Source: Armatimonadota bacterium (lineage in GTDB: Bacteria > Armatimonadota > HRBIN16). Taken from it: a stretch of 64,000 nucleotides of DNA. The stretch spans positions 124,001-188,000 of the forward strand of contig BPGU01000002.1 in the NCBI GenBank assembly GCA_026003195.1. Reading direction: 5' to 3'. The position numbers were made by a program, and so were the translations under genes. The notes beneath the pieces were generated by a model. The model ran no database searches. It was not told the origin of the DNA and worked only from the letters and a program-made list of their open reading frames with translations. Positions 1-64,000 of the stretch are shown one piece after another. Every line of letters starts with the position of its first letter. Position 1 is the stretch's first letter.

Positions 1-60
1 GGTGACTTCTGCGATTAAGGCAGCTATTTTGGTTGTGCCGATATCCAGTCCGGCAATCAT
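1..60 (-). CDS. ftsA: Cell division protein FtsA, N-terminal fragment (cut by window edge)
   Basis: The reverse strand from base 60 encodes 20 residues that open with MIAGLDIGTTKIAALI, the phosphate-1 loop of the actin-like ATPase fold as found at the start of FtsA. FtsA tethers FtsZ to the membrane at the division site. It lies 17 bases after sbp, at the end of the dcw run, which is the usual place for ftsA; ftsZ would be expected just beyond the left edge (inference). Only the N-terminus is visible, so integrity cannot be judged. DnaK and MreB share the fold, but the DIGTTK wording and the location favour FtsA. Confidence 0.8.
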   Translation of the reverse strand, partial: MIAGLDIGTTKIAALIAEVT

Positions 61-77
61 CGATGTGAACTCCCGTT

Positions 78-446
78 TCAGGTTCTTTCAGTATCCCGCT
101 GTCGGGATATGCTCCACTGAGTCAAATAGTACCGGCGGATAAGCGACAGGTTCAAAAACATTCGTCCGCCCAGTGTGACCACCGCCGCTAGAAACAAGTC
201 CACCCCAATCTGGTCGCCCAAATAAGCCAGCAGTGCCGCCAGCAGGGTGTTGAAGATAAACCCCGATATGAATACATCTACGTGAAACTTGCCCTCAATA
301 CCTGCACGAATCCCTCCCAAAATCGAGTCCAACCCGGACAAAGTCGCCAGGCTCAGGTAGGGCGCATAATCGCTGGGCAACTGCAAAGGTACAAAGTAAA
401 AGACAACGAACCCCAGCAGCAAAGCAATGACCGGCAACCAGTTCAT
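78..446 (-). CDS. sbp: Small basic protein Sbp (DUF1290), membrane protein of the dcw cluster
   Basis: A 122-residue protein made almost wholly of hydrophobic segments (about residues 3-20, 35-50, 58-75 and 82-98), followed by a short charged tail ending RDTERT. The family (DUF1290) is found next to ftsQ/ftsA and DUF881 genes in Gram-positive and related division clusters; its molecular role is not settled. The start codon overlaps the stop of the DUF881 gene by four bases (ATGA), so the two are probably translated together. Length and internal GGIRAGIEGKF match the family as remembered. Confidence 0.82.
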   Translation of the reverse strand: MNWLPVIALLLGFVVFYFVPLQLPSDYAPYLSLATLSGLDSILGGIRAGIEGKFHVDVFISGFIFNTLLAALLAYLGDQIGVDLFLAAVVTLGGRMFLNLSLIRRYYLTQWSISRQRDTERT

Positions 447-1240
447 CGGGCACTATCCCTCTCTTCCTGCGATGCGTTACTGGAAGTGCTCACCACCGGC
501 TTGGCGTAGCGGAAGACCAGACTACCCGTGTATGCCGGTATCTGAATGTTGTTTTTCTTGGTCACCTTCACCATATTCGGGTCTATCGCCTGAATATCCG
601 CCAGCACCCCCTGAGGCAGATTCAATGCCCCCATCAGCGTCTCCGGGTCGCCGATCGCCTGAATCACATACGGCGAGGACAGCGCAATGCCGTTCACCTG
701 TATCGTTGGCCCCACGCAACGGATGGCAGTGTTTGCGATGATACGCTGTCCGTTGATGGATACTGCCTCTGCCCCCGCTGCGTGCAGCTCATTGACCACC
801 CTCTGCAAATCCGAGTCATGAATGATATAGTTTTCAATGTCTATCGGTGAATTCGCCGGCGGTCGCTTCTTGCTATCCTGCAAGACCACCTCGATGCCGG
901 GCCCCTCCACCGGCGTGAGACCAGCCAGGAATTTCGCCTCCTGCAAGGCGTTATTCAATAATCTTGTTTTCTCCGACGCGCTTGCCATTTCATTCTCATA
1001 CTGCGTCGTACGCTCTCGGAGCTTGCTAATCTCCTCGTTTGCCATCTTCAGCTGCTCTTGCTGGTCGCGGTAAGCCGCAGCCAGCCCCGAGAAGCGGTTG
1101 GATGGTAACGAGGTTGACCGGATGCTCTGCTGGGTCTTCAAGGAGACCGCAAGCAGCGCTCCCAAAACCAGCGCCATCATCGTTACCGGGGTCACCCAAG
1201 GATTATTCCGAATGCTGGAGAGAAACACGTTCAGATTCAT
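443..1240 (-). CDS. DUF881 family protein, division-cluster membrane protein
   Basis: 265 residues with one N-terminal membrane anchor (about residues 17-35), a coiled coil around residues 55-95 with many Glu, Lys and Leu, and a C-terminal domain containing VEGPGIEVVLQDS and ELHAAGAEAVSINGQRI, the signature of DUF881. The bulk is predicted extracytoplasmic. Family members sit beside ftsQ and sbp in many division clusters; their biochemical function is not established. The start follows the ftsQ stop directly and the end overlaps sbp by four bases, so it is part of the same transcript. No lesion is visible. Confidence 0.85.
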   Translation of the reverse strand: MNLNVFLSSIRNNPWVTPVTMMALVLGALLAVSLKTQQSIRSTSLPSNRFSGLAAAYRDQQEQLKMANEEISKLRERTTQYENEMASASEKTRLLNNALQEAKFLAGLTPVEGPGIEVVLQDSKKRPPANSPIDIENYIIHDSDLQRVVNELHAAGAEAVSINGQRIIANTAIRCVGPTIQVNGIALSSPYVIQAIGDPETLMGALNLPQGVLADIQAIDPNMVKVTKKNNIQIPAYTGSLVFRYAKPVVSTSSNASQEERDSAR

Positions 1241-2017
1241 TTACAACGCCCCTTTCCCCTTCGCGCGTGGCTTCCAGACCGGTTTATCGATACAGCTCAC
1301 ATCCAGGTACTCAGCCTGCTGGACGATTTGAGGCTGAGTCCATAGTTCCGCGGTTCGAAGCATTTTCTGTGGTAACTCGGCACTATCTCCTATCTTCACT
1401 CGCGGCAACCCTCTTCTCATATTTAAACATAGATTGCCCTCCCGGTCAACTACTATTTGAGCCACAGGCAACTGATATTCTGGAACATATCGGTATAAAA
1501 TTTCCAGAGCAGTTTGTACAGGTTTGTTCTGCACTACTCGCCCCAGAGTGACCTTTAAAGGCGCCTCTACCCGAATGACCGGCAGCTGCCCTGCCCGATT
1601 CGTCTTCCAGAAAGGCACACCACGTGCATCTATCCAGATGCTTTCGTCAGCAGTACACAACAACGCCACGGGCTGACGCTCGAAGACCCGCACATACACC
1701 TTGCCGGGCAGTCCTCGCGAAACCACCGCTTCTGCAACTGTGGGCACCCTCTGCAACTGTTGAGCAATGCGAGATGCTGGCAGGAAGAACCAGCTGCTCC
1801 CCCTACGGATACGCGATTCACGTATCACCTGCTCCGGTCGTGTCAAAAAGATACCCTCTACCTCAACGTGCTTCACACTCCAAGCAGGGCTCGCCCACAA
1901 TGCCCAACCTATCTCTACGAGCAAAACCAGCAGCAGAAGAGATTTCCACAGAAGCCATGCCCTGCGCTCCGAACGCTGTCCGACAGCACGATGCACGGTA
2001 TTACTGCGCACGCTCAT
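1241..2017 (-). CDS. ftsQ: Cell division protein FtsQ/DivIB
   Basis: 258 residues: a basic cytoplasmic tail, a single membrane segment at about residues 25-43, then a POTRA domain beginning VKHVEVEGIFLTRPEQVI and an FtsQ-type beta domain with KVYVRVFERQPVALL and WIDARGVPF. FtsQ links FtsB/FtsL to the later division proteins in the periplasm. The ATG overlaps the ddl stop by four bases and the gene abuts the DUF881 gene. Length and domain order are normal for the family. Confidence 0.88.
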   Translation of the reverse strand: MSVRSNTVHRAVGQRSERRAWLLWKSLLLLVLLVEIGWALWASPAWSVKHVEVEGIFLTRPEQVIRESRIRRGSSWFFLPASRIAQQLQRVPTVAEAVVSRGLPGKVYVRVFERQPVALLCTADESIWIDARGVPFWKTNRAGQLPVIRVEAPLKVTLGRVVQNKPVQTALEILYRYVPEYQLPVAQIVVDREGNLCLNMRRGLPRVKIGDSAELPQKMLRTAELWTQPQIVQQAEYLDVSCIDKPVWKPRAKGKGAL

Positions 2018-3019
2018 ACGACCTCTTCTCCCCTGGCAAGGCGTACGATGTTCCCAACCAGACGCTCAAAGCTCCAGCCGTATGCCTCCGCCGAACGAGG
2101 CAGCAAGCTGGTCGGCGTCATGCCTGGGATAGTGTTCACTTCTAAGGCAACAACTCCCCTGTGTTCCCAGATGAAATCGATGCGCGACATCCCCCGACAG
2201 CCTAACGCCCGATGGGCGAGAAGTGCGTAATGCGCACATTGCTGATCGATCTCCTGCGGCACTCGTGCAGGGATGATTTCCTCAGTAGCGCCGGGGGTAT
2301 ATTTCGCCTCATAATCATAAAAACCGCCCGCAGGCACTATTTCAATCATCGGCAGGGCAACAGCACGCCGGTTGCCCACAACGGGCACTGTTAACTCCAC
2401 CCCGGAGAGAAGCGGCTCTACCAGCACACACTCATCATACCGGAAAGCATCTTCCAGTGCATCCGCCATCTCCCCCTCCCGATGTACCCGGTGCACACCG
2501 ATGGTAGAACCCTGCGTATTCGGCTTGACGATAACCGGGTAGCCCAGGACCTCGCCCACTTTCTGCGTGATGGATCCCACAGGCTCCTCACGATAACACA
2601 CCACATCGGGGGCGACCGGTACCCCCAGAAGCCTCGAGCACCCGCTTGGTCATCACCTTGTCCAGTGCCAGAGCGCTCGCCAGTACACCGGAACCTGTAT
2701 AGGGTATCTGCATCAGATCCAGTACCGCCTGCACACGCCCATCCTCACCCGGCGCGCCGTGAAGCACAATGAACACTACATCTGGTTGGTGCCTAAGGAA
2801 TCGTTCCACCAGATCAGCAAGCCCCACCGCACGCGATGAGGATGCCTCCAAACCGAGCCTCTCCGCCAGCGAAGGGCTAAAGACCACGTCCATTTCGATG
2901 ACGTGGTAGCCTGCACGGCGCAACCCGTCTGCCACTCGCCTCCCCGAAGAGAGAGAAACCTCCCGCTCGGTGGAATCCCCTCCCATGAGAACCATCACCC
3001 TCTCAGGCACTGCTGACAC
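2014..3019 (-). CDS. ddl: D-alanine--D-alanine ligase, interrupted by a +1 frameshift
   Basis: Two overlapping reading frames together make a complete Ddl of about 334 residues. The first part has MGGDSTEREVSLSSG (substrate loop) and DVVFIVLHGAPGEDG; the second has PVIVKPNTQGSTIG (ATP-grasp), GMSRIDF and EVNTIPGMTPTSLLP (metal and D-Ala site). Frames join at a G5 run (C5 on the given strand, 2622-2626). Removing one G restores EASGVPVAPDVVCYREEP, as expected for the family. The enzyme makes the D-Ala-D-Ala dipeptide added by MurF, and no second ddl is visible here. Either the base is a sequence error or the gene is genuinely shifted. GTG at 3019 overlaps murC by 17 bases; starts at 3010 or 2995 are possible. 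Confidence 0.88.
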
Positions 3020-4376
3020 CTCCCAGCAACTGCATCAGCAATCGCGCAGTGCGGTCCAGCTCGCCTGCTCCCAGTGTCAACACCGTGTCACCCTCTCGTA
3101 CCATTTGCAGAAGCACCTCCGCCGCCTGCTCCGGAGTATCCGCTAAAGCAACCGGCAGTGCAGCGCGCCGTGAATGTATCTCCTCCGCGAGACGGGCAGA
3201 ACAGATACCCGGTATAGGTTCCTCTCTCGCTGGATAGATTTCCACCAGTATCAACGCATCACAACCTTCCGCCAGCACATCCGCAAATCGGTCCCAAAAG
3301 TCGCGCGTCCGACTATAGAGATGAGGCTGGAACGCGACTACCAGCCTTTTCTTCACTCGCGGGCGCAAGGTGCGTAAGGTCACCTCGATCTCCGTCGGAT
3401 GGTGGCCGTAATCATCATATATCTCCACCCCCTTCACCCGTCCGATGAACTCCAGGCGACGCTGCACCCCCTCAAAGCTTTCCAGCCCCTCACGCACAGC
3501 CCGGAAGGATAATCCGAGCTCCAGACCAACTCCCGCGGCGGCAACAGCGTTCAGTACGTTGTGCGCACCCGGCACCCGAAGATGAATAGCTCCTAGCGTC
3601 TCACCGCGTGATTGCACCTCAAAGACTCTCTCATTCTCTGCGGGAAGCACACGGTAATCCGCCCTGCTGCTGGTTCCAAAAGTAACCACCTTCGCGGCGG
3701 TGTGCGTAGCGATCTCCAGAGTACGTGGGTCGTCCGCCCACGTGAGCACAAACCCGTCTGAGTGCACCTGCGAGGCGAACCGACGATAGCTTTCCAGCAT
3801 CCGCTGCTCGGTCTGATAGTAGTCCAGGTGCTCGGCTTCCACGTTGGTAATCACCGCCGCGTACGGAAAAAGGTCCAGGAAGGAGTCGTACGCCTCACAC
3901 GCCTCCACGACCACATACTCTCCCTGCCCTAATCGCACATTGCCGCCATACCGACGTACCTCTCCGCCAATCAGCACTTGTGGGTCTACCCCCGCTGCCT
4001 CCAACACGGAAGCCACCATCGCTGTGGTGGTGGTCTTCCCATGCGTACCGGTGATCGCTATGCCTTTATGCCCTTCCAGAAGCATCCCCAGAGCCTGCGA
4101 GCGGCGCAGTACCCGGATGCCTGCACGACGCGCCGCGAGGAGCTCCGGGTTGTGCTCGTGTATCGCCGCTGTATACACGAAAACGTCACAACCCTGTATA
4201 TGGGCAGGGTCGTGCCCTAACCAGACCGGTATGCCCTGTTCCTGCAGTTTGTGTGTGATGGAGCTCGGCTTGAGGTCACATCCGGTGACCTGCCAGCCGC
4301 GTCGGTGCAGTACCTGTGCGATCGCGCTCATGCCGATGCCACCGATGCCCGCAAAATGCACACGGAGTTCTTTCAT
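3003..4376 (-). CDS. murC: UDP-N-acetylmuramate--L-alanine ligase
   Basis: 457 residues with the three Mur ligase domains: N-terminal Rossmann fold (GIGGIGMSAIAQVLHRRGW), central ATP-binding loop AITGTHGKTTTTAM, and C-terminal domain with IYDDYGHHPTEI, the MurC-specific stretch. It adds L-Ala to UDP-MurNAc in the cytoplasm, the first step of the stem peptide. The start overlaps murG by four bases and the end overlaps ddl. Length is typical. Confidence 0.96.
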   Translation of the reverse strand: MKELRVHFAGIGGIGMSAIAQVLHRRGWQVTGCDLKPSSITHKLQEQGIPVWLGHDPAHIQGCDVFVYTAAIHEHNPELLAARRAGIRVLRRSQALGMLLEGHKGIAITGTHGKTTTTAMVASVLEAAGVDPQVLIGGEVRRYGGNVRLGQGEYVVVEACEAYDSFLDLFPYAAVITNVEAEHLDYYQTEQRMLESYRRFASQVHSDGFVLTWADDPRTLEIATHTAAKVVTFGTSSRADYRVLPAENERVFEVQSRGETLGAIHLRVPGAHNVLNAVAAAGVGLELGLSFRAVREGLESFEGVQRRLEFIGRVKGVEIYDDYGHHPTEIEVTLRTLRPRVKKRLVVAFQPHLYSRTRDFWDRFADVLAEGCDALILVEIYPAREEPIPGICSARLAEEIHSRRAALPVALADTPEQAAEVLLQMVREGDTVLTLGAGELDRTARLLMQLLGGVSSA

Positions 4377-5458
4377 GGCTGAGCCACGACCTCCATCACC
4401 TGCTGAACCACCCGCTCTGCAGCATCTTCCCTGCTCCAGCGACGGTTTGCCTCGCCCATCTGTTGGAGTGTGTGTTCACTGCCCAGAAGCTCCAGCAGCT
4501 TTTCGGCAAGCCTCTGCGCATCGATCTCCCTCTCGCGGAACGCCACTGCTCCACCGAGGCGCACCAGTTCCTGGGCATTGTGCCACTGGTGGTCGGCGTA
4601 CGCGTACGGGTAGGGCACGAACACTGCCGCCTTACCGAACAGCGCGATCTCGTTCAGCGTAGACGCACCTGCCCGCGAAAGCACGAGGTCCGCCGCCGAC
4701 AAAGCCAACCCCAGCGTGGACGCATCCATGAATCCAAACCACCGATACCCATCGATGAGTGAATACTGCTCAAAATCTGCCACATTGCGCTCGCCCACCT
4801 GATGTACCACCTGCACTCCCGCCTGTTGCAGTTTCGGCAGCATCTCCAGCGTCCAGCTGTTCAGCATACGCGCTCCCTGGCTGCCCCCGATCACGAAAAG
4901 CACTCGCTCGTCGGGGTTCAGCTTCAACGCATCGCGGGCAGGACGGCTTTGCATCCGTGCTTCCAGCAGCTCCCGGCGCACGGGCAATCCGGTATGTACA
5001 CAAACCCTCCTGCCAAAGTAACGCGCTGTGCTTTCAAAAGTGATACACACTCGCCGCGCCCACCGTGCCAGCCAGCGATTAGTACGCCCCGGAATGGCGT
5101 TTTGCTCATGCAGCACCATTTTCCCGCGTCTGAGCGCCTGAGCCAGTACCACCCCTGCCGCCACATACCCCCCTGTCGCCACCACCACGTCGGGAGCAAA
5201 CTCGTGCAGAATGCGACGGGCTGTGCGTACCGTATGCCACAAGGCGCCTATCACCGTCGGAGCCAGCGAGCGTCGCAGAGGCAGCGCCTGAATAGCATAA
5301 AAACGCCATCCCAGAGGTGGGATCACGCGCCCCTCCAGACCGTCTTCCCGTCCGGCAAACGCGATGTCGCGGATACCAGCGTCACGCAACGCCTCGGCGA
5401 TACTCACGGCGGGGAACAGATGACCGCCCGTTCCCCCGCCTACCAGCAGCACGCGCAT
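4373..5458 (-). CDS. murG: Undecaprenyl-PP-MurNAc-pentapeptide GlcNAc transferase MurG
   Basis: The chosen ATG at 5458 gives a protein of 361 residues beginning MRVLLVGGGTGGHLFPA, the canonical MurG N-terminus with the GGTGGH loop; GGSQGA and HEQNAIPGRTNRWLA follow, then LSRAGASTLNEI at the UDP-GlcNAc site. A longer frame up to 5500 exists but adds 14 unlikely residues. MurG makes lipid II at the inner face of the membrane. It overlaps the end of ftsW by 77 bases and murC by four, and GAGGTG just upstream of ATG serves as ribosome binding site. Confidence 0.95.
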   Translation of the reverse strand: MRVLLVGGGTGGHLFPAVSIAEALRDAGIRDIAFAGREDGLEGRVIPPLGWRFYAIQALPLRRSLAPTVIGALWHTVRTARRILHEFAPDVVVATGGYVAAGVVLAQALRRGKMVLHEQNAIPGRTNRWLARWARRVCITFESTARYFGRRVCVHTGLPVRRELLEARMQSRPARDALKLNPDERVLFVIGGSQGARMLNSWTLEMLPKLQQAGVQVVHQVGERNVADFEQYSLIDGYRWFGFMDASTLGLALSAADLVLSRAGASTLNEIALFGKAAVFVPYPYAYADHQWHNAQELVRLGGAVAFREREIDAQRLAEKLLELLGSEHTLQQMGEANRRWSREDAAERVVQQVMEVVAQP

Positions 5459-6584
5459 GAGACACCTCTTTGACGCGCTCCAACACAGGATTGCTTGCAA
5501 TTTTCTGCACTAAACCTATACTAAATAGCAAAGTGACCAGCGACGATCCCCCGTAGCTGATGAAAGGCAAAGGTACACCGGTGGTTGGTACCGCCCCGGT
5601 GACCACATAAAGGTTCAACAGGCTCTGGAGCGCGATCATGAGCCCCACACCACTTGCCAGCAAGAGAAGAAACATCGCCTGAGCCCTGTGCGCCACGAGA
5701 AATATCCGCCATGATACCAGCGCCAGCAGGGCAATGAGTGCGGTGCTGCCGAACACTCCGGTCTCCTCTGCAACAGTGGCAAACACGAAGTCGGTTTCCG
5801 CCGCAGGCAGAAACTCTTTGGCACGTCCCAGCCCCAGCCCCGTTCCCCATATTCCGCCAGAGCCGATACCCATCAGCGAGTGAGCCAGCTGGTAACCGGT
5901 AGTGTGCATATAGGCGAACGGCTGGGTAAATGCGACCACACGCCGTATGCGATACTCTTTCTGAAAGATGAAAAGCACACATGCTACAGCGAGCAGAGCC
6001 ACCAGCAAAGCCACACGCCGAAAAGGTAGCCCCGCCGCGAAAAGCATTCCAACACCAATACCGACGAACACCAGCGCGGTACCCAGGTCCTCTTGCACTG
6101 CTACCACCACTCCCGCCGTCGCCAGGATACTGAACAGCGCCCACAGATAGTTTCGCCCCCGGACGTTTTCGCAGGACCCCACCATGTTCGGAGCACACAG
6201 TAAACGCGCCAGCAAAACGATCAGGGCGATTTTACCGAGCTCGGAAGGCTGCACCAGTATCTCCAAAGCGCCAATCTGTCCCAGTTTGAGCCAGCGAACT
6301 GCCCCGTTGCGTTCAACACCAAGGGGGGTCAACACTGCCAGCATCAGCATCATTGAGACGAACGCAAAAGCTCCTGCGCCTTTGTGGAGCCAGAGTAGTG
6401 GAAAACGCCTGCCCACCATATAAGCCACCAGACCAGCTCCCGCCCATATCGTCTGCTTCATCAGTTGCGAGAAGCCCTGCTTAGGGAAACTGGCATCATA
6501 TACCACAATCAACCCGATAATCACCAGCAGAAGCACTGCTCCAGTAAGCACTCGGTCCTCTTTGGCTGGGCGCATATTAGTCAT
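5382..6584 (-). CDS. ftsW: Lipid II polymerase FtsW (SEDS family)
   Basis: 400 residues with about ten membrane segments and the SEDS motifs: VLVQPSELGKIALIV, AVQEDLGTALVF and VPLPFISYGGSSLV near the C-terminus. It polymerises glycan strands at the septum together with the class B PBP encoded upstream in the same cluster. The gene starts inside the end of murD (8-base overlap). The position between murD and murG favours FtsW over RodA. Confidence 0.93.
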   Translation of the reverse strand: MTNMRPAKEDRVLTGAVLLLVIIGLIVVYDASFPKQGFSQLMKQTIWAGAGLVAYMVGRRFPLLWLHKGAGAFAFVSMMLMLAVLTPLGVERNGAVRWLKLGQIGALEILVQPSELGKIALIVLLARLLCAPNMVGSCENVRGRNYLWALFSILATAGVVVAVQEDLGTALVFVGIGVGMLFAAGLPFRRVALLVALLAVACVLFIFQKEYRIRRVVAFTQPFAYMHTTGYQLAHSLMGIGSGGIWGTGLGLGRAKEFLPAAETDFVFATVAEETGVFGSTALIALLALVSWRIFLVAHRAQAMFLLLLASGVGLMIALQSLLNLYVVTGAVPTTGVPLPFISYGGSSLVTLLFSIGLVQKIASNPVLERVKEVSHARAAGRRGNGRSSVPRREYRRGVA

Positions 6585-7971
6585 GGCTTCCCTCCAGCCG
6601 ATGTACTATGCGGCGAAAGGCATTGCCCCTTTCCTGAAAATTAGCAAACATGTCAAAGCTGGCACATCCGGGCGACAACATGACCCAATCCCCCGGATGA
6701 GCAAGATCACGCGCACGCCAAACAGCCTCTTCGAGGCTGTCGCAACGGACAATGTGTTCCCAACCCGCTGCGCGGAGCTGTTTCTCGATGTTTGCTGCAT
6801 CCGCTCCCATCAGCACCACACTGCGCGCCTTCTGCTGCAAAAGAGGCACCATCTTTCCGAAGGGAGTATCGCTCTTATCCACGCCTCCCATAATCAGTAC
6901 AACCGGCACGGGCGCCGCTTTGAGGCTCTCTTCCGCCGCCTGCAGGTTCGTACACATGGAGTTGTTGATATACTGCACCCCGTCGATCTCCGCCACCCAT
7001 TCCATACGATGGGGCGGCGCGCGGAAGGTAGATATGGCTTCCTCCAGGTGCTCTCCTGAGATGTTCCAGGGAAGGCAAGCAGCAACCGCCGCAGCCAGAT
7101 TACGCCGATTGTGCTCACCATATAAGCGGTACCGTTCCGTGGAAGCAAGAAGAACGGTCTCGTCTCCGTTCCTGAAGTATATCCTATGGGCATCGCTCCA
7201 GATTACACAACCCTCTATAGTGTCTATGTTCTGCAGCGAAAAATAGATATATTTTGCCTCTGTTTGCACCAGACTTTGAATGAAGGCGTCGTCGCCGGGA
7301 ATAACGGCGAAATCCGTTTTCATCTGACGGCGGAAAAGCCTCGCCTTGATACTGCCATACTCCTCCAGCGAGCCATGACGGTCTAGATGGTCCGCCGAAA
7401 GGGTTGTCCATACACCGACATGCGGACGGAACTCATGCACCCACTCCAGCTGAAAACTGCTCACTTCAGCCACCAGAATCTCTTCAGGTCGCGACTGGTA
7501 TGCCGCGTCGGTGAAAGTGCGTTCCATCCCCTCCGCGGCGATATTCCCACACAGCACAGCCCGGTAACCTGCCGTAATCAGGATATGGCTGATCAGTGCA
7601 GCAGTAGTGCTCTTGCCGTTGGTACCGGTCACACCGATAATGGGAGCTTGGCTCAGATGGTACGCGAGCTCTACCTCCGACCAGACAGGGATAGCCTCTT
7701 GAACCGCTTCCTGCAAAATGGGGCTTTCTGCGGGTACCCCCGGGCTAGTGACCACCAGATCGTAGTCTTCCTGGGGTAGTCCTCCCTGCCAGTTCTTTCG
7801 TACACGAACTCCCAGATCTGCCAGGCCGCTTGCCAGAGGCGGAGAACCGGCATCGCAAGCGGTCACTTGTGCCCCGAGCACGTGGAGCACTCGCGCTGCA
7901 TCATAACCGCTCCGTCCGATACCTACCACCAGTATGCGTTTGTTCTGCCATTGGGTGTTTTTCATATTCAT
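6577..7971 (-). CDS. murD: UDP-N-acetylmuramoylalanine--D-glutamate ligase
   Basis: Start chosen at ATG 7971, which overlaps the mraY stop (ATGA); the frame continues far upstream but only antisense-like through mraY. The product of 464 residues begins MNMKNTQWQNKRILVVGIGRSG and has the ATP loop IIGVTGTNGKSTTAAL, LSADHLDRHGS and SPGCASFDMFANFQERG, all MurD features. It adds D-Glu to UDP-MurNAc-L-Ala. The stretch YINNSMCTN stands where E. coli MurD has DSKATN, so the lysine that helps bind substrate there is replaced. The family assignment is secure from the other motifs and location. Confidence 0.94.
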   Translation of the reverse strand: MNMKNTQWQNKRILVVGIGRSGYDAARVLHVLGAQVTACDAGSPPLASGLADLGVRVRKNWQGGLPQEDYDLVVTSPGVPAESPILQEAVQEAIPVWSEVELAYHLSQAPIIGVTGTNGKSTTAALISHILITAGYRAVLCGNIAAEGMERTFTDAAYQSRPEEILVAEVSSFQLEWVHEFRPHVGVWTTLSADHLDRHGSLEEYGSIKARLFRRQMKTDFAVIPGDDAFIQSLVQTEAKYIYFSLQNIDTIEGCVIWSDAHRIYFRNGDETVLLASTERYRLYGEHNRRNLAAAVAACLPWNISGEHLEEAISTFRAPPHRMEWVAEIDGVQYINNSMCTNLQAAEESLKAAPVPVVLIMGGVDKSDTPFGKMVPLLQQKARSVVLMGADAANIEKQLRAAGWEHIVRCDSLEEAVWRARDLAHPGDWVMLSPGCASFDMFANFQERGNAFRRIVHRLEGSHD

Positions 7972-8963
7972 AGGCTCACTCGTGCCATCCAGTAACCCAC
8001 TGCACCACTGACAATGCCTGCTATCCAGAAGATTATCACGACGTGCGTCTCGTGCATCCCTAGTAACTCGAAGTGGTGATGCAACGGCGACATGCGGAAT
8101 ATCCGCTTCCCTGTCGTTTGAAACGAAACCACCTGCAAGATGACCGACAACATTTCTATCCAGAAAACCAGCAAGACCACCAGCGCGATGATTTCCACTT
8201 TCGCAAAGACAGCGATGAGCGCCAGAGCAGCCCCCAGCGCCAGCGAACCAGTATCCCCCATAAACACCCGCGCCGGATAGCGGTTGAAGTTCAAAAAGCC
8301 TGCACACGCTCCGCCTAACGCTCCGGCGCCCTGCAACACCCACGAGACGTCTTTCAAGCCAGTGATACTGCCCAGCGCACACGCCGCGATGAGCGATAAT
8401 CCCGCTGCCAATCCGTCCAGCCCGTCGGCAAGGTTCACCGCGTTGGACAGCGCCACGATGAACAACACCGCCAGAGGATAATACCAGCCGCCCAGGTCCA
8501 TGCGCCATTCGCCCACCTGCAACGCTGTAGTCACTCCCACCTCGGCGTTTACAAGCAGGTATACTACAAAAGCCAACGCGACAGCAAACTGCATCAGCAA
8601 CTTCTGACGCGCCTTCAAGCCCAGATTCTTACCACGCCGGATGATGAGGTAGTCATCCAGCAAGCCGATGCCCGCAAACGCCAGCACAGTCGTGCAAAAG
8701 ACCGCCGGGTCCCACGCTCGGGTGAGCGTTTGCTGAGAGAAAGCAGCCTGTCCCCCCAGTGTGAGCAACACCCCCATGACCAGCCCGGTCACGATTAACA
8801 CACCGCCCATTGTCGGGGTTCCCGCTTTGGTGCGGTGGCGGTCAGGAGCATCCTCGCGGATAGCCTGCCCCGCCTTAATAGCCACCAGCGCACGCAGAGT
8901 GGGTTCACCCATCGCCAGCACTATCCCCAGCGCAAGGATAAACGCCACCCAGAACCAGAGCAT
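7968..8963 (-). CDS. mraY: Phospho-N-acetylmuramoyl-pentapeptide transferase
   Basis: 331 residues with about ten membrane segments. Catalytic motifs are present: GLLDDYLI with the following basic residues, NAVNLADGLDGLAAG, and the SPLHHHFELLG histidine motif. It transfers phospho-MurNAc-pentapeptide to undecaprenyl phosphate, making lipid I. It starts one base after murF ends and overlaps murD by four bases. Length is slightly short but normal for bacteria with compact MraY. Confidence 0.96.
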   Translation of the reverse strand: MLWFWVAFILALGIVLAMGEPTLRALVAIKAGQAIREDAPDRHRTKAGTPTMGGVLIVTGLVMGVLLTLGGQAAFSQQTLTRAWDPAVFCTTVLAFAGIGLLDDYLIIRRGKNLGLKARQKLLMQFAVALAFVVYLLVNAEVGVTTALQVGEWRMDLGGWYYPLAVLFIVALSNAVNLADGLDGLAAGLSLIAACALGSITGLKDVSWVLQGAGALGGACAGFLNFNRYPARVFMGDTGSLALGAALALIAVFAKVEIIALVVLLVFWIEMLSVILQVVSFQTTGKRIFRMSPLHHHFELLGMHETHVVIIFWIAGIVSGAVGYWMARVSL

Positions 8964-8964
8964 C

Positions 8965-10350
8965 TCAACAATCCTCGCAAATAGCTTTCACGACCAGCTC
9001 CATCTGAAGAGCCCGAGACCCTTTCACCAACACGACGTCGCCCGGTTGCAGATAGCGGAGAATGTTTTCTGACGCCGCGCTGCTGTCGCTGAACGTCAGG
9101 CATATTGGAGGATTTCCCACCGCTTTGGCGCCTCGCACCACTTCCTCCGCCATTTCGCCCACTGCCATCACCACCTGGGCGCCGATGCGCGCCGCCTCCT
9201 GCCCAACCTCACGGTGCAGCCGAGGGGCTTCGTCCCCTAGCTCCAGCATGTCTCCCAGCACCACCACGCGCCTGCAACCATTTGCTATCCGCTCCAGAGT
9301 ATGTAAAGCCGCTTTGACCGACGCCGGATTGGCATTATAAGTGTCATCCAGCACAGTAACCTGTTTCGGGGTATGACATACCTGCATCCGCTTGTCTAAT
9401 GCCTGCATCTGCTGCAGACCCTCTGCTGCCTGTGCCAGCGGCACTCCCAGCGCGACCGCCACGGCCAGAGCTGCCAGAGCGTTGCTCAAATGGTGCAAGC
9501 CGGGGACCGGAACCTGCAAGGGAGCACTCTCTCGCCTGTAGCGTACGATACAGCGCACCTTCCCCTCGCTGTCCACTTGAATCTTCACCGCCCTCACCAT
9601 CGCCGCCCGCTGGTACCCGAACGTAAGAACCCTGCAGGGTGCCTGACGACGGCAGAACTCAAAATACTCGTCGTCCGCGTTCAGCACTGCCAATCCGTCT
9701 GCGGGCAGGCGATAGAGCAGCTCCGATTTGGCGAGAGCGATGTTCTCTCGCGAGCCGAGAAGCCCCAGGTGCGCCCAGCCGATGTTGGTAATCACGCCAA
9801 CGGTAGGGCGAGCAATAGCCGCCAGCCAGTCTATCTGCCCCCTGCCGCGCATTGCCAGCTCCAACACCGCCACGGTGTGGTGCTTCTCCAGCTGGGCGAT
9901 CGCCAGAGGCAAGCCGATTTCGGTATTCAGATTCTGAGGGGACTTGAGCACATGGTGGCGCACACCCAGAGCTGCGGCGGTCATCTCCTTGGTGGTGGTT
10001 TTGCCTGCGCTGCCTGTAATGCCTACCACAGGAATAGTAAACAGCCCCCGATACCAGCGAGCAAAACATCCCAACGCCCACACGGTATCCGCGACGTAGA
10101 GGAGAGGGAAACCTTCCGGGGCATCCACCGGTCGTGAAACCACTGCGCCCACAGCCCCCTGTTCCGCACTCTTGCGCACATACTGATGCCCATCCGTACG
10201 CTCACCGGGTATCGCGAAGAAGAGTTGCCCTGCTTCCAACGTGCGACTGTCCACGCTGACGCCCTTCACCAGGCGCGTGCGCTCTCCGGTGAGCACACCG
10301 CCGATCGCTTTGGCGATATCCTCCAGAGCCACCGATTCCATCATGTTCAA
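8965..10350 (-). CDS. murF: UDP-MurNAc-tripeptide--D-Ala-D-Ala ligase
   Basis: 461 residues with the MurF layout: N-terminal domain with GVSVDSRTLEAGQLFFAIPG, ATP loop VGITGSAGKTTTKEM, and VLDDTYNANPASVKAAL in the C-terminal part. It adds the dipeptide made by Ddl to the UDP-MurNAc-tripeptide. The start overlaps the end of murE by four bases. Domain order and length are typical and no lesion is visible. Confidence 0.95.
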   Translation of the reverse strand: MNMMESVALEDIAKAIGGVLTGERTRLVKGVSVDSRTLEAGQLFFAIPGERTDGHQYVRKSAEQGAVGAVVSRPVDAPEGFPLLYVADTVWALGCFARWYRGLFTIPVVGITGSAGKTTTKEMTAAALGVRHHVLKSPQNLNTEIGLPLAIAQLEKHHTVAVLELAMRGRGQIDWLAAIARPTVGVITNIGWAHLGLLGSRENIALAKSELLYRLPADGLAVLNADDEYFEFCRRQAPCRVLTFGYQRAAMVRAVKIQVDSEGKVRCIVRYRRESAPLQVPVPGLHHLSNALAALAVAVALGVPLAQAAEGLQQMQALDKRMQVCHTPKQVTVLDDTYNANPASVKAALHTLERIANGCRRVVVLGDMLELGDEAPRLHREVGQEAARIGAQVVMAVGEMAEEVVRGAKAVGNPPICLTFSDSSAASENILRYLQPGDVVLVKGSRALQMELVVKAICEDC

Positions 10351-11834
10351 CCTTCCAGAATCTCACGGGCGACCTGTCTGTCGTCAAAAGGTATCCTCTG
10401 GTCGCCGACGATTTGTACAGCCTCATGCCCCTTTCCCGCGATAACCACCATATCTCCCGGCTGAGCGTTTTCTATAGCAAGAGCAATGGCTCGGCGTCGG
10501 TCCGGTTCCACCAGCACGACATCCCTTCGGCGAACGCCCTGTAGTATCTCGTCGATAATGGCTTCAGGCGGTTCGTCGCGCGGGTTATCAGAGGTCACCA
10601 CGCACAGGTCTGCCAGTTCAGAGGCGATAGCCCCCATCTTGGGACGTTTGGAACGGTCGCGGTTGCCGCCACAGCCGAACACAGTAATCAGACGACGCGG
10701 CTGCAATGCCCTTGCTGAGCGCAGCAGATTCTCCAGCCCATCGGGTGTATGGGCATAATCCACAATCACCGTGAGACCACGATGATTGGGAACGATCTCA
10801 AACCGCCCGGGCACCTGCGGAGCTGCGCGCAACGCTTCGAGCACCTTGTCCGGTGGAAGCGATAGCGCAAACGAAGCAGTGAATGCCGCCAGTATATTGT
10901 ACACCTGAAATGCCCCTCCGAGAGGAACGTGCACTGGATATTCCCCAGCAGGGGTGGCGACACGCATCTCTACGGCGCTGGGGGACAAGCGCACCTCTAA
11001 GGCTCTCACAGAGGCATCTTGACTAGATACCCCATACCCCCACCTGGTATATGTGCTCTCTTCATACCACTTTCTTCCAGTTGGGTCGTCCAGATTAAAT
11101 ACCGCACGGAAAGGCTTTGTGCTGCGCCGAGGGTACTCTACAAACAGCTTGCGTTTGCTCTCCGCATAATTCTCCATCGTCTGGTGATAGTCCAGATGGT
11201 CCTGCGTCAGGTTCGTGAACACCGCGAGGTCGAACTCCAGCCCCAGCGTCCGGCGCTGGTCCAGGGCGTGAGAGGAGACTTCCATCGCTACCGCCTGGAC
11301 GCCGTTCTGCACAGCAGTATGCAGCACATACTGGATGTCGGGGGCTTCCGGCGTCGTGTGGGAGATAGGTACCTCCCCCACACCGTCCAATACGGCTCCT
11401 AACGTGCCGATAGTACCTGTCGAGAACCCGCTGGCGCGAAGTAGATGAGCAATGAGATGTGTCGTGGTTGTCTTGCCGTTGGTGCCGGTTACCCCTACCA
11501 GCAGCAACGAGCGCGACGGGAAGCCATAAAACCCGTTGGCAAGCAGAGCCAGCGCCTCACGGGCACACGGCACCTGGAGCAGAGGTACCGCAGCACCCTC
11601 CACGGGGCGTTCCACGACAACCGCTACCGCTCCGCGTGCGACGGCATCCTGCACGAAATCGTGTCCATCATACCGCTGCCCCGGTATCGCCACAAACAGC
11701 GCGCCCGGTTTCACCTTGCGCGAGTCGTAGGCGACATCCGTCACCCATACGTGCACATCGGATGCGCCAGTCAGGCGGACTTCAGGGAGCAACTGGATGA
11801 GTTCAGATAATAGAACTTGTAGCACCTCATTCAC
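10347..11834 (-). CDS. murE: UDP-MurNAc-L-Ala-D-Glu--meso-diaminopimelate ligase
   Basis: 495 residues: N-terminal DVAYDSRKVKPGALFVAIPG, ATP loop GVTGTNGKTTTTHL, NLTQDHLDYHQTM, and near the C-terminus TSDNPRDEPP. The DNPR motif marks enzymes that use meso-diaminopimelate rather than L-lysine (established for the family), so the wall is predicted to be of the A1-gamma type. It is the first gene after a 150-base gap containing a candidate internal promoter, and overlaps murF by four bases. Confidence 0.95.
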   Translation of the reverse strand: MNEVLQVLLSELIQLLPEVRLTGASDVHVWVTDVAYDSRKVKPGALFVAIPGQRYDGHDFVQDAVARGAVAVVVERPVEGAAVPLLQVPCAREALALLANGFYGFPSRSLLLVGVTGTNGKTTTTHLIAHLLRASGFSTGTIGTLGAVLDGVGEVPISHTTPEAPDIQYVLHTAVQNGVQAVAMEVSSHALDQRRTLGLEFDLAVFTNLTQDHLDYHQTMENYAESKRKLFVEYPRRSTKPFRAVFNLDDPTGRKWYEESTYTRWGYGVSSQDASVRALEVRLSPSAVEMRVATPAGEYPVHVPLGGAFQVYNILAAFTASFALSLPPDKVLEALRAAPQVPGRFEIVPNHRGLTVIVDYAHTPDGLENLLRSARALQPRRLITVFGCGGNRDRSKRPKMGAIASELADLCVVTSDNPRDEPPEAIIDEILQGVRRRDVVLVEPDRRRAIALAIENAQPGDMVVIAGKGHEAVQIVGDQRIPFDDRQVAREILEG

Positions 11835-11936
11835 CTCTCAGCATCGCGAACGCAGCCAGTTCCCGCGTGCTCAAGCACAGGTCAACGATCTTACTGCCAA
11901 CGTATATCTCCTGACGATACCCTCTTATTATACAGT

Positions 11937-11964
11937 ATCTGCCAGACAGCTCAAAACCCCTCAA
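11937..11964 (-). promoter_or_regulatory. Candidate internal promoter before murE
   Basis: In the 150-base gap between ftsI and murE the reverse strand holds TTGAGC, 16 bases, then TATAAT, about 100 bases before the murE start. The -10 element is perfect, the -35 is fair and the spacer a little short. It would allow the mur part of the cluster to be expressed apart from the mraZ promoter. Confidence 0.5.
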
Positions 11965-11984
11965 TGCCGCGACAGCGCAGAGTG

Positions 11985-13844
11985 CTACTCCTCTTCAGGC
12001 GCAGCGGGAACGCCCAGGTACACCAGCACCCGTTCCGTAATGCGAGCAAAGGCAGGCGCGGCGACCATACCTCCGAAATAGCCGTTATGCGGTTCATCCA
12101 CAGCGACCAGCACCACAACGCGTGGGTTATCCGCCGGAGCCATTCCCACGAAAGAGGCAACATATTTGCCCGGAGCGTACCCGCGCCTGCCGGGTATGAC
12201 CTTTTGTGCGGTACCGGTCTTGCCGGCTATGTCATATCCCTTCACCCCCGCCAGCTTGCCCGTGCCCTCGTCCACGACCGCTCGGAGATACTCTCGCATC
12301 TGGCGCGCCACCTGCGGCGATAAAACAACCCGCGTTTCCACCGGCTCATTCAACAACAGGCGAGGCTTCACATACACTCCGTCATTGGCTATCGCGGCGT
12401 AGGCAGCCGCTAGCCCCAAAGGTGTGACCTGCACCCCTTGCCCAAAAGCAATGTTCGCCAGGCGGATTTTCTGCCATCTTTCCGGTGGTTCCAATCTACC
12501 GCGCTGGCTACCCACAACAGGTTTTTCCAGCAAACCAAATCGCTGTGTTGCTTCATACAGCACAGATGCCCCCAGTCTCATACCGATCTGCGCCGTGGCG
12601 ATGTTACAGGAATGAGCGACCACGTCGCGAAGAGTCTGGTGACCATGTGCCCTGGAACCGCCATGTCGGGCACAGCGAATCGTATACTTCCCTATTTTCA
12701 GAGAGCCACTACAATAGTACCGGCTATCTCTCCCTACCACGCCTGTCTCTATGGCGGCGGCGATGGTGATAGGCTTGAACGTAGAGCCCGGCTCAAACAG
12801 GAATGTCATCGCCATGTTTCGCATAGCGTCCAGGTCCCGTTTTTTCAGCTCCTGCCTCCAGTTGTTTAGGTCGACACGAGGCATATTCGCCACTGCAAGC
12901 AGGTCACCGTTGCGTACATCCATCACGATCGCGCAGGCTCCCGCAGGCTGATGTTTCTCCATCACCTCTTGCAGGCAGTCCTCAGCGATGCTCTGGATAT
13001 TGGCGTCGATAGCAAGCTGCACCTCGCCACCGTTCACCGGCGAGCGTTTGACCACGCGCGTGCCTACGGCTATCTGTCCACCCGCTCCCAGCACTCCCTC
13101 CACCTGGCCATGCGTCGCAGCGAGAACCTTATCGTAAAGGTACTCGATGCCCGCCAGCCCTCTCTCATCAGGGTCGGTAAAACCGATAAGCGCAGAAGCA
13201 ATCGCCCCGTAGGGATACTGGCGGCGTGGCTCCTCTACGACGTCCACTCCCTCTAACCACGAACTCCACCGAACCGCCCGGCGTGAGCGCGCAGAATCCT
13301 TCAGGAATGCACTGAGCCGCATCCTTTCCTGAGCCATCGCTTCTTTCAGGCGCTTTGCCTGTTCACCGACCAGTTCCCTCTTCAGAGAGAAGGCGGAAGG
13401 AACAGGGATTCTTGTTCCGGTGCCCTGCCCGGAGGCTTTTTTCTTCTCGGCTTCCTCGATGAGCCTTCTCCAATCGAGTATCTGCCTCTCAATTTCCGCA
13501 GCCGGTCTGCCCACAAAGGGACTCAGATGGCGCGCTACCTGTTGTACATCGGTGACCGCTTTGGGGCGAATATAAATAGACAGCGACATGACATCCATAG
13601 CAAGCACGTTCCCCAGACGGTCCTTGATGGCTCCGCGCACCCCGTACACCATCCACTTCTTTTTGCGTAGCCCTCCGTACTGCTTTGCCTGCGCACGCAG
13701 GGCATCCGCTTTGGCGGTCTGCAGGTATAACAAACGCGCCCAGGCACCGAAGAAGAGCACTGTCACCAACCACCCGGTCAGCAGCAATCGCCACCGGGCG
13801 TCACTCAGGGTGAACGGACGCCTTCGCCGATACCCCACAGCCAT
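11985..13844 (-). CDS. ftsI: Division-specific penicillin-binding protein (class B transpeptidase, FtsI/PBP2-like)
   Basis: 619 residues: one N-terminal membrane segment (about residues 19-38), a dimerisation domain, and a transpeptidase domain with the three active-site motifs FEPGSTFKP (SxxK), HSCNIA (SxN) and IAGKTGTAQ (KTG). A Gln/Lys/Glu-rich insertion near residues 105-150 lies in the dimerisation part. No PASTA domain is present at the C-terminus, which ends PAAPEEE. It crosslinks septal peptidoglycan with FtsW. AGAGGG six bases before ATG 13844 supports the start. It follows the ftsL-like gene as usual. Confidence 0.94.
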   Translation of the reverse strand: MAVGYRRRRPFTLSDARWRLLLTGWLVTVLFFGAWARLLYLQTAKADALRAQAKQYGGLRKKKWMVYGVRGAIKDRLGNVLAMDVMSLSIYIRPKAVTDVQQVARHLSPFVGRPAAEIERQILDWRRLIEEAEKKKASGQGTGTRIPVPSAFSLKRELVGEQAKRLKEAMAQERMRLSAFLKDSARSRRAVRWSSWLEGVDVVEEPRRQYPYGAIASALIGFTDPDERGLAGIEYLYDKVLAATHGQVEGVLGAGGQIAVGTRVVKRSPVNGGEVQLAIDANIQSIAEDCLQEVMEKHQPAGACAIVMDVRNGDLLAVANMPRVDLNNWRQELKKRDLDAMRNMAMTFLFEPGSTFKPITIAAAIETGVVGRDSRYYCSGSLKIGKYTIRCARHGGSRAHGHQTLRDVVAHSCNIATAQIGMRLGASVLYEATQRFGLLEKPVVGSQRGRLEPPERWQKIRLANIAFGQGVQVTPLGLAAAYAAIANDGVYVKPRLLLNEPVETRVVLSPQVARQMREYLRAVVDEGTGKLAGVKGYDIAGKTGTAQKVIPGRRGYAPGKYVASFVGMAPADNPRVVVLVAVDEPHNGYFGGMVAAPAFARITERVLVYLGVPAAPEEE

Positions 13845-13858
13845 TGACGTCCCTCTGT

Positions 13859-14203
13859 TCAGCGTCGCTGCGCCAAAACGACCGGTGCAATGGCGATTGC
13901 CTGCGGCTCGGTGAGAGGCACCATGCCGTATGCTCGCGCCTGTTTCTGGATGCGTACCGGATTGCGTAGCCCCTCATACTGGCTGAGCAGCAGGAAGTAC
14001 TCCCTCCGCAGCTCGTTGCGCTGTACCACCATTCTGTGTCTTTCTCGCGAGAGATGGTACACATAGCCACATGCCGCGATGTAAGCCACCGCTCCGGCGA
14101 TGAGGAGAACGCACCACAGGCGTGTCCCGAAAAGAATGCGGGACCTCACAATAGCTTTCGAGCGTACCCTTACCCCCGTTCGTACTACGTCCAGAAAAAC
14201 CAT
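13859..14203 (-). CDS. ftsL: FtsL-like division protein
   Basis: From ATG 14203 the product has 114 residues: a short basic cytoplasmic part, a membrane segment (WCVLLIAGAVAYIAACGYVY) and a short coiled coil (residues ~55-85), ending with KQARAYGMVPLTEPQA, the pattern seen at the end of FtsL/DivIC-like proteins. AGGAGG lies five bases upstream of this ATG and decides the start over ATG 14218 and over longer frames that run into rsmH. FtsL acts with FtsB and FtsQ to activate FtsWI. Identity rests on topology and position between rsmH and ftsI, since the family has little sequence conservation. Confidence 0.78.
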   Translation of the reverse strand: MVFLDVVRTGVRVRSKAIVRSRILFGTRLWCVLLIAGAVAYIAACGYVYHLSRERHRMVVQRNELRREYFLLLSQYEGLRNPVRIQKQARAYGMVPLTEPQAIAIAPVVLAQRR

Positions 14204-14226
14204 TTCACCCTCCTGCATTGAGAGAA

Positions 14227-15168
14227 CTAATCCGCCACTCTCTCTGCCGCACGGCATTGTGCGCTGCGAGAGCGCGGATTGAGAGCGACCTCCTCTGCAT
14301 CCGGCTTGAGCGCATGAGGCGTGAGCAGGCGTATCAACCGCTCTGCCCCACACCGACACTCAGGAATAGAAGCCGGGCAAAGACACTTGCCGCTGAGCCG
14401 CTGAAATGCCTGCTTGACTGCACGCGCCTCCAACGAGTGATAGGTCAGCACCACAATACGCCCCCCCGGAAGCAAACAACGTACCGCCTGTTCTATCGCC
14501 TCCTGCAAGCCATCCAGTTCACGGTTGACGGCGATGCGCAATGCCTGAAAAGTGCGTGTTGCCGGATGGATGTGTCCTCTACGGCGTCCAGCTGCTTTCG
14601 CCACCAGTGCAGCCAGCTGCTGGGTACTGAACACCGGACGGTTCTGCACGATAGCGCGAGCGATGCGCGCTGCCGCAGGCTCTTCCCCATACTCCTGGAT
14701 CAGGCGGCGCAAATCCCCCTCGCTCCACCGGTTCACAATATCTGCCGCCGTGATACCTTCCTGGCTCGAATCCATGCGCATGTCCAGCGGCGCGTCGAAT
14801 CGGAAGCTGAACCCTCGCTCCGCATTGTCCAGTTGCATCGAACTGACGCCGAGGTCGTACAGGATACCGTTTACCCCCTCGAGCCCACGCTCCCTCAACA
14901 CGTGGGGCAACTCGCGAAAGTCCGCGTGAACCAGTGTGACGCGGATGGCTCCACTGAACTGCTCCAGTCGGCGCGCCGCTATCTGCAGCGCGCTCGGGTC
15001 CCGGTCAATGCCAATGAGCCAGCCGCCGGGTACCAGGCGGGGGGCAATCTCCACCGAATGCCCACCCAGTCCCACCGTAGCATCCACAAACACTTCCCCT
15101 GGCTGCGGGCGCAGCAGCTGCAACACCTCGCGCACCATGACCGGCGTATGGCTGTGCATGGTCATCAT
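14227..15168 (-). CDS. rsmH: 16S rRNA (cytosine-1402 N4) methyltransferase
   Basis: 313 residues beginning MMTMHSHTPVMVREVLQLL, with the SAM-binding loop DATVGLGGHSVEI, the acid after beta-2 (GIDRDPSAL) and YDLGVSSMQLDNAERGFSF, hallmarks of RsmH (MraW). It methylates C1402 in the ribosomal P site. The C-terminal RSRSAQCRAAERV is also typical. It starts one base after mraZ ends. Confidence 0.96.
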   Translation of the reverse strand: MMTMHSHTPVMVREVLQLLRPQPGEVFVDATVGLGGHSVEIAPRLVPGGWLIGIDRDPSALQIAARRLEQFSGAIRVTLVHADFRELPHVLRERGLEGVNGILYDLGVSSMQLDNAERGFSFRFDAPLDMRMDSSQEGITAADIVNRWSEGDLRRLIQEYGEEPAAARIARAIVQNRPVFSTQQLAALVAKAAGRRRGHIHPATRTFQALRIAVNRELDGLQEAIEQAVRCLLPGGRIVVLTYHSLEARAVKQAFQRLSGKCLCPASIPECRCGAERLIRLLTPHALKPDAEEVALNPRSRSAQCRAAERVAD

Positions 15169-15169
15169 G

Positions 15170-15670
15170 TCATAGCTCCAGATTCACACCCAGAGTGGTT
15201 GCTGCCTCGAAGATAGAGCTGTCCTCAATCTGTGCGTTCACCTCTTTCCACCGTTGCTTGCTCCAGATTTCCAGTCGGTATGGCGCTCCGACAACGACCA
15301 CCATGCTGGGCGATTCGGAAGTAGGCAAACTGATACCGGCGTATTCGCGCAGATGCGCAGGAATCGCCAGACGCCCCTGCGAATCGATATCTACATCGTC
15401 TGCCGGAGAGATAAAAAACCGTTGCAGTCGCACCGCATTCTCGTTCATAAACGGGTAGCGTGCCAGATGCGCCCGTATCCGTTGCCAGGTGTCAGGATGG
15501 AAAACGAACAGGCATCGACTCCAGCCCTGCGTGATCACGCAGAGGCGACCAAACAGATCGCGGAAGCGCTGCGGCATGATGATACGCCCCTTATCATCTA
15601 CCGAGTGCTCCGAGTAGCCCTGCAGCTGAGCCAGCGGGGAGGCGTCGGGTCCGCTCCCCATTGCCTCCAC
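15170..15670 (-). CDS. mraZ: Transcriptional regulator MraZ
   Basis: The core contains two SpoVT/AbrB-like repeats: GYSEHSVDDKGRIIMPQRFR and DVDIDSQGRLAIPAHLREYA, as in MraZ, which binds repeats before its own operon. The start is uncertain. The longest ATG (15787) lies inside the -35 element, so it cannot be used from that promoter. ATG 15730 would give a leader of about 20 bases without a ribosome site. GTG 15670 has AGGAG six bases upstream and gives 166 residues, closest to the family length, so it is chosen; ATG 15661 is an alternative. With this start the operator repeats lie in the leader. Confidence 0.9.
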   Translation of the reverse strand: MEAMGSGPDASPLAQLQGYSEHSVDDKGRIIMPQRFRDLFGRLCVITQGWSRCLFVFHPDTWQRIRAHLARYPFMNENAVRLQRFFISPADDVDIDSQGRLAIPAHLREYAGISLPTSESPSMVVVVGAPYRLEIWSKQRWKEVNAQIEDSSIFEAATTLGVNLEL

Positions 15671-15707
15671 CAGCTGCTCCTGAAACTGCCTGTCTGGCGC
15701 CTGTTCC

Positions 15708-15745
15708 TCCACTATCCTTCCACCTACCATCCACCCAACATCCAC
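15708..15745 (-). promoter_or_regulatory. Candidate MraZ operator: four GTGGA direct repeats, 11-base period
   Basis: On the reverse strand GTGGA occurs four times with first bases at 15745, 15734, 15723 and 15712, exactly 11 bases apart. The block starts about five bases after the predicted transcription start. MraZ proteins are known to bind several short G-rich direct repeats spaced about one helical turn apart in front of their own operon, so this is the expected kind and place of operator. The exact motif for this organism is inference. Confidence 0.75.
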
Positions 15746-15757
15746 TCGGTTGGTGAT

Positions 15758-15787
15758 ATTGTAAAAAATGCGGGGCAGGCTTGTCAA
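15758..15787 (-). promoter_or_regulatory. Main promoter of the dcw cluster (mraZ promoter)
   Basis: Reverse strand: TTGACA (15787-15782), 18-base spacer, TACAAT (15763-15758). Both hexamers are near or at the sigma-70 consensus. Transcription would begin near 15751, directly before the GTGGA repeats. The AT-rich block just upstream may act as an UP element. Confidence 0.82.
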
Positions 15788-15801
15788 TGGTTTTTGAGGA
15801 A

Positions 15802-15823
15802 TTTTCTCAATATTTTGAGAAAA
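15802..15823. repeat. AT-rich palindrome upstream of the mraZ -35
   Basis: TTTTCTCAA, four bases (TATT), TTGAGAAAA: a perfect 9-base inverted repeat. A further TTGAG at 15794-15798 could pair with the same CTCAA. It starts 15 bases upstream of the -35 element. It may be a regulator site or an UP-like element; it has too little GC to be a convincing terminator for the upstream hydrolase gene. Confidence 0.55.
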
Positions 15824-15921
15824 ATTTTGGGGAAACCACTATATGTAGACATTTATGCGTGGAGTATTACTGCATCCCCACCAGCTGGATAACGAGGTTT
15901 CTGCCGAGCCGCGGCGATTGC

Positions 15922-17130
15922 TTACAGCACAAAGTGGAAGAACACGTACGCCGACGGCGTGCGCGAGGACAGTTCGATGCCCACATGCAAAGGGGAAAGC
16001 GGACGGAAACCCAACAGCAAGGAGAGATTGCGCGGAGAGGCTTGTAAGGCTACTCCCGCTCTGCCCTCTCGTTCCCACCGCCAGACATCCACGGCGGCAC
16101 TGACGCGAGCACCCCATGTTCCGCTGTACAGCAAGCCGATTCGGATGGTCGGTTCGTGCAAGGTAGCAGGTAACGCAAAGGGTTCTGAACCTTCTTGCAG
16201 ACGTGCGCTCAAGAAACGGCTAACAAGATCAAACATCGCCGACCGCACCAGCGCGGGACCGTAATGCCCAGTGTTCAGCCATAAAATGGGACCGTCTCCC
16301 AGAGCATCCCGCAAAGCGAGGGCATCCTCACGCGGGATGACCAGGTCGTACCTTCCGTTAACCATCAGCACCCGTTCGCCGTACTGCCCGTGCAAGAAGT
16401 GGAGAGGCTCAACAGACGCCATCTCTTTGCGGAGGCTTTCATAGCTGAAGCCCTTGCTTCGTAATTCCCCGCGCACATTCATGGTCAACGGGCTCCGCCA
16501 CAGAATATGCGCCAGGTTCGCTCCCCCCAACACCAGCACCCCTGCCTGCAAGCGTGTTTCCACCCCCAGCACCAGCGCGCCGATGATGGCTCCCAGGCTG
16601 ATACCCACGATACCTACTCTGTTCGCTGCCACCTGCGGCTGAGACTGCAACCAGTCTATCAGACGCATACAGTCCAGCGCCGCCTGACGCATGGCGTCTC
16701 GCATATGTTGGGTATTGGGAACAATCATCAGCTCGCCACTGAGATACCCACTGGGGGTACGCTGGATATGGTATGGTAAGGTCATTACCGCAACTACAAA
16801 ACCACGCTTCGCCAGAAAACGCGCCAGCGACAGCTCAATATCGGGCTTTTGCACCCCCCAGGAGTGCAGGATAACCACCGCAGGCATTTTCTGGCTTCGA
16901 TGCGGGATGAAGACCTCCGCGTACACCGTGCCGTTCTGGGGATAGTCGGTGCTCGGCATCAGGCTGGGGAATCGGACGAGCAGATGGGTGTACTCTCCCG
17001 CCTCGCTGAGCAGCTGCACTTCCGCCTGCACCGGCTGGGGCGGATAACGGAACCACTCCTCTGACGCAGGTTGAGCCACCACTCGTATCGCCAGAAGGAA
17101 CCACATCAGCATGTAAAGCCCTGTTCTCAC
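15922..17130 (-). CDS. Exported alpha/beta hydrolase (dienelactone-hydrolase-like)
   Basis: From GTG 17130 the product (402 residues) begins with a signal peptide MRTGLYMLMWFLLAIRVVAQ; the frame extends further upstream but those residues look random and run into the gyrB promoter region. The hydrolase core has VVILHSWGV (oxyanion region), the nucleophile elbow GIVGISLGAIIG (Ser), NGRYDLVIPRED (Asp) and NTGHYGP (His). After the catalytic domain, about 70 residues rich in beta-type sequence end in SAYVFFHFVL, resembling a small C-terminal beta domain. Substrate is unknown. It is transcribed toward the mraZ promoter. ATG 17112 is a possible alternative start. Confidence 0.75.
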   Translation of the reverse strand: MRTGLYMLMWFLLAIRVVAQPASEEWFRYPPQPVQAEVQLLSEAGEYTHLLVRFPSLMPSTDYPQNGTVYAEVFIPHRSQKMPAVVILHSWGVQKPDIELSLARFLAKRGFVVAVMTLPYHIQRTPSGYLSGELMIVPNTQHMRDAMRQAALDCMRLIDWLQSQPQVAANRVGIVGISLGAIIGALVLGVETRLQAGVLVLGGANLAHILWRSPLTMNVRGELRSKGFSYESLRKEMASVEPLHFLHGQYGERVLMVNGRYDLVIPREDALALRDALGDGPILWLNTGHYGPALVRSAMFDLVSRFLSARLQEGSEPFALPATLHEPTIRIGLLYSGTWGARVSAAVDVWRWEREGRAGVALQASPRNLSLLLGFRPLSPLHVGIELSSRTPSAYVFFHFVL

Positions 17131-17336
17131 CGTTTCCCGATGCCTCCATTGCGCTACATGTGCGCTACATGCACTCCTCTGATTCGCAGCCGCGCCGTGC
17201 CAATTCCTGCGGGCTGAAAGCAAAAGACCGGTGGATGGCTTCGCGAACACCTGCGAGCACCTCGGCAAACGTGTGTGATTGTGAGACACGAAGTGCCCAA
17301 GCGATTTGCTGGAACACACCTGGTACACCCCAATAT

Positions 17337-17365
17337 TTGACAACCTGAAACCATTTTGATACAAT
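17337..17365 (+). promoter_or_regulatory. gyrB promoter
   Basis: TTGACA (17337-17342), 17-base spacer, TACAAT (17360-17365): a near-consensus sigma-70 promoter at ideal spacing, giving a leader of about 65 bases before gyrB. Confidence 0.82.
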
Positions 17366-17396
17366 ATATTGGAAATCTCCTCAGGAAGCCTGTTGA

Positions 17397-19457
<2,061 letters not shown>

Positions 19458-19486
19458 CAGGCGACTGCTGTTGAACCTGCGTCGAC

Positions 19487-20407
19487 TTGCGTTCCCCAAC
19501 CGGAACGCGGTATGATGTGATTGATGGTCTCGGTCACACCCGATTGCTCCTTGACAGTTCAGGTGGTATCACCGACCGCTACAGTTACGACGCCTGGGGC
19601 AACCCGATAGAGCAGGTCGGCACCACCTTCAACCCCTTCCGCTGGAACGGGGCAGCGGGTTATGAATGGACGCCCGCCACAGGCTTATACCACGTCGGCG
19701 CCCGCGAGTACGACCCGCGCACAGGTAGGTGGCTGCAAAGAGACCCGATTGATGTTGCAGGGGGACATCCCAACCTCTACCTTTATTGCCTGAATAACCC
19801 CGTCCACATCGCCGACCCTGATGGAATGTTCGTGCCTGTGCTGGCAGGGGTGAGCGCGGGCGCGGTGTTTGGAGGCATTATAGGCGGGGTGACCGCCTGG
19901 GTGTCTGGTGAGAACATCTGGCATGGTGCGTTGCGCGGGGCAGTGATTGGCGCGGCAGGCGTGCTGGGCGGGGTGGCAGGCGCTAGTTTGGCAGGCACTC
20001 TGGGCGTTGGGGGCACAGCCGGTGCGGTGTTTGGTGGTGCGTTAGCTGGGGCGGGCAGCGACCTTGCGGTGCAAGGGGTGTCACTGGCGTTTGGCTGGCA
20101 AAGTTGTTACCGCCCGTGCGAGACGATAGGGGCTGCAGTGCTTGGGGGGATGGGTGGTTTCATCGGAGGTGCTACGCGCCCTGCCGGTGTGAAGGTGGGG
20201 CAGTATCTGATGAAGATAGAGCAGTTCCGCAGCGGCGGTGGCGGCTTGAACGTATATGCCCCACCTTACAAGGTTCGCAACACCATATTTGGGCTGCATT
20301 GGCAGGCGTGGTTTGTGAAAGGTCAGCGGATGGGCGGTATCCGAAAGCTACATTACCACCGCCTACCCAACCCGGATTTGCATCGTCCTTGGCAAGGAGG
20401 TTGGTAA
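19487..20407 (+). pseudogene. Displaced Rhs C-terminal tip 1 (RHS core end plus candidate toxin domain)
   Basis: The frame opens without a proper start (TTG 19487, stop upstream at about 19472). It begins with the end of an Rhs core: YDVIDGLGHTRLLLDSSGGI, GAREYDPRTGRWLQRDPID and a DPNLY-like stretch ending VHIADPDG. This marks the usual junction between core and variable tip. A Gly/Ala-rich hydrophobic stretch (about residues 115-220) follows, then a C-terminal domain of about 75 residues with GGGGLNVYAPPYK, IFGLHWQAW and LHYHRLPNPDLHRPW; several His residues suggest a nuclease, but no family is assigned. It is followed after three bases by a candidate immunity gene. It is a fragment rather than a whole gene, and may need recombination into a full rhs to be made. 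Confidence 0.72.
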
Positions 20408-20410
20408 ATT

Positions 20411-20773
20411 ATGGAGGAGCAGAAGCCCGTATATCCATTCACCATCATCTACAGAGACGGTAGTCAGTTTGAGATGAAGGATGAAGAAGTTGTTAGTCTC
20501 TGGGGCGAATTCGATCCCTATTTCTACAGTGACGACTTAGAGGAGAGGCAGCGGCTGGGGATTGTCAAGATAGTGGATGCGCTGGGGCGCCCGGTTCGGC
20601 TCAGCGTGGAGTTGACGGACGTGGTAGTCTGTGAACTGGCGGAGGAGGGGTATTACGATGTGCCTGCCCAGGAGGAGACGCCAGAACAGGCACGCCTGCG
20701 CGACCAGCATATTAGTCGGCACCGTCCTTGGGAGCGCCGTAAGAGTGACCGTCGCTTTTGGGATAGATTTTGA
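20411..20773 (+). CDS. Candidate immunity protein 1
   Basis: 120 residues, acidic, cytoplasmic (no signal or membrane segment), beginning MEEQKPVYPFTIIYRDGSQF. The ATG follows the displaced toxin tip after three bases with AAGGAGG nearby, the arrangement of Rhs toxin/immunity pairs. The C-terminus is very basic (RHRPWERRKSDRRFWDRF). No family is recognised; the immunity role is inferred from position only. Confidence 0.6.
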   Translation: MEEQKPVYPFTIIYRDGSQFEMKDEEVVSLWGEFDPYFYSDDLEERQRLGIVKIVDALGRPVRLSVELTDVVVCELAEEGYYDVPAQEETPEQARLRDQHISRHRPWERRKSDRRFWDRF

Positions 20774-20805
20774 AATAGCGAAATGACGGCTGCGTGGGGG
20801 CATAG

Positions 20806-21492
20806 GGGTACGATCCTCACACAGCCTGCAGTCGTCCAAAAGACCCGACAGACGTCGCCAGTGGCGACCCGAACCTGTATCGGTATTGTGGGAATGACCC
20901 CGTCAACCAAGTAGACCCAGACGGCACCGACTGTGACTACCGCAGAGTGCTGGATCTAGCAGGGTTTATCCCTGGGATCGGGGATGTCGCCGATGCCATC
21001 AACGCGATTGGCTATGCGTTAGAGGGCGATTGGGTCAACGCAGGCATTTCGGCGGCTTCGGTAGTCGGGGCAGATTGGCTCAAAGCCGGTCGGCTGGCAA
21101 AGCGGGTCGTGCAGGAGGTGGTGGAGGAAGGAGCGGAGCAGGTTGCGAAACGGGAAGCTAAGAACGCCCTGCAGCAACAGGGGAAGAAACAGGCGGACAG
21201 GAAGAATAGGTCCAAGCCATCTGCTCGCCCTAAAGTTCCTGAAGAGGCTAAAGAAACATTAGAGTACCTAAAGACCCACAACTGGGCTCCCCCTCGGGGC
21301 TATAAAGGGGGTAGAGTTTTTCAGAACAGGGAAGGCAAGCTACCTGCTTGTGGGAATTATCGCGAGTATGATATTCACCCTTATGTAAAGGGGCAAAATC
21401 GTGGGACTGAGCGTATTGTGGTGGATATAAACACGGGACGCGCATGGTATACTCCCGATCACTACGAAACCTTCATAGAGATCAAGAAGTGA
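20806..21492 (+). pseudogene. Displaced Rhs tip 2 with barnase-type ribonuclease domain
   Basis: The open frame begins after a stop at 20803-20805 with a degraded core end (YDPHTA...DPTDVASGDPNLYRYCGNDPVN), then a linker of the IPGIGDVADAI type, and ends with a microbial ribonuclease domain: GGRVFQNREGKLP, CGNYREYDI, NRGTERIVVD and TPDHYETF. These align with barnase around its catalytic Glu (READI), Arg and His (DHYQTF), all retained here. The domain would cleave RNA in a target cell. The only likely starts are an internal GTG at 20947 or none, so it is a tip without its delivery body. The gene directly after it is barstar-like. Confidence 0.85.
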
Positions 21493-21510
21493 ATGGTAGG
21501 TGATGTTGGC

Positions 21511-22035
21511 ATGGCTTGCGAAAGCTTTGTTAAGATACTGACAAGTGCCTCGCCTCCTTGGCTTCACTTGGTGGTTTGTCAGGCTCAAACAATAACCGAA
21601 TGGTTGGCTTACCAAGTTCGCGAGCAAGAAAGTTTTTATCAGATGGTGATACGTATCTTGCACGGGAATAAATGCACAACGAAACGGTCCCTCTTGAGGG
21701 AGTTTGCAAGGGTCTTGGAATTTCCACCTTACTTTGGGCATAACTGGGATGCTCTGGATGAATGTTTATCTGATTTGGCAGATTGGCTCCCTGCAAAGGG
21801 TTATGTTCTAGTGTTCTTGAATAGCGATCAATTATTAGCAGGTTCAGAGGAAGATTTTAGAATCTTGATTGAAGTCTCACAAACAGCCGCAGGGGAGTGG
21901 GCAAGCCGTCAACCACCAGTTCCGTTTCACGCCATTTTGCAATGTCTTCCCAGCGCAAAAGATCGCATGTTAGCTAGGCTGCGAACTACAGGAGTGAGTT
22001 TTTCTTTTTGGGATTGTGCCTATGAAAGAATCTAG
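21511..22035 (+). CDS. Barstar-family immunity protein
   Basis: 174 residues from ATG 21511, which has AGGTGA seven bases upstream; ATG 21493 directly after the toxin stop is an alternative. The middle carries LLREFARVLEFPPYFGHNWDALDECLSDLADWL (given here by its parts LEFPPYFG and NWDALDECL), matching the barnase-binding helix and loop of barstar, where Asp35 is kept and Asp39 is replaced by Glu. About 60 extra N-terminal residues are not part of the usual barstar. Its place directly after a barnase-like toxin makes the inhibitor role very likely. Confidence 0.85.
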   Translation: MACESFVKILTSASPPWLHLVVCQAQTITEWLAYQVREQESFYQMVIRILHGNKCTTKRSLLREFARVLEFPPYFGHNWDALDECLSDLADWLPAKGYVLVFLNSDQLLAGSEEDFRILIEVSQTAAGEWASRQPPVPFHAILQCLPSAKDRMLARLRTTGVSFSFWDCAYERI

Positions 22036-22099
22036 CTGGTTTTGGTTCCCTTTGGGCTCTTATGTTGCGATGGATTAGCAGGTAGTGAAGGTACCTGAA

Positions 22100-22896
22100 A
22101 TCGAGCAGCCATTTCGCTGAAACGGCGCATACGGGTACGCATACATCCCAGCGACAGGTTTATACCATGTCGGCGCCCGGGAGTATGACCCCCGCACGGC
22201 AAGGTGGCTGCAGAGAGACCCGATAGACGCTTCTTCAGGCGACCCGAACCTGTATCGGTATGCAGGGAATGACCCGGTCAATATGACAGATGATGGGGGG
22301 ACCGATTGGTTCAAGAAGACGGAGGATGGAATATGGATAGAGCCTTTCCTCTTCAACAGTGAGGTTGTATCAGAGGGTCTCAAGACTGGATTGGCGGCAG
22401 TTGGAAGTGCCTTCACCTTTGGCTGGTGGGATGGAGGGGTTTATAAAGATCAGGTTGGTTTTGAAGCCAGCACTTTCTTCGCTGAGGTGGGTCGTGATTG
22501 TTTAATTACCGCGGCGACTTTGGGGCTGGGGGGACGCCTATGCCTCCTGGCGTGCAGGGAGACAGGTTCAGACTGCTGCGAATAGGGCAGTGGCTACTGT
22601 TGGTTCAGGGCGTGGTCCTGCACATGGGACACGAGTGCATACTGAGTTCGCAAAGCAGGTGCAGCAAATCTCTAAGGGAAAATTGGAGACAGAAGTCGCC
22701 TATAGGAATGGTGTTCGAGTCAATCGAAACACCCCTGGTTCCATCCGTGTTGATGTCGTGAGAGGCAATCCCCAAAAACCAAAGGAAATAGAAGACAGGG
22801 AGTGCGCGTTTGACGTCCGAACGGATTGAGCAGATACGACGGCATCTGCCCAAAGGTTGCGAAAATATCCCTATTCGGGAGGTACGACCAAGATGA
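22100..22896 (+). pseudogene. Displaced Rhs tip 3, damaged nuclease-like toxin
   Basis: Core remnant PFR-stop-NGAYGYAYIPATGLYHV (TGG changed to TGA), GAREYDPRTARWLQRDPID and NLYRYAGNDPVN lead into a linker (SEVVSEGLKTGLAAVGSAFTF). At a G6 run (22528-22533) the frame is off by one; one G fewer restores GDAYASWRAGRQVQTAANRA. The toxin follows: GSGRGPAHGTRVHTEFAKQV and NTPGSIRVDVVRG. At about 22790 the expected IYDLKTG motif is reduced: I is followed directly by KTGSARLTSERIEQI in another frame, consistent with loss of eight bases. The true end (REVRPR) overlaps the immunity ATG. In this family D and K of the lost motif look catalytic (inference from a restriction-endonuclease-like pattern). Confidence 0.72.
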
Positions 22897-23618
22897 GAAC
22901 ACGGCATCTAATGCGTTTAGTCAAAGAACAGGTGCTTCCACATCTACCAGGGTTTCGCACCCATCGGTCTTTCGTTTATTCATCCCCTGTTGGAATGGTT
23001 TTGCGTGGTTTTGCTTTCACGCCATCTTATATGGATCCAGCTGCTTTCACTGTAGAGGTCTTTGCTCAGCCGTTGTATGTGCCAAGCGATTGTGTCTATT
23101 ACACCTTTGGGGATCGGCTGTCAGAGCTAAAATATCATAAGGACATCTGGTGGCGCTTGAGAGAGTTTAATCCTTCTGAAGCAAAACAAGATGTTGTAGG
23201 GATGCTACGATACATTCGCGAAGACTTTGATTTCGCTGATGTAGAGCATGCCTTCGCGAACATCCTACAGCTGATTCACGAGGTTGGCTTACCTTTCATA
23301 GAGCGTCTTTCGACACCAGGGGATTTTGTGGTGCGTGGCGCAAAGATTTCGGGAGTGCCTAATGATCCGTATGTACGAGAAGCGATTGCCTATTCAAGGG
23401 TGCTGACGGGCGACTATAAAAAAGCTGCACAGGATATGCAGAGGCTCTACCTTGTGTTGATTCGGGATATGCCTAATTACCCTTGGATGAGGGAGATAGC
23501 GGAGCGCGTTAGTCGAATGATGTCGTTACTGGAGCAGTCATCGGAGGCAGCGATGCAGCAACTGTATGAATGGCGCAAGTTTACTTTGACCCAGCTACGC
23601 CTGGAGAAGGAGATTTGA
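22893..23618 (+). CDS. Candidate immunity protein 3
   Basis: 241 residues from ATG 22893 (MRTRHLMRLVKEQVLPHL), chosen because it overlaps the ancestral toxin stop (ATGA) and has GGGAGG about ten bases upstream; a longer frame starts at 22857 inside the toxin end. The protein is cytoplasmic, mixed alpha/beta, with no signal peptide. The N-terminal half (FAFTPSYMDPAAFTVEVF) resembles DUF4304-type immunity proteins loosely. It is intact although its toxin is broken, as expected if immunity is kept under selection. Confidence 0.65.
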   Translation: MRTRHLMRLVKEQVLPHLPGFRTHRSFVYSSPVGMVLRGFAFTPSYMDPAAFTVEVFAQPLYVPSDCVYYTFGDRLSELKYHKDIWWRLREFNPSEAKQDVVGMLRYIREDFDFADVEHAFANILQLIHEVGLPFIERLSTPGDFVVRGAKISGVPNDPYVREAIAYSRVLTGDYKKAAQDMQRLYLVLIRDMPNYPWMREIAERVSRMMSLLEQSSEAAMQQLYEWRKFTLTQLRLEKEI

Positions 23619-23699
23619 AGCGCGTAGGGCAATGGCTATAGAGATGGCAAGCAGTTCTAGTATGCCTTAGCCAACAGACCCTATGTAGGACAGGACTAT

Positions 23700-24409
23700 A
23701 GGTTTGTACCATGTCGGCGCCCGGGAGTACGACCCATGCACGGCACGGTGGCTGCAGAGAGATCCGATTGACGCCGCCTCCGGCGACCCGAACCTGTATC
23801 GGTATTGCGGGAATGACCCGATTAATGCGGTAGACCCTTCGGGACTGGATTGGCTGGATGACGCCGCGAACTTCTTTGCAGGCTGGGGCAATACTCTCAC
23901 CTTTGGCTTGACGGGCACTATCCGCCGGTGGCTGGGCGTAGATGATGTGGTAGACCGATGCAGTGGATGGTACCAGGGCGGACAGGTAACAGCAGTGATG
24001 CATTCTACCCTGATAGGTGGGGGTTTGAGGGCATGCCCGAAACGCACGGTTGGCAGGACTGGCACGCCCCGACCCTGCCCGTGTATTCGTGTATGGCAGG
24101 CTTCGTGGTGTGGAGAAAGTGGAGGTCTCGCACTGGATACCGCAACGATATCGCTGGGTTCCCAAATGGTTCACGGATTCTCCTTTGAATACCAAGTATA
24201 TGTGGGCAGCGGAACATGCAAAGAACGACCCGTTTCGGTATCGTTTCTTACCTGAGGATTGGAGGAGGCAGAATCCCAAGTATCCCCTATGGAGACAGCA
24301 ATTGCACAGGATACCGAGTGCCATCAGTGGCGGTGTAGCAGGAACAATCTACGGTTGGCTAGCCGGCTGGTGGAACCATACGGTCTTCGGTGAACGGTCA
24401 TGTCTCTGA
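23700..24409 (+). pseudogene. Displaced Rhs tip 4, frameshifted toxin
   Basis: Begins GLYHVGAREYDPCTARWLQRDPID, NLYRYCGNDPINAVDPSG (core end), then a linker NFFAGWGNTLTFGLTG and WLGVDDVVDRCSGWYQGGQV, common before Rhs tips. The first frame then becomes unlike protein, while a second frame carries RVFVYGRLRGVEKVEVSHWI, TKYMWAAEHAKNDPFRYRFL and RIPSAISGG up to the stop at 24409. The shift lies between about 24029 and 24075; the C4 run at about 24068 would restore the frame if one base were removed. The toxin domain is not assigned to a family. The end overlaps the next gene by ten bases. Confidence 0.65.
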
Positions 24410-25248
24410 AGAAGTGGTTCTCTGGTTTCCTTAAGCGGGAAGTGGTCGCCCCTCTGGACAAGCGAGTGTTGGATGCAGTGCGATCGCGACTCAGTCCCGA
24501 TGCCCAAGCGATTTGGGATGAGCAGGTAAGCAGCCTGGGACGGTGCCAGGTCATTCCAGTTCTAGGCATGGAGGTGGACTACTGGTATCGGTCAGGCGAA
24601 TCGCCGCGTTCTTATCCCCACTATGAGCGAGAAGAACGTCGCTTAGCCACGGTGCGTTTCCGATGCGATGGGATAGAATACAAAGCGCGAGTGTATCTGG
24701 TGGAAGGACACCTGTTCAGCATCGAGTATAGCAAGGATGTGCGTCGCATCCGACGACGTGAGGATGTGGAGATACTTTCTGTGCAACTGCACTCGGACCC
24801 CATGCAGCCTGCAACCCCGCCTCCCGAACTGCAAGTGGTCACTGACTTGAACTCTTTGGCTCCACTCAAAGGGTGGCTCGCGGATTGGGTGGCTGAGCAC
24901 GGCGTCATGGAGATAGTCTCTCCTCTGCCCCCCAAAGAGCATGAGGCTCTGCTGCGTCAGCGCCGACTGCGCTTACCCGCTGACTATCTGGAACTGCTCG
25001 AGCAATGCGATGGCTTCTCCAGCCATGAGCACGCCGTGCTTGGCGTCGCCTCCATGTATGAGGTAAGTATCGAGGAGGAGGTGTACTGGCTACTTGCCGA
25101 GCGTGGTGGCGCATTCCTTGTTGCCAAAGAGGGAGATACCCAGCCCCGCGTCTACTACATCCACCACGAGGATGGAGTGCCTACTGAAGAGTTCACCTCC
25201 TTCCGCGAGGCGCTGCAGTACCTGCTGGCACAACCGAACTTGCCCTGA
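24400..25248 (+). CDS. Candidate immunity protein 4, SUKH/SMI1-KNR4-like C-terminal half
   Basis: 282 residues beginning MSLKKWFSGFLKREVVAPLD, start overlapping the toxin stop by ten bases (coupled translation). The N-terminal half is basic and unassigned. The C-terminal half (about residues 185-275) has RLPADYLELLEQCDGF, then FTSFREALQYLL at the end, the pattern of SUKH (SMI1/KNR4) domains, a superfamily known for immunity to polymorphic toxins. It is intact while its toxin is shifted. Confidence 0.7.
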   Translation: MSLKKWFSGFLKREVVAPLDKRVLDAVRSRLSPDAQAIWDEQVSSLGRCQVIPVLGMEVDYWYRSGESPRSYPHYEREERRLATVRFRCDGIEYKARVYLVEGHLFSIEYSKDVRRIRRREDVEILSVQLHSDPMQPATPPPELQVVTDLNSLAPLKGWLADWVAEHGVMEIVSPLPPKEHEALLRQRRLRLPADYLELLEQCDGFSSHEHAVLGVASMYEVSIEEEVYWLLAERGGAFLVAKEGDTQPRVYYIHHEDGVPTEEFTSFREALQYLLAQPNLP

Positions 25249-25300
25249 TGGTTGTCAGCAGAGATGCCCATACGGTATGATAGAGACAGGGGAGGTGATG

Positions 25301-25555
25301 ATGGTGACCATCCGCGTGCGCTTTCACAAGGGAGTGTTCATTCCCGAAGAGCCTGTTGACGTGCCTGAGGGACAGGCAGGAGTGGTCATGGTAGAAACGC
25401 CCACAGAGGAGAAGGTAGATGACGCCACCGAACAGGCTTGGCAAGAGCTGTTGTCGCTGGTGGAGCGGTATGGGCTACAGACAGGGATATCAGATTTAGC
25501 CCAGCACCATGACTACTATCTGTACGGAACCCTACGTGACGAGGCGCCTCAGTGA
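25301..25555 (+). CDS. Antitoxin of a VapBC-type pair (DUF104/AF2212-like)
   Basis: 84 residues beginning [20 protein letters not shown], the DUF104 antitoxin pattern (short beta N-terminus ending VPEGQ). GGAGGTG precedes the ATG at 25301; ATG 25298 is equivalent. The C-terminal half ([20 protein letters not shown]) would wrap the toxin. It overlaps the GTG of a PIN-domain toxin that is cut short after about 20 codons, so the antitoxin now stands alone. Confidence 0.72.
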
Positions 25556-25656
25556 AGGTGTTTGTAGACACAGTAGCGTGGATCGCTCTGGTCAATCGGG
25601 ACGACAACCTGTGTCCACAACTTGAACGGATATCCCAACGTGTCGGGCTTTTGTAG
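25552..25656 (+). pseudogene. VapC-like PIN toxin, truncated at an IS junction
   Basis: GTG 25552 overlaps the antitoxin stop. The first 20 codons ([20 protein letters not shown]) are the start of a PIN-domain ribonuclease, with the first catalytic Asp in FVDT. From 25612 the bases instead encode, on the other strand, an IS630 transposase segment, and the PIN frame ends at 25656 after 34 residues. The catalytic site is incomplete, so it is not functional. Confidence 0.75.
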
Positions 25657-25966
25657 CGCCAGACTTATCAAAGCACTGCGCACTGCTTGGCTGTGCACCG
25701 GTCTGCGACCACTGCGCTTCTTGTCTTGCAGACCTGCCAACCCCCTCCTCGTTGAAGCGTCGCACCCCAAAAACACCCGTGGTCGGGCTGCGAAAGCCGA
25801 CCCGCTTTGCCGCTTCGCAAGCATACAGTTCCGGATGATCCATCATCAAGGCGATGAGGCGGGCGCGCTGCACCAGGCGGAACGGTTGAATGCGCGAAGC
25901 TGCCAATCGTCGGATTTGGGCTCTCTCTTCGGTGGTCAATGGGCGTAGTTTGACTGGTTTTCGCAT
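25612..25966 (-). mobile_element. IS630-family transposase, N-terminal fragment with frameshift
   Basis: From ATG 25966 (GGAGG upstream) the frame reads [20 protein letters not shown] and [11 protein letters not shown]-like helix-turn-helix sequence up to RRFNEEG. There a G5 run (expected G4) shifts the frame; the other frame continues [18 protein letters not shown] to [10 protein letters not shown], typical of the N-terminal half of IS630-type transposases. It stops at the vapC junction near 25611; the DDE catalytic part is absent. The 200 bases on the right (25967-26169) show a TATAAT-like element and no gene; terminal inverted repeats were not found. Confidence 0.7.
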
Positions 25967-26169
25967 CTCTTTCTCCTCCTCAAGTATGAGGAGATTATAC
26001 CAGCTTCTTAACGAGAAAACCACTAAGCGGGGGCGCAGAAACTCCAGATACATGTTATCGCCGTATAGGATTGTATTACCCCACAGTTGCATAAGCGTAG
26101 TATACCAGAAGCGGGTTGTCGAGATCGGCGTTCTTAGGCATGAGCGCCGCGGCAGGCATCTCAAGGGCA

Positions 26170-26192
26170 TGGGCGAGGTTAGCCCTCGCCCA
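26170..26192 (-). terminator. Hairpin across the stop codon of the czcA-like gene
   Basis: TGGGCGAGG, five bases (TTAGC), CCTCGCCCA: a perfect 9-base GC-rich stem that includes the last codons and stop of the pump gene. No T run follows, so it may stabilise the mRNA end rather than terminate alone. Confidence 0.45.
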
Positions 26193-29100
26193 TTACTGTT
26201 TGGAGTCGCCGCTGGGTGCGCGCTTCTAGGTAGCCTTCAATCCAGGCGTAGAGGGTGGGCAGGACGATGAGCGTAAGCAGGGTGCTGGTGATGAGTCCGC
26301 CGATGACGACAGTGGCAAGGGGGCGTTGCACCTCGGCGCCCATCCCGTGGGAGGTCGCCATCGGCAGGAACCCGAAGCTGGCGACGGCGGCGGTCATCAA
26401 CACGGGGCGCATGCGTTGCCGTGCGCCTTCCAGCACCGCCTCACGACAGGTCACCCCACGCTGGCGCAGCTGGTTAATGGCGCTTATCATCACCAGTCCA
26501 TTCAGCACGGCGATCCCGCCCAGCGCGATGAAACCGACGCCTGCCGACATCGAGAAGGGCATATGGCGCACCAGCAGCGCGAGGATACCCCCCGTCAGCG
26601 CGAAGGGAATAGCCGTGAAGACCATCAGCGCATAGCGGAGATTGCCCAGCGCGAGAACGAGCAAGAGCAAGATGGCGCCGAAAGTGGCAGGCACGACAAT
26701 CCCCAGCCGCGCGCGTCCCGATACCAGATGCTCATACGCGCCGCCGTACTCAATCCAGTAACCGACAGGCAGTTGCAGTTTCTGTAATCGCTTATGCGCG
26801 TCTTCCGCCACCGAGCCTAAGTCGCGCCCGCGTGCATTCGCCAGCACCAGTACACGCCGCTGACCGTTCTCACGGTTGATGCGCACCGGTCCTTCCACTA
26901 CCTGAATTTGCGCCAACAAGCGCAGCGGTACGCGCACGCCGCTGGGCGTGGGGATCAGGAGCCTGCCAATCGCGTCGGGGGTAGCGCGATACTCTTTGCG
27001 CAGGCGAAGCGCGACCTCGATCTTCTGGTTGCCCTGCACCACGCTGGTCGCCACTTTGCCAGCCAGCGCCGCCTCCAGCGCGTTCATCACATCTTGCGCA
27101 TGGACGCCGTAGCGTGCAATCCGCTCGCGGTCTAACACGATTTGTAGCTGGGGCAAGCCCTCCATCGTCTCCATCGATACATCGACCGCGCCCGGAATCT
27201 GGCGCAGAATCGCCTCTACCTGTCGCCCGATACGGTTCAGCTCGTCCAAGTCGGGTCCGAAAATCTTCACCGCCAAGTCGGCGCGTACGCCCAGCCCCTC
27301 GATCATCTCGTCCATGCGCATCTTAATCGGTTGGGTGAACCCGACCGACAGTCCGGGCATTTGGGCGATGATTTCCGAGAGTTGCTCCACCAGTTGCTCT
27401 TTGGTGCGCGCGCGTTTCCAACGTTCGGGCGGGTGGAGTTCGATCATAATATCCACCTGGTTGTTCAGCATCGGGTCGGTGGCGGCTTCGGGGCGACCGA
27501 TGCGCGTGAAGATATGCGCGATTTCGTGGGGAAACTCCTTTCGGAGCCGTTGTTCCAGCCGACCTGAGAGTTGCACCACTTCCTCCAGCGAGGTGTCTGG
27601 GGGGTAGAACCCGGAGATGGCGATATTACCCTCATTCAGTTCGGGTACGAACACGCTTCCCAGTCGCGCGAATAGGCTGAAGCAGACCGCCACGAACACC
27701 AGCGCAAGGCTCAGAGTGAAGGCGCGGCGGTCTAAATGCCAGCGCAGGGCGCGTTCATAGAGATGCGCCAATCGTTCCAGCAGGCGGTTCTCGCGTTCCA
27801 CCTGCGGTTTGAGGAACTGGGCGCAGAGCGCGGGCACGACCGTCAGCGAGAGGAGCATCGCGCCCAGCAACGCAAAAATCACGGTCAGCCCCATCGGGCG
27901 GAACATCTTGCCCTCCACCCCTGCCAGCGTCAGGATGGGCACATACGCGCCGATGATAATAAACACGCCGAACAGGGCGGGGCGAATCACCTCCACCGTG
28001 CTGTCATGCACTAACCGCTCTAACTCGTCGCGGGTCAGCGGTGTGGAGGCAGCGCGGACCGCCTCCGAGAGGCGTCGCACCGTGTTCTCCACAATAATCA
28101 CCGCGCCGTCCACAATCAAGCCGAAGTCGATTGCGCCCAAACTCATCAGGTTCGCCGACACATCGAACAGGCGCATTCCCAACACTGCGAACAGCATCGA
28201 GAGCGGGATCACGCTGCTCACGATGAGCCCCGCACGCAGTTGCAACAGGAACAGAAACAGCATCACGATGACCAGCAGCCCGCCCTCCGTCAGGTTGCGC
28301 AGGACGGTACGGAGTGTGCCGTTCACCAGTTTCGAGCGGTCTAAGTGGGGGACGAGCTTGGTGCCTGCGGGCAGCGATTTTTCGATGGCGAGCAGTTTGT
28401 CTTTCACGCGCTGTACCACGACGCGCCCGTTCTCGCCGATGAGCAGCAAACTCAGCACATAGACCTGCTCGCCCACGCTGTTTTGGGTCACTGCGCCGTA
28501 GCGCACGGCGGGCGCTTCTTTGACTTGGGCGACCTGTTCCAGCATCACGGGCACGCCGTCTTGAGCTGTAATCACAATCTTGCGGATATCGTCCAGCGAG
28601 GTGATTTGTCCGACGCCGCGTACCATCGCCTGCTGTGCGCCGCGCACAATGTACGCTCCGCCGGCGTTCTGGTTGTTGGTCTCCAGCGCTTCCATCACAT
28701 CGCGCAGGCTCAAACCGTAGGATTCGAGGCGTTTCGGGTCCACCTCCACGAGATACTGGCGCGTTTCACCGCCCCAGCGCGTCACCTCCGCTAAGCCGGG
28801 CACGGTGAGCAGTTGCGGTCGGATGACCCAGTCCGCCAAGGCAGCGCGCTCCATCAGGCTCAGGTTCGGGTTGCGTACCTCGATGTGCGCCAGTTCGCCC
28901 AGCCCCGTGCTGACGGGTCCCATCTCGGCGCGGACACCAGGCGGGAGTTCTGTTTGGATCGCTTGGAGACGCTCGCTGACTAACTGCCGAGCGAAATAGA
29001 GGTTCACCGAGTCTTCGAACACCACGGTCACCTGTGATAGCCCGAACATCGAGGTGGAGCGCGTCTCTTTCAGATACGGCAGCCCTGCCAGTCCCAGCTC

Positions 29101-29307
29101 GATGGGGAAGGTGATTTGCCGTTCGACCTCTTGTGCGCCCAAGCCGGGCGCGAGCGCGTTGATGACCACCTGCTTGTTGGTGATGTCGGGCACGGCGTCG
29201 ATCGGCAGTTGCAACGCCTGATAGATGGCTACGCCCACCAAAAAGAGCGTCAGCACCAACACGACCGCGCGATTGCGCACCGAGAAACGAATCAACGATT
29301 CTAACAT
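26179..29307 (-). CDS. czcA: Heavy-metal RND efflux pump, CzcA-type inner-membrane subunit
   Basis: 1042 residues beginning [20 protein letters not shown] with 12 predicted membrane segments in the RND layout (one, then six, then five around two large periplasmic loops). The membrane proton-relay segment [17 protein letters not shown] keeps the Asp, Asp and Glu spacing (D-x5-D-x6-E) typical of CzcA-type pumps for Co, Zn or Cd rather than the CusA copper/silver group (family knowledge). The periplasmic parts include [13 protein letters not shown]. It is last in a tolC-like, czcB-like, czcA order, separated from czcB by a degraded toxin-antitoxin remnant. The metal is inferred from motif only. 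Confidence 0.92.
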
Positions 29308-29328
29308 GGTCGGCTCCTTGAATTTGGT

Positions 29329-29686
29329 TTACACGAACACAATCTCTATATCCCCTATAGACTTAACCGCCTCGAAGTGGCGGTCGGTTGTCAACAGTGG
29401 TATACAATATGCTCGAGCAAAAGCGGCAATCCAGACATCGCCTGCCAAAGGGCTTCCACTTCCTCTTCGGAGAGCTGTCCTGCCATCGCATCCCATGCGA
29501 CGCAGGGATGCCAGCAGGCAAACGCGGCGTTGGGGTCTCGGCGTCATCCAGCACCGTCAGACACACGCGCTTTCCCAGAAACTCGCTTGCGCGGGAGGCA
29601 ATCTCTTCCCAGGTTCCTTCCAGCATCAGCGAGGCGCGATTATACCGCGCTCCTCGAAGTGATAAGGCTCCAATAGGCATGCTCAT
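29329..29686 (-). pseudogene. Degraded toxin-antitoxin remnant (antitoxin start fused to PIN-domain end)
   Basis: The reverse strand starts at ATG 29686, overlapping the czcB-like stop (ATGA), and reads MLEGTWEEIASRASEFLGKR-VCLTVLDD, an antitoxin-like N-terminal segment. Further on, in a different frame, LAGDVWIAAFARAYCIPLL and TTDRHFEAVKSIGDIEIVFV form the C-terminal end of a PIN-domain VapC toxin with its last acidic residue region. The PIN start and first catalytic residues are absent. So an antitoxin/toxin pair was inserted between czcB and czcA and then lost its middle. No active product is expected. Confidence 0.65.
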
Positions 29687-31260
29687 TCCTCGCCACCTCC
29701 AAAGAGCATCCCGGTAATCAGCGAGGCGTTGCGCACGACAACGCGCTCACCGGCTTTTACACCGTCCCGTATCACAACTTGGTTATTGACGGTTTGTCCC
29801 AGTTGCACTGGGCGCAGTGCAAATTCACCCGCGCGCCCTGTCGCCACAAACAGGTACGGTTTGCCCTCGATACGCTGCACGGCTTCTGCAGGCACAATGA
29901 GGGCGCTCCGTTCAATGACGATGGGCAGCTCCGCACGCACAAACAGTCCGGGCTTGAGGCGTGAATCGGGGTTGGAGACGACGCAACGCGCTTTCACGAC
30001 GCGCTTGTTCGGGTCGGCTTCGGGCATAATCTTTTGGATACGCGTTTGAAACACGACGCCGGGCAACGAGTCGGCAGTAAACTGAAGCGTTTGCCCGACC
30101 TGTATCGAGGAGAGGTCGTCGGTATAGAGGTCGAAGCTTGCCCAGACGGCGTTCGTGTTCAGGATACGGAAGATAGGTTTATCGGGCGTGACGGTTTCGC
30201 CGACGGTCACCTCCAGCGTCGCGATTCGCCCGTCGAAAGGCGCGGTTAGCACGAGTTGGTGTCCGCCCTCGGGTCTGCCGCCGAGTAGGCGCAGTTCGTC
30301 CAGCGCGGCTTCGAGGGCGAGTTGCGCCTGACGATAGTTCGCTTCGGCATCGGCGACCTCTCTCGCACTGAGGTACTGACCTTTGAACACCTGTTCTGCG
30401 CGTTCGGCTTGTTGCTGTGCGATTCGGAAGGTTTCGCGCGCGGTTTGCAGGCGCGTTGCCGCCGCGTGTTGCGCCGCGCGGGCGGAATCGAGTTGCGCTT
30501 GCGCCGACTGCACCTCCGCTTGTGCAATCTCGTGCTGGGCACGGATCGACTCGTACTCTTGCTGCGCAATGAGTTGGGCTTGCAGGAGTCGTTCGGCGCG
30601 GGTGAGTTGGGCGTGTATTTGCTGGAGCTGGGCTTGCGTCTTGTTCAGAGCCGATTGGGCGTTTTGCACCGCGTTTTGGGCGGCGCGCGCGTCGGCTTCG
30701 GCGGCTTGCAGTTCCGCGCGGGCTTGTGCGAGTTTCGTACGAGCGTCTTCCAGCGCAGGGTTGCTATACGCGCCCAGTTGCGCCAGTCGTTTGCGTCGCT
30801 CCAATTCGGCGCGGGCGAACTCCAACTGCCGCTTGGCTTGCGTGTAGGCGACCTCCGCCCGATGAATCTCCTCGCTGTCCAGCACCGCCAACACTTGCCC
30901 GCGCTTGACGGCGTCACCCACATGCGCTCGTATCTCCAGCACGCGCCCCGTGACGCGCGCGTTCAAATTCACTAAGTTCTCCGGCAGCGGCTCGATCTGC
31001 CCAAACAGGGTTAATGTGCGCGTGAGCGGCTCGTACTGGAGTGTACGAACCTCTAAGCGTGCCAGGTCCAAACTTTCTGGCGCCAGGGTGATGGTTTCAG
31101 GCAGGGTGGCCGCAGTGGTCTCGTTGGCAAGCGTCTCTGCAGGAAAGGGGCGATTCAACCACCACAGCAATCCCACCCCGACCGCAACGACGATCATAAT
31201 ACCGACAATTTGCCCCCAACGTCGGGGCGCGACGGTTCGTACCATCGGTTCCGTGTTCAT
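29683..31260 (-). CDS. czcB: RND periplasmic adaptor (membrane fusion protein), CzcB/CusB-like
   Basis: 525 residues: membrane anchor (residues ~16-35), barrel-sandwich half with LNARVTGRVLEIRAHVGDAV, a very long Ala/Gln/Glu-rich coiled-coil hairpin (about residues 125-325), the second half QLVLTAPFDGRIATLEVTVG, and the beta-barrel with RVVKARCVVSNPDSRLKPGL. The hairpin is longer than in most CusB proteins. It bridges the RND pump to the outer-membrane channel. The start overlaps the end of the tolC-like gene by four bases. The Ala/Arg-rich DNA here gives strong shadow frames that are not genes. Confidence 0.9.
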   Translation of the reverse strand: MNTEPMVRTVAPRRWGQIVGIMIVVAVGVGLLWWLNRPFPAETLANETTAATLPETITLAPESLDLARLEVRTLQYEPLTRTLTLFGQIEPLPENLVNLNARVTGRVLEIRAHVGDAVKRGQVLAVLDSEEIHRAEVAYTQAKRQLEFARAELERRKRLAQLGAYSNPALEDARTKLAQARAELQAAEADARAAQNAVQNAQSALNKTQAQLQQIHAQLTRAERLLQAQLIAQQEYESIRAQHEIAQAEVQSAQAQLDSARAAQHAAATRLQTARETFRIAQQQAERAEQVFKGQYLSAREVADAEANYRQAQLALEAALDELRLLGGRPEGGHQLVLTAPFDGRIATLEVTVGETVTPDKPIFRILNTNAVWASFDLYTDDLSSIQVGQTLQFTADSLPGVVFQTRIQKIMPEADPNKRVVKARCVVSNPDSRLKPGLFVRAELPIVIERSALIVPAEAVQRIEGKPYLFVATGRAGEFALRPVQLGQTVNNQVVIRDGVKAGERVVVRNASLITGMLFGGGEE

Positions 31261-32456
31261 CGGTTCACCTCCATGCGTAGGAACTCCCCTCGGAGTTGCT
31301 TGAGTCGCACTTCACTGAGTTTTAGTTCCAGTTCTGCCTGCAACGCTTCCTCTTGAACCATTCGTGTAGCGCGTTGCGCTTCCAGCAGTTGCAAAAGGTT
31401 CAGTCCCCCCGTTTCCAACCCCACTTGAGCGGCTTGGGCGAGTTGTTGCGCACGCGGCAGGAGCGTGGTACGATAGGCTTCCATGCGGTTATGCGCGTTT
31501 TGATAGGCTTGTTCTGCGACGCGCAGTTCGGTGTCATAGAGTTCACGGGCATGTTGTACGCGCAGTTGTTGTGCCTGCACGAGCGCGTTTTGGGCGCGCA
31601 GGCGATTCTGACGCGCTCCATAGTCGAGCAAGGGGAGACTAATGGTCAGCCCGTAGGCGGGGCGTGTCCGCTCGCCGTGAAAACGCTCGATACGCACCTG
31701 CACGCCGAGGTCGGGCAGCGCCTCGATACGGATTTGTTGGGCAAGGGCTTGCGCCAGTCGGAGCTGGGCGACGGCGGGGCGCAGCCAGAGCGCATCGACG
31801 CTCGGAACGCGGGTCGCCCACTCGAGCGGGGGCAGAGTGCGCGGCGAGGCGTCTTCAGGCGGATTGCCCAGCAGAGCTTTCAGTCGCTCCAACGCGGCAC
31901 GCGCTTCGGTTTCACGCAAAAGCGCATGCTGACGCACGCGCTCTAATTCAATCTCGGCTTGGGTCAGGTCGATTCCTGCCCGCACGCCTGCGCTTGTCTG
32001 CTGTTGGATGGCGTCGCGCGTGCGCTCCGCCAATCGCAGCGCCTCCTCCGCCGCTTGGGCGATACGCTGGCGATAAGTGTACTCATAATACGCCGCGGCG
32101 ACCTCCGCCAGCAGATTGTTCAACTCCATGAGCGACTGCGCGAGGGTCACCTCGTATTCCGCTTGGGCAACACGGGAACGCGCTCGCCGTATTCCGTTCA
32201 ACTCGAGCGGCTGATTCAGCAACAGTTCCTCGCCCGCGCCGCCTGTGGTCAGCGCAGGCGCAAGGAACGCATGAGGCGCCGTAAGCACCGATGCGCTCCG
32301 TTGTAATCGCGCCGCGCTCTCCATCTCTTGGCGCAACGCCTGAACGCGCGGATTGTAGCACAACGCCAAAGCAAGCGCGCTCTCCACATCGGCAGGTTGC
32401 GCCCACGCAATGCATGCCATCCCGATTCCTAAAACTAACGAATATATGCTCCGCAT
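31257..32456 (-). CDS. czcC: TolC/CzcC-family outer-membrane efflux channel
   Basis: 399 residues with a signal peptide MRSIYSLVLGIGMACIAWAQ and two outer-membrane efflux (OEP) repeats: ALALALCYNPRVQALRQEM at the start of the first and the long helical QAYQNAHNRMEAYRTTLLP in the second, which ends ELELKLSEVRLKQLRGEFL. It supplies the outer-membrane exit duct, so the organism is diderm. Start at ATG 32456; a 99-base gap separates it from the small Cys protein gene upstream. Confidence 0.88.
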   Translation of the reverse strand: MRSIYSLVLGIGMACIAWAQPADVESALALALCYNPRVQALRQEMESAARLQRSASVLTAPHAFLAPALTTGGAGEELLLNQPLELNGIRRARSRVAQAEYEVTLAQSLMELNNLLAEVAAAYYEYTYRQRIAQAAEEALRLAERTRDAIQQQTSAGVRAGIDLTQAEIELERVRQHALLRETEARAALERLKALLGNPPEDASPRTLPPLEWATRVPSVDALWLRPAVAQLRLAQALAQQIRIEALPDLGVQVRIERFHGERTRPAYGLTISLPLLDYGARQNRLRAQNALVQAQQLRVQHARELYDTELRVAEQAYQNAHNRMEAYRTTLLPRAQQLAQAAQVGLETGGLNLLQLLEAQRATRMVQEEALQAELELKLSEVRLKQLRGEFLRMEVNR

Positions 32457-32555
32457 AGTACCTCCTGCTGGATAGTCTTCGTCTCACGGACAGGCTCGTC
32501 CGCGCGTTTTGAGTGGATTGGGAGCACGAACCGATTGGTCCGTGCCAAAATGGGG

Positions 32556-32966
32556 TTATCCAGCAGGTGGGGCGCGGAAAGAGGGGGTTCGAGTGTGAGG
32601 ATTTTGGGGCGGCGGTGCGAATGCGCCGGAGAAGTAGATGGGGTCAACAAACTCCCAAGCGCACGGCAACCTGGTCAACAACAGCGGCGCGTCGTCCCAT
32701 GCCACCGTAGCGATCGAGGAAGGCGTACGCGAGGTAAGCGCATCGACCGCAGCAAAATGACAGTCGCAAGAGCGTGTATCGAGTTGATCGCCACGGTTTT
32801 GGGGAGCAGGCGGCTGCGCACTCCACGGCGCGCTCACATCCTCGCTGCACACCTTGAGCCAGAAACTACCGCTGCGTACCTGGCCGTGGCACACCCAATA
32901 CCCTGCCCCCCCACTGTTCAGCAGGGCGACAAGCATCAGGAGCCATAGTTGTACACGCGCTCGCAT
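32556..32966 (-). CDS. Small exported Cys-containing protein at the head of the efflux operon
   Basis: From ATG 32966 (MRARVQLWLLMLVALLNSGG) the product has 136 residues with a signal peptide or anchor, then WVCHGQVRSGSFWLKVCSED and TRSCDCHFA. Four Cys and several His could bind metal. The remainder is Pro/Thr-rich and low in complexity. The predicted promoter would place the transcript start three bases before this ATG, so translation may be leaderless; ATG 32975 lies within the -10 region and is excluded. No family recognised. A metal-sensing or chaperone role is inference from location. Confidence 0.55.
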   Translation of the reverse strand: MRARVQLWLLMLVALLNSGGAGYWVCHGQVRSGSFWLKVCSEDVSAPWSAQPPAPQNRGDQLDTRSCDCHFAAVDALTSRTPSSIATVAWDDAPLLLTRLPCAWEFVDPIYFSGAFAPPPQNPHTRTPSFRAPPAG

Positions 32967-32975
32967 AGCGACCAT

Positions 32976-33005
32976 AGTGTACCAAAACCGTGAACGGATT
33001 TTCAA
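32976..33005 (-). promoter_or_regulatory. Efflux operon promoter with a dyad in its spacer
   Basis: Reverse strand: TTGAAA (33005-33000), 18-base spacer, TACACT (32981-32976). The spacer contains an inverted repeat, AAAACCGT-GA-ACGG(A)TTTT on the given strand (32984-33002). A dyad between -35 and -10 with a longer-than-optimal spacer is how MerR-family metal sensors act, though no merR gene lies in the window. Confidence 0.6.
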
Positions 33006-33255
33006 GGGGGGAAACAAGGATCCCCAAAATTCGGAACGCATAACCCCACCTTCTCTGTTCAGGGGGGTGTTCTTGACGACGCATCTCTGCCCCAAGCATC
33101 CACGAGGCACACGCTAACAACCAAACCCGCGTGAGGCGGTGGAACAAAAAACAATACCCCCAACAGACATAACGCGGACAGTAGCGCACCCAGTCCCCCG
33201 CTCGCATCTTCGCAGGAAATAGGATTTATCTGAGGTATTCTTATAACTATTAACT

Positions 33256-33711
33256 ATGCAGGTACCCGAAGTGGAAGTACGCGTGCCGTGTTCTAAAGGG
33301 GAACATCTGGTGCGTGTGCGCGTTCATAGTTGGGAGCACCAGGAGGTCGTGTGGAGCCCGTGCTTTGATTTGTTGGGGCGTGGGCTGGGTTTGATGGCGC
33401 GTTGCAGCAGCTCTGTGTTTGAGCGTGAGGATGAATTGCGGCGCACGGTGGTGGAGGCGTTAGCGCAGATCGGTGTCCCTGCGATCCCCGCCCTCATCCA
33501 AGTGCCGGGGAATAGCGATAGGCGTGTGCGTGCAGCGGCGTGTCGGGCGTTAGGCACAGTCGGCGACCCGTCCGCAACGCACGCACTCAGCCAAGCACTG
33601 CGGGATAGCGAGTGGCGTGTGCGTGCAGCGGCGTGTGAGGCGTTGGGTGAAATAGGGGATGTGTCTGCGGTGTGGGCATCACCAGATGCTGGGTGCTATG
33701 GATGCAGGTGA
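33256..33711 (+). pseudogene. HEAT-repeat protein, truncated at a rearrangement
   Basis: 151 residues beginning MQVPEVEVRVPCSKGEHLVR. From about residue 70 it has HEAT repeats of the PBS-lyase type: RRTVVEALAQIGVPAIPALI, RVRAAACRALGTVGDPSATH and RVRAAACEALGEIGDVSAV. The repeat is then broken: from about 33672 the bases belong to an unrelated fragment on the other strand, giving a short random tail. Such proteins usually carry more repeats. The start has no clear ribosome site. Function unknown. Confidence 0.6.
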
Positions 33712-33855
33712 TGACACCACTGCCCTCTGCCTCCGCCACGGGAATGATGGCGCCCGCGTTCAACGGCTTCAGCTCGGGATAGGCATCGTAGCACCACCCC
33801 CAACGCGGTGCGCCTTTCAGGATGTATCCTTGCAACGTGCCAGTCCAACATAGCT
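33690..33855 (-). pseudogene. Fragment of an unknown protein
   Basis: The reverse strand holds a protein-like stretch without a start: WTGTLQGYILKGAPRWGWCY, then DAYPELKPLNAGAIIPVAEA and GSGVITCIHSTQHLVMPTPQ. Codon use and aromatic residues look genuine. It lies directly after the end of the GHL10 gene and is joined to the truncated HEAT gene. I do not recognise the family. Confidence 0.4.
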
Positions 33856-35564
33856 TACCTCTTTGGCAGCATATCCACCAGCACCGCCCTCGCTCCCTCA
33901 ATCACCGTCTGCCCGTTCTCCCGACGCAGGGTTCCTTTTACAGTCACTACATCGCCTGTGAGGAAAGGCAAAGGCAATTCACCAGGGATGCGCACAGTGA
34001 TCTCGCCCATCTGGAAATCGCCATTGGTGCCTGACATGCCCACTGTCACTGCCTGTTCGGCAAGCAACACAGAGGTACCATCTGGCAGGCGAGAGAGTTC
34101 GGAGCGGTTCTTCACCCGTTTGGCGTCCGTACGACCTAGCAACAGGTTGCGTGTGGTCACCTTGCCCGCCTGTATCCGCACTTTCGCCTTCAACGGGGAG
34201 CCGTTGCGAGGTGTGACCGTCAGCGTGTATTCCCCCGGGGGCAGGTGCGCGAAGCCGAAAAAGCCCGTGCCGTCTACATATTGCTCCCGCTCCTGTCCCG
34301 CTCCCTTCAGGGTCACCAGCGTATGGTCGGCGGGAGCCAGGGTATCCGCATAGAGGATGGTACCTTTGAGATGCCCATGGATGGGCTTCTCCTTCCACGG
34401 CGCGGGCGGCACAGGAACCCAGGAGCCAAACACCTTGCCCAGCGTCTCGTAGAAAGCCGGGTTATGCTTTTGCTCTTTGCCCTGCGCATCGGTGTTGGTC
34501 GTGGCGTAGGAGTAGAAACAGATGCCACGCGGCTTGTTGCCCCGCTCGGTCGGCTGCCAGACCCGCTCTATTTGCTTCAGTGTATCCTCTATCGGGTTCA
34601 GGAAATTGCCCAACCCAATGGCGGCGTAGTGCCGGTACTGATGGTCTTTCACAAAGCGCATCCAGTTGTCCAGCCAGCGGGCGTATTTCTGCTCATTGTA
34701 GTAGCACATGGGGATATTCCAGTCGAGAATACCCTCCTCCATCCAGCCTCGCCAGTCCTGATACACGCGCGAATAGGCAGCGGAGCGCGTCCACGCTTCA
34801 TCCTGCTCGGGACCGTTGCCCCAGGTGATGGTCGCAGCGGACACCAGCACTTTGGGATGGACAGTCATCGCATACAGATAGGTCTTTCGCACCAGCGCGG
34901 TCACCTGGTCGCGCCGCCACTGCTTGAACCGCTCGCTCTTGAAGAAGGGGAAGCCACCGGGTCGGTTGCGCCGCTCGTTGTAGCGTTGCACACTGACCGG
35001 GTTATACCCCCACCTTTCCCCGCCATAACGCACGAAGTCGAAGTGGATGCCGTCCACGTCATAATGTCGGATCACGTCCAGATAGGTTCGGAACGTCCAG
35101 TCCGCTGCGCCGGGGTGACCGGGGTCTATCTTGGTGGCTTCGCCGTCGTAGTCCTCGCCCATATCGCTGAGCGAGAGATACTCGGGGAAACGGCTTTGTA
35201 GGGAACGCGGATGCCGGTTTCTGCCCACCGCACAGGTGTTCAACCAGGTATGCACCTGGATATAGGGCTTTTCCCCATGCGACTTTTGAATCAGGTACGC
35301 CAGCGGGTCAAATCCCTCTGCAATATCAGAGGCGCGCGGCTCGTAGTGCGAGTTGTAGTAAGCGTCCGCGCTCTTGCGCACCTGCACGACCACCGCGTTC
35401 AGTCCCGCCTGGCGCACCCGAGCCAGCAGAGTATCTACCTGCTCTGGCGTCTTGATACCCTCATTGAAACCGTCCACCCAGATGGCGCGCAGTTGTGGCT
35501 CGCCGCCCGGCGCCGCAAAGGCGGGAAGAAGACACAGAAACAGGGGCATCACTACACGTAACAT
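33855..35564 (-). CDS. GHL10-family (DUF187) exported glycoside hydrolase
   Basis: 569 residues from ATG 35564, which has AGGAGG seven bases upstream and begins a signal peptide MLRVVMPLFLCLLPAFAAPG. The (beta/alpha)8 domain has QLRAIWVDGFNEGIKTPEQV, LNAVVVQVRKSADAYY, YDVDGIHFDFVRYGG and WNIPMCYYNEQ, as in the GHL10 family of putative glycosidases. After residue ~390 comes a CarboxypepD-regulatory-like beta sandwich (TGFFGFAHLPPGEYTLTVTP), then a nucleic-acid-binding-like OB segment (GDVVTVKGTLRRENGQTVIE). The substrate is a polysaccharide not known from sequence. It follows the URO-D-like gene by 13 bases. Confidence 0.85.
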   Translation of the reverse strand: MLRVVMPLFLCLLPAFAAPGGEPQLRAIWVDGFNEGIKTPEQVDTLLARVRQAGLNAVVVQVRKSADAYYNSHYEPRASDIAEGFDPLAYLIQKSHGEKPYIQVHTWLNTCAVGRNRHPRSLQSRFPEYLSLSDMGEDYDGEATKIDPGHPGAADWTFRTYLDVIRHYDVDGIHFDFVRYGGERWGYNPVSVQRYNERRNRPGGFPFFKSERFKQWRRDQVTALVRKTYLYAMTVHPKVLVSAATITWGNGPEQDEAWTRSAAYSRVYQDWRGWMEEGILDWNIPMCYYNEQKYARWLDNWMRFVKDHQYRHYAAIGLGNFLNPIEDTLKQIERVWQPTERGNKPRGICFYSYATTNTDAQGKEQKHNPAFYETLGKVFGSWVPVPPAPWKEKPIHGHLKGTILYADTLAPADHTLVTLKGAGQEREQYVDGTGFFGFAHLPPGEYTLTVTPRNGSPLKAKVRIQAGKVTTRNLLLGRTDAKRVKNRSELSRLPDGTSVLLAEQAVTVGMSGTNGDFQMGEITVRIPGELPLPFLTGDVVTVKGTLRRENGQTVIEGARAVLVDMLPKR

Positions 35565-35577
35565 CCTCTTTCCTCCT

Positions 35578-36840
35578 CTACCATGCCTCCGCCTCTTCTT
35601 TGGCAATCTGCACCCACCGAATGACCCGCTGAGGGTCATGGCGGATGGTATGGCAATCCTTCATAATCATTTCCACCCGGCAGTCGTTCTTACGGAGCGC
35701 ACGCAATCCCCGTCGCAGCGTCTGTCGCACGAAGTCTTCGTCGAAGGTATCGGCGGCGAGTACACCCGGATGGGGCTTCCAGGAGAAGATATAGCGGTTG
35801 CCCAGCCGCTCCGCCATCACCTCCACGTTCACCCACGGCGACATCGAGACCCGACGCAGGCGCGGAAACCTTTCCACGACGTGCCAGCGACTATCCAAAG
35901 GCTCGCAACAGCCGTAGCAGTTCAGTCCGAAGCGTTCTAACAACGATAGCTGATAAGGAAAAATGAACTCCTCGAACATCTCCGGAGAGATGCCAACCGT
36001 CTCCTGGCTCTCTGCAAAGCCCCACATGTCGATGGTGCGCACGTGCCCGTAGAAATCAGGCTGGGGCAACTCGTGCGTCCAGCCGAAACCACCCGAGCCC
36101 ACATAAGAGCCATCATTATTGAGATAGAGGAGACCGTTCTTCTCCAGAAAATCTATCCTCGCCGCATGTCCATCGCGCAAAAAAGCCATCAGCCGGTGCA
36201 CATTGTCAGGACAGTCCACCATGTCGTACATGATTTGCTCCAGCCCGCGCAGGTACACCAGGGTCTGCGTCATGCCGAACGACCACCACCAGGTGGTCTT
36301 CAGACGCACGTGCAGGATGTCGCCCAGCGTCTCCTGAGCCAGTTGCAGCAGTTCTTCCGTCGCCTCGTAGTCCACCCTAATCTGTGGGAAACGCAGTTTA
36401 TCCATGTCATCGTAGCTCCTGAGCGGAGCCTCCCACCGCCACGCGCCTCCGCCTTCGCCACCGATACGGGTTTCGCGCAGCCCCCAGTCGGTCTCGGTAT
36501 ACACATGCCCCACGTTGAAATAAGGTTCAATCACCTTGTCGTCGCGCATCTGCTCGCCCCAGAACAGCTCGCGCCGCAGGTGCCACTCCCAACCGCGCGC
36601 CAGTCCGCCTTCGCACTGCAGCTTATCCGGGGTGAGGATTTCGTTCCAACCGTTTTCGGGGTCGCAGAAGACAAGGGGGCGTGTCGGCTCCAGCGCGTTG
36701 TGGCGGTACCAGAGTTCGCGTTTCTCCGCTTCCACGGGGCGCGCGGCGAGATCTGCTACCTGCTTCGCCAGTTCGCGCAACACCTGGCGGTCACGCTGGC
36801 TCACAGAATACCTTGGTTGCACTGCAGTCTGTTCAGACAC
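35578..36840 (-). CDS. Uroporphyrinogen decarboxylase-like (URO-D/methyltransferase fold) protein
   Basis: 420 residues without signal peptide, beginning MSEQTAVQPRYSVSQRDRQV. It has the features of the URO-D-like family widespread in Armatimonadota and Planctomycetes genomes: RPLVFCDPENGWNEI, MYDMVDCPDNVHRLMAFL, and the C-terminal FSWKPHPGVLAADTFDED. NCYGCCEPLD may bind metal in the barrel, as in corrinoid-dependent methyltransferases. True HemE is shorter and starts differently, so haem synthesis is unlikely. It is co-transcribed with the GHL10 gene; a link to carbohydrate degradation is inference. Confidence 0.75.
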   Translation of the reverse strand: MSEQTAVQPRYSVSQRDRQVLRELAKQVADLAARPVEAEKRELWYRHNALEPTRPLVFCDPENGWNEILTPDKLQCEGGLARGWEWHLRRELFWGEQMRDDKVIEPYFNVGHVYTETDWGLRETRIGGEGGGAWRWEAPLRSYDDMDKLRFPQIRVDYEATEELLQLAQETLGDILHVRLKTTWWWSFGMTQTLVYLRGLEQIMYDMVDCPDNVHRLMAFLRDGHAARIDFLEKNGLLYLNNDGSYVGSGGFGWTHELPQPDFYGHVRTIDMWGFAESQETVGISPEMFEEFIFPYQLSLLERFGLNCYGCCEPLDSRWHVVERFPRLRRVSMSPWVNVEVMAERLGNRYIFSWKPHPGVLAADTFDEDFVRQTLRRGLRALRKNDCRVEMIMKDCHTIRHDPQRVIRWVQIAKEEAEAW

Positions 36841-37226
36841 TGCACGGTTCCTCCCTCAAGGTGATGTCACTTGCTCCAGCAACTCCGTCGGCGACACAAT
36901 CTGTATCCCGCAAAAGACACAAAGAGGAAGCAGGAGCCCGTCCTAACTTCTCGGTAGCGTGCGCATAGAGTTCGTCCAGTATCTCTGCACACGTCCACCT
37001 ACAGATCACGTGAGCCCTTGCTCAAAGTAGACGCCGCAGTGGGTTACCACCCCAGCCCACAGCAGATAAAAGAATGACTACCAGATTATACCTCTTGCGT
37101 ACGCACAACACTCCGCGAAGGGCGAGGCTCTCGGCGAACCGCACTCCCCAAAACATTCCCCGAACGCCGGGCAGCGTGGGACGGCTCGGCAGGAGCCTCG
37201 CCTTCCCGGTTGAACATGTCCTCATC
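36841..37226. repeat. Intergenic stretch with two copies of the GGCGAGGCTC hairpin repeat
   Basis: No gene is seen in these 386 bases. A degenerate copy of the repeat lies at about 37117-37138 (GGGCGAGGCTCTCGGCGAAC) and a well-kept copy in the opposite direction at 37174-37202 (CGGCTCGGCAGGAGCCTCGC). They flank about 40 bases and could fold on each other. The same repeat family appears at 55.9-56.0 kb. The remainder has no visible promoter or terminator of note. Confidence 0.6.
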
Positions 37227-38330
37227 TTATCTACGCATGCGTCTGCGCAACGCCAGCAGTCCCAGACCACTGAGAAGCACCACCCCTGTGGCGGGCTCCG
37301 GCACCGGCTGAGCCAGAATCACGCTCCAGTAGCGCACGCCGCCGATGTCCTCGCGAGTCACCCATACCAGCTCACCGCGGTCGTTCAGCGCCACACGAAA
37401 GCTGCGCGTGGGGTCCGTGTTATCCGTCAAAGGGATGGTCTGCCCGTTGGCGAACAGCTGCACATCGTACTTGCGGAACAGGATGGACTGCTCGTACAAC
37501 ACCCAGCCCAGGTTGTTGATGGCAGGGAACATGCTGGCAGCGTTGCCCGTGTTGTTCGTCAACGCGACAACCCCTGTCGCCTCTGACCACAGTTCGATAT
37601 TCCAGTTGCTGCCGTTGTGGTGCATCCACACCGCTTGACCGTTGTCGTTCAGGTCGGGCGAGGAGTAGTCGTCGCCGGCGGTGTTGCCAGTCAGGTCGCG
37701 ATAGTTCATCATGTCGTCGGCGTGCGCTATGTAAATCTGAGGATTGGCATCGGCATCTACCGCATTCCACACGATCTCGCCCAGGTTGTTAATGCGCGGG
37801 TTCTGGCTGTCGAAGTCCGCCCAGTAGGTCAGGTTTTCGGGTTCGGAATAGCCGGGCTTCCAGAGATAGATGTCCTGATAGCCTGTGGTCGCGTTCGTTC
37901 CGGTGGCAACTATCCAACCCGAGTCGTTGATGTCAGGTGCACCGAACCCCACGGAACCATCGCTGCGGGTGATGTTCGCAATCACTCCGCTATCCCACAG
38001 CACCACGTCGGACACGTTGCCATCATCGTAGCGCCATACTATCTGGTTCAGATTGTTGAGACGCGGATAGGTGTTCAGGCGCCACTGCTCGCCTGCGCTG
38101 AGCCTGCGCACACCAAAACCATCGTACAGCCACACATCACTGCGGCTGAAATCCGCTTCCGACCACACGATCCAGCCGTTGTTGTTGATGTGCACCGACT
38201 GCACCGAGTTGGTATGGCGATAGATGACCTGTGTACGAAACACCGTTGGCGGCTGCGAGTGTGCCTGCAAACACGCCAGAGACAACAGCAGCAGCAATCC
38301 ACCTGCCACTGCATCACGCCAGGTGAACAT
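37227..38330 (-). CDS. PEP-CTERM exported protein with repeated beta-propeller-like units
   Basis: 367 residues: N-terminal signal (VAGGLLLLLSLACLQAHSQ), then repeats of about 45 residues with the pattern INNNGWIVWSEAD, LNNLNQIVWRYDDG, INDSGWIVATGTN, INNLGEIVWNAVD, LNDNGQAVWMHHNG and INNLGWVLYEQS, suggesting a six- or seven-bladed structure. The C-terminus VPEPATGVVLLSGLGLLALR plus a basic tail is a PEP-CTERM sorting signal for an exosortase. AGGAGG six bases before ATG 38330 supports the start. It follows purD after 33 bases. Function unknown; no exosortase gene lies in the window. Confidence 0.88.
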   Translation of the reverse strand: MFTWRDAVAGGLLLLLSLACLQAHSQPPTVFRTQVIYRHTNSVQSVHINNNGWIVWSEADFSRSDVWLYDGFGVRRLSAGEQWRLNTYPRLNNLNQIVWRYDDGNVSDVVLWDSGVIANITRSDGSVGFGAPDINDSGWIVATGTNATTGYQDIYLWKPGYSEPENLTYWADFDSQNPRINNLGEIVWNAVDADANPQIYIAHADDMMNYRDLTGNTAGDDYSSPDLNDNGQAVWMHHNGSNWNIELWSEATGVVALTNNTGNAASMFPAINNLGWVLYEQSILFRKYDVQLFANGQTIPLTDNTDPTRSFRVALNDRGELVWVTREDIGGVRYWSVILAQPVPEPATGVVLLSGLGLLALRRRMRR

Positions 38331-38363
38331 AAGAAACCTCCTTTCGTTTTTTCTCGATAAAGT

Positions 38364-39641
38364 TTACACCCACTTGATACCGATGTCCGTCCGGTAATGC
38401 ATATACTCGAAGTGGATACGCCGTACGGCATCGTAAGCTCGTCCACGCGCCTGAGCAAGCGTATCGCCCAGTGCAGTCACCCCCAGCACGCGTCCTCCGG
38501 CGGTGACCACCTTATCTCCCTCTCTGCGCGTGCCCGCATGGAAGACCACACATTCCGGTACCTGCGCCGCCTCCTCCAGACCTTCGATGGGCAAACCGGT
38601 CTCATACTTGCCCGGGTAGCCACCGGAGGCAATCACCACACATACCGCGTAGCGTGGCTGCCACTGCAGGGTAATCTCGTCGAGACGGCACTCGACCGCC
38701 GCCTGCATCACTTCCACGAGATCATTCTTCAGCAGGGGCAAAACTGCCTGCGTCTCAGGGTCACCAAATCGCACATTGAACTCCAGCGTTTGGATACCCT
38801 CCTCGGTCACCATCGTCCCGGCATACAGCACCCCACGGAAAGGGATGCCGGCGTCACAGGTGGCACGAATCGCAGGGCGAATAATCTGCTCCATCGCCTG
38901 CAGATGAATCTCCGGTGTGACCGCTCGGAGCGGGCAGATACTGCCCATCCCACCGGTATTGGCTCCTCGATCGCCATCCAGAGCGCGCTTGTAGTCCTGA
39001 ACCGGAGGCATAGGCAGAGCGGTAGCTCCATCGGTAAACGCCATCAGCGAAGCCTCTTCCCCGCTCAGCACCTCCTCCATGACAATGCGCTCCCCCGCAT
39101 CCCCCAGTACCCGCTCTTCCATGAGAGAGCGGATAACCTCCAGAGCTTCGTCGAGATGGTGCACAATAAACACACCCTTACCAGCCGCCTCGCCATCCGC
39201 CTTGATCACCAGCCCGCGCGCTCCCTCATGGAAACGCCGATGCGCATATTCCGCAGCCGCTTGTGGATCGCTGAAAGCGGAAAACTCGGCGGTAGGAATG
39301 CGATAGCGGCGCATGACTTCCTTCGCGTACACTTTGCTGCCTTCCAGGCGAGCTGGCTCCTTGCTGGGACCAAATATCGCCAGCCCGCGCGTCTCAAACA
39401 CGTCTACCACACCCGCAATCAACGGCGACTCGGGTCCGACAACGGTCAGGTCAATACGGTTGCGTTCGGCGAAGTTCGCCAGGCTCTCTATATCGGTGGC
39501 TTTTATCGGCACACACTCCGCCAGTTCGGCAATGCCCGCATTACCCGGTGCCGCATAGATTTTGGTTACCTTCGGGCTCTGCGCGATCTTCCACACCAGT
39601 GCGTGCTCGCGCCCGCCTCCACCTATCACCAGTACCTTCAA
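38364..39641 (-). CDS. purD: Phosphoribosylamine--glycine ligase
   Basis: 425 residues beginning MKVLVIGGGGREHALVWKIA, with VVGPESPLIAGVVD, GLVIKADGEAAGKGVFIV (ATP-grasp), NTGGMGSICPL and EFNVRFGDPETQAVLPLL, all canonical GARS motifs. It performs the second step of de novo purine synthesis. It starts three bases after dnaB stops, in a minus-strand run rplI-dnaB-purD. Confidence 0.96.
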   Translation of the reverse strand: MKVLVIGGGGREHALVWKIAQSPKVTKIYAAPGNAGIAELAECVPIKATDIESLANFAERNRIDLTVVGPESPLIAGVVDVFETRGLAIFGPSKEPARLEGSKVYAKEVMRRYRIPTAEFSAFSDPQAAAEYAHRRFHEGARGLVIKADGEAAGKGVFIVHHLDEALEVIRSLMEERVLGDAGERIVMEEVLSGEEASLMAFTDGATALPMPPVQDYKRALDGDRGANTGGMGSICPLRAVTPEIHLQAMEQIIRPAIRATCDAGIPFRGVLYAGTMVTEEGIQTLEFNVRFGDPETQAVLPLLKNDLVEVMQAAVECRLDEITLQWQPRYAVCVVIASGGYPGKYETGLPIEGLEEAAQVPECVVFHAGTRREGDKVVTAGGRVLGVTALGDTLAQARGRAYDAVRRIHFEYMHYRTDIGIKWV

Positions 39642-39644
39642 TGC

Positions 39645-41042
39645 TCACTCCTCCCGATGTCGCTCCAGCGGGACAAACCGCGCATAATCGGGTTTGAAGC
39701 CGACGCGCACGGTGCCCGTTGGGCCGTTTCGCTGTTTGGCAATGATAATCTCTGCTTCCTCTATCCGCCCCTCTTCACGCGGCATGGTCCCCCCCTCGAC
39801 CTCTTCGGAAGACACCGCATCCTTCATCGCATAGTACTCGGGGCGATAGATAAACGCCACCACATCTGCCTCTGCCTCGATGGAACCACTCTCTCGCAAA
39901 TCGGAAAGCATGGGGCGTTTGTTCTCGCGATGCTCCACGGCACGGGAAAGTTGCGACAGGGCAATAATGGGCACATCCATCTCACGCGCCAGACCCTTCA
40001 AGGCACGGGCGATGTCTGAAATCTCCTGGGTGCGGTTCTCGGAACGCCGGTGACTGCGCATGAGCTGCAGATAGTCCACAATGACCAGATCCAGGTCGTG
40101 CTCGGCACGCAAGCGCCGGCATTTCGCCCGCATCTCCAGCACGGAGATGTCCGGGGTGTCGTCGATGAATATCTTGGCGTTCCAGAGGTCCTGCACCGCT
40201 TTGGCGAGCCGTTGCCAGGCGGTATCGGGCAACATACCCAGACGCAGACGGTGGGCATTGACCTCCGCCTGCGAGCAAATCATACGCTGTACCAGCTGCT
40301 CTTTGGACATCTCGAGGCTGAAGATAGCCACGGTTTTCCCCTCATGCAGGGCAACATGCTCGCCGATGTTCAGGCATAAACTGGTCTTGCCCATGCTGGG
40401 ACGCGCCGCAATAATCACCAGATCCGACTTCTGCAGCCCGGCAGTGATATAGTCCAGTTCGCGAAAGCCAGTGCTCAAGCCTGTCACCAGCTTGCGCTCA
40501 TGGTAGAAGGCATCGAAACGGTCGAAGACCTCGCTGAGCAGAGGACGAATGCTCTCAAACCCCTTGCGCAGGCGCCTTCGTGCTACCCGATAGATGGCAC
40601 TCTCCGCCATGTCGGTGATATGATTGATGGTGAGAGGCTCCTCTTCGTTGTCGCTAACCGCTGCCAGACGGATAATCTCCTGCGCGGCTTCAATCAACCG
40701 CCGGCGGATCGCATACTCCTCCACAATCTCGGCATAGTAGTCCACGTTTGCTGCGCTGGGCACGCTGTCCAGGAGAGTGGTCAGATAGGCGATGCCTCCG
40801 ACCTCCTCCAGTTTTCCACGTCGTTGCAGCTCCTCGCTGAGGGTGACCAGGTCTACCGGCTCGTTGCGGCTGGAAAGGGCAATCAGAGCATCGTAAATCA
40901 CCCGGTGCGCTTCCCGATAAAAATCGTCGGGTGCCAGAAACTCACTCACGCGCTCGATGGCTGTGCCGTCTATCATCATCGAGCCCAGCGTGGCTATCTC
41001 CGCATCCAGATTGTGCGGCAGGGCACGCAGCAGATCGCTCAT
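39645..41042 (-). CDS. dnaB: Replicative DNA helicase DnaB
   Basis: 465 residues from ATG 41042 (MSDLLRALPHNLDAEIATLG), with AGGAG six bases upstream; a longer frame from 41087 adds 15 residues unlike the family. N-terminal domain SMMIDGTAIERV; RecA-type ATPase with Walker A ARPSMGKTSLCLNIG, ISSLEMSKEQLV-like FSLEMSKEQLVQRMI, Walker B DLVIVDYLQLM and GLAREMDVPIIALSQLSR. It unwinds DNA at the fork. No intein. The rplI-dnaB order is common across bacteria. Confidence 0.96.
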   Translation of the reverse strand: MSDLLRALPHNLDAEIATLGSMMIDGTAIERVSEFLAPDDFYREAHRVIYDALIALSSRNEPVDLVTLSEELQRRGKLEEVGGIAYLTTLLDSVPSAANVDYYAEIVEEYAIRRRLIEAAQEIIRLAAVSDNEEEPLTINHITDMAESAIYRVARRRLRKGFESIRPLLSEVFDRFDAFYHERKLVTGLSTGFRELDYITAGLQKSDLVIIAARPSMGKTSLCLNIGEHVALHEGKTVAIFSLEMSKEQLVQRMICSQAEVNAHRLRLGMLPDTAWQRLAKAVQDLWNAKIFIDDTPDISVLEMRAKCRRLRAEHDLDLVIVDYLQLMRSHRRSENRTQEISDIARALKGLAREMDVPIIALSQLSRAVEHRENKRPMLSDLRESGSIEAEADVVAFIYRPEYYAMKDAVSSEEVEGGTMPREEGRIEEAEIIIAKQRNGPTGTVRVGFKPDYARFVPLERHREE

Positions 41043-41100
41043 GCGTAACTCCTGTCCACCCTGCCGGTCCGAGTTCCTCCTCATCACACAACACCCCGCC

Positions 41101-41568
41101 CTATGCGGAAGCCTCTTGAGGCACGACCTCCACCTTCAGCGTCAGATGGACATCATGGTGAAGGTGCAGCGCAACCTCATACTCTCCCAGCGACTTGATC
41201 GGCTCGATCAAAGCGATTTTGCGCTTGTCTACTTTCACATGATGCTGTTGGGCGATGGCATCTGCAATATGCTGTGCAGTCACCGCACCAAATAGCTTGG
41301 TGGTTCCTTTGCCGACATGAGCTTTCACCGTGATCGTCTTCCCCCGCAGCACATCGGCTATCTGCTTCGCTTCCTGAGCCGCTTTCTCAGCGCGCATCGC
41401 TTCCTGTCGCTGGCGCAGTTCCACGTTCTTCATCGCGCCTTTGTCCGCCGCAATCGCCAGCCCACGCGGGAACAGGTAGTTCCGCGCATACCCCTCGGAA
41501 ACATTCACGACCTCGCCCTGCTTACCCAGTGAGGGCACATTCTGCGTGAGTATCACCTTCATCGCCAT
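41101..41568 (-). CDS. rplI: 50S ribosomal protein L9
   Basis: 155 residues, MAMKVILTQNVPSLGKQGEV then GYARNYLFPRGLAIAA, the L9 signature, a connecting helix and a C-terminal domain with IKSLGEYEVALHLHHDV. AGGAGG stands ten bases upstream of ATG 41568; an ATG two codons later is possible. It precedes dnaB as usual; rpsR and ssb are not next to it here. Confidence 0.96.
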   Translation of the reverse strand: MAMKVILTQNVPSLGKQGEVVNVSEGYARNYLFPRGLAIAADKGAMKNVELRQRQEAMRAEKAAQEAKQIADVLRGKTITVKAHVGKGTTKLFGAVTAQHIADAIAQQHHVKVDKRKIALIEPIKSLGEYEVALHLHHDVHLTLKVEVVPQEASA

Positions 41569-41593
41569 TGTTGTTTTGCCTCCTGAGATCGTC

Positions 41594-42967
41594 CTAACGT
41601 ATCAGTTGCACTCCCAGCACTGGCTGGTTCTGGTCGAACAGGCTGTCGATACCTACCCAGAGACTCCAGTCTGTGCTCAGTGGTACTCTCGCCCGCGCGT
41701 TGATCTGCAAATCGTTCGGGTTAAACACATCCGCCCGCAGATGCAGCTTGGGCTGAAACTTCCAGTCTATCCCTACCCCCGGCTTGGAAGCATAGAGCCC
41801 ATAGCGTAAGTCCAGCGTGGACGTCAGCTGCGAACCATACTGCAGGATGAACTTATTGCTTTCGGTAATATCGTACACGCCAAGATAAAAGAAGCGATTA
41901 TCGCGATACGGAAAAGATAGCGTCAGGTCGGTACGAAAACTACTATCCCGCAACAAAGCGTACACATCCAGCGAGACATCTAGAGGTCTGATAGACAGCT
42001 TGCCCGGCTGGATGAGACGCTCCACAAAACGGTTAATCCTCTCGGTTGCCTGACGTGCCTCCACAAGGGTAGCCCGTGCTTCGGCGACAGTACCTCTCAC
42101 GTTCTCCCGCAGCTCCTCATCGCCCGTGTATTTGCCGATGTCTTCGGCGATACGATTCAGCTTCACGCTCAGCGTACTCATCTCTCTGGCCACATCGCGC
42201 AGATTCTGCTGCAGCTGCTCGTCGCTGACAAATCGGTCGAAGCTCTCGGTGGCGTGCTGAGCGGTGCGCACCAGCTCGCGCGACTGCTCGAGCAGAGCCT
42301 CCAGGTCCGCTACGACCTCTGGCAATATCCTGGTGGAACGTCGTGTGTCCTGCACCACCGCATCCAGCGAACCTGCTGCACTGGCTAAAAGACCCCGCGC
42401 CTGATCAAGCAATACAGTCAGACGCGCTGACGCCTGTTCTACATTTTTCAGCGTTTGCCGGATTCCCGATCGCATCTCTGGGTCCTCCACCAGCGCATGG
42501 ACCGAGCGCACCAACTTCTGAACCTCCTGCAGGGTCTCTTGTGCGACAGGTGCCAGGTCGCTAATACCCGGTTCCTTACTGCCCCGCAACAGCGTTCCCT
42601 CTCGCGCCGCTACCGGTGATTTGCCCGGAACCAGAGCAATCATCTTATCCACGCCTGCAATACCCGGTGACATCACCACTGCCCGTGAGTCCTCAGGGAT
42701 TCTTACTTCCTTACGTAAAGCCATCCGCACCCGTGCCTGCAGATCGGGCGTGAGCCACACCTCCTGCACTTCACCGACCGCGACTCCCGCCAGGTATACT
42801 CTGGCTTGCTCACGGATGCCCAGAGCGTCGGGGAAGACCGCCTCCACATGGTACACGCGCTGTGCCGCCAGCGTACCGCGCAGATAGACGACCGTCGCCG
42901 CCATCCATGCAGCCGCCAGAATAATGGTCAACCCAACCAGAAAAACTGCCTTGCGTGACGTCATCAT
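41594..42967 (-). CDS. mlaD: MlaD/MCE-domain lipid transport protein with beta-rich C-terminal domain
   Basis: 457 residues: membrane anchor (residues ~9-28), an MCE domain (FPDALGIREQARVYLAGVAV to the VMSPGIAGVDKMIALVPG region), a long coiled coil with Leu/Glu/Arg heptads (about 125-320), and a C-terminal 120-residue beta-rich part with alternating aromatic residues (FFYLGVYDITESNKFILQYG, LHLRADVFNPNDLQI) that ends GVQLIR. The last part looks like an outer-membrane-type barrel or a beta-sheet cap. It overlaps mlaF by four bases. Role: carries phospholipid between membranes with MlaEF. Confidence 0.85.
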   Translation of the reverse strand: MMTSRKAVFLVGLTIILAAAWMAATVVYLRGTLAAQRVYHVEAVFPDALGIREQARVYLAGVAVGEVQEVWLTPDLQARVRMALRKEVRIPEDSRAVVMSPGIAGVDKMIALVPGKSPVAAREGTLLRGSKEPGISDLAPVAQETLQEVQKLVRSVHALVEDPEMRSGIRQTLKNVEQASARLTVLLDQARGLLASAAGSLDAVVQDTRRSTRILPEVVADLEALLEQSRELVRTAQHATESFDRFVSDEQLQQNLRDVAREMSTLSVKLNRIAEDIGKYTGDEELRENVRGTVAEARATLVEARQATERINRFVERLIQPGKLSIRPLDVSLDVYALLRDSSFRTDLTLSFPYRDNRFFYLGVYDITESNKFILQYGSQLTSTLDLRYGLYASKPGVGIDWKFQPKLHLRADVFNPNDLQINARARVPLSTDWSLWVGIDSLFDQNQPVLGVQLIR

Positions 42968-43761
42968 CGGTTCGGCTCCTGAGCACTTTCGGTTTCGGCG
43001 CTTGGTACAATACCGCCCGCTCGCAAGAAGCGACGCACGACCGGATGAGCATCTGCACGCACCTCGTCTGGCGAGCCACAGGTAATAATCCGCCCCTCGT
43101 GTAGCATCGCTATCCTGTCTGCGATGTGGAACACGCTGGTCAGGTCATGCGACACCACCAGCGCGGTCACCTGTAGCCTCCGCGTAGTGTCTACTATCAG
43201 TGTATCGATGGTCTCCGCCATAATCGGGTCCAAGCCAGCGGTCGGTTCATCATACAGCACAATACTCGGGTTCATTGCTAGCGCACGTGCCAGCCCCACC
43301 CGCTTCTGCATTCCGCCCGATAGCTGCGCCGGATACAGATGCTCTGTGCCTGCCATGCCCACCATCGCCAGCTTCTCGCGCACGATCTCCGCCACCTCTC
43401 GTTCACGCCGGGTGATATGACGACGCACCCCAAACGCCACGTTATCGTACACTGTCAACGAGTCGAACAGCGCAGCATACTGGAATACCATTCCGACCTG
43501 CTTGCGCACAGGGGTCAGCTTCGCTTCCGACAGGCGAGAGATCTCTCTATCGCCAACCCATATCTCTCCTTTTTGCGGACGGAGCAAGCCACCGATCAGC
43601 TTCAGCAACGTCGTCTTGCCACAGCCGGAGGGACCCATGATAGCAAACACCTCTCCGGCGTACACCTCCAGAGAAACGCCCTGCAACACCCATCGCGAGT
43701 CTACGCCGTACCAGACCTCGTTCACCCGCACCACAGCTGGGGCACCCGGTTGCTCTCTCAT
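42964..43761 (-). CDS. mlaF: Phospholipid ABC transporter ATP-binding protein MlaF
   Basis: 265 residues: Walker A MGPSGCGKTTLLKLIGG, Q-loop VFQYAALFDSLTV, signature LSGGMQKRVGLARAL, Walker B SIVLYDEPTAGLDP and the switch His in VVSHDLTSV. The FQYAALFDSL and signature wording match MlaF. It powers the MlaE permease. Four-base overlaps with mlaE upstream and mlaD downstream show one transcript. Confidence 0.93.
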   Translation of the reverse strand: MREQPGAPAVVRVNEVWYGVDSRWVLQGVSLEVYAGEVFAIMGPSGCGKTTLLKLIGGLLRPQKGEIWVGDREISRLSEAKLTPVRKQVGMVFQYAALFDSLTVYDNVAFGVRRHITRREREVAEIVREKLAMVGMAGTEHLYPAQLSGGMQKRVGLARALAMNPSIVLYDEPTAGLDPIMAETIDTLIVDTTRRLQVTALVVSHDLTSVFHIADRIAMLHEGRIITCGSPDEVRADAHPVVRRFLRAGGIVPSAETESAQEPNR

Positions 43762-44555
43762 CGCCCGCCAAAAAGCAGATATGCCAGGAAGAAGTTGGCT
43801 ACATAGATCAGCAATACCGCTACCACCACACTGTTCGTTGTTGCCTGCCCCACTGCCGCCGCACCTCCTTCCGTCCTTAGTCCTGCCCGACAGCCGACCA
43901 GCGCGATAATCGCTCCAAACACCACCGTCTTCAAAAGCCCTGCGAACACATCATAGGTATCCACCAGTTCCCGAACACCCAGCAAATAAGAGGTCGGCGA
44001 CACACCGATGGGCACCGCTACCGCGTATCCCCCGAACGTGCCCATCACGAAAGCCAGTATCCCCAGCGCGGGCAGCATGGTCAGACAGGCTATCAGACGC
44101 GGTACCACCAGATACTGCACCGGAGGCACAGCAAGCGCGCGCAAAGCGTCCACCTGCTCCGTCACCTTCATGCTACCGATTTCCGCCGCAATCGCCGAGG
44201 CAGACCGCGCCGCGACTACCACGCCCGTCACCACGGGACCCAGCTCACGCGCCATCGCCAGCGCCACCGCGCCACCAGCCAGCGACCCTACCCCAAACTG
44301 CAGCATGAGCTTCGCCGAGTACAACGCTAGCACCGCACCGGTAAACCCGCTGGTGATGACCACCATAGGCACTGCCTGCGCCCCGATCATCGCCATCTGC
44401 GTCACCGTTTCGCGTGCCTCCCAGCGACCACGAAACACAAAACCCAGCGCCTGTGCCAGCAGAATGCCAATATCGCCCACAAACAGCACCAGCTGGGTGG
44501 CTTGCTCGGCGAAGATATTCCACGGACGATACACTGGTAGCCGTGTGTGCATCAT
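43758..44555 (-). CDS. mlaE: Phospholipid ABC transporter permease MlaE
   Basis: 265 residues with five or six membrane segments and the MlaE family motifs: MAMIGAQAVPMVVITSGFTG, MARELGPVVTGVVVAARSAS, and IGSMKVTEQVDALRALAVPP. Permease of the Mla/Ttg2 lipid transport complex. The promoter predicted at 44573-44602 leaves a leader of only about ten bases, so the ATG pair at 44555 may be read with little or no Shine-Dalgarno sequence. Confidence 0.93.
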   Translation of the reverse strand: MMHTRLPVYRPWNIFAEQATQLVLFVGDIGILLAQALGFVFRGRWEARETVTQMAMIGAQAVPMVVITSGFTGAVLALYSAKLMLQFGVGSLAGGAVALAMARELGPVVTGVVVAARSASAIAAEIGSMKVTEQVDALRALAVPPVQYLVVPRLIACLTMLPALGILAFVMGTFGGYAVAVPIGVSPTSYLLGVRELVDTYDVFAGLLKTVVFGAIIALVGCRAGLRTEGGAAAVGQATTNSVVVAVLLIYVANFFLAYLLFGGR

Positions 44556-44572
44556 TTCTGCGTCGCGCTAAC

Positions 44573-44602
44573 AGTATAATCGGTGCATACCGCACTTGTC
44601 AA
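44573..44602 (-). promoter_or_regulatory. mlaEFD promoter
   Basis: Reverse strand: TTGACA (44602-44597), 18-base spacer, TATACT (44578-44573), near consensus. Predicted start near 44566, about ten bases before mlaE. Confidence 0.8.
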
Positions 44603-44632
44603 CCACAACCCATTTGCGCATGGGCTCCCCCC

Positions 44633-44662
44633 TTGCCTTTTGCGATACAAAAAGGTTATACT
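44633..44662 (+). promoter_or_regulatory. Promoter of the prepilin-like gene
   Basis: TTGCCT (44633-44638), 18-base spacer, TATACT (44657-44662). It faces away from the mlaEFD promoter; the two -35 elements are about 30 bases apart. Confidence 0.65.
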
Positions 44663-44725
44663 AAATCCAGACATCGCTACCTTAGTTGGCGATGATATGT
44701 AAATCACTTGCACAGGAGGATGTGG

Positions 44726-45529
44726 ATGCAACGACGCAACGCTTTTACCCTCATCGAGCTGCTTGTGGTGATCGCGATTATCGCGATACTGGCAGCGATT
44801 CTCTTCCCTGTGTTTTCACAAGCAAGGGAGAGCGCGAGGCAAACCAGCTGTACCAGCAACCAGAAACAGTTAGCATTGGGAGTGCTGATGTACGCACAGG
44901 ACTATGACGAAACTTTCCCGATGAGCGCGTATCTGGCAAACCCCACGACCGTTATCGCAGTGTACGACATGGTCGCTCCGTACCTGAAGAACACGGAGAT
45001 ATTTGTATGCCCCAGCTACCGACCGGGCGTAGACTGGCAGGCGCGCCTGGCAACGCTGGGGTTGAACTACGGAGGCACCTTCCGTTTCACGGGCTATATC
45101 CCCAATCTCGGGCTGTTCGGTGAAAGCTTCTGCCCCTACCTCCCGAAGCGCACGCCACCGACCACGCTGGGCGGTATGCCTCTACCTGCTGAAACTATCA
45201 TGTTCTTCGATGGCTACCTGAAGCAACTCAGCAATGTAGGGCAGCTGGAGTTTTACAGCTTCCTGGGCTACGCGCGGCATAAGGAGGGGCTGGTACTGAA
45301 CTTCGCCGATGGTCACGCCAAGTGGTTCCGTTACAGCGGTATCCCCACCGGCGGCGCGACACCATCGGGAGCATTGCGCCCCACTTACTATAGCTGGCGC
45401 ACCACCGAACCACTGCGCAACAGCGAAGCCGCTCTGGAATCTGCACCTAGCACCCGGCAGGACCCGTATAACGACCTGCACGGCGTACCCGGCACCGGCA
45501 TTACCGACTCGGAAGACACCGGTTGCTAG
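44726..45529 (+). CDS. Type II secretion/pilin-like protein with H-X9-DG motif (DUF1559-like)
   Basis: 267 residues from ATG 44726, six bases after AGGAGG. The N-terminus [20 protein letters not shown] is a class III prepilin signal: cleavage before Phe, Glu at +5, then a hydrophobic helix. The following region [20 protein letters not shown] and AQDYDETFP is typical of the Planctomycete/Armatimonadete pseudopilin group, and [17 protein letters not shown] is the H-X9-DG motif. It is a surface or pilus-like protein; genomes of this group carry many copies. No other pilus genes are adjacent. Confidence 0.92.
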
Positions 45530-45536
45530 CAAGAAT

Positions 45537-45565
45537 GAGGGGTGCGGTGCAAAACCGCGCCCCTC
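45537..45565 (+). terminator. GC-rich hairpin after the prepilin-like gene
   Basis: GAGGGGTGCGG, seven-base loop, CCGCGCCCCTC: an 11-base stem with one U-G pair, starting seven bases after the stop. The bases after it are A-rich on this strand, so a T-run is absent; it may end the transcript weakly or protect its 3' end. Confidence 0.5.
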
Positions 45566-45769
45566 AAGAAAAACACACAGCGGGTGTTTGCGCCTGCCGG
45601 ACACGTGCTCTTCCCACCGGTTGCTCCCAACCACAGCAGCCCTCGCTCACCACTCAGCATCCGCTGAAAAGTATCTGCAGAGCATTGCCCATTGTGCCGA
45701 TCATATGGTTAACGGAGCTACACGTTGAGGGTAGGCTCCGAATTCCCAACCGTCATGGAGGCGCAACAC

Positions 45770-46645
45770 ATGAAGGAAAAAGCGATTTTCATTGTGTCTC
45801 TGGCAACGCTGGCTATCGTGACCGGTCTTGCCCTGGCACAAAAAGTGCATCAGCGTATCGAACAGGCTGTACCGTCTGGGGCAGCGAACATGGCAGCCCC
45901 CAACAACTCAGCGCGCGGCATCGAGAAGAAGGATATCCGCGTCCTGATCACCTGGTGGGACGAGCAAGAGATTTCCATAGCCCAAAAGATGGCTCAAACA
46001 TTGAAGCCCGTAGTGGACGCTATCGCCTCCGGCGCCAAATGGACGAAGGCGGATGCGGCGAGAGAAGGCTGTAGCGCTGATGCTTTCGCAGATTGGTTCA
46101 TCAGCACCCTCAAGGCGGTACCCAATCGCGGTGCAAGCAACGTGAGTGTGTGGACTGCCAAACAAGGGGTGAGGGGTAACTGTGACAAGCCCGGCTGCAT
46201 TCCGCCAGGTGGACCTAACTGCTTCTGCTATGAGCTGCTGGATTACCCTAAAGTAACCCTTTCGTTTTTTCCGGACAATGACCCAGGGTTCACACTTGGT
46301 AGCTTCGGAGGCTCTGGCGGGGGGTCTGCTGGCTCTGGTGGTAGCGGTGGCTCCGGCAGCTCAGGAGGTGCAGGAGGAGGCGGTAGTGCCGGCGGTTCTG
46401 GTGGCTCCGGTGGTAGCGGTGGCTCCGGCGGTTCTGGTGGCTCCGGCGGTGGTGGAGGCGGGCGCATGATGTCGCCATCACGCCCCTCCGCGATACCTGA
46501 ACCGCATCTGATGATTGTGGTCATCAACGGCGAGCAGAGGACAAAGCAGCAGCTGCAACAGCTGGTGTCTGAAGCGCTCGCCATGGCGACAAAGACATCC
46601 TCCGAGAACCGAATAGTCATCAAGATCAAGTCCAGCCCACGATAG
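45770..46645 (+). CDS. Exported protein with a long Gly/Ser linker
   Basis: 291 residues from ATG 45770, eight bases after GGAGG; the frame extends upstream to 45725 without support. Signal peptide MKEKAIFIVSLATLAIVTGL ending ALA. Domain one (about residues 25-165) has DIRVLITWWDEQEISIAQKM and a Cys-rich segment NCDKPGCIPPGGPNCFCYEL. Then about 60 residues almost all Gly and Ser in GGSGGSGGS units, then a short C-terminal domain PHLMIVVINGEQRTKQQL ending IVIKIKSSPR. I do not recognise the family. The linker resembles a flexible tether between two small domains. It may go with the neighbouring pilin-like gene, but the 240-base gap argues against a shared transcript. Confidence 0.7.
   Translation: MKEKAIFIVSLATLAIVTGLALAQKVHQRIEQAVPSGAANMAAPNNSARGIEKKDIRVLITWWDEQEISIAQKMAQTLKPVVDAIASGAKWTKADAAREGCSADAFADWFISTLKAVPNRGASNVSVWTAKQGVRGNCDKPGCIPPGGPNCFCYELLDYPKVTLSFFPDNDPGFTLGSFGGSGGGSAGSGGSGGSGSSGGAGGGGSAGGSGGSGGSGGSGGSGGSGGGGGGRMMSPSRPSAIPEPHLMIVVINGEQRTKQQLQQLVSEALAMATKTSSENRIVIKIKSSPR
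46309..46463 (+). repeat. Gly/Ser-coding microsatellite-like repeat
   Basis: Nine-base units of the form GGYWSYGGY (for example GGTGGCTCC, GGCGGTTCT) repeated through about 155 bases inside the linker-protein gene. Perfect stretches of nine or more bases recur, so length change by slippage or recombination is likely without loss of frame. Confidence 0.7.
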
Positions 46646-46799
46646 GCGATCGCCCTGACCACTGGTACGGCAGGCAGGAGTATCACTGGAGAAGACATTG
46701 CCGTCTGGCAGGAGTTGCGGACAGTATTTGCCTCACGAAACGTCCACGCCCCAGAGATATCACCTGCCTGCACAATGCAAGCCGCCGAGGTTCAGACCC

Positions 46800-46828
46800 T
46801 TGACAACACGCCAAATTGGGAGTAGAAT
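46800..46828 (+). promoter_or_regulatory. tRNA promoter
   Basis: TTGACA (46800-46805), 17-base spacer, TAGAAT (46823-46828), 14 bases before the tRNA. Strong -35 and ideal spacing. Confidence 0.78.
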
Positions 46829-46842
46829 TAAAAGTGCGATAC

Positions 46843-46919
46843 GGCGGCGTAGCTCAGTCGGTCAGAGCACACGGCTCATACCCGTGGAGTCGGCGGTTCG
46901 AGTCCGCCCGCCGCTACCA
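46843..46919 (+). tRNA. tRNA with CAU anticodon (probably elongator tRNA-Met)
   Basis: 77 bases with CCA encoded. Acceptor GGCGGCG pairs with CGCCGCT (G-U at the end), D arm GCTC/GAGC, anticodon stem CACGG/CCGTG around loop CTCATAC, T arm GGCGG/CCGCC with TTCGAGT. The anticodon stem lacks the three G-C pairs of an initiator tRNA and position 1-72 is paired, so it is not initiator Met. tRNA-Ile with a lysidine-modified CAU is the other option. Confidence 0.93.
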
Positions 46920-46927
46920 TGTTACCT

Positions 46928-46963
46928 AACAGCGACACCCGCTATCGCGGTGTCGCTGTTTTA
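46928..46963 (+). terminator. Rho-independent terminator after the tRNA
   Basis: AACAGCGACACC, nine-base loop, GGTGTCGCTGTT: a perfect 12-base stem followed by a T-rich run (TTTTATT). It ends 16 bases before hisS, so it separates the tRNA transcript from hisS or limits read-through into it. Confidence 0.88.
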
Positions 46964-46978
46964 TTGCGGAGGTGGAGA

Positions 46979-48247
46979 ATGCGGTACCAGCGCCCGCGCG
47001 GCACCAACGACATCCTGCCCGATGAAACCCCACTCTGGAACCGTGTGGAGGAGACCTTCCGCACGCTGTGCCGACGCTACGGATACCACGAAATCCGTAC
47101 CCCTATCTTTGAGGATACCGACCTGTTCACCCGAAGCATGGGCGAGCATACCGACGTGGTGAGCAAAGAGATGTACACCTTCACCGACCGCGGCGGGCGC
47201 AGCGTCACCTTGAAGCCAGAAGGAACTGCTCCGGTGGTGCGGGCGTACGTGGAGAACAACCTCGCCGCGCAGGGCGGGGTCAGCAAGCTTTACTATATCA
47301 CCCCTATCTTTCGCTACGAGCGTCCCCAGGCAGGGCGCTACCGCCAGGCGCACCAGCTGGGCGTGGAAGCCATCGGCTCGCAACATCCCGCGCTCGATGC
47401 GGAGATTATCGCGCTGGCAATGCATTTCTATCAGGAGCTGGGCATCTCGCGCCTGTCACTGGTGCTCAACTCGGTGGGATGCCCGGTGTGCCGCCCGGTG
47501 TACCGCGAACGGCTGCGTGAGTTCGCTCGTCCCTTTGTGCACGAGCTCTGCGAGGCATGCCAGACACGCTACGAGCTGAACCCCCTGCGGATGCTGGACT
47601 GCAAGCGCGAAAAGTGCCGCACCCTGCTGCACGACGCGCCCGACATCCTCGACAGCCTGTGTGAGGAGTGCCGAACGCACTTTGACGCCTTACGCCCCTA
47701 TCTGGATGCGCTGGGCATCCGTTACGTGGTGGATAAGCATCTGGTGCGCGGCTTTGACTACTACACCAAAACCGCCTTCGAAATCGTCAGCGATGCACTG
47801 GGCGCACAGAACGCGCTGGGTGGCGGCGGGCGTTATGATGGGCTGGTGGAGGAAATAGGCGGTCCTCCTACCCCCGGCATCGGCTTCGCGCTCGGTATTG
47901 AGCGAGCAATCATCGTGCTGAAAGAGCTGGGGCTGGCGGAGGCGAAACGCGAGACGGTGGACGTGTTCGTCGCCGCGCTGGGCGAGGAAGCGACACTGCC
48001 CGCTCTGCAGATATTGCAGCAGTTGCGTCAGGCTGGCATCTCCGCCGAAACCGACTACCAGCGTCGCAGCCTGAAGGGACAGATGAAGCTCGCCGACCGT
48101 CTGGGATGCCGCATGACGCTGATGCTGGGCGAGGACGAGCTGAAGCAAGGAGTGGTTACCCTGCGCGATATGGTCACGAAGGAACAGCGCACGGTGGAGT
48201 TGGAAACAGCGGTAGCGACGGTGCAGCAGATGTTGAACAGGGCTTGA
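46979..48247 (+). CDS. hisS: Histidine--tRNA ligase
   Basis: 422 residues from ATG 46979 (GGAGGTGGAGA upstream), MRYQRPRGTNDILPDETPLW. Class II motif 2 FRYERPQAGRYRQAHQLGVE, histidine motifs LVRGFDYYTKTAFEI and GGGGRYDGLVEEIGGPPTPG, motif 3 GIGFALGIERAI and a C-terminal anticodon-binding domain ending MLNRA. A longer frame beginning within the tRNA end is spurious. Cys residues in the insertion (CEACQTRY, DCKREKC, CEECRTH) may bind zinc. No aspS follows it, unlike in many bacteria. Confidence 0.96.
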   Translation: MRYQRPRGTNDILPDETPLWNRVEETFRTLCRRYGYHEIRTPIFEDTDLFTRSMGEHTDVVSKEMYTFTDRGGRSVTLKPEGTAPVVRAYVENNLAAQGGVSKLYYITPIFRYERPQAGRYRQAHQLGVEAIGSQHPALDAEIIALAMHFYQELGISRLSLVLNSVGCPVCRPVYRERLREFARPFVHELCEACQTRYELNPLRMLDCKREKCRTLLHDAPDILDSLCEECRTHFDALRPYLDALGIRYVVDKHLVRGFDYYTKTAFEIVSDALGAQNALGGGGRYDGLVEEIGGPPTPGIGFALGIERAIIVLKELGLAEAKRETVDVFVAALGEEATLPALQILQQLRQAGISAETDYQRRSLKGQMKLADRLGCRMTLMLGEDELKQGVVTLRDMVTKEQRTVELETAVATVQQMLNRA

Positions 48248-48299
48248 ACAAACTCCCGACAGCACGAGGAAATGCAAGAGGTCAGCGATTTTTAACAGA

Positions 48300-48482
48300 T
48301 CAACTATACAACACGCAACGCGGTGCGGGCAATGCTACCACCTGCCCGTGCTCCAGAGCCTGATACCGGCGTCGCATAACTGCCCCACTCGCTCCCTACC
48401 GCCAGCAGGCGCCCCAGCACGTTCAGACCCGCAAAGAACTTCTCGCCCTCGCTGGCGGAAGGGGCTGCAGAAGTATACCCTT
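48300..48482 (-). pseudogene. Stub of a displaced Rhs C-terminal tip (copy 3 of the second Rhs locus)
   Basis: The reverse strand reads GYTSAAPSASEGEKFFAGLN, VLGRLLAVGSEWGSYATP, then SGARAGGSIARTALRVV and stop. It matches the linker of the main Rhs (GWTSGDPSAAEGAAFVKAVD) and of the second tip (FLAGL, RLLIVGSEWGSYAA). No toxin domain is left. Its presence shows repeated tip displacement here. Confidence 0.65.
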
Positions 48483-48494
48483 AAAGACAAGGTG

Positions 48495-48959
48495 TCACTC
48501 AATGAGTAATACCGCCGCAATCTGCCGAAATATCGGGTGCCCCTTCAGAAATGGGAAACGATAGGTAAGCTCCTCAATCAAATAACTATTGCTCCGTTTC
48601 AACCCCATACGCAGAGTGTCTAGGGGCACTTTGGCGATATCATCTGTATAGCTCGCTTGAACAGTTACCTTTCCCTCACGACTGAGGGAAAGGGAAAGCC
48701 AGTCGCCGCTTTCTAAGAAACAATACTCTACTCTAGCTTCTTGCCCCTGCAAGCACTTCAAAAAGGCTTCCGTAAACTCGTAAGCAAAGCCTAACAAAGG
48801 TATGTTTTGATAGTCAAAAATGGCATCTGAATACCGGAAAATCAAGTCTCCGTAAAAGTGCAAGGTATTAAAGTCAGAGAGCGTGGCACGTTCCCAGTCC
48901 GACTGCTCGACCACCCAGAAATTTTCAGGATAAAGGCGATAGTTAATCACGAGATTCAT
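48495..48959 (-). CDS. Candidate immunity protein for the nonsense-disrupted tip
   Basis: 154 residues, MNLVINYRLYPENFWVVEQS, cytoplasmic, beta-rich with a helical C-terminus (KGHPIFRQIAAVLLIE). It follows the disrupted toxin tip after 71 bases on the same strand. It is intact. Low-GC codon use compared with the housekeeping genes suggests acquired DNA. No family name is given; role inferred from position. Confidence 0.6.
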   Translation of the reverse strand: MNLVINYRLYPENFWVVEQSDWERATLSDFNTLHFYGDLIFRYSDAIFDYQNIPLLGFAYEFTEAFLKCLQGQEARVEYCFLESGDWLSLSLSREGKVTVQASYTDDIAKVPLDTLRMGLKRSNSYLIEELTYRFPFLKGHPIFRQIAAVLLIE

Positions 48960-49030
48960 TTCTACTATGATACCTCACACAAATCCAAGAGGGCGCTGGG
49001 AATCCTGTATCCCCAGCACCCCCTGTAGCC

Positions 49031-49558
49031 CTAATATGGGTATGCAGTGACGACCTCACCACTAGGCTCGAGAATCATACGCAGGCGTGTGGCAGGACGA
49101 CCGTATCGATCTACACCGATTACCTGCCCGAAGTTGTATTCAACCTGAAGGCGCATCCCCCGTGCTGGTTGCCAAACACCACGCTCGCCAGCGATACGGA
49201 GCATCTCACGGAGCCTCCTAGCAGTCATGCCAGGCAGAAACTTACCTGCTGGTTGTTCAAAAACGCTCGTCCCGCTCGTCGGCTAGTGTCGCTGGACAAT
49301 ATGTTCTAGTCGCCTCTGAGTGAGTAAAATACGTGGAGGCAGGGCGCGCTGACCAAGCAGTTCGCCCGCTTCCCTTGCCGCCTGCCGTGCGGTTTGCCGT
49401 GCCAGCTTTTCGCCAGCTTCTTCGGCGGCTTCGCGCAGGGCAGCCCGCCTTCCCGCACCAACTCCAGGCGCCGCGGCATAACTGCCCCATTCGCTGCCAA
49501 CAATCAGCAGGCGAGTGAGGGTACATAAACCCGCCAAGAAGCGACAGGGATAGAATTG
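49031..49558 (-). pseudogene. Displaced Rhs tip with in-frame stop in the toxin domain
   Basis: One frame runs from about 49558: RFLAGLCTLTRLLIVGSEWG (linker shared with the stub), KLARQTARQAAREAGELLG (close to the RLARQTARQAA of the main Rhs), LTQRRLEHIVQRH, stop TAG (49283-49285), then PTSGTSVFEQPAGKFLPGMT, VEYNFGQVIGVDRYGRPATR and LEPSGEVVTAYPY to the end. The family normally reads RHWPTSG at this point, so Trp TGG became TAG. HIxxRHxP and EYNFG...TAYPY are the conserved blocks of a recurring Rhs/CDI tip toxin, catalytic type not assigned. Confidence 0.75.
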
Positions 49559-49571
49559 ACCTCAGGAATTG

Positions 49572-50279
49572 TCAATCCATCTTGTACTGCTTAAGTCTTA
49601 TCAAAAGCCATTTACAACATATTTTCAGGAGAGGATTAGCGTCTATCCTTCTTATCGCGATAGCAGTGAAAACATGCCTCAAGTTGTCACCCTGCAAACA
49701 TCGAATAGCCCCAAATAGCGAGTCAACAGACTCCTTTGGAAAGAAATCGCTGAACTGCATTAAAAGCCCATCCACAAAAGCTTCCTTGCCTGTATCGGTA
49801 ATCCACTCCTCTAAGTATGCAGCCGCGTCCTCGGTGGCACTAGGGATACCCAATCGTATCAGCCCACCAAGCAAGACAACACCTCTAACGTCGCCTTCAT
49901 CGAGAACAGACCTGACCAATTTTCGAGCTATATTTACCATTTGCTGGTCATACTTAGGACCGAAGCCAAACACACTGGATAAAATATCATGGTAATCTCT
50001 GACCCCTATGTGGGGCAGTGTGAGAGAAATGCGCAATAAGCGTTCGAGATGCTCTGGAGCCGGTAATAATCCTAAAATGTCTGGTAACATATATCCATAG
50101 CGCATGTTGTTCTCAAACTGAAAAAATAGCGTCTTGATAACTTTATCTTGTTCGGTAGATGGAAGTGAGCGCATCCACTTAGCGACCTGATAAGGCAGTT
50201 CGTAACCACCACTTGTATCTTTGTGGCGGCGTTCAATCTCGCTGATAGCCTCTAGAACAGCTTCGCGTTCGCCACTCAT
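49572..50279 (-). CDS. Candidate immunity protein of the main Rhs
   Basis: 235 residues from ATG 50279 (GGAGG eight bases upstream), MSGEREAVLEAISEIERRHK; a longer frame begins at 50348 inside the rhs end but lacks support. Mostly helical with HEAT-like pairs (RKLVRSVLDEGDVRGVVLLG, DAAAYLEEWITDTGKEAFVD). No signal peptide. It comes directly after the rhs gene with a 62-base gap, as immunity genes do. No family assigned. Confidence 0.65.
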   Translation of the reverse strand: MSGEREAVLEAISEIERRHKDTSGGYELPYQVAKWMRSLPSTEQDKVIKTLFFQFENNMRYGYMLPDILGLLPAPEHLERLLRISLTLPHIGVRDYHDILSSVFGFGPKYDQQMVNIARKLVRSVLDEGDVRGVVLLGGLIRLGIPSATEDAAAYLEEWITDTGKEAFVDGLLMQFSDFFPKESVDSLFGAIRCLQGDNLRHVFTAIAIRRIDANPLLKICCKWLLIRLKQYKMD

Positions 50280-50341
50280 AGTGTGATCCTCCGCTTGTTT
50301 ATTGGATAGGGCAGAGAGGTGTTCTCTGCCCCACCGAGTTT

Positions 50342-53300
50342 TTACCATCGCCAGTCAATCCGCCCGCGGTAGAGTATTTCTATCCCCCCTCCTGGAGCGT
50401 TGTAAACATTACCTGTCACAGGGCGGATTAGCATGACACGGCTGGGATCGAGTATCCTTTTTGGAACCGGTACAACAACCTCAGCCGTGTTGCTCGGCGG
50501 TAGTGCCAGTTCCAATCGTGCTTGTAGAGATGATAGGTTACCTTTTGTGGTCAGGTAGACGATCTCGCCCTCGGCACGACCAATCTTACCTGATGCCATC
50601 ATTTTCTGAGCAATGTCGCCGCGAACATAGATATAGAGTTCATCCGGCAGGCTCTCAAACCGCTCGCGAGTAACGGTTTGGAGTGCCTCATCCAGAGAGG
50701 CAAAACTCTTAGAAGCCGCCTGCCGTGCGGTTTGGCGTGCCAGGCGGAACCCACCGCCAGCAAGGTCTTCGGCAACATCGAGTAGACCTACTCCCAATCC
50801 GCCTGCCAGCCTGGGCAGTGCTGCGATGTTCTGGATATCCCACGCGGTGCCGATGGTGCGCTGCAGGGCATCGACCGCCTTCACGAACGCCGCGCCTTCC
50901 GCCGCCGAGGGGTCACCTGACGTCCAGCCCGCATCCGCCCAGGATAATACCAGATTCGTCAACCGGTCGGCAAGGGAGCTACCCTGACGATACAGGCGGG
51001 TGTAGGGGTTGACTGCACCCAGGTCGCGCTGCATCCCCTGCGCGGTGACAGGGTCGAAGTATCCACCTGCGTTCAACGTAACCAGCGCGGCGAAGCGTGC
51101 CTGTCCCAAGGTGCGGGTACTGGCGTCGGAGTAGGCGCCGAGGTAGCCTTGATAACCAACCGTGCCGGCGTTGGGAACATCTACTAGTTGTCCCGTGCTG
51201 GCGAGTTGGTCTTGATACACCACTCCTAAACGGTTGTGCCAGGTGATGCTCAACGCACTAACCGTACCGGCTGTCAAGCGGTGCACCAGATTGCCGTCGG
51301 GGTCAAAGGTAAACAGTCGGTGTTGGTTGCCACGCCGCTGGTTCAAGCCCTCGGCGGAGTAGGCGAAGTGCTGCAACAGGCTGCCGTTGCTGCCGCTGTA
51401 TTCCGCTACAAGGCGTGTACCGTCGTAAAGGAAGTACACACGCCCGTTAGCGTCTTGCCTCCACGCCTGCAAGCCGTCCGGGCGGTAACGCGAGGTGATG
51501 ACGTAGCTTCCCCCCCGATACAAGTCGGGCAGCTGCACTATGCGATTCTCCAGGTCAAAACCGATAGCCAATCCCCGGAAGAGGATGGCGTTGCCATTGT
51601 CGTCATACTGGAACAATGCACTGCTGACCTGGTTGTTTGCATTGTGCGTGTAGCTGGAACCGTGGATAGAGGTAGGGTTATCTGCACTGTCGTAGGTGTA
51701 TTGGTCGTCGTACCACACCTGGTTATTCGCCAGCGTGAAGGTTTCACGGGTGAGGCGGTCACGACTGTCGTAGGTGTAGTCGATCTGCCCGGCGATGCCC
51801 AGCGCATATCCCTGCGGCGGGATAGTTACCAGTAGATGTGTGCGATTGCCTGAGGCGTCGTAGAAGATGCCCTCTAGGGTAGGCTGCCCTCCAGCATCGA
51901 AATCGGCAAAAGCAGAGAGTAAGTTACCCGCTCCGGAATAACTCACCTGTCGGCTAAGCAGCCCGCGTGGGTAGTAGTCGTAGTCTGTGAGCACACCGCC
52001 GTTGGTTTCACGGCGCAGCCGTCCTGCCTGGTCATAGTTGCAGTCGACATTTGGGCGTGGTGTCCATGGGCAGCGTACCCGTATCACCGACCCCATCACC
52101 CGCATCGTGCCGGAGCCGTCGGTGTAGTAGTAATAGTAGTTGAAGGTACCCACGTTAGGCACGCTCATGCTCTTGCGACTGCCGTCCGGGTAGTACTGGT
52201 AGCTGATGGTTTTCGATTCGACAGGTGCGGGATAGGTGGTGGTTACCGACAGCAACAGGTCGTTGTCGTCGTAGGTGTAGTCTATCTGAGCCTGCGCGTT
52301 GACCAGTTGTGAGATGCGGTTGAACTCGTCGTAGCCGATGTATACCGTCTCGGAGCTGATGAGGCTGTTCGGGTTGTAGGGGTTGGTGTAGTACTCTACC
52401 CGCAGCAATCGGCTGTCCTCGGCATCCCGAACATAGCGCGTCAGCACGCCGTTGGCATCCAGCCGGGCGATAGGGTTGCCCTCCTTATCCTCGCCCCACC
52501 ACAGGCTTTGCTGGTTCACTGGAGCGTAATACCACTGGAAGACATCATCCAGAGGATACTGCTTCAGGTTGGGGAACCCTGCCTTCGTGTAGCCAAAGGT
52601 GGTAGCGTTGCCTCTGCCGTCCACCACACCTACCAGTCGGTATTGCGCATCGTAGCCCAGCTGTATCGGCTGAACGCTGGTGCCGGCGGTGCCTTTTTGT
52701 TCACCTTCTACGCCCACGTTAACATCCGCCGACCGGAAGAACACGTTATTGGCGAACAACAGCACCTGCTTGAGCTGTCCACCTGCGCCTGGCCAGTACA
52801 CATACTGCTCCTTCGTAGTGACCCACGTGCCGGTGGCGTCTTTTACCGGAGGATAGGTAACCGTAGCCAGCTGGTTTGCCTCGTTGTAGGTGAAGCTGGT
52901 GATATTGCCCGCGGCGTCTATCACCGACGCAAGCCGCCCAAGCAGGTCGTAGCGGTAGCGCTGGTAGAAGATGAGCCGTCGAGGCGACTGCGTCCAGAAG
53001 GTGTCGTTGCGGTTTTGTAGCCAGTTCTGGTATTCGCCCCAGATGTCGGCGATGGTCTCGTCGTACACCGCTACCGCTACCGGACGCCCCAGCAGAGATA
53101 CAAAGCTCTCGCCGGTGAAGGGGTCGCGGTTGTAGAAATACACTGTCGTCCGTTTGCGCCCCTCATCGTTGGCGCCGGGAGCTTCCACCACCGCCAGATT
53201 GCCCTGTGAGGTATAGTAATAGCGCGTGCTCACCCGCTCGCCAGATACTCCCGGACGTGGGGACTGCATCTCTTTGAGCAAACCTGCCTTCGCGCCTGGA

Positions 53301-55281
53301 ACCTGTAGCGCCTCCTCCGCAGGCGTGTAAAAGATGTAAATGGTGGAGGTCTTCTCCGTACCGTTGGCTCCTATCTGCCGCACCTCCACTTGCTGGATGG
53401 GGCTAATGGGATAGTCGGCAGGATAGGTGTAGTTGATGACCGTACGGATGTTGCGCGGAGCGATAATCACCGTGGGGTTGCCGTAGAGGTCGTAGTTCGC
53501 CTGCATGGTCTGCGCGTTGCGGTTAGTGTAGGAGGTGGGCAGGTAGGTGTTGGCATACACCAGCTGGCTCTGGTGGCTGAGCGCGTCCACGATACCACCG
53601 TTCACTCCTGCCACGCCCAGCTTCTGTGTCCAGGCGAAGTCCAGTTCACTGGTCGAACCGTTGTACACCTCCACATCGGTCGTACCGTTGCCCTGGTATA
53701 CGTAGCGGCGGGCATTACCGTTGGCATCCATCAACATCTGCACCATGCCATTGCTATCATAAGCCACCGGAACCGTCAGTATCCCGCTACCGCCACGCGG
53801 GTCAGGTGCACTGATGTGCGTCAGCAGACGCACCTGGCTGTTGTCCTGGCGTGTCCACACGTAGCCATAACCGAATCCCCAGCACAAGGAGGCGGGAGCA
53901 TTTATCTGCGAAACCTGCACCAGATGACGGTTGCCGTCGTCTAGCTGCTGATGGGTGTAGGTAACGGTAGCGTAATTGTTCGTGCCTGCTTCATACGCCT
54001 TCGCCTGCGCCAGCATTCCATTACCGTCATACACCAGTTCCAGCAGGTTAGTATCGCCGGCGCGGACGTAACGCAGCAGTCCGTTCTGGTAGAACAGCCC
54101 TACCGCGTTGCCCGCACGGTCCACTATTCCCACCAGACGGAAGATGTCTAGCGTCTGTTCGGAAACGGGTGCGAAAACCAGTCGGGAGTAATCACGGTAG
54201 AACAGGGTAATCCGCCAGCCGCCTGGGTAGGTATTGTCTGGCTCCGCCAGTCCGGCATACGGAGCCCCCTCCGGCGGCGTAAACCGATACGCACTACCCT
54301 GCTGAGTCGCGCCCAGCGACTCGGTAGCACCGTTAGGATAGAACAATGTGGCTGTTGTGGGGGTGGAAACTCTGTCCCAACTAATGAAAAGGTCTAAGCT
54401 GTGCTTCCACCCTACTCCCAAACCGGGAGAACTGATACCTGCTTGCGCCATCCAACTGCTATAACGCCGGGCAAAAGCCACAGACGGACCGAACGGGTTG
54501 GGCACCTCCAGGTCAGCAGGGGGGATGTGCTCGTATGCCCCTGAGGCAAGGTTCACCCTGCTCGCACTGGAGGGGCCCATCCCGCCAGAGGGGACACTGT
54601 CCGTTGGAATGACTTCCTCTGCCCACGTTGGAGCAGGAACCACGTTGCGGGCGCTACCGCCACCACTGGGCACCACAAACCCTGTCAACTCACTGCGCAG
54701 CCAGTGCGAGATATCGGTGTGTGCCTCGTCGTTATACGCCAGCGCACGCACCGTATAAATGCCCGCAGGAAGGTGAACCTGCACATCCTTCTCTACCTCA
54801 CCCTGCGTGAAGGTCACCGACTGCTCGTAAATGGGGGTGCCCGAATCGCCCTCCGTGCCAGCTCGCTTGAACTGCAACACCACATACACCGCGCGGTCGG
54901 TCTGGGCTGTCCAGTCACCCAGCACCACATGCAGGGTAGCGCTGAACACACCCGACGCCGATTGCGTGCTGCCTGCAAACTCCTCCGCACCGATGAGACC
55001 AAAGTTGGCGGTCAGGATGCCGAAGTCAAACAGGCTTACCTCATCATCCCCGTCCAGGTCGGCATCGGGGTTCCAGTTGGGGTCGCCGGGCATACTGCCG
55101 AAGGCATTCGTCAACGCCCCGAAGTCAAAGAGGGTCACTTCGTTATCGCCGTCGATGTCGGCGTTGAGGAGGGTCAGCGCAGGAGGTTGTTGTGCTCGTG
55201 CGAGGGGGACCAGCAGGAGCAGAAATGTAGCAAGAATTACACTAATGGGGGGGGGGTCAGGAATAACCTTTTACGTAACAT
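50342..55281 (-). CDS. Full-length Rhs/YD-repeat protein with C-terminal toxin; start region out of frame
   Basis: The natural start is ATG 55281 (AGGAGG seven bases upstream), encoding MLRKRLFLT and, after a C10 run, the rest of a signal peptide. The body is in frame only if the run has 8 or 11 C; as written the start gives 14 residues. The body reads on from an internal GTG (55138, 1598 residues). Order: two dockerin-like Ca loops (DIDGDNEVTLFD, DLDGDDEVSLFD), a beta domain, a DUF6531-like segment, many YD repeats (GRLRRETNGGVLTDYDYYPR, DSRDRLTRETF), core end GGYFDPVTAQGMQRDLGAVN, linker, and a tip of about 95 residues (YIYVRGDIAQKMMASGKIGR, EGEIVYLTTKG, GGGIEILYRGRID). The tip pattern recalls ADP-ribosyltransferase-fold toxins (low confidence). 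Confidence 0.88.
55247..55256 (-). repeat. C10 homopolymer in the rhs signal-peptide codons
   Basis: Ten C on the coding strand (ten G as given) from the ninth codon of rhs. The distance from ATG 55281 to the stop is 4940 bases, one short of a multiple of three, so adding one C (or removing two) joins signal peptide and body. Tracts of this length slip readily during replication. Confidence 0.8.
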
Positions 55282-55369
55282 TTTGAAACCTCCTTTTTCG
55301 CTTTGAAAAAGTTGTTCAAAATGCGTGCCTGTGGCGTTTGCCCACAGAGTCTTTCCACCCTGATATATA

Positions 55370-55386
55370 TGCAAGAATCGTACCAC
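55370..55386 (-). promoter_or_regulatory. Sigma-54-like promoter upstream of rhs
   Basis: Reverse strand: TGGTACGATTCTTGCAT. GG and GC are ten bases apart, as required for -24/-12 elements (consensus TGGCACG-N4-TTGCA), with one mismatch in the first block. It lies about 90 bases before the rhs ATG. An rpoN-dependent activator is not in the window. Confidence 0.55.
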
Positions 55387-55420
55387 AAACGGGGTTACCG
55401 GGGTGTTGAGGGGGAAAATT

Positions 55421-55546
55421 TCATAAAATTTTTGCCATTATTGCCAGACAGTATGATTGTATTGCAAATGATGTGATAATCTCTCCATTTGCAAGAGTTT
55501 TTAGGACATTTCTTACCCATCGGCTGATGCACCCTAAAGGAGGCAT
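55421..55546 (-). pseudogene. Possible hicA remnant
   Basis: ATG 55546 overlaps the hicB stop (TGATG). The first nine residues MPPLGCISR resemble the start of HicA toxins, but the following sequence (WVRNVLKTLANGEIITSFAI) lacks the dsRNA-binding fold and the catalytic His. It is probably the broken-off start of a hicA joined to unrelated AT-rich DNA upstream of rhs. Confidence 0.4.
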
Positions 55547-55788
55547 CAACTAACCCCAGACAGCTGCAAACTGATGTCTCCAGCGGAAGGAAGAGGCAGG
55601 TGGCGAGCAACCCTTAACAATATCCATTCCTCCAGCACTTCCTGCAGCTCCTGACGACACGCCTCTAACGTTGCTCCCGTCGCCCAAACTCCGTCGAAGC
55701 CCGGGATTTCGCCGTAGTATAGCTTGTCTTCCGGTAATAGTTCGTAATGAGCCTGCCCCATCGCTTTTTGGATGTATCGTGTTAACAT
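55546..55788 (-). CDS. HicB-family antitoxin
   Basis: 80 residues from ATG 55788 (GAAGGTG just upstream), MLTRYIQKAMGQAHYELLPE, then YYGEIPGFDGVWATGATLEA and CRQELQEVLEEWILLRVARH, the RNase-H-like fold of HicB antitoxins that ends without a separate DNA-binding domain. A longer frame to 55884 is not supported. The partner toxin gene seems lost, which leaves an orphan antitoxin. Confidence 0.75.
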   Translation of the reverse strand: MLTRYIQKAMGQAHYELLPEDKLYYGEIPGFDGVWATGATLEACRQELQEVLEEWILLRVARHLPLPSAGDISLQLSGVS

Positions 55789-55871
55789 AGCACCTTCACC
55801 TGTGAAGATTATACCACAGCGTCCCTTTCCTGTGTCCGCAAGAAGAATCGGGTCCCTGTCGAAGACATGCT

Positions 55872-56168
55872 CTCTGGAGGGCAAGGCTCCTGCCGAGCCG
55901 TTCGTTTGGGGTCACCGTGTGGAGGGCGAGGCTCCGTCCGAGCCAATGTTGCTGGCATTCACGGCTAAAGCCTTTCCCTTGCAAACAAAGCCAGCCTGCG
56001 CTGGCTGCTAAAACTTCTGGAGGGCGAGGCTCCGCCCGAGCCGTCAGCCCCCCTGTAGTCCCCCCGCAGGCAGGGGGACATAATGTTCCTCCCCGCTTGC
56101 GGGGAGGCAGGGTGGGGCTACCTGTTTCGGCTCCCCTGCAGGTTCGCCCTCCAGCTGGACGCAAGCAT
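55872..56168. repeat. Cluster of GGCGAGGCTCC...GAGCC hairpin repeats
   Basis: Between hicB and the GGDEF gene no gene is seen. Copies stand at about 55874-55900 (GGAGGGCAAGGCTCCTGCCG with GAGCC), 55918-55941 and 56018-56042 (GGAGGGCGAGGCTCCGCCCG with GAGCC); a degenerate one lies near 56148. Each has GGCTC and GAGCC arms with a five-base loop. One frame reads EGEAPAEP or EGEAPSEP, a string common in Planctomycete and Armatimonadete genomes. From 56060 to 56130 a second GC-rich hairpin (CCCCGCTTGCGGGG) is present. Confidence 0.65.
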
Positions 56169-57215
56169 CTACGCCGCGTTGCGCGGGGTCACCAGCACCA
56201 CCTGATTGCGACCGTGACGTTTTGCCGCCATCGCCGCATCCTCGGCAGCGGAGAGCAACTGCTCTACCGGCACCGCGCTCTCCGGGTAGCTCGCCACGCC
56301 GATACTGACGCTCAAACTGCCTACCGGCTCCCAGCATTCCTGCGCAACCAGGTCGCGCACCGCCTGCATTTGCATCTGTGCTTCTCGCAAACCGACTCCC
56401 GGCAGTAGCGCCACAAACTCATCGCCAGCGTAGCGTGCCAGCATCGCACGTGGGCTTACGCTCTTCTGCAATGCCTGCGCCAGCGATAGCAGTGCTCTGT
56501 CACCGGTGCGATAGCCATAGACATCGTTGATGTATTTCAGATGGTCCAGATACACTACCGCCACGCTCAAAGGCGTTTTGTTCTGCATAGCAAGGTGGGA
56601 ATGCTCTTCCAGCAACGCTTCAGCGTGGTAACGGTTAAACAGCCCTGTTAGTCCATCGGTGATTGCCATGCGCTCGATGTAGTGACGATAGTGCAGCAGG
56701 GACAGCATCGCACCACATATCTGCGCAACACCCAGCGCGAACGCCACGTCAGTTCCGTCGTAAGGTTTGCCTGGCTTGTTCACCACATGCAGGACGCCGC
56801 GTGTGTGCTTTTCATCCCGAACGGGAAGTGTCATCAAGCGAGACAGACGTAGATTGCGCCGCAGCGTACTGGTCAGCAGCTCCTCTTCATCCGTCTGGTC
56901 GCTGACGTACGGTTTACCATGCACAAAGGCGTAGTCGCTGGCAACGCACATACCCGCAGGCACATGGATTTGCGATAGCGTAGCGTCATCGATACCATAT
57001 CCAGTGGGCATCCCTACGAAGGCACGTTCGCTCTCGGAGTACCACAACACAAACGCTGTCTGCGCCCCCAATCCTTCGCCAATAGCGGCGCAGGCGCGTT
57101 CCACCACCTGGTGCACCTGTGAAGCACTGGTAATTGCCTGCACAGCGTCGGGCAACAGTTTGATCAGAGAAGCAACACGCTCCTCTCCGTTTGGATGTTT
57201 GTGCGAATGTCCCAT
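56169..57215 (-). CDS. GAF-GGDEF protein, probable diguanylate cyclase
   Basis: 348 residues, soluble: a short N-terminal part, a GAF domain (about residues 25-165, with LGAQTAFVLWYSESERAFVG and MTLPVRDEKHTRGVLHVVNK), and a GGDEF domain beginning MAITDGLTGLFNRYHAEALL with the active site RYAGDEFVALLPG. AGDEF in place of GGDEF is normally active. No RxxD inhibitory site is seen five residues before it. It would make cyclic di-GMP in response to a ligand or redox state sensed by GAF. It stands alone, convergent with the hicB side and divergent from the ABC operon. Confidence 0.88.
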   Translation of the reverse strand: MGHSHKHPNGEERVASLIKLLPDAVQAITSASQVHQVVERACAAIGEGLGAQTAFVLWYSESERAFVGMPTGYGIDDATLSQIHVPAGMCVASDYAFVHGKPYVSDQTDEEELLTSTLRRNLRLSRLMTLPVRDEKHTRGVLHVVNKPGKPYDGTDVAFALGVAQICGAMLSLLHYRHYIERMAITDGLTGLFNRYHAEALLEEHSHLAMQNKTPLSVAVVYLDHLKYINDVYGYRTGDRALLSLAQALQKSVSPRAMLARYAGDEFVALLPGVGLREAQMQMQAVRDLVAQECWEPVGSLSVSIGVASYPESAVPVEQLLSAAEDAAMAAKRHGRNQVVLVTPRNAA

Positions 57216-57382
57216 AGGCTACACCTTGTTGGCAGAAGTTGGTCTCCAAAATCCTCGGTACAATCTTCGGTGATATGCCGAAGATGCCTTACCCGAAAAA
57301 GTGCCATATTCTCCCTCCACAAAAGAGTTCACCCTACCGATAAAGATAAGGGAAAACACAGAGCTCAGCGGGAGTAATCGGG

Positions 57383-58333
57383 ATGCAAACGCCGTGGGCT
57401 ATTTGCACTGAAGGTTTGACCAAGATATACGTATCGCGCAAGCAGAAGCATATCGCTGTGCATGACCTCAGCCTGCAGATTATAGACGGCGAGACGGTCG
57501 GTTTTCTGGGAGCAAACGGCGCGGGAAAAACCACTACCATCAAAATGCTACTGCACTTTATCACGCCGACACGAGGACGAGCCTGGCTGTACGGTGTACC
57601 CTGCGAAGAACCACGCGCCCGTCAAAAAGTGGGCTACATGCCCGAACAGCCCTATTTCCCGCGTTATCTCACACCGCGCGAGTTGCTCTCTGCCCACGCC
57701 GCACTGGCAGGCGTCCCGGCGAAAGAGGCAAAGCATCGGGTGGAAGTCGCTCTGGAGATGGCTCGCGCGGATGCCTTCGCACATCGCCCCATCGGCAAGC
57801 TGTCCAAGGGCATGACGCAACGGGTAGCTCTGGCTCAGGCACTGGTCGGCGACCCGCAACTGCTCATTCTGGATGAGCCTGCCTCGGGGTTAGACCCTGT
57901 GTCACGGGTGGAAATGCGCAATGTTCTGCAGGCGCTGAAAGAACACGGCAAGACCATCTTCCTCAGCTCGCACCATCTGAGCGAGGTAGAACTCATCTGC
58001 GACCGCGTGGCCATTATTCACCAGGGGCAACTGCTTGCTTTCGGCACACCGGAAGAGCTCACTCAGCAAACCGACCGATACGTCCTTGTCGCCCAGAATG
58101 TGCCCCCAGAAACCGAGCGGATTCTGCGAGGCTTCTGCACGAGCATCCATCACGAGGGCGCACAGGTGGTCGCCGTGACCAGCGAAGCGCGGGTGTACGA
58201 GGTCACCCGACTGCTCGCTGAAGCGAACGCCCGGCTCATCAGCCTTGTTCAGCAACGCGAGACTCTGGAAGAGGCGTTCCTGCGCATTGTGCAGAGCGCA
58301 CCAGCTACCATCCTTATCGAAAAGGCGGCATAG
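57383..58333 (+). CDS. ABC transporter ATP-binding protein (ABC-2 type)
   Basis: 316 residues: Walker A LGANGAGKTTTIKMLLHF, Q-loop VGYMPEQPYFPRYLTPRE, signature LSKGMTQRVALAQAL, Walker B QLLILDEPASGLDPVS, switch His SSHHLSEVE, and a C-terminal regulatory part (SLVQQRETLEEAFLRIV) as in Nat/CcmA-type exporters. Substrate unknown. It is followed 11 bases later by the permease gene, and two small genes follow. Confidence 0.9.
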   Translation: MQTPWAICTEGLTKIYVSRKQKHIAVHDLSLQIIDGETVGFLGANGAGKTTTIKMLLHFITPTRGRAWLYGVPCEEPRARQKVGYMPEQPYFPRYLTPRELLSAHAALAGVPAKEAKHRVEVALEMARADAFAHRPIGKLSKGMTQRVALAQALVGDPQLLILDEPASGLDPVSRVEMRNVLQALKEHGKTIFLSSHHLSEVELICDRVAIIHQGQLLAFGTPEELTQQTDRYVLVAQNVPPETERILRGFCTSIHHEGAQVVAVTSEARVYEVTRLLAEANARLISLVQQRETLEEAFLRIVQSAPATILIEKAA

Positions 58334-58344
58334 GAGGTACAGGC

Positions 58345-59112
58345 ATGCACAGAGCGCTTTTCGCCCTCATCAAACTGAGTTTTCTGGAGGCGGTACGGCG
58401 GCAGATACTGCACGTGATGATACTGCTCGCGCTGGTGGTCATCGCCATTGCGGGCACGGTCTCGTTCTTTGACCTAGGCGTGCAGGTCAAAATCGTCAAG
58501 GACACCGGTATGGTAATGATCCTGCTGGCAGGTTCGCTCAGTATCGTGTTCCTCCTCAGCGGAGCCCTGTTCCATGACGTGGAGCAACGCACCCTCTATC
58601 CTGTGCTGGCGCGTCCTATACCGCGTGGTTTGTATCTGGTCGCCCGCTACCTGGGTGCGCTGGCGGCGGTGTATCTCGGCATGACGTTGATGTCCGTCAC
58701 ACTCGTGGCGTTGCTGTGGGTACACCTGCACTATGTGTCCGGGTTGGCTCTGGTGGCTATCGCCTTCACCTATCTCGAGGTGGCACTGGTGGGTGCACTG
58801 GCAATGCTTCTGTCCACTTTCTTCACTCCTGCGATGACCGCGACGCTCACGCTGTTTCTCTACTTGCTGGGCAGCCTGAAGATGGGCTACCTGCATCATC
58901 TGGCGGAGCGGAATACCGGCTTTGCCAAATGGGCAATCACTGCAGTCAGCGCAGCGCTGCCCAATATGGAGGCTTTCCGATTCAAGGACGCGCTGGTTCA
59001 TGACCTGTCGGTTCCAACGAACTACCTGGTGCTGGTGGCGGTATACGGAATCTGCTACTCGGCGATGTGCGTCATGCTGTCGATATGGAACTTTGGACGT
59101 CGTGAGGTGTAG
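58345..59112 (+). CDS. ABC-2 type transporter permease
   Basis: 255 residues with six membrane segments, beginning MHRALFALIKLSFLEAVRRQ. The segment after helix two, LSGALFHDVEQRTLYPVLAR plus PIPRGLYLVARYLGA, is the cytoplasmic coupling motif of ABC-2 permeases that pair with Nat-type ATPases. AGGAGG lies upstream of ATG 58345. Works with the ATPase gene just before it. Confidence 0.85.
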   Translation: MHRALFALIKLSFLEAVRRQILHVMILLALVVIAIAGTVSFFDLGVQVKIVKDTGMVMILLAGSLSIVFLLSGALFHDVEQRTLYPVLARPIPRGLYLVARYLGALAAVYLGMTLMSVTLVALLWVHLHYVSGLALVAIAFTYLEVALVGALAMLLSTFFTPAMTATLTLFLYLLGSLKMGYLHHLAERNTGFAKWAITAVSAALPNMEAFRFKDALVHDLSVPTNYLVLVAVYGICYSAMCVMLSIWNFGRREV

Positions 59113-59113
59113 G

Positions 59114-59329
59114 ATGAGGCTGCTTGCGGTTCTGCTGGTCGCCATCGTGCTGCTACCCGCTGTCCTCGCCCACGAAGAGGGTGAGCACGGTCATCGCCAT
59201 CACCATGAACCACATCACTGGGAAAGCGTAGAGATGCGCCATGAGATACTCACTCAGCTGAAGGGCATAGTCGTACTGGGCATGGCTGCGGGAGGTTACG
59301 TGCTGATACGACGGAGGGTGAGCGCATGA
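59114..59329 (+). CDS. Small His-rich membrane protein
   Basis: 71 residues: signal or membrane segment MRLLAVLLVAIVLLPAVLAH, a His/Glu-rich stretch (HEEGEHGHRHHHEPHHW), a short amphipathic helix, and a C-terminal membrane segment GIVVLGMAAGGYVLIRR. Ten His residues between two hydrophobic segments suggest metal binding on the periplasmic side. The ATG follows the permease stop after one base and the stop overlaps the next ATG by four, so it is translated with the transporter. No family recognised. Confidence 0.65.
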   Translation: MRLLAVLLVAIVLLPAVLAHEEGEHGHRHHHEPHHWESVEMRHEILTQLKGIVVLGMAAGGYVLIRRRVSA

Positions 59330-59913
59330 ATCGCTTCTCGGCACTGGTCGCTACTCTCGTTATTGGATGCGTGCTCTCGGAAGGGTTGCTCTCGGCAAAT
59401 GCCCCGAAGATGGAAAGCGCACCTGCCGAAAATGCTGCATTGCGCACCGTGATGGCGATGGCAGGACAGTTTCGCATCGTGTTTGCCAACCTGCTGTGGA
59501 TCAAGGTAGACCAGTATCACCACGAATACATCGAACACCACGGCGACTGGACACAGGACACCGACCTGCTGCCCTTACTGCGCATGATTACCTGGCTGGA
59601 CCCCCATTTCGTGCAGGCGTATCAGGTAGCGGGCTTCATGCTGTCGGGACGACTGCACCGCTACGAACACGCCCGGCAACTGCTGCAGGAAGGCATCCGC
59701 AACAACCCCCGCTCTTTCGAGCTGTACGAGGAGATGGGCATGGCTATCCTTCGCGCCCGAAAGGACTACCGCGAAGCATACACCTATCTCACCAAAGCAC
59801 TCTCCCTCGCCCGCGATGAGTTTGACCGGCAACGCCTCCAGCGCTTCTGCCAGACCGTGCGCCGCAAGATCGAGGAGGAAACCACATCCGCCAGCCGAAG
59901 TCTTCACCCATAG
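59326..59913 (+). CDS. TPR-like exported protein of the ABC operon
   Basis: 195 residues, MNRFSALVATLVIGCVLSEG with an N-terminal signal or anchor, then RIVFANLLWIKVDQYHHEYI and at least two TPR-like helix pairs (PHFVQAYQVAGFMLSGRLHR, RSFELYEEMGMAILRARKDY). A conserved-looking HHEYIEHHGDW adds more His residues near the membrane. Similar ABC ATPase, permease, small protein and TPR arrangements are known in several phyla without assigned function. The gene ends 22 bases before the sucA promoter. Confidence 0.68.
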   Translation: MNRFSALVATLVIGCVLSEGLLSANAPKMESAPAENAALRTVMAMAGQFRIVFANLLWIKVDQYHHEYIEHHGDWTQDTDLLPLLRMITWLDPHFVQAYQVAGFMLSGRLHRYEHARQLLQEGIRNNPRSFELYEEMGMAILRARKDYREAYTYLTKALSLARDEFDRQRLQRFCQTVRRKIEEETTSASRSLHP

Positions 59914-59935
59914 GGCTGGGCGCTGCTCCATCCTG

Positions 59936-59965
59936 TTGACAGGATAAGCATTCCGATTCTATAAT
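59936..59965 (+). promoter_or_regulatory. sucAB promoter
   Basis: TTGACA (59936-59941), 18-base spacer, TATAAT (59960-59965): both hexamers fully match the sigma-70 consensus. The leader to sucA would be about 110 bases. Confidence 0.85.
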
Positions 59966-60080
59966 TCTTAGTGCCTACTGCGCGCAACGCCTGCCAATGC
60001 AGACGTACCCAATCCTGGCGAACTACCTGCGGCGCGCGTGGAGAGTGCTGTCGCAGAAAAAACGGTGGAAATAGAACACA

Positions 60081-62948
60081 ATGCACCCATCTGGAAGCGA
60101 TAACATCTGGCTGCGGTTTTCTCCGTTGAATCTTGCCTATCTGGCGGAGGTCTACGAACTTTATCAGCACAATCCTCAACAGGTTCCTCCTGCCATTCGT
60201 AATCTCTTCCAGAAATACGGTTCGCCACCGCTTGTTGCGGAGGTTGCCGTCCCGCAGAAAGCAGCACCCAGCTGGAGGCAAATTGCTGGAGCAGCATCGC
60301 TAGCGCGGGCGATACGGGCTTACGGTCATCGTGCGGCTCGGATAGACCCGCTGGGAACTGAGCCTCCTGGAGACGCCTCCCTTCTCCCTGAGTCACATGG
60401 TATTACCGAGCACGACCTGCGCTTCCTACCCGCCGATGTCATCGGCGGTGTGCTCAGTGAAGGTGCACCGGATGCCTTCACGGTCATCCAGAGAATGCGC
60501 GAGGTGTATCAGGGCACGCTCGGTTATGAGTTCGAGCATCTGGAAAAGGCGGAGGAGCGCGATTGGTGGGAGCAGGCTGTGGAGTCCCGGCGATATGCTC
60601 CCCCCAACGACCCGATCAACGAGATGGGGCTCCTGCAACGCTTGACCGAAGTAGGGGCGTTAGAACGCTTCCTGCACCGGGCGTTTCCGGGGCACATCCG
60701 CTTCTCCCTAGAAGGCCTGGGCATGATGATACCCATGCTGGATGAGCTCATCGGCGCGGCAGCAGAGGCTGGCACTCGCTACATTATGCTGGGCATGGCA
60801 CACCGTGGCAGGTTGAACGTGCTGGCACATATTCTGGGTAAACCCTATGAACAAATTATCGCCGAGTTTCTGGGCGTGTACCAGTCTCCAGGAGTCTCTT
60901 ACAGCGGCAGCAGCGACGAGGGCTGGACGGGCGACGTCAAATATCATCTGGGCGCGCGCCGAGCATATCAGGGCGGCGAACAGGTCAGCATGGAGGTTTA
61001 CCTCGCCCCAAACCCCAGCCATCTGGAGTGGGTGAACCCCGTCGTAGAAGGGATGACCCGCTCCTGCGGTGAAAAGCGCGACCGGCCGGGCGCACCGGAA
61101 CAGGACGAGCGCATCTCTCTGGCGGTGCTGATACATGGCGATGCGGCGTTCCCAGCACAGGGCATCGTGGCGGAAACGCTCAACCTATACCGCCTGCCCG
61201 GCTACCGCACGGGAGGCACCATCCACCTCATCGCGAACAACCAGATCGGCTTCACCACGTTGCCTCAACACGGTCGTTCGACCGACTATGCGAGCGACCT
61301 TGCCAAGGGCTTCGACTTGCCTGTCATCCACGTCAACGCCGACGATCCCGAAGCCTGCCTCACCGCTGTTCGCCTCGCGCATGCCTACCGCGAGCGATTC
61401 CTCAAAGATGTGATCATCGACCTGGTGGGTTATCGGCGGTGGGGACACAATGAGAACGACGAACCCACCTTTACCCAGCCGCAGGTGTACGCACGTATTG
61501 CTCAGCATCCCACTGTGCGTGAACTGTGGGTGCGCCGCCTGGTGCAGAAGGGAGTGGTCACTCAGCAGGAAGCAGACAGGATGCTGCAAGAGGCGATAGA
61601 ACACCTGCACGCCCTGCGACGCAAGGTGGCGGAGGAAATCGAGCTGCACGTTCATACACATCTAGCCGGGCTGGAAGCTGGGGGCGAGCGTGGTGGGCTG
61701 GGCAGCCTCGAAGCGGAGGAAAGCCTCGACACCGCCATAGAGCTTTCCCTGCTGCAAAAGCTGAACGCCGAAATAACCCATATCCCTGACGGTTTCCACC
61801 TGCATCCCAAATTGCAACGCCCCTTTGCCCGGCGGCGCGAGGTGTTTACTTCCGAGGGCAAACTGGACTGGGCACACGCAGAAGCACTTGCCTTTGCCTC
61901 CATCCTCGCGGAAGGCACGCCGATCCGTCTCACCGGACAGGACGTCACCCGCGGAACCTTCAGCCAGCGCCACCTGGTGCTGCACGATGTGCAGACCGGG
62001 CAACCCTACAACCTGCTACAGAACCTGCCTTCCGCCAAAGCATCCTTTGAAGTGTGGGACAGCCCCCTTTCCGAGGCGGCGGTGCTGGGCTTCGAGTACG
62101 GTTACAGCGTGCAGGCTGCGGATGCGCTGGTGCTATGGGAAGCGCAGTATGGAGATTTCTCCAATTCCGCGCAGGTGATTATCGACCAGTTTATCGTGTC
62201 CGGGCGTTCCAAATGGGGACAGCGTAGCGGTCTGGTACTGCTCCTGCCGCACGGTTACGAAGGGCAAGGACCAGAACACTCCAGCGCACGCCTGGAGCGG
62301 TTCCTGCAACTGGCAGCAGAGAACAATATCATCGTCGCCAACTGCTCCACACCCGCACAGTATTTCCATATCCTGAGACGACAGGCAAAGCTGCTTCGAA
62401 GAGACCCTCGCCCACTGGTGTTGCTCACGCCCAAGAGCCTGTTGCGCCACCCTCTCGCGGTCTCCGCACCTCAGGAGCTGGCGCTGGGACGTTTCTATCA
62501 TCTTATCCATGAGAAACGCTCCCCTCGTGAGGCAAAGCGCGTCAAAAGGCTTCTTTTCTGTAGTGGTAAAGTCTACTACGACCTGCTGGCGACAGGCAGG
62601 CTCGACCCCGATTCGCCACAGTACGAGCCGCGGGTCGCCGTAGCGCGTCTGGAGCAGTTCTATCCGTTCCCTGCCGCAGAGGTAGAAGCGGTAGTGGCAC
62701 ACTACCCCAACCTGCAGGAAGTAACATGGTTGCAGGAAGAGCCTCGCAATATGGGAGCGTGGACATTTGTGGCGCCTCGCCTGCGGGATATTCTGGGCAA
62801 TCGCTTGCCCCTGCATTACATAGGACGAACGCGCATGGCAAGCCCCGCAGAAGGCACGCAGGAATGGCACCAGCAGGCGCAGGCGCAGATTGTCGCCGCT
62901 GCTTTTGAACCGCTGGGTGAACAGGTGCACGCAACACCCAAATCGTGA
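60081..62948 (+). CDS. sucA: 2-oxoglutarate dehydrogenase E1 component
   Basis: 955 residues: an N-terminal helical segment (FSPLNLAYLAEVYELYQHNP) of the kind that docks to E2, TPP-dependent domain with YIMLGMAHRGRLNVLAHILG and HGDAAFPAQGIVAETLNLYR, then GYRRWGHNENDEPTFTQP, and the transketolase C-terminal part with RGTFSQRHLVLHDVQTGQPY. It decarboxylates 2-oxoglutarate in the TCA cycle. Full family length. ATG 60081 has only a weak ribosome site (GGTGG). sucB follows 12 bases later. Confidence 0.95.
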   Translation: MHPSGSDNIWLRFSPLNLAYLAEVYELYQHNPQQVPPAIRNLFQKYGSPPLVAEVAVPQKAAPSWRQIAGAASLARAIRAYGHRAARIDPLGTEPPGDASLLPESHGITEHDLRFLPADVIGGVLSEGAPDAFTVIQRMREVYQGTLGYEFEHLEKAEERDWWEQAVESRRYAPPNDPINEMGLLQRLTEVGALERFLHRAFPGHIRFSLEGLGMMIPMLDELIGAAAEAGTRYIMLGMAHRGRLNVLAHILGKPYEQIIAEFLGVYQSPGVSYSGSSDEGWTGDVKYHLGARRAYQGGEQVSMEVYLAPNPSHLEWVNPVVEGMTRSCGEKRDRPGAPEQDERISLAVLIHGDAAFPAQGIVAETLNLYRLPGYRTGGTIHLIANNQIGFTTLPQHGRSTDYASDLAKGFDLPVIHVNADDPEACLTAVRLAHAYRERFLKDVIIDLVGYRRWGHNENDEPTFTQPQVYARIAQHPTVRELWVRRLVQKGVVTQQEADRMLQEAIEHLHALRRKVAEEIELHVHTHLAGLEAGGERGGLGSLEAEESLDTAIELSLLQKLNAEITHIPDGFHLHPKLQRPFARRREVFTSEGKLDWAHAEALAFASILAEGTPIRLTGQDVTRGTFSQRHLVLHDVQTGQPYNLLQNLPSAKASFEVWDSPLSEAAVLGFEYGYSVQAADALVLWEAQYGDFSNSAQVIIDQFIVSGRSKWGQRSGLVLLLPHGYEGQGPEHSSARLERFLQLAAENNIIVANCSTPAQYFHILRRQAKLLRRDPRPLVLLTPKSLLRHPLAVSAPQELALGRFYHLIHEKRSPREAKRVKRLLFCSGKVYYDLLATGRLDPDSPQYEPRVAVARLEQFYPFPAAEVEAVVAHYPNLQEVTWLQEEPRNMGAWTFVAPRLRDILGNRLPLHYIGRTRMASPAEGTQEWHQQAQAQIVAAAFEPLGEQVHATPKS

Positions 62949-62960
62949 GGAGGACAGGAG

Positions 62961-64000
62961 ATGCCTTTAGAGATTCGCGTGCCGATGCTGGCAGAGTCAG
63001 TGCTGGAAGCAACCGTCGGACGATGGCTGAAGCGAGAAGGGGACCGAGTATCGGTGGGAGAGCCGCTGGTGGAGCTGGAGACCGACAAGGTGAACGCGGA
63101 AGTGCCTGCGGATGCAGGAGGTGTGCTACATCAGATTCTGCGCCGGGAAGGCGAGGTGGTGCGTCCCGGCGAGGTGCTTGGGCTTCTGAACGAAGTAGAG
63201 GAAACGGCGACAACTGCCCCCTCGCCAGCACCGGAGAAGGAAGAAGAGGGACGAGCAACTCCCATTGCCCGCAAAATGGCGGAGGAACTGGGCATCGATT
63301 TACGCGAACTGCGCGGCACCGGACCCGGCGGCAGGGTGACCAAAGAGGATGTGCAGGCTGCCGCTCGCTGGAAGCAGCAGGTGGAGGAGAGCCTCCGTGA
63401 GCGTGTGGCGGAACCTGCACCGCCGTCCCACAGCGAAGAACCTTCAGCTGCCCCTGCTCTTGCTGCGCCGACCGCTCCCCGTGCGGAGACGCGCCAAAGG
63501 CTATCACGTCGTCGTCTCACAATCGCTCGCCGCCTGGTGGAGGCACAACATACCGCCGCCATGCTCACCACCTTCAACGAGATAGATATGAGCGCGGTGA
63601 TGGCACTGCGCGCGAAGTGGAAAGAGCGTTTCCAGCAGCAGTATGGCGTGACCCTAGGGTTCATGCCCTTCTTCGTCAAGGCGGTTATCGGCGCACTGCG
63701 CGAGTTCCCTCAGCTGAACGCCGAACTGCAGGGCGATGAGCTGGTGCTGAAGCATTATTACGACATCGGTATCGCCATCGGTGACCCGGAGGGTCTGGTG
63801 GTGCCGGTGCTACGCGACGCGGATAAGATGAACTTCGCGCAGATAGAAAAGGCTATCGCGCAGTTTGTGGAGAAGGCACGCAACCACACGCTTACCTTAG
63901 AGGAACTGCAAGGCGGCACATTCACTATCACCAACGGCGGGGTGTTCGGTTCCCTGCTCTCCACACCCATACTGAACCCGCCGCAGGTGGGCATTCTGGG
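62961..64000 (+). CDS. sucB: 2-oxoglutarate dehydrogenase E2 (dihydrolipoyl succinyltransferase), cut by window edge
   Basis: 346 residues visible from ATG 62961 (GAGGAGGACAGGAG upstream). Lipoyl domain MPLEIRVPMLAESVLEATVG with the lipoylated Lys in ELETDKVNAEV, a Pro/Ala-rich linker, an E3-binding domain (TPIARKMAEELGIDLRELRG), a second linker, and the acyltransferase domain up to the catalytic TPILNPPQVGIL. The remaining C-terminal part with the active His lies outside. The ETDKV lipoyl wording and sucA partner favour the succinyl over the pyruvate enzyme. Confidence 0.94.
   Translation, partial: MPLEIRVPMLAESVLEATVGRWLKREGDRVSVGEPLVELETDKVNAEVPADAGGVLHQILRREGEVVRPGEVLGLLNEVEETATTAPSPAPEKEEEGRATPIARKMAEELGIDLRELRGTGPGGRVTKEDVQAAARWKQQVEESLRERVAEPAPPSHSEEPSAAPALAAPTAPRAETRQRLSRRRLTIARRLVEAQHTAAMLTTFNEIDMSAVMALRAKWKERFQQQYGVTLGFMPFFVKAVIGALREFPQLNAELQGDELVLKHYYDIGIAIGDPEGLVVPVLRDADKMNFAQIEKAIAQFVEKARNHTLTLEELQGGTFTITNGGVFGSLLSTPILNPPQVGIL

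Follow-up and report, generated by a model that had tools for sequence, protein, structure and literature searches.

A predicted MraZ operator with an 11-base register in the mraZ leader of Armatimonadota

Four GTGGA repeats located just behind the mraZ promoter of an Armatimonadota bacterium very probably serve MraZ as its autoregulatory operator; this repressor is the product of the gene that opens the dcw operon. They lie in a window of 64,000 nucleotides (the whole stretch of DNA analysed, to which all coordinates refer) and are read on its minus strand, in the order TTGACA-N18-TACAAT-N12-GTGGATGTTGG-GTGGATGGTAG-GTGGAAGGATA-GTGGAGG. The first bases of the repeats, at 15745, 15734, 15723 and 15712, define a period of exactly 11 bases. 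The four units, their period and their position after TTGACA-N18-TACAAT, as described in a first-pass annotation of this DNA, were confirmed letter for letter. The elements of the locus are listed below.

15782..15787, minus strand: -35 hexamer TTGACA, followed by an 18-base spacer, in 9/9 genus members
15758..15763, minus strand: -10 hexamer TACAAT, kept with the promoter in genus members
15741..15745, minus strand: predicted MraZ box 1, GTGGA, at about +6, invariant in nine genus members
15730..15734, minus strand: predicted MraZ box 2, GTGGA, with GTGG invariant in the genus
15719..15723, minus strand: predicted MraZ box 3, GTGGA, with GTGG invariant in the genus
15708..15712, minus strand: predicted MraZ box 4, GTGGA, in 8/9 genus members
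15170..15712, minus strand: mraZ (PF02381, 105 bits; TIGR00242, 100.3 against a cut-off of 98.35), with GTG 15712 as proposed start
14227..15168, minus strand: rsmH (mraW), the first gene after mraZ (PF01795, 343 bits; TIGR00006, 308 bits)

The mraZ promoter matches the consensus at 11 of 12 positions, and one such promoter was found where shuffled sequences gave 0.2. A minus-strand scan of the 64 kb window for pentamers present in four copies with a constant period of 8 to 13 bases recovered the mraZ leader alone. Transcription is expected to start near 15751, and from this inferred start the four boxes would span about +6 to +43. The product of the downstream gene matches PF02381 in two stretches, corresponding to two tandem repeats, and both repeats carry the DxxxR motif (DDKGR and DSQGR) when aligned with the MraZ proteins of E. 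coli and other organisms. Its predicted model matches MraZ structures. The gene is followed by rsmH and, from our reading of the open reading frames, by the dcw operon.

The leader was compared within a genus set consisting of the window and eight relatives, whose MraZ proteins are 68-87% identical. Among these nine members, 15/16 GTGG columns are invariant versus 5/21 spacer columns (hypergeometric p = 2e-5), and the 18-base promoter spacer, the 12-13 bases between the -10 hexamer and box 1 and the 11-base register are all kept. At least three direct-repeat boxes with a GTGG core, here four, are thus found at the mraZ promoter throughout the genus. The leader comparison had been proposed as a check in the first-pass annotation, and both promoter and repeats proved to be conserved. 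We read the array as an MraZ operator because the GTGG columns are conserved in the nine genomes while the spacers drift, and because the same GTGG boxes precede mraZ, with period 10, in E. coli and other phyla. The sole GTGG exception is box 4 of one relative (L009), which reads GCGG and has an in-frame ATG directly before it. Coding was rejected as the cause of the conservation: the period breaks the reading frame, and no third-position bias is seen in the sequence that follows box 4. Part of the conservation of boxes 3 and 4 could nevertheless come from translation, through their overlap with the probable ribosome site and start codon.

Two neighbouring sequences are also conserved. A fifth GTGGAG (15665..15670, minus strand) is invariant in 9/9 genus members and lies 42 bases, or four turns, after box 4; it may be an extra box, a start codon or a Shine-Dalgarno sequence. 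Just upstream of the -35 hexamer, the palindrome TTTTCTCAAAATATTGAGAAAA (15802..15823, minus strand) is largely conserved in the nine members and may be the site of a second regulator.

The locus can be compared with several characterized MraZ sites. The E. coli Pmra (MG1655, L128), which we read directly, has three boxes at 10 bases, GTGGGAAATT GTGGGGCAAA GTGGG; as at our locus, they are coding-strand GTGG boxes placed directly after the -10 hexamer and before mraZ-rsmH, but they are three at 10 bases rather than four at 11. Burkholderia cenocepacia also has four repeats downstream of the -10 hexamer, there overlapping the transcription start, and MraZ binds the fragment in gel shift assays; these repeats are 7 bases long with a 3-base spacer, and differ from ours in their period of 10 (PMC7761207). 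The Mollicutes consensus (AAAGTGKN3)3 has period 10 as well (PMC5282649), and in PDB 9sz7 Mycoplasma genitalium MraZ is complexed with a four-box promoter. Like our locus, these Mollicutes sites have a GTG core and line up three or four boxes at the mraZ promoter, where MraZ binds them in Mollicutes; they differ in their AAAGTG box and 10-base consensus, and the complex comes from another phylum. The statement of the first-pass annotation that known MraZ operators have a period of about ten bases is therefore right for E. coli, B. cenocepacia (PMC7761207) and Mollicutes (PMC5282649). Its view of a site within the leader as unusual does not hold: boxes just downstream of the -10 hexamer are standard, as in E. 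coli and likewise in B. cenocepacia (PMC7761207), and our array, 12-13 bases past the -10 hexamer in the nine genomes, lies near the transcription start.

The 10-base period of previously studied sites is replaced by a period of 11 in 9/9 genus members, and the locus is therefore classed as a variant of the MraZ operator. A period of 10 is not taken as exclusive, because the MraZ of M. gallisepticum, a protein with a 10-base period at its own site, also binds in vitro and with comparable strength to the HsdC site (GTGTTAN5)2, of period 11 (PMC5282649). The HsdC site shares with our locus a GTG core at this period, but has only two repeats and serves naturally as the binding site of HsdC, an unrelated controller. 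With 10.5 bases to a helical turn, an 11-base step rotates the next box by +17 degrees and a 10-base step by -17 degrees, so that the fourth box stands at +51 or -51 degrees from the first. Spacings of 10 and 11 miss a full turn by the same amount and twist the box row in opposite senses. Since the M. gallisepticum protein binds an 11-period site (PMC5282649), the 11-base period by itself would not require a new MraZ ring.

We extended the analysis to mraZ leaders from 32 Armatimonadota families. Leaders from outside the phylum came from some 30 genomes in the same phylum as an Acidocella record, taken as Pseudomonadota, and from E. coli, with further single representatives of Bacillota, Actinomycetota, Bacteroidota, Mycoplasmatota and Pseudomonadota; other-phylum leaders were drawn from plasmid-collection records carrying dcw genes. 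A permissive box-chaining score was too noisy and exact GTGG chains were used instead. Adjacent GTGG boxes in Armatimonadota are separated by 11 bases in 69 cases and by 10 in 28, whereas the corresponding counts are 2 and 56 in the other five phyla, a sample heavy in Pseudomonadota and limited to these five. Shuffled sequences gave an expectation of 0.7 or less for each of these counts. The departure from known sites pointed out in the first-pass annotation is thereby borne out. Counted by locus, exact pairs at 11 are present at 62 Armatimonadota loci and 2 others (family f12 being counted by its flipped boxes, see below); the lineage contrast has a Fisher p of 9e-12, a value that counts related genomes and is uncorrected for descent. 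Of 108 Armatimonadota mraZ leaders, 30 contain a chain of at least three exact GTGG where dinucleotide shuffles predict 0.15, which excludes a chance origin. No exact coding-strand GTGG pair was found at 60/108 Armatimonadota mraZ loci, some of which are extra mraZ copies.

The register of 11 bases is a trait of the lineage, often pure in Armatimonadota and sometimes mixed with 10. It is pure in f1 (the genus of this locus) and in f43; f22 and the part of f13 outside a seven-box subclade mix 10 and 11, and f21 is purely 10. The longest row seen, in that f13 subclade (L095, L096, L127, L236), has up to seven GTGGA-like units, some of them degenerate, in an unbroken register of 11. Isolated 11 pairs occur in f17 and f34. 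The MraZ tree, from which f12 was omitted, puts most coding-strand 11 operators into a single supported clade of 45 rows (95/85); f31 and f8 lie outside this clade and are partial exceptions. Warm growth was rejected as an explanation for the period of 11, the thermal change of the helical repeat being far too small.

The array is specific to the mraZ promoter. Three-unit arrays elsewhere showed no excess over a reversed-pattern control in ten genomes, with 19 against 22 in the genome of this locus, and a wider regulon of 11-base arrays was rejected on these control-level counts. A search of viral contigs gave no matches. Other layouts were seen in some families. In f14 (L013, L015, L016) and f21 (L080, L257, L258), GTGG boxes lie upstream of the -35 hexamer, in addition to or in place of downstream ones, and this is a different operator layout. 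Some mraZ copies have no GTGG array (L021, L025, L053, L057 and L060 in f17, L094 and L099 in f35, L058 and L098 in f36); they are mostly in genomes with more than one mraZ and are possibly paralogues with another role.

The leaders of family f12 mostly lack the coding-strand array. They carry instead TCCCA repeats (TGGGA on the opposite strand) across the -35 and -10 hexamers, at distances of 11 bases (nine cases) and 22 bases (five cases) where about 0 are expected; leaders with the 11-base period include L113, L103, L092, L277, L282, L287 and L288. They are presumably MraZ boxes placed on the other strand. Their distances are 11 and 22, and the register is therefore kept despite the changed orientation and place. 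The f12 leaders (e.g. L104, L110, L092, L285) also contain two hairpins (of which the upstream was identified by eye) with A-N-GGA in their loops as in CsrA/RsmE sites, and a conserved GGGCGGGGTGyyC. An alignment of 16 leaders folds at -16.0, compared to 0.0 in column shuffles, CsrA is present in 16/16 genomes checked, and an Rfam search of the f12 leaders gave no match. Control of mraZ by CsrA is possible in this family.

The 11 register could alternatively mark a changed MraZ assembly, in which the loop joining helix and strand in the second AbrB-like repeat became longer, changed the contact between adjacent subunits and evolved together with the operator. This loop, which the predicted model places between H118-124 and E136-140 with a modest confidence (pLDDT 66), has 15 residues in the genus of this locus and 10 in f7, f14, f22, f24, f43 and one f13 subclade, and these groups mostly have a spacing of 11. 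A loop of 8 residues goes with the 10-base families f21, f19, f25 and f28 and with nearly all non-Armatimonadota rows, Mesomycoplasma having 9. However, members of f2 (L014) and f5 (L019) combine a loop of 8 with distances of 11 or 22, the majority of f13 pairs a loop of 8 with 10-11-10, and L018 has a loop of 10 with 10-10. The tolerance of the M. gallisepticum MraZ for 11 (PMC5282649) also speaks against such a change, and only 2 independent pairs are found on supported branches, which is not significant. A causal link between loop and period, suggestive by family, is thus unsupported once descent is considered, and we regard a changed assembly as rather unlikely; that a longer second-repeat loop tends to accompany 11-base spacing is a lead only. 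In a broader scenario, which we offer tentatively and with some doubt, an Armatimonadota clade would have moved from register 10 to 11, inverting the twist of its boxes, while the MraZ loop co-evolved, and one family would have flipped its boxes and kept the 11.

Under the preferred reading as an autoregulatory operator, an MraZ oligomer would bind the row of boxes with one AbrB-like subunit per box, roughly on one face of the helix. Polymerase at a promoter covers the DNA to about +20. Bound at about +6 to +43, MraZ would shut RNA polymerase out of the mraZ promoter, because the boxes overlap this coverage, and would thereby limit the expression of its own gene and of the division and wall genes downstream. 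The analysis establishes the sequence, its conservation, the register, the lineage distribution and the identity of MraZ, whereas binding, repression and the steric mechanism are inferred; the array looks like an MraZ operator, as the first-pass annotation had proposed. Its further suggestion, that leader-bound MraZ halts polymerase in early elongation rather than at initiation, would suit boxes 3 and 4, which presumably lie beyond about +28 and outside the initiation footprint. Such a roadblock is not needed: boxes 1 and 2 are within the initiation coverage, so that a row bound from near +6 overlaps it, and the same layout is found in E. coli and B. cenocepacia (PMC7761207). We consider it improbable.

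The GTG of box 4 (15712) is most likely the mraZ start codon, and the (A)GGTGG of box 3 may double as its Shine-Dalgarno sequence. The other in-frame starts are GTG 15745, GTG 15670 and ATG 15661, the last of which is not conserved. The ATG found directly before the altered box 4 of L009 suggests that the box 4 GTG is used elsewhere. Exclusion of the longest mraZ start was a fair inference, its TTG at 15787 being the first base of the -35 hexamer. These features, with the invariant GTGGAG at 15670, might indicate that the GTGGA units are translation signals only, without MraZ binding. But no likely start is near boxes 1 and 2, an 11-base period is unable to keep the reading frame between boxes, the fixed register recurs in many families with starts elsewhere, and the flipped f12 boxes are unable to pair with 16S rRNA, which leaves this explanation very improbable.

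A G-quadruplex has been proposed at the mraZ promoter of S. aureus (PMC11796246). In our leader, such a fold controlling dcw expression would account for the regularly spaced GG tracts, but is extremely improbable: only GG is conserved per unit, with loops of about 9 bases instead of four conserved runs of at least three G with short loops, a strict 10/11 register would be meaningless for a quadruplex, and f12 has a C-rich strand instead. The S. aureus element, reported downstream of PmraZ, resembles our locus in its G-rich repeats between promoter and mraZ and was read as a DNA fold, whereas the conserved fixed register found here fits protein boxes better. It sits where an MraZ operator would be expected (PMC11796246).

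Four MraZ boxes (PDB 9sz7) and boxes just downstream of the -10 hexamer are already known. The wide 11-base register in Armatimonadota and the flipped f12 variant are new as far as can be judged from the literature searched, which included few subscription papers; nothing on the operator was apparent from the titles and abstracts retrieved for Armatimonadetes and MraZ. MraZ is among the most widespread bacterial regulators and heads the division and cell-wall genes, and current structural work on the Mycoplasma operator addresses how its ring meets successive boxes. The 11-spaced, mixed 10/11 and other-strand rows described here constitute a natural series for studying how much variation MraZ assembly tolerates and what determines its register.
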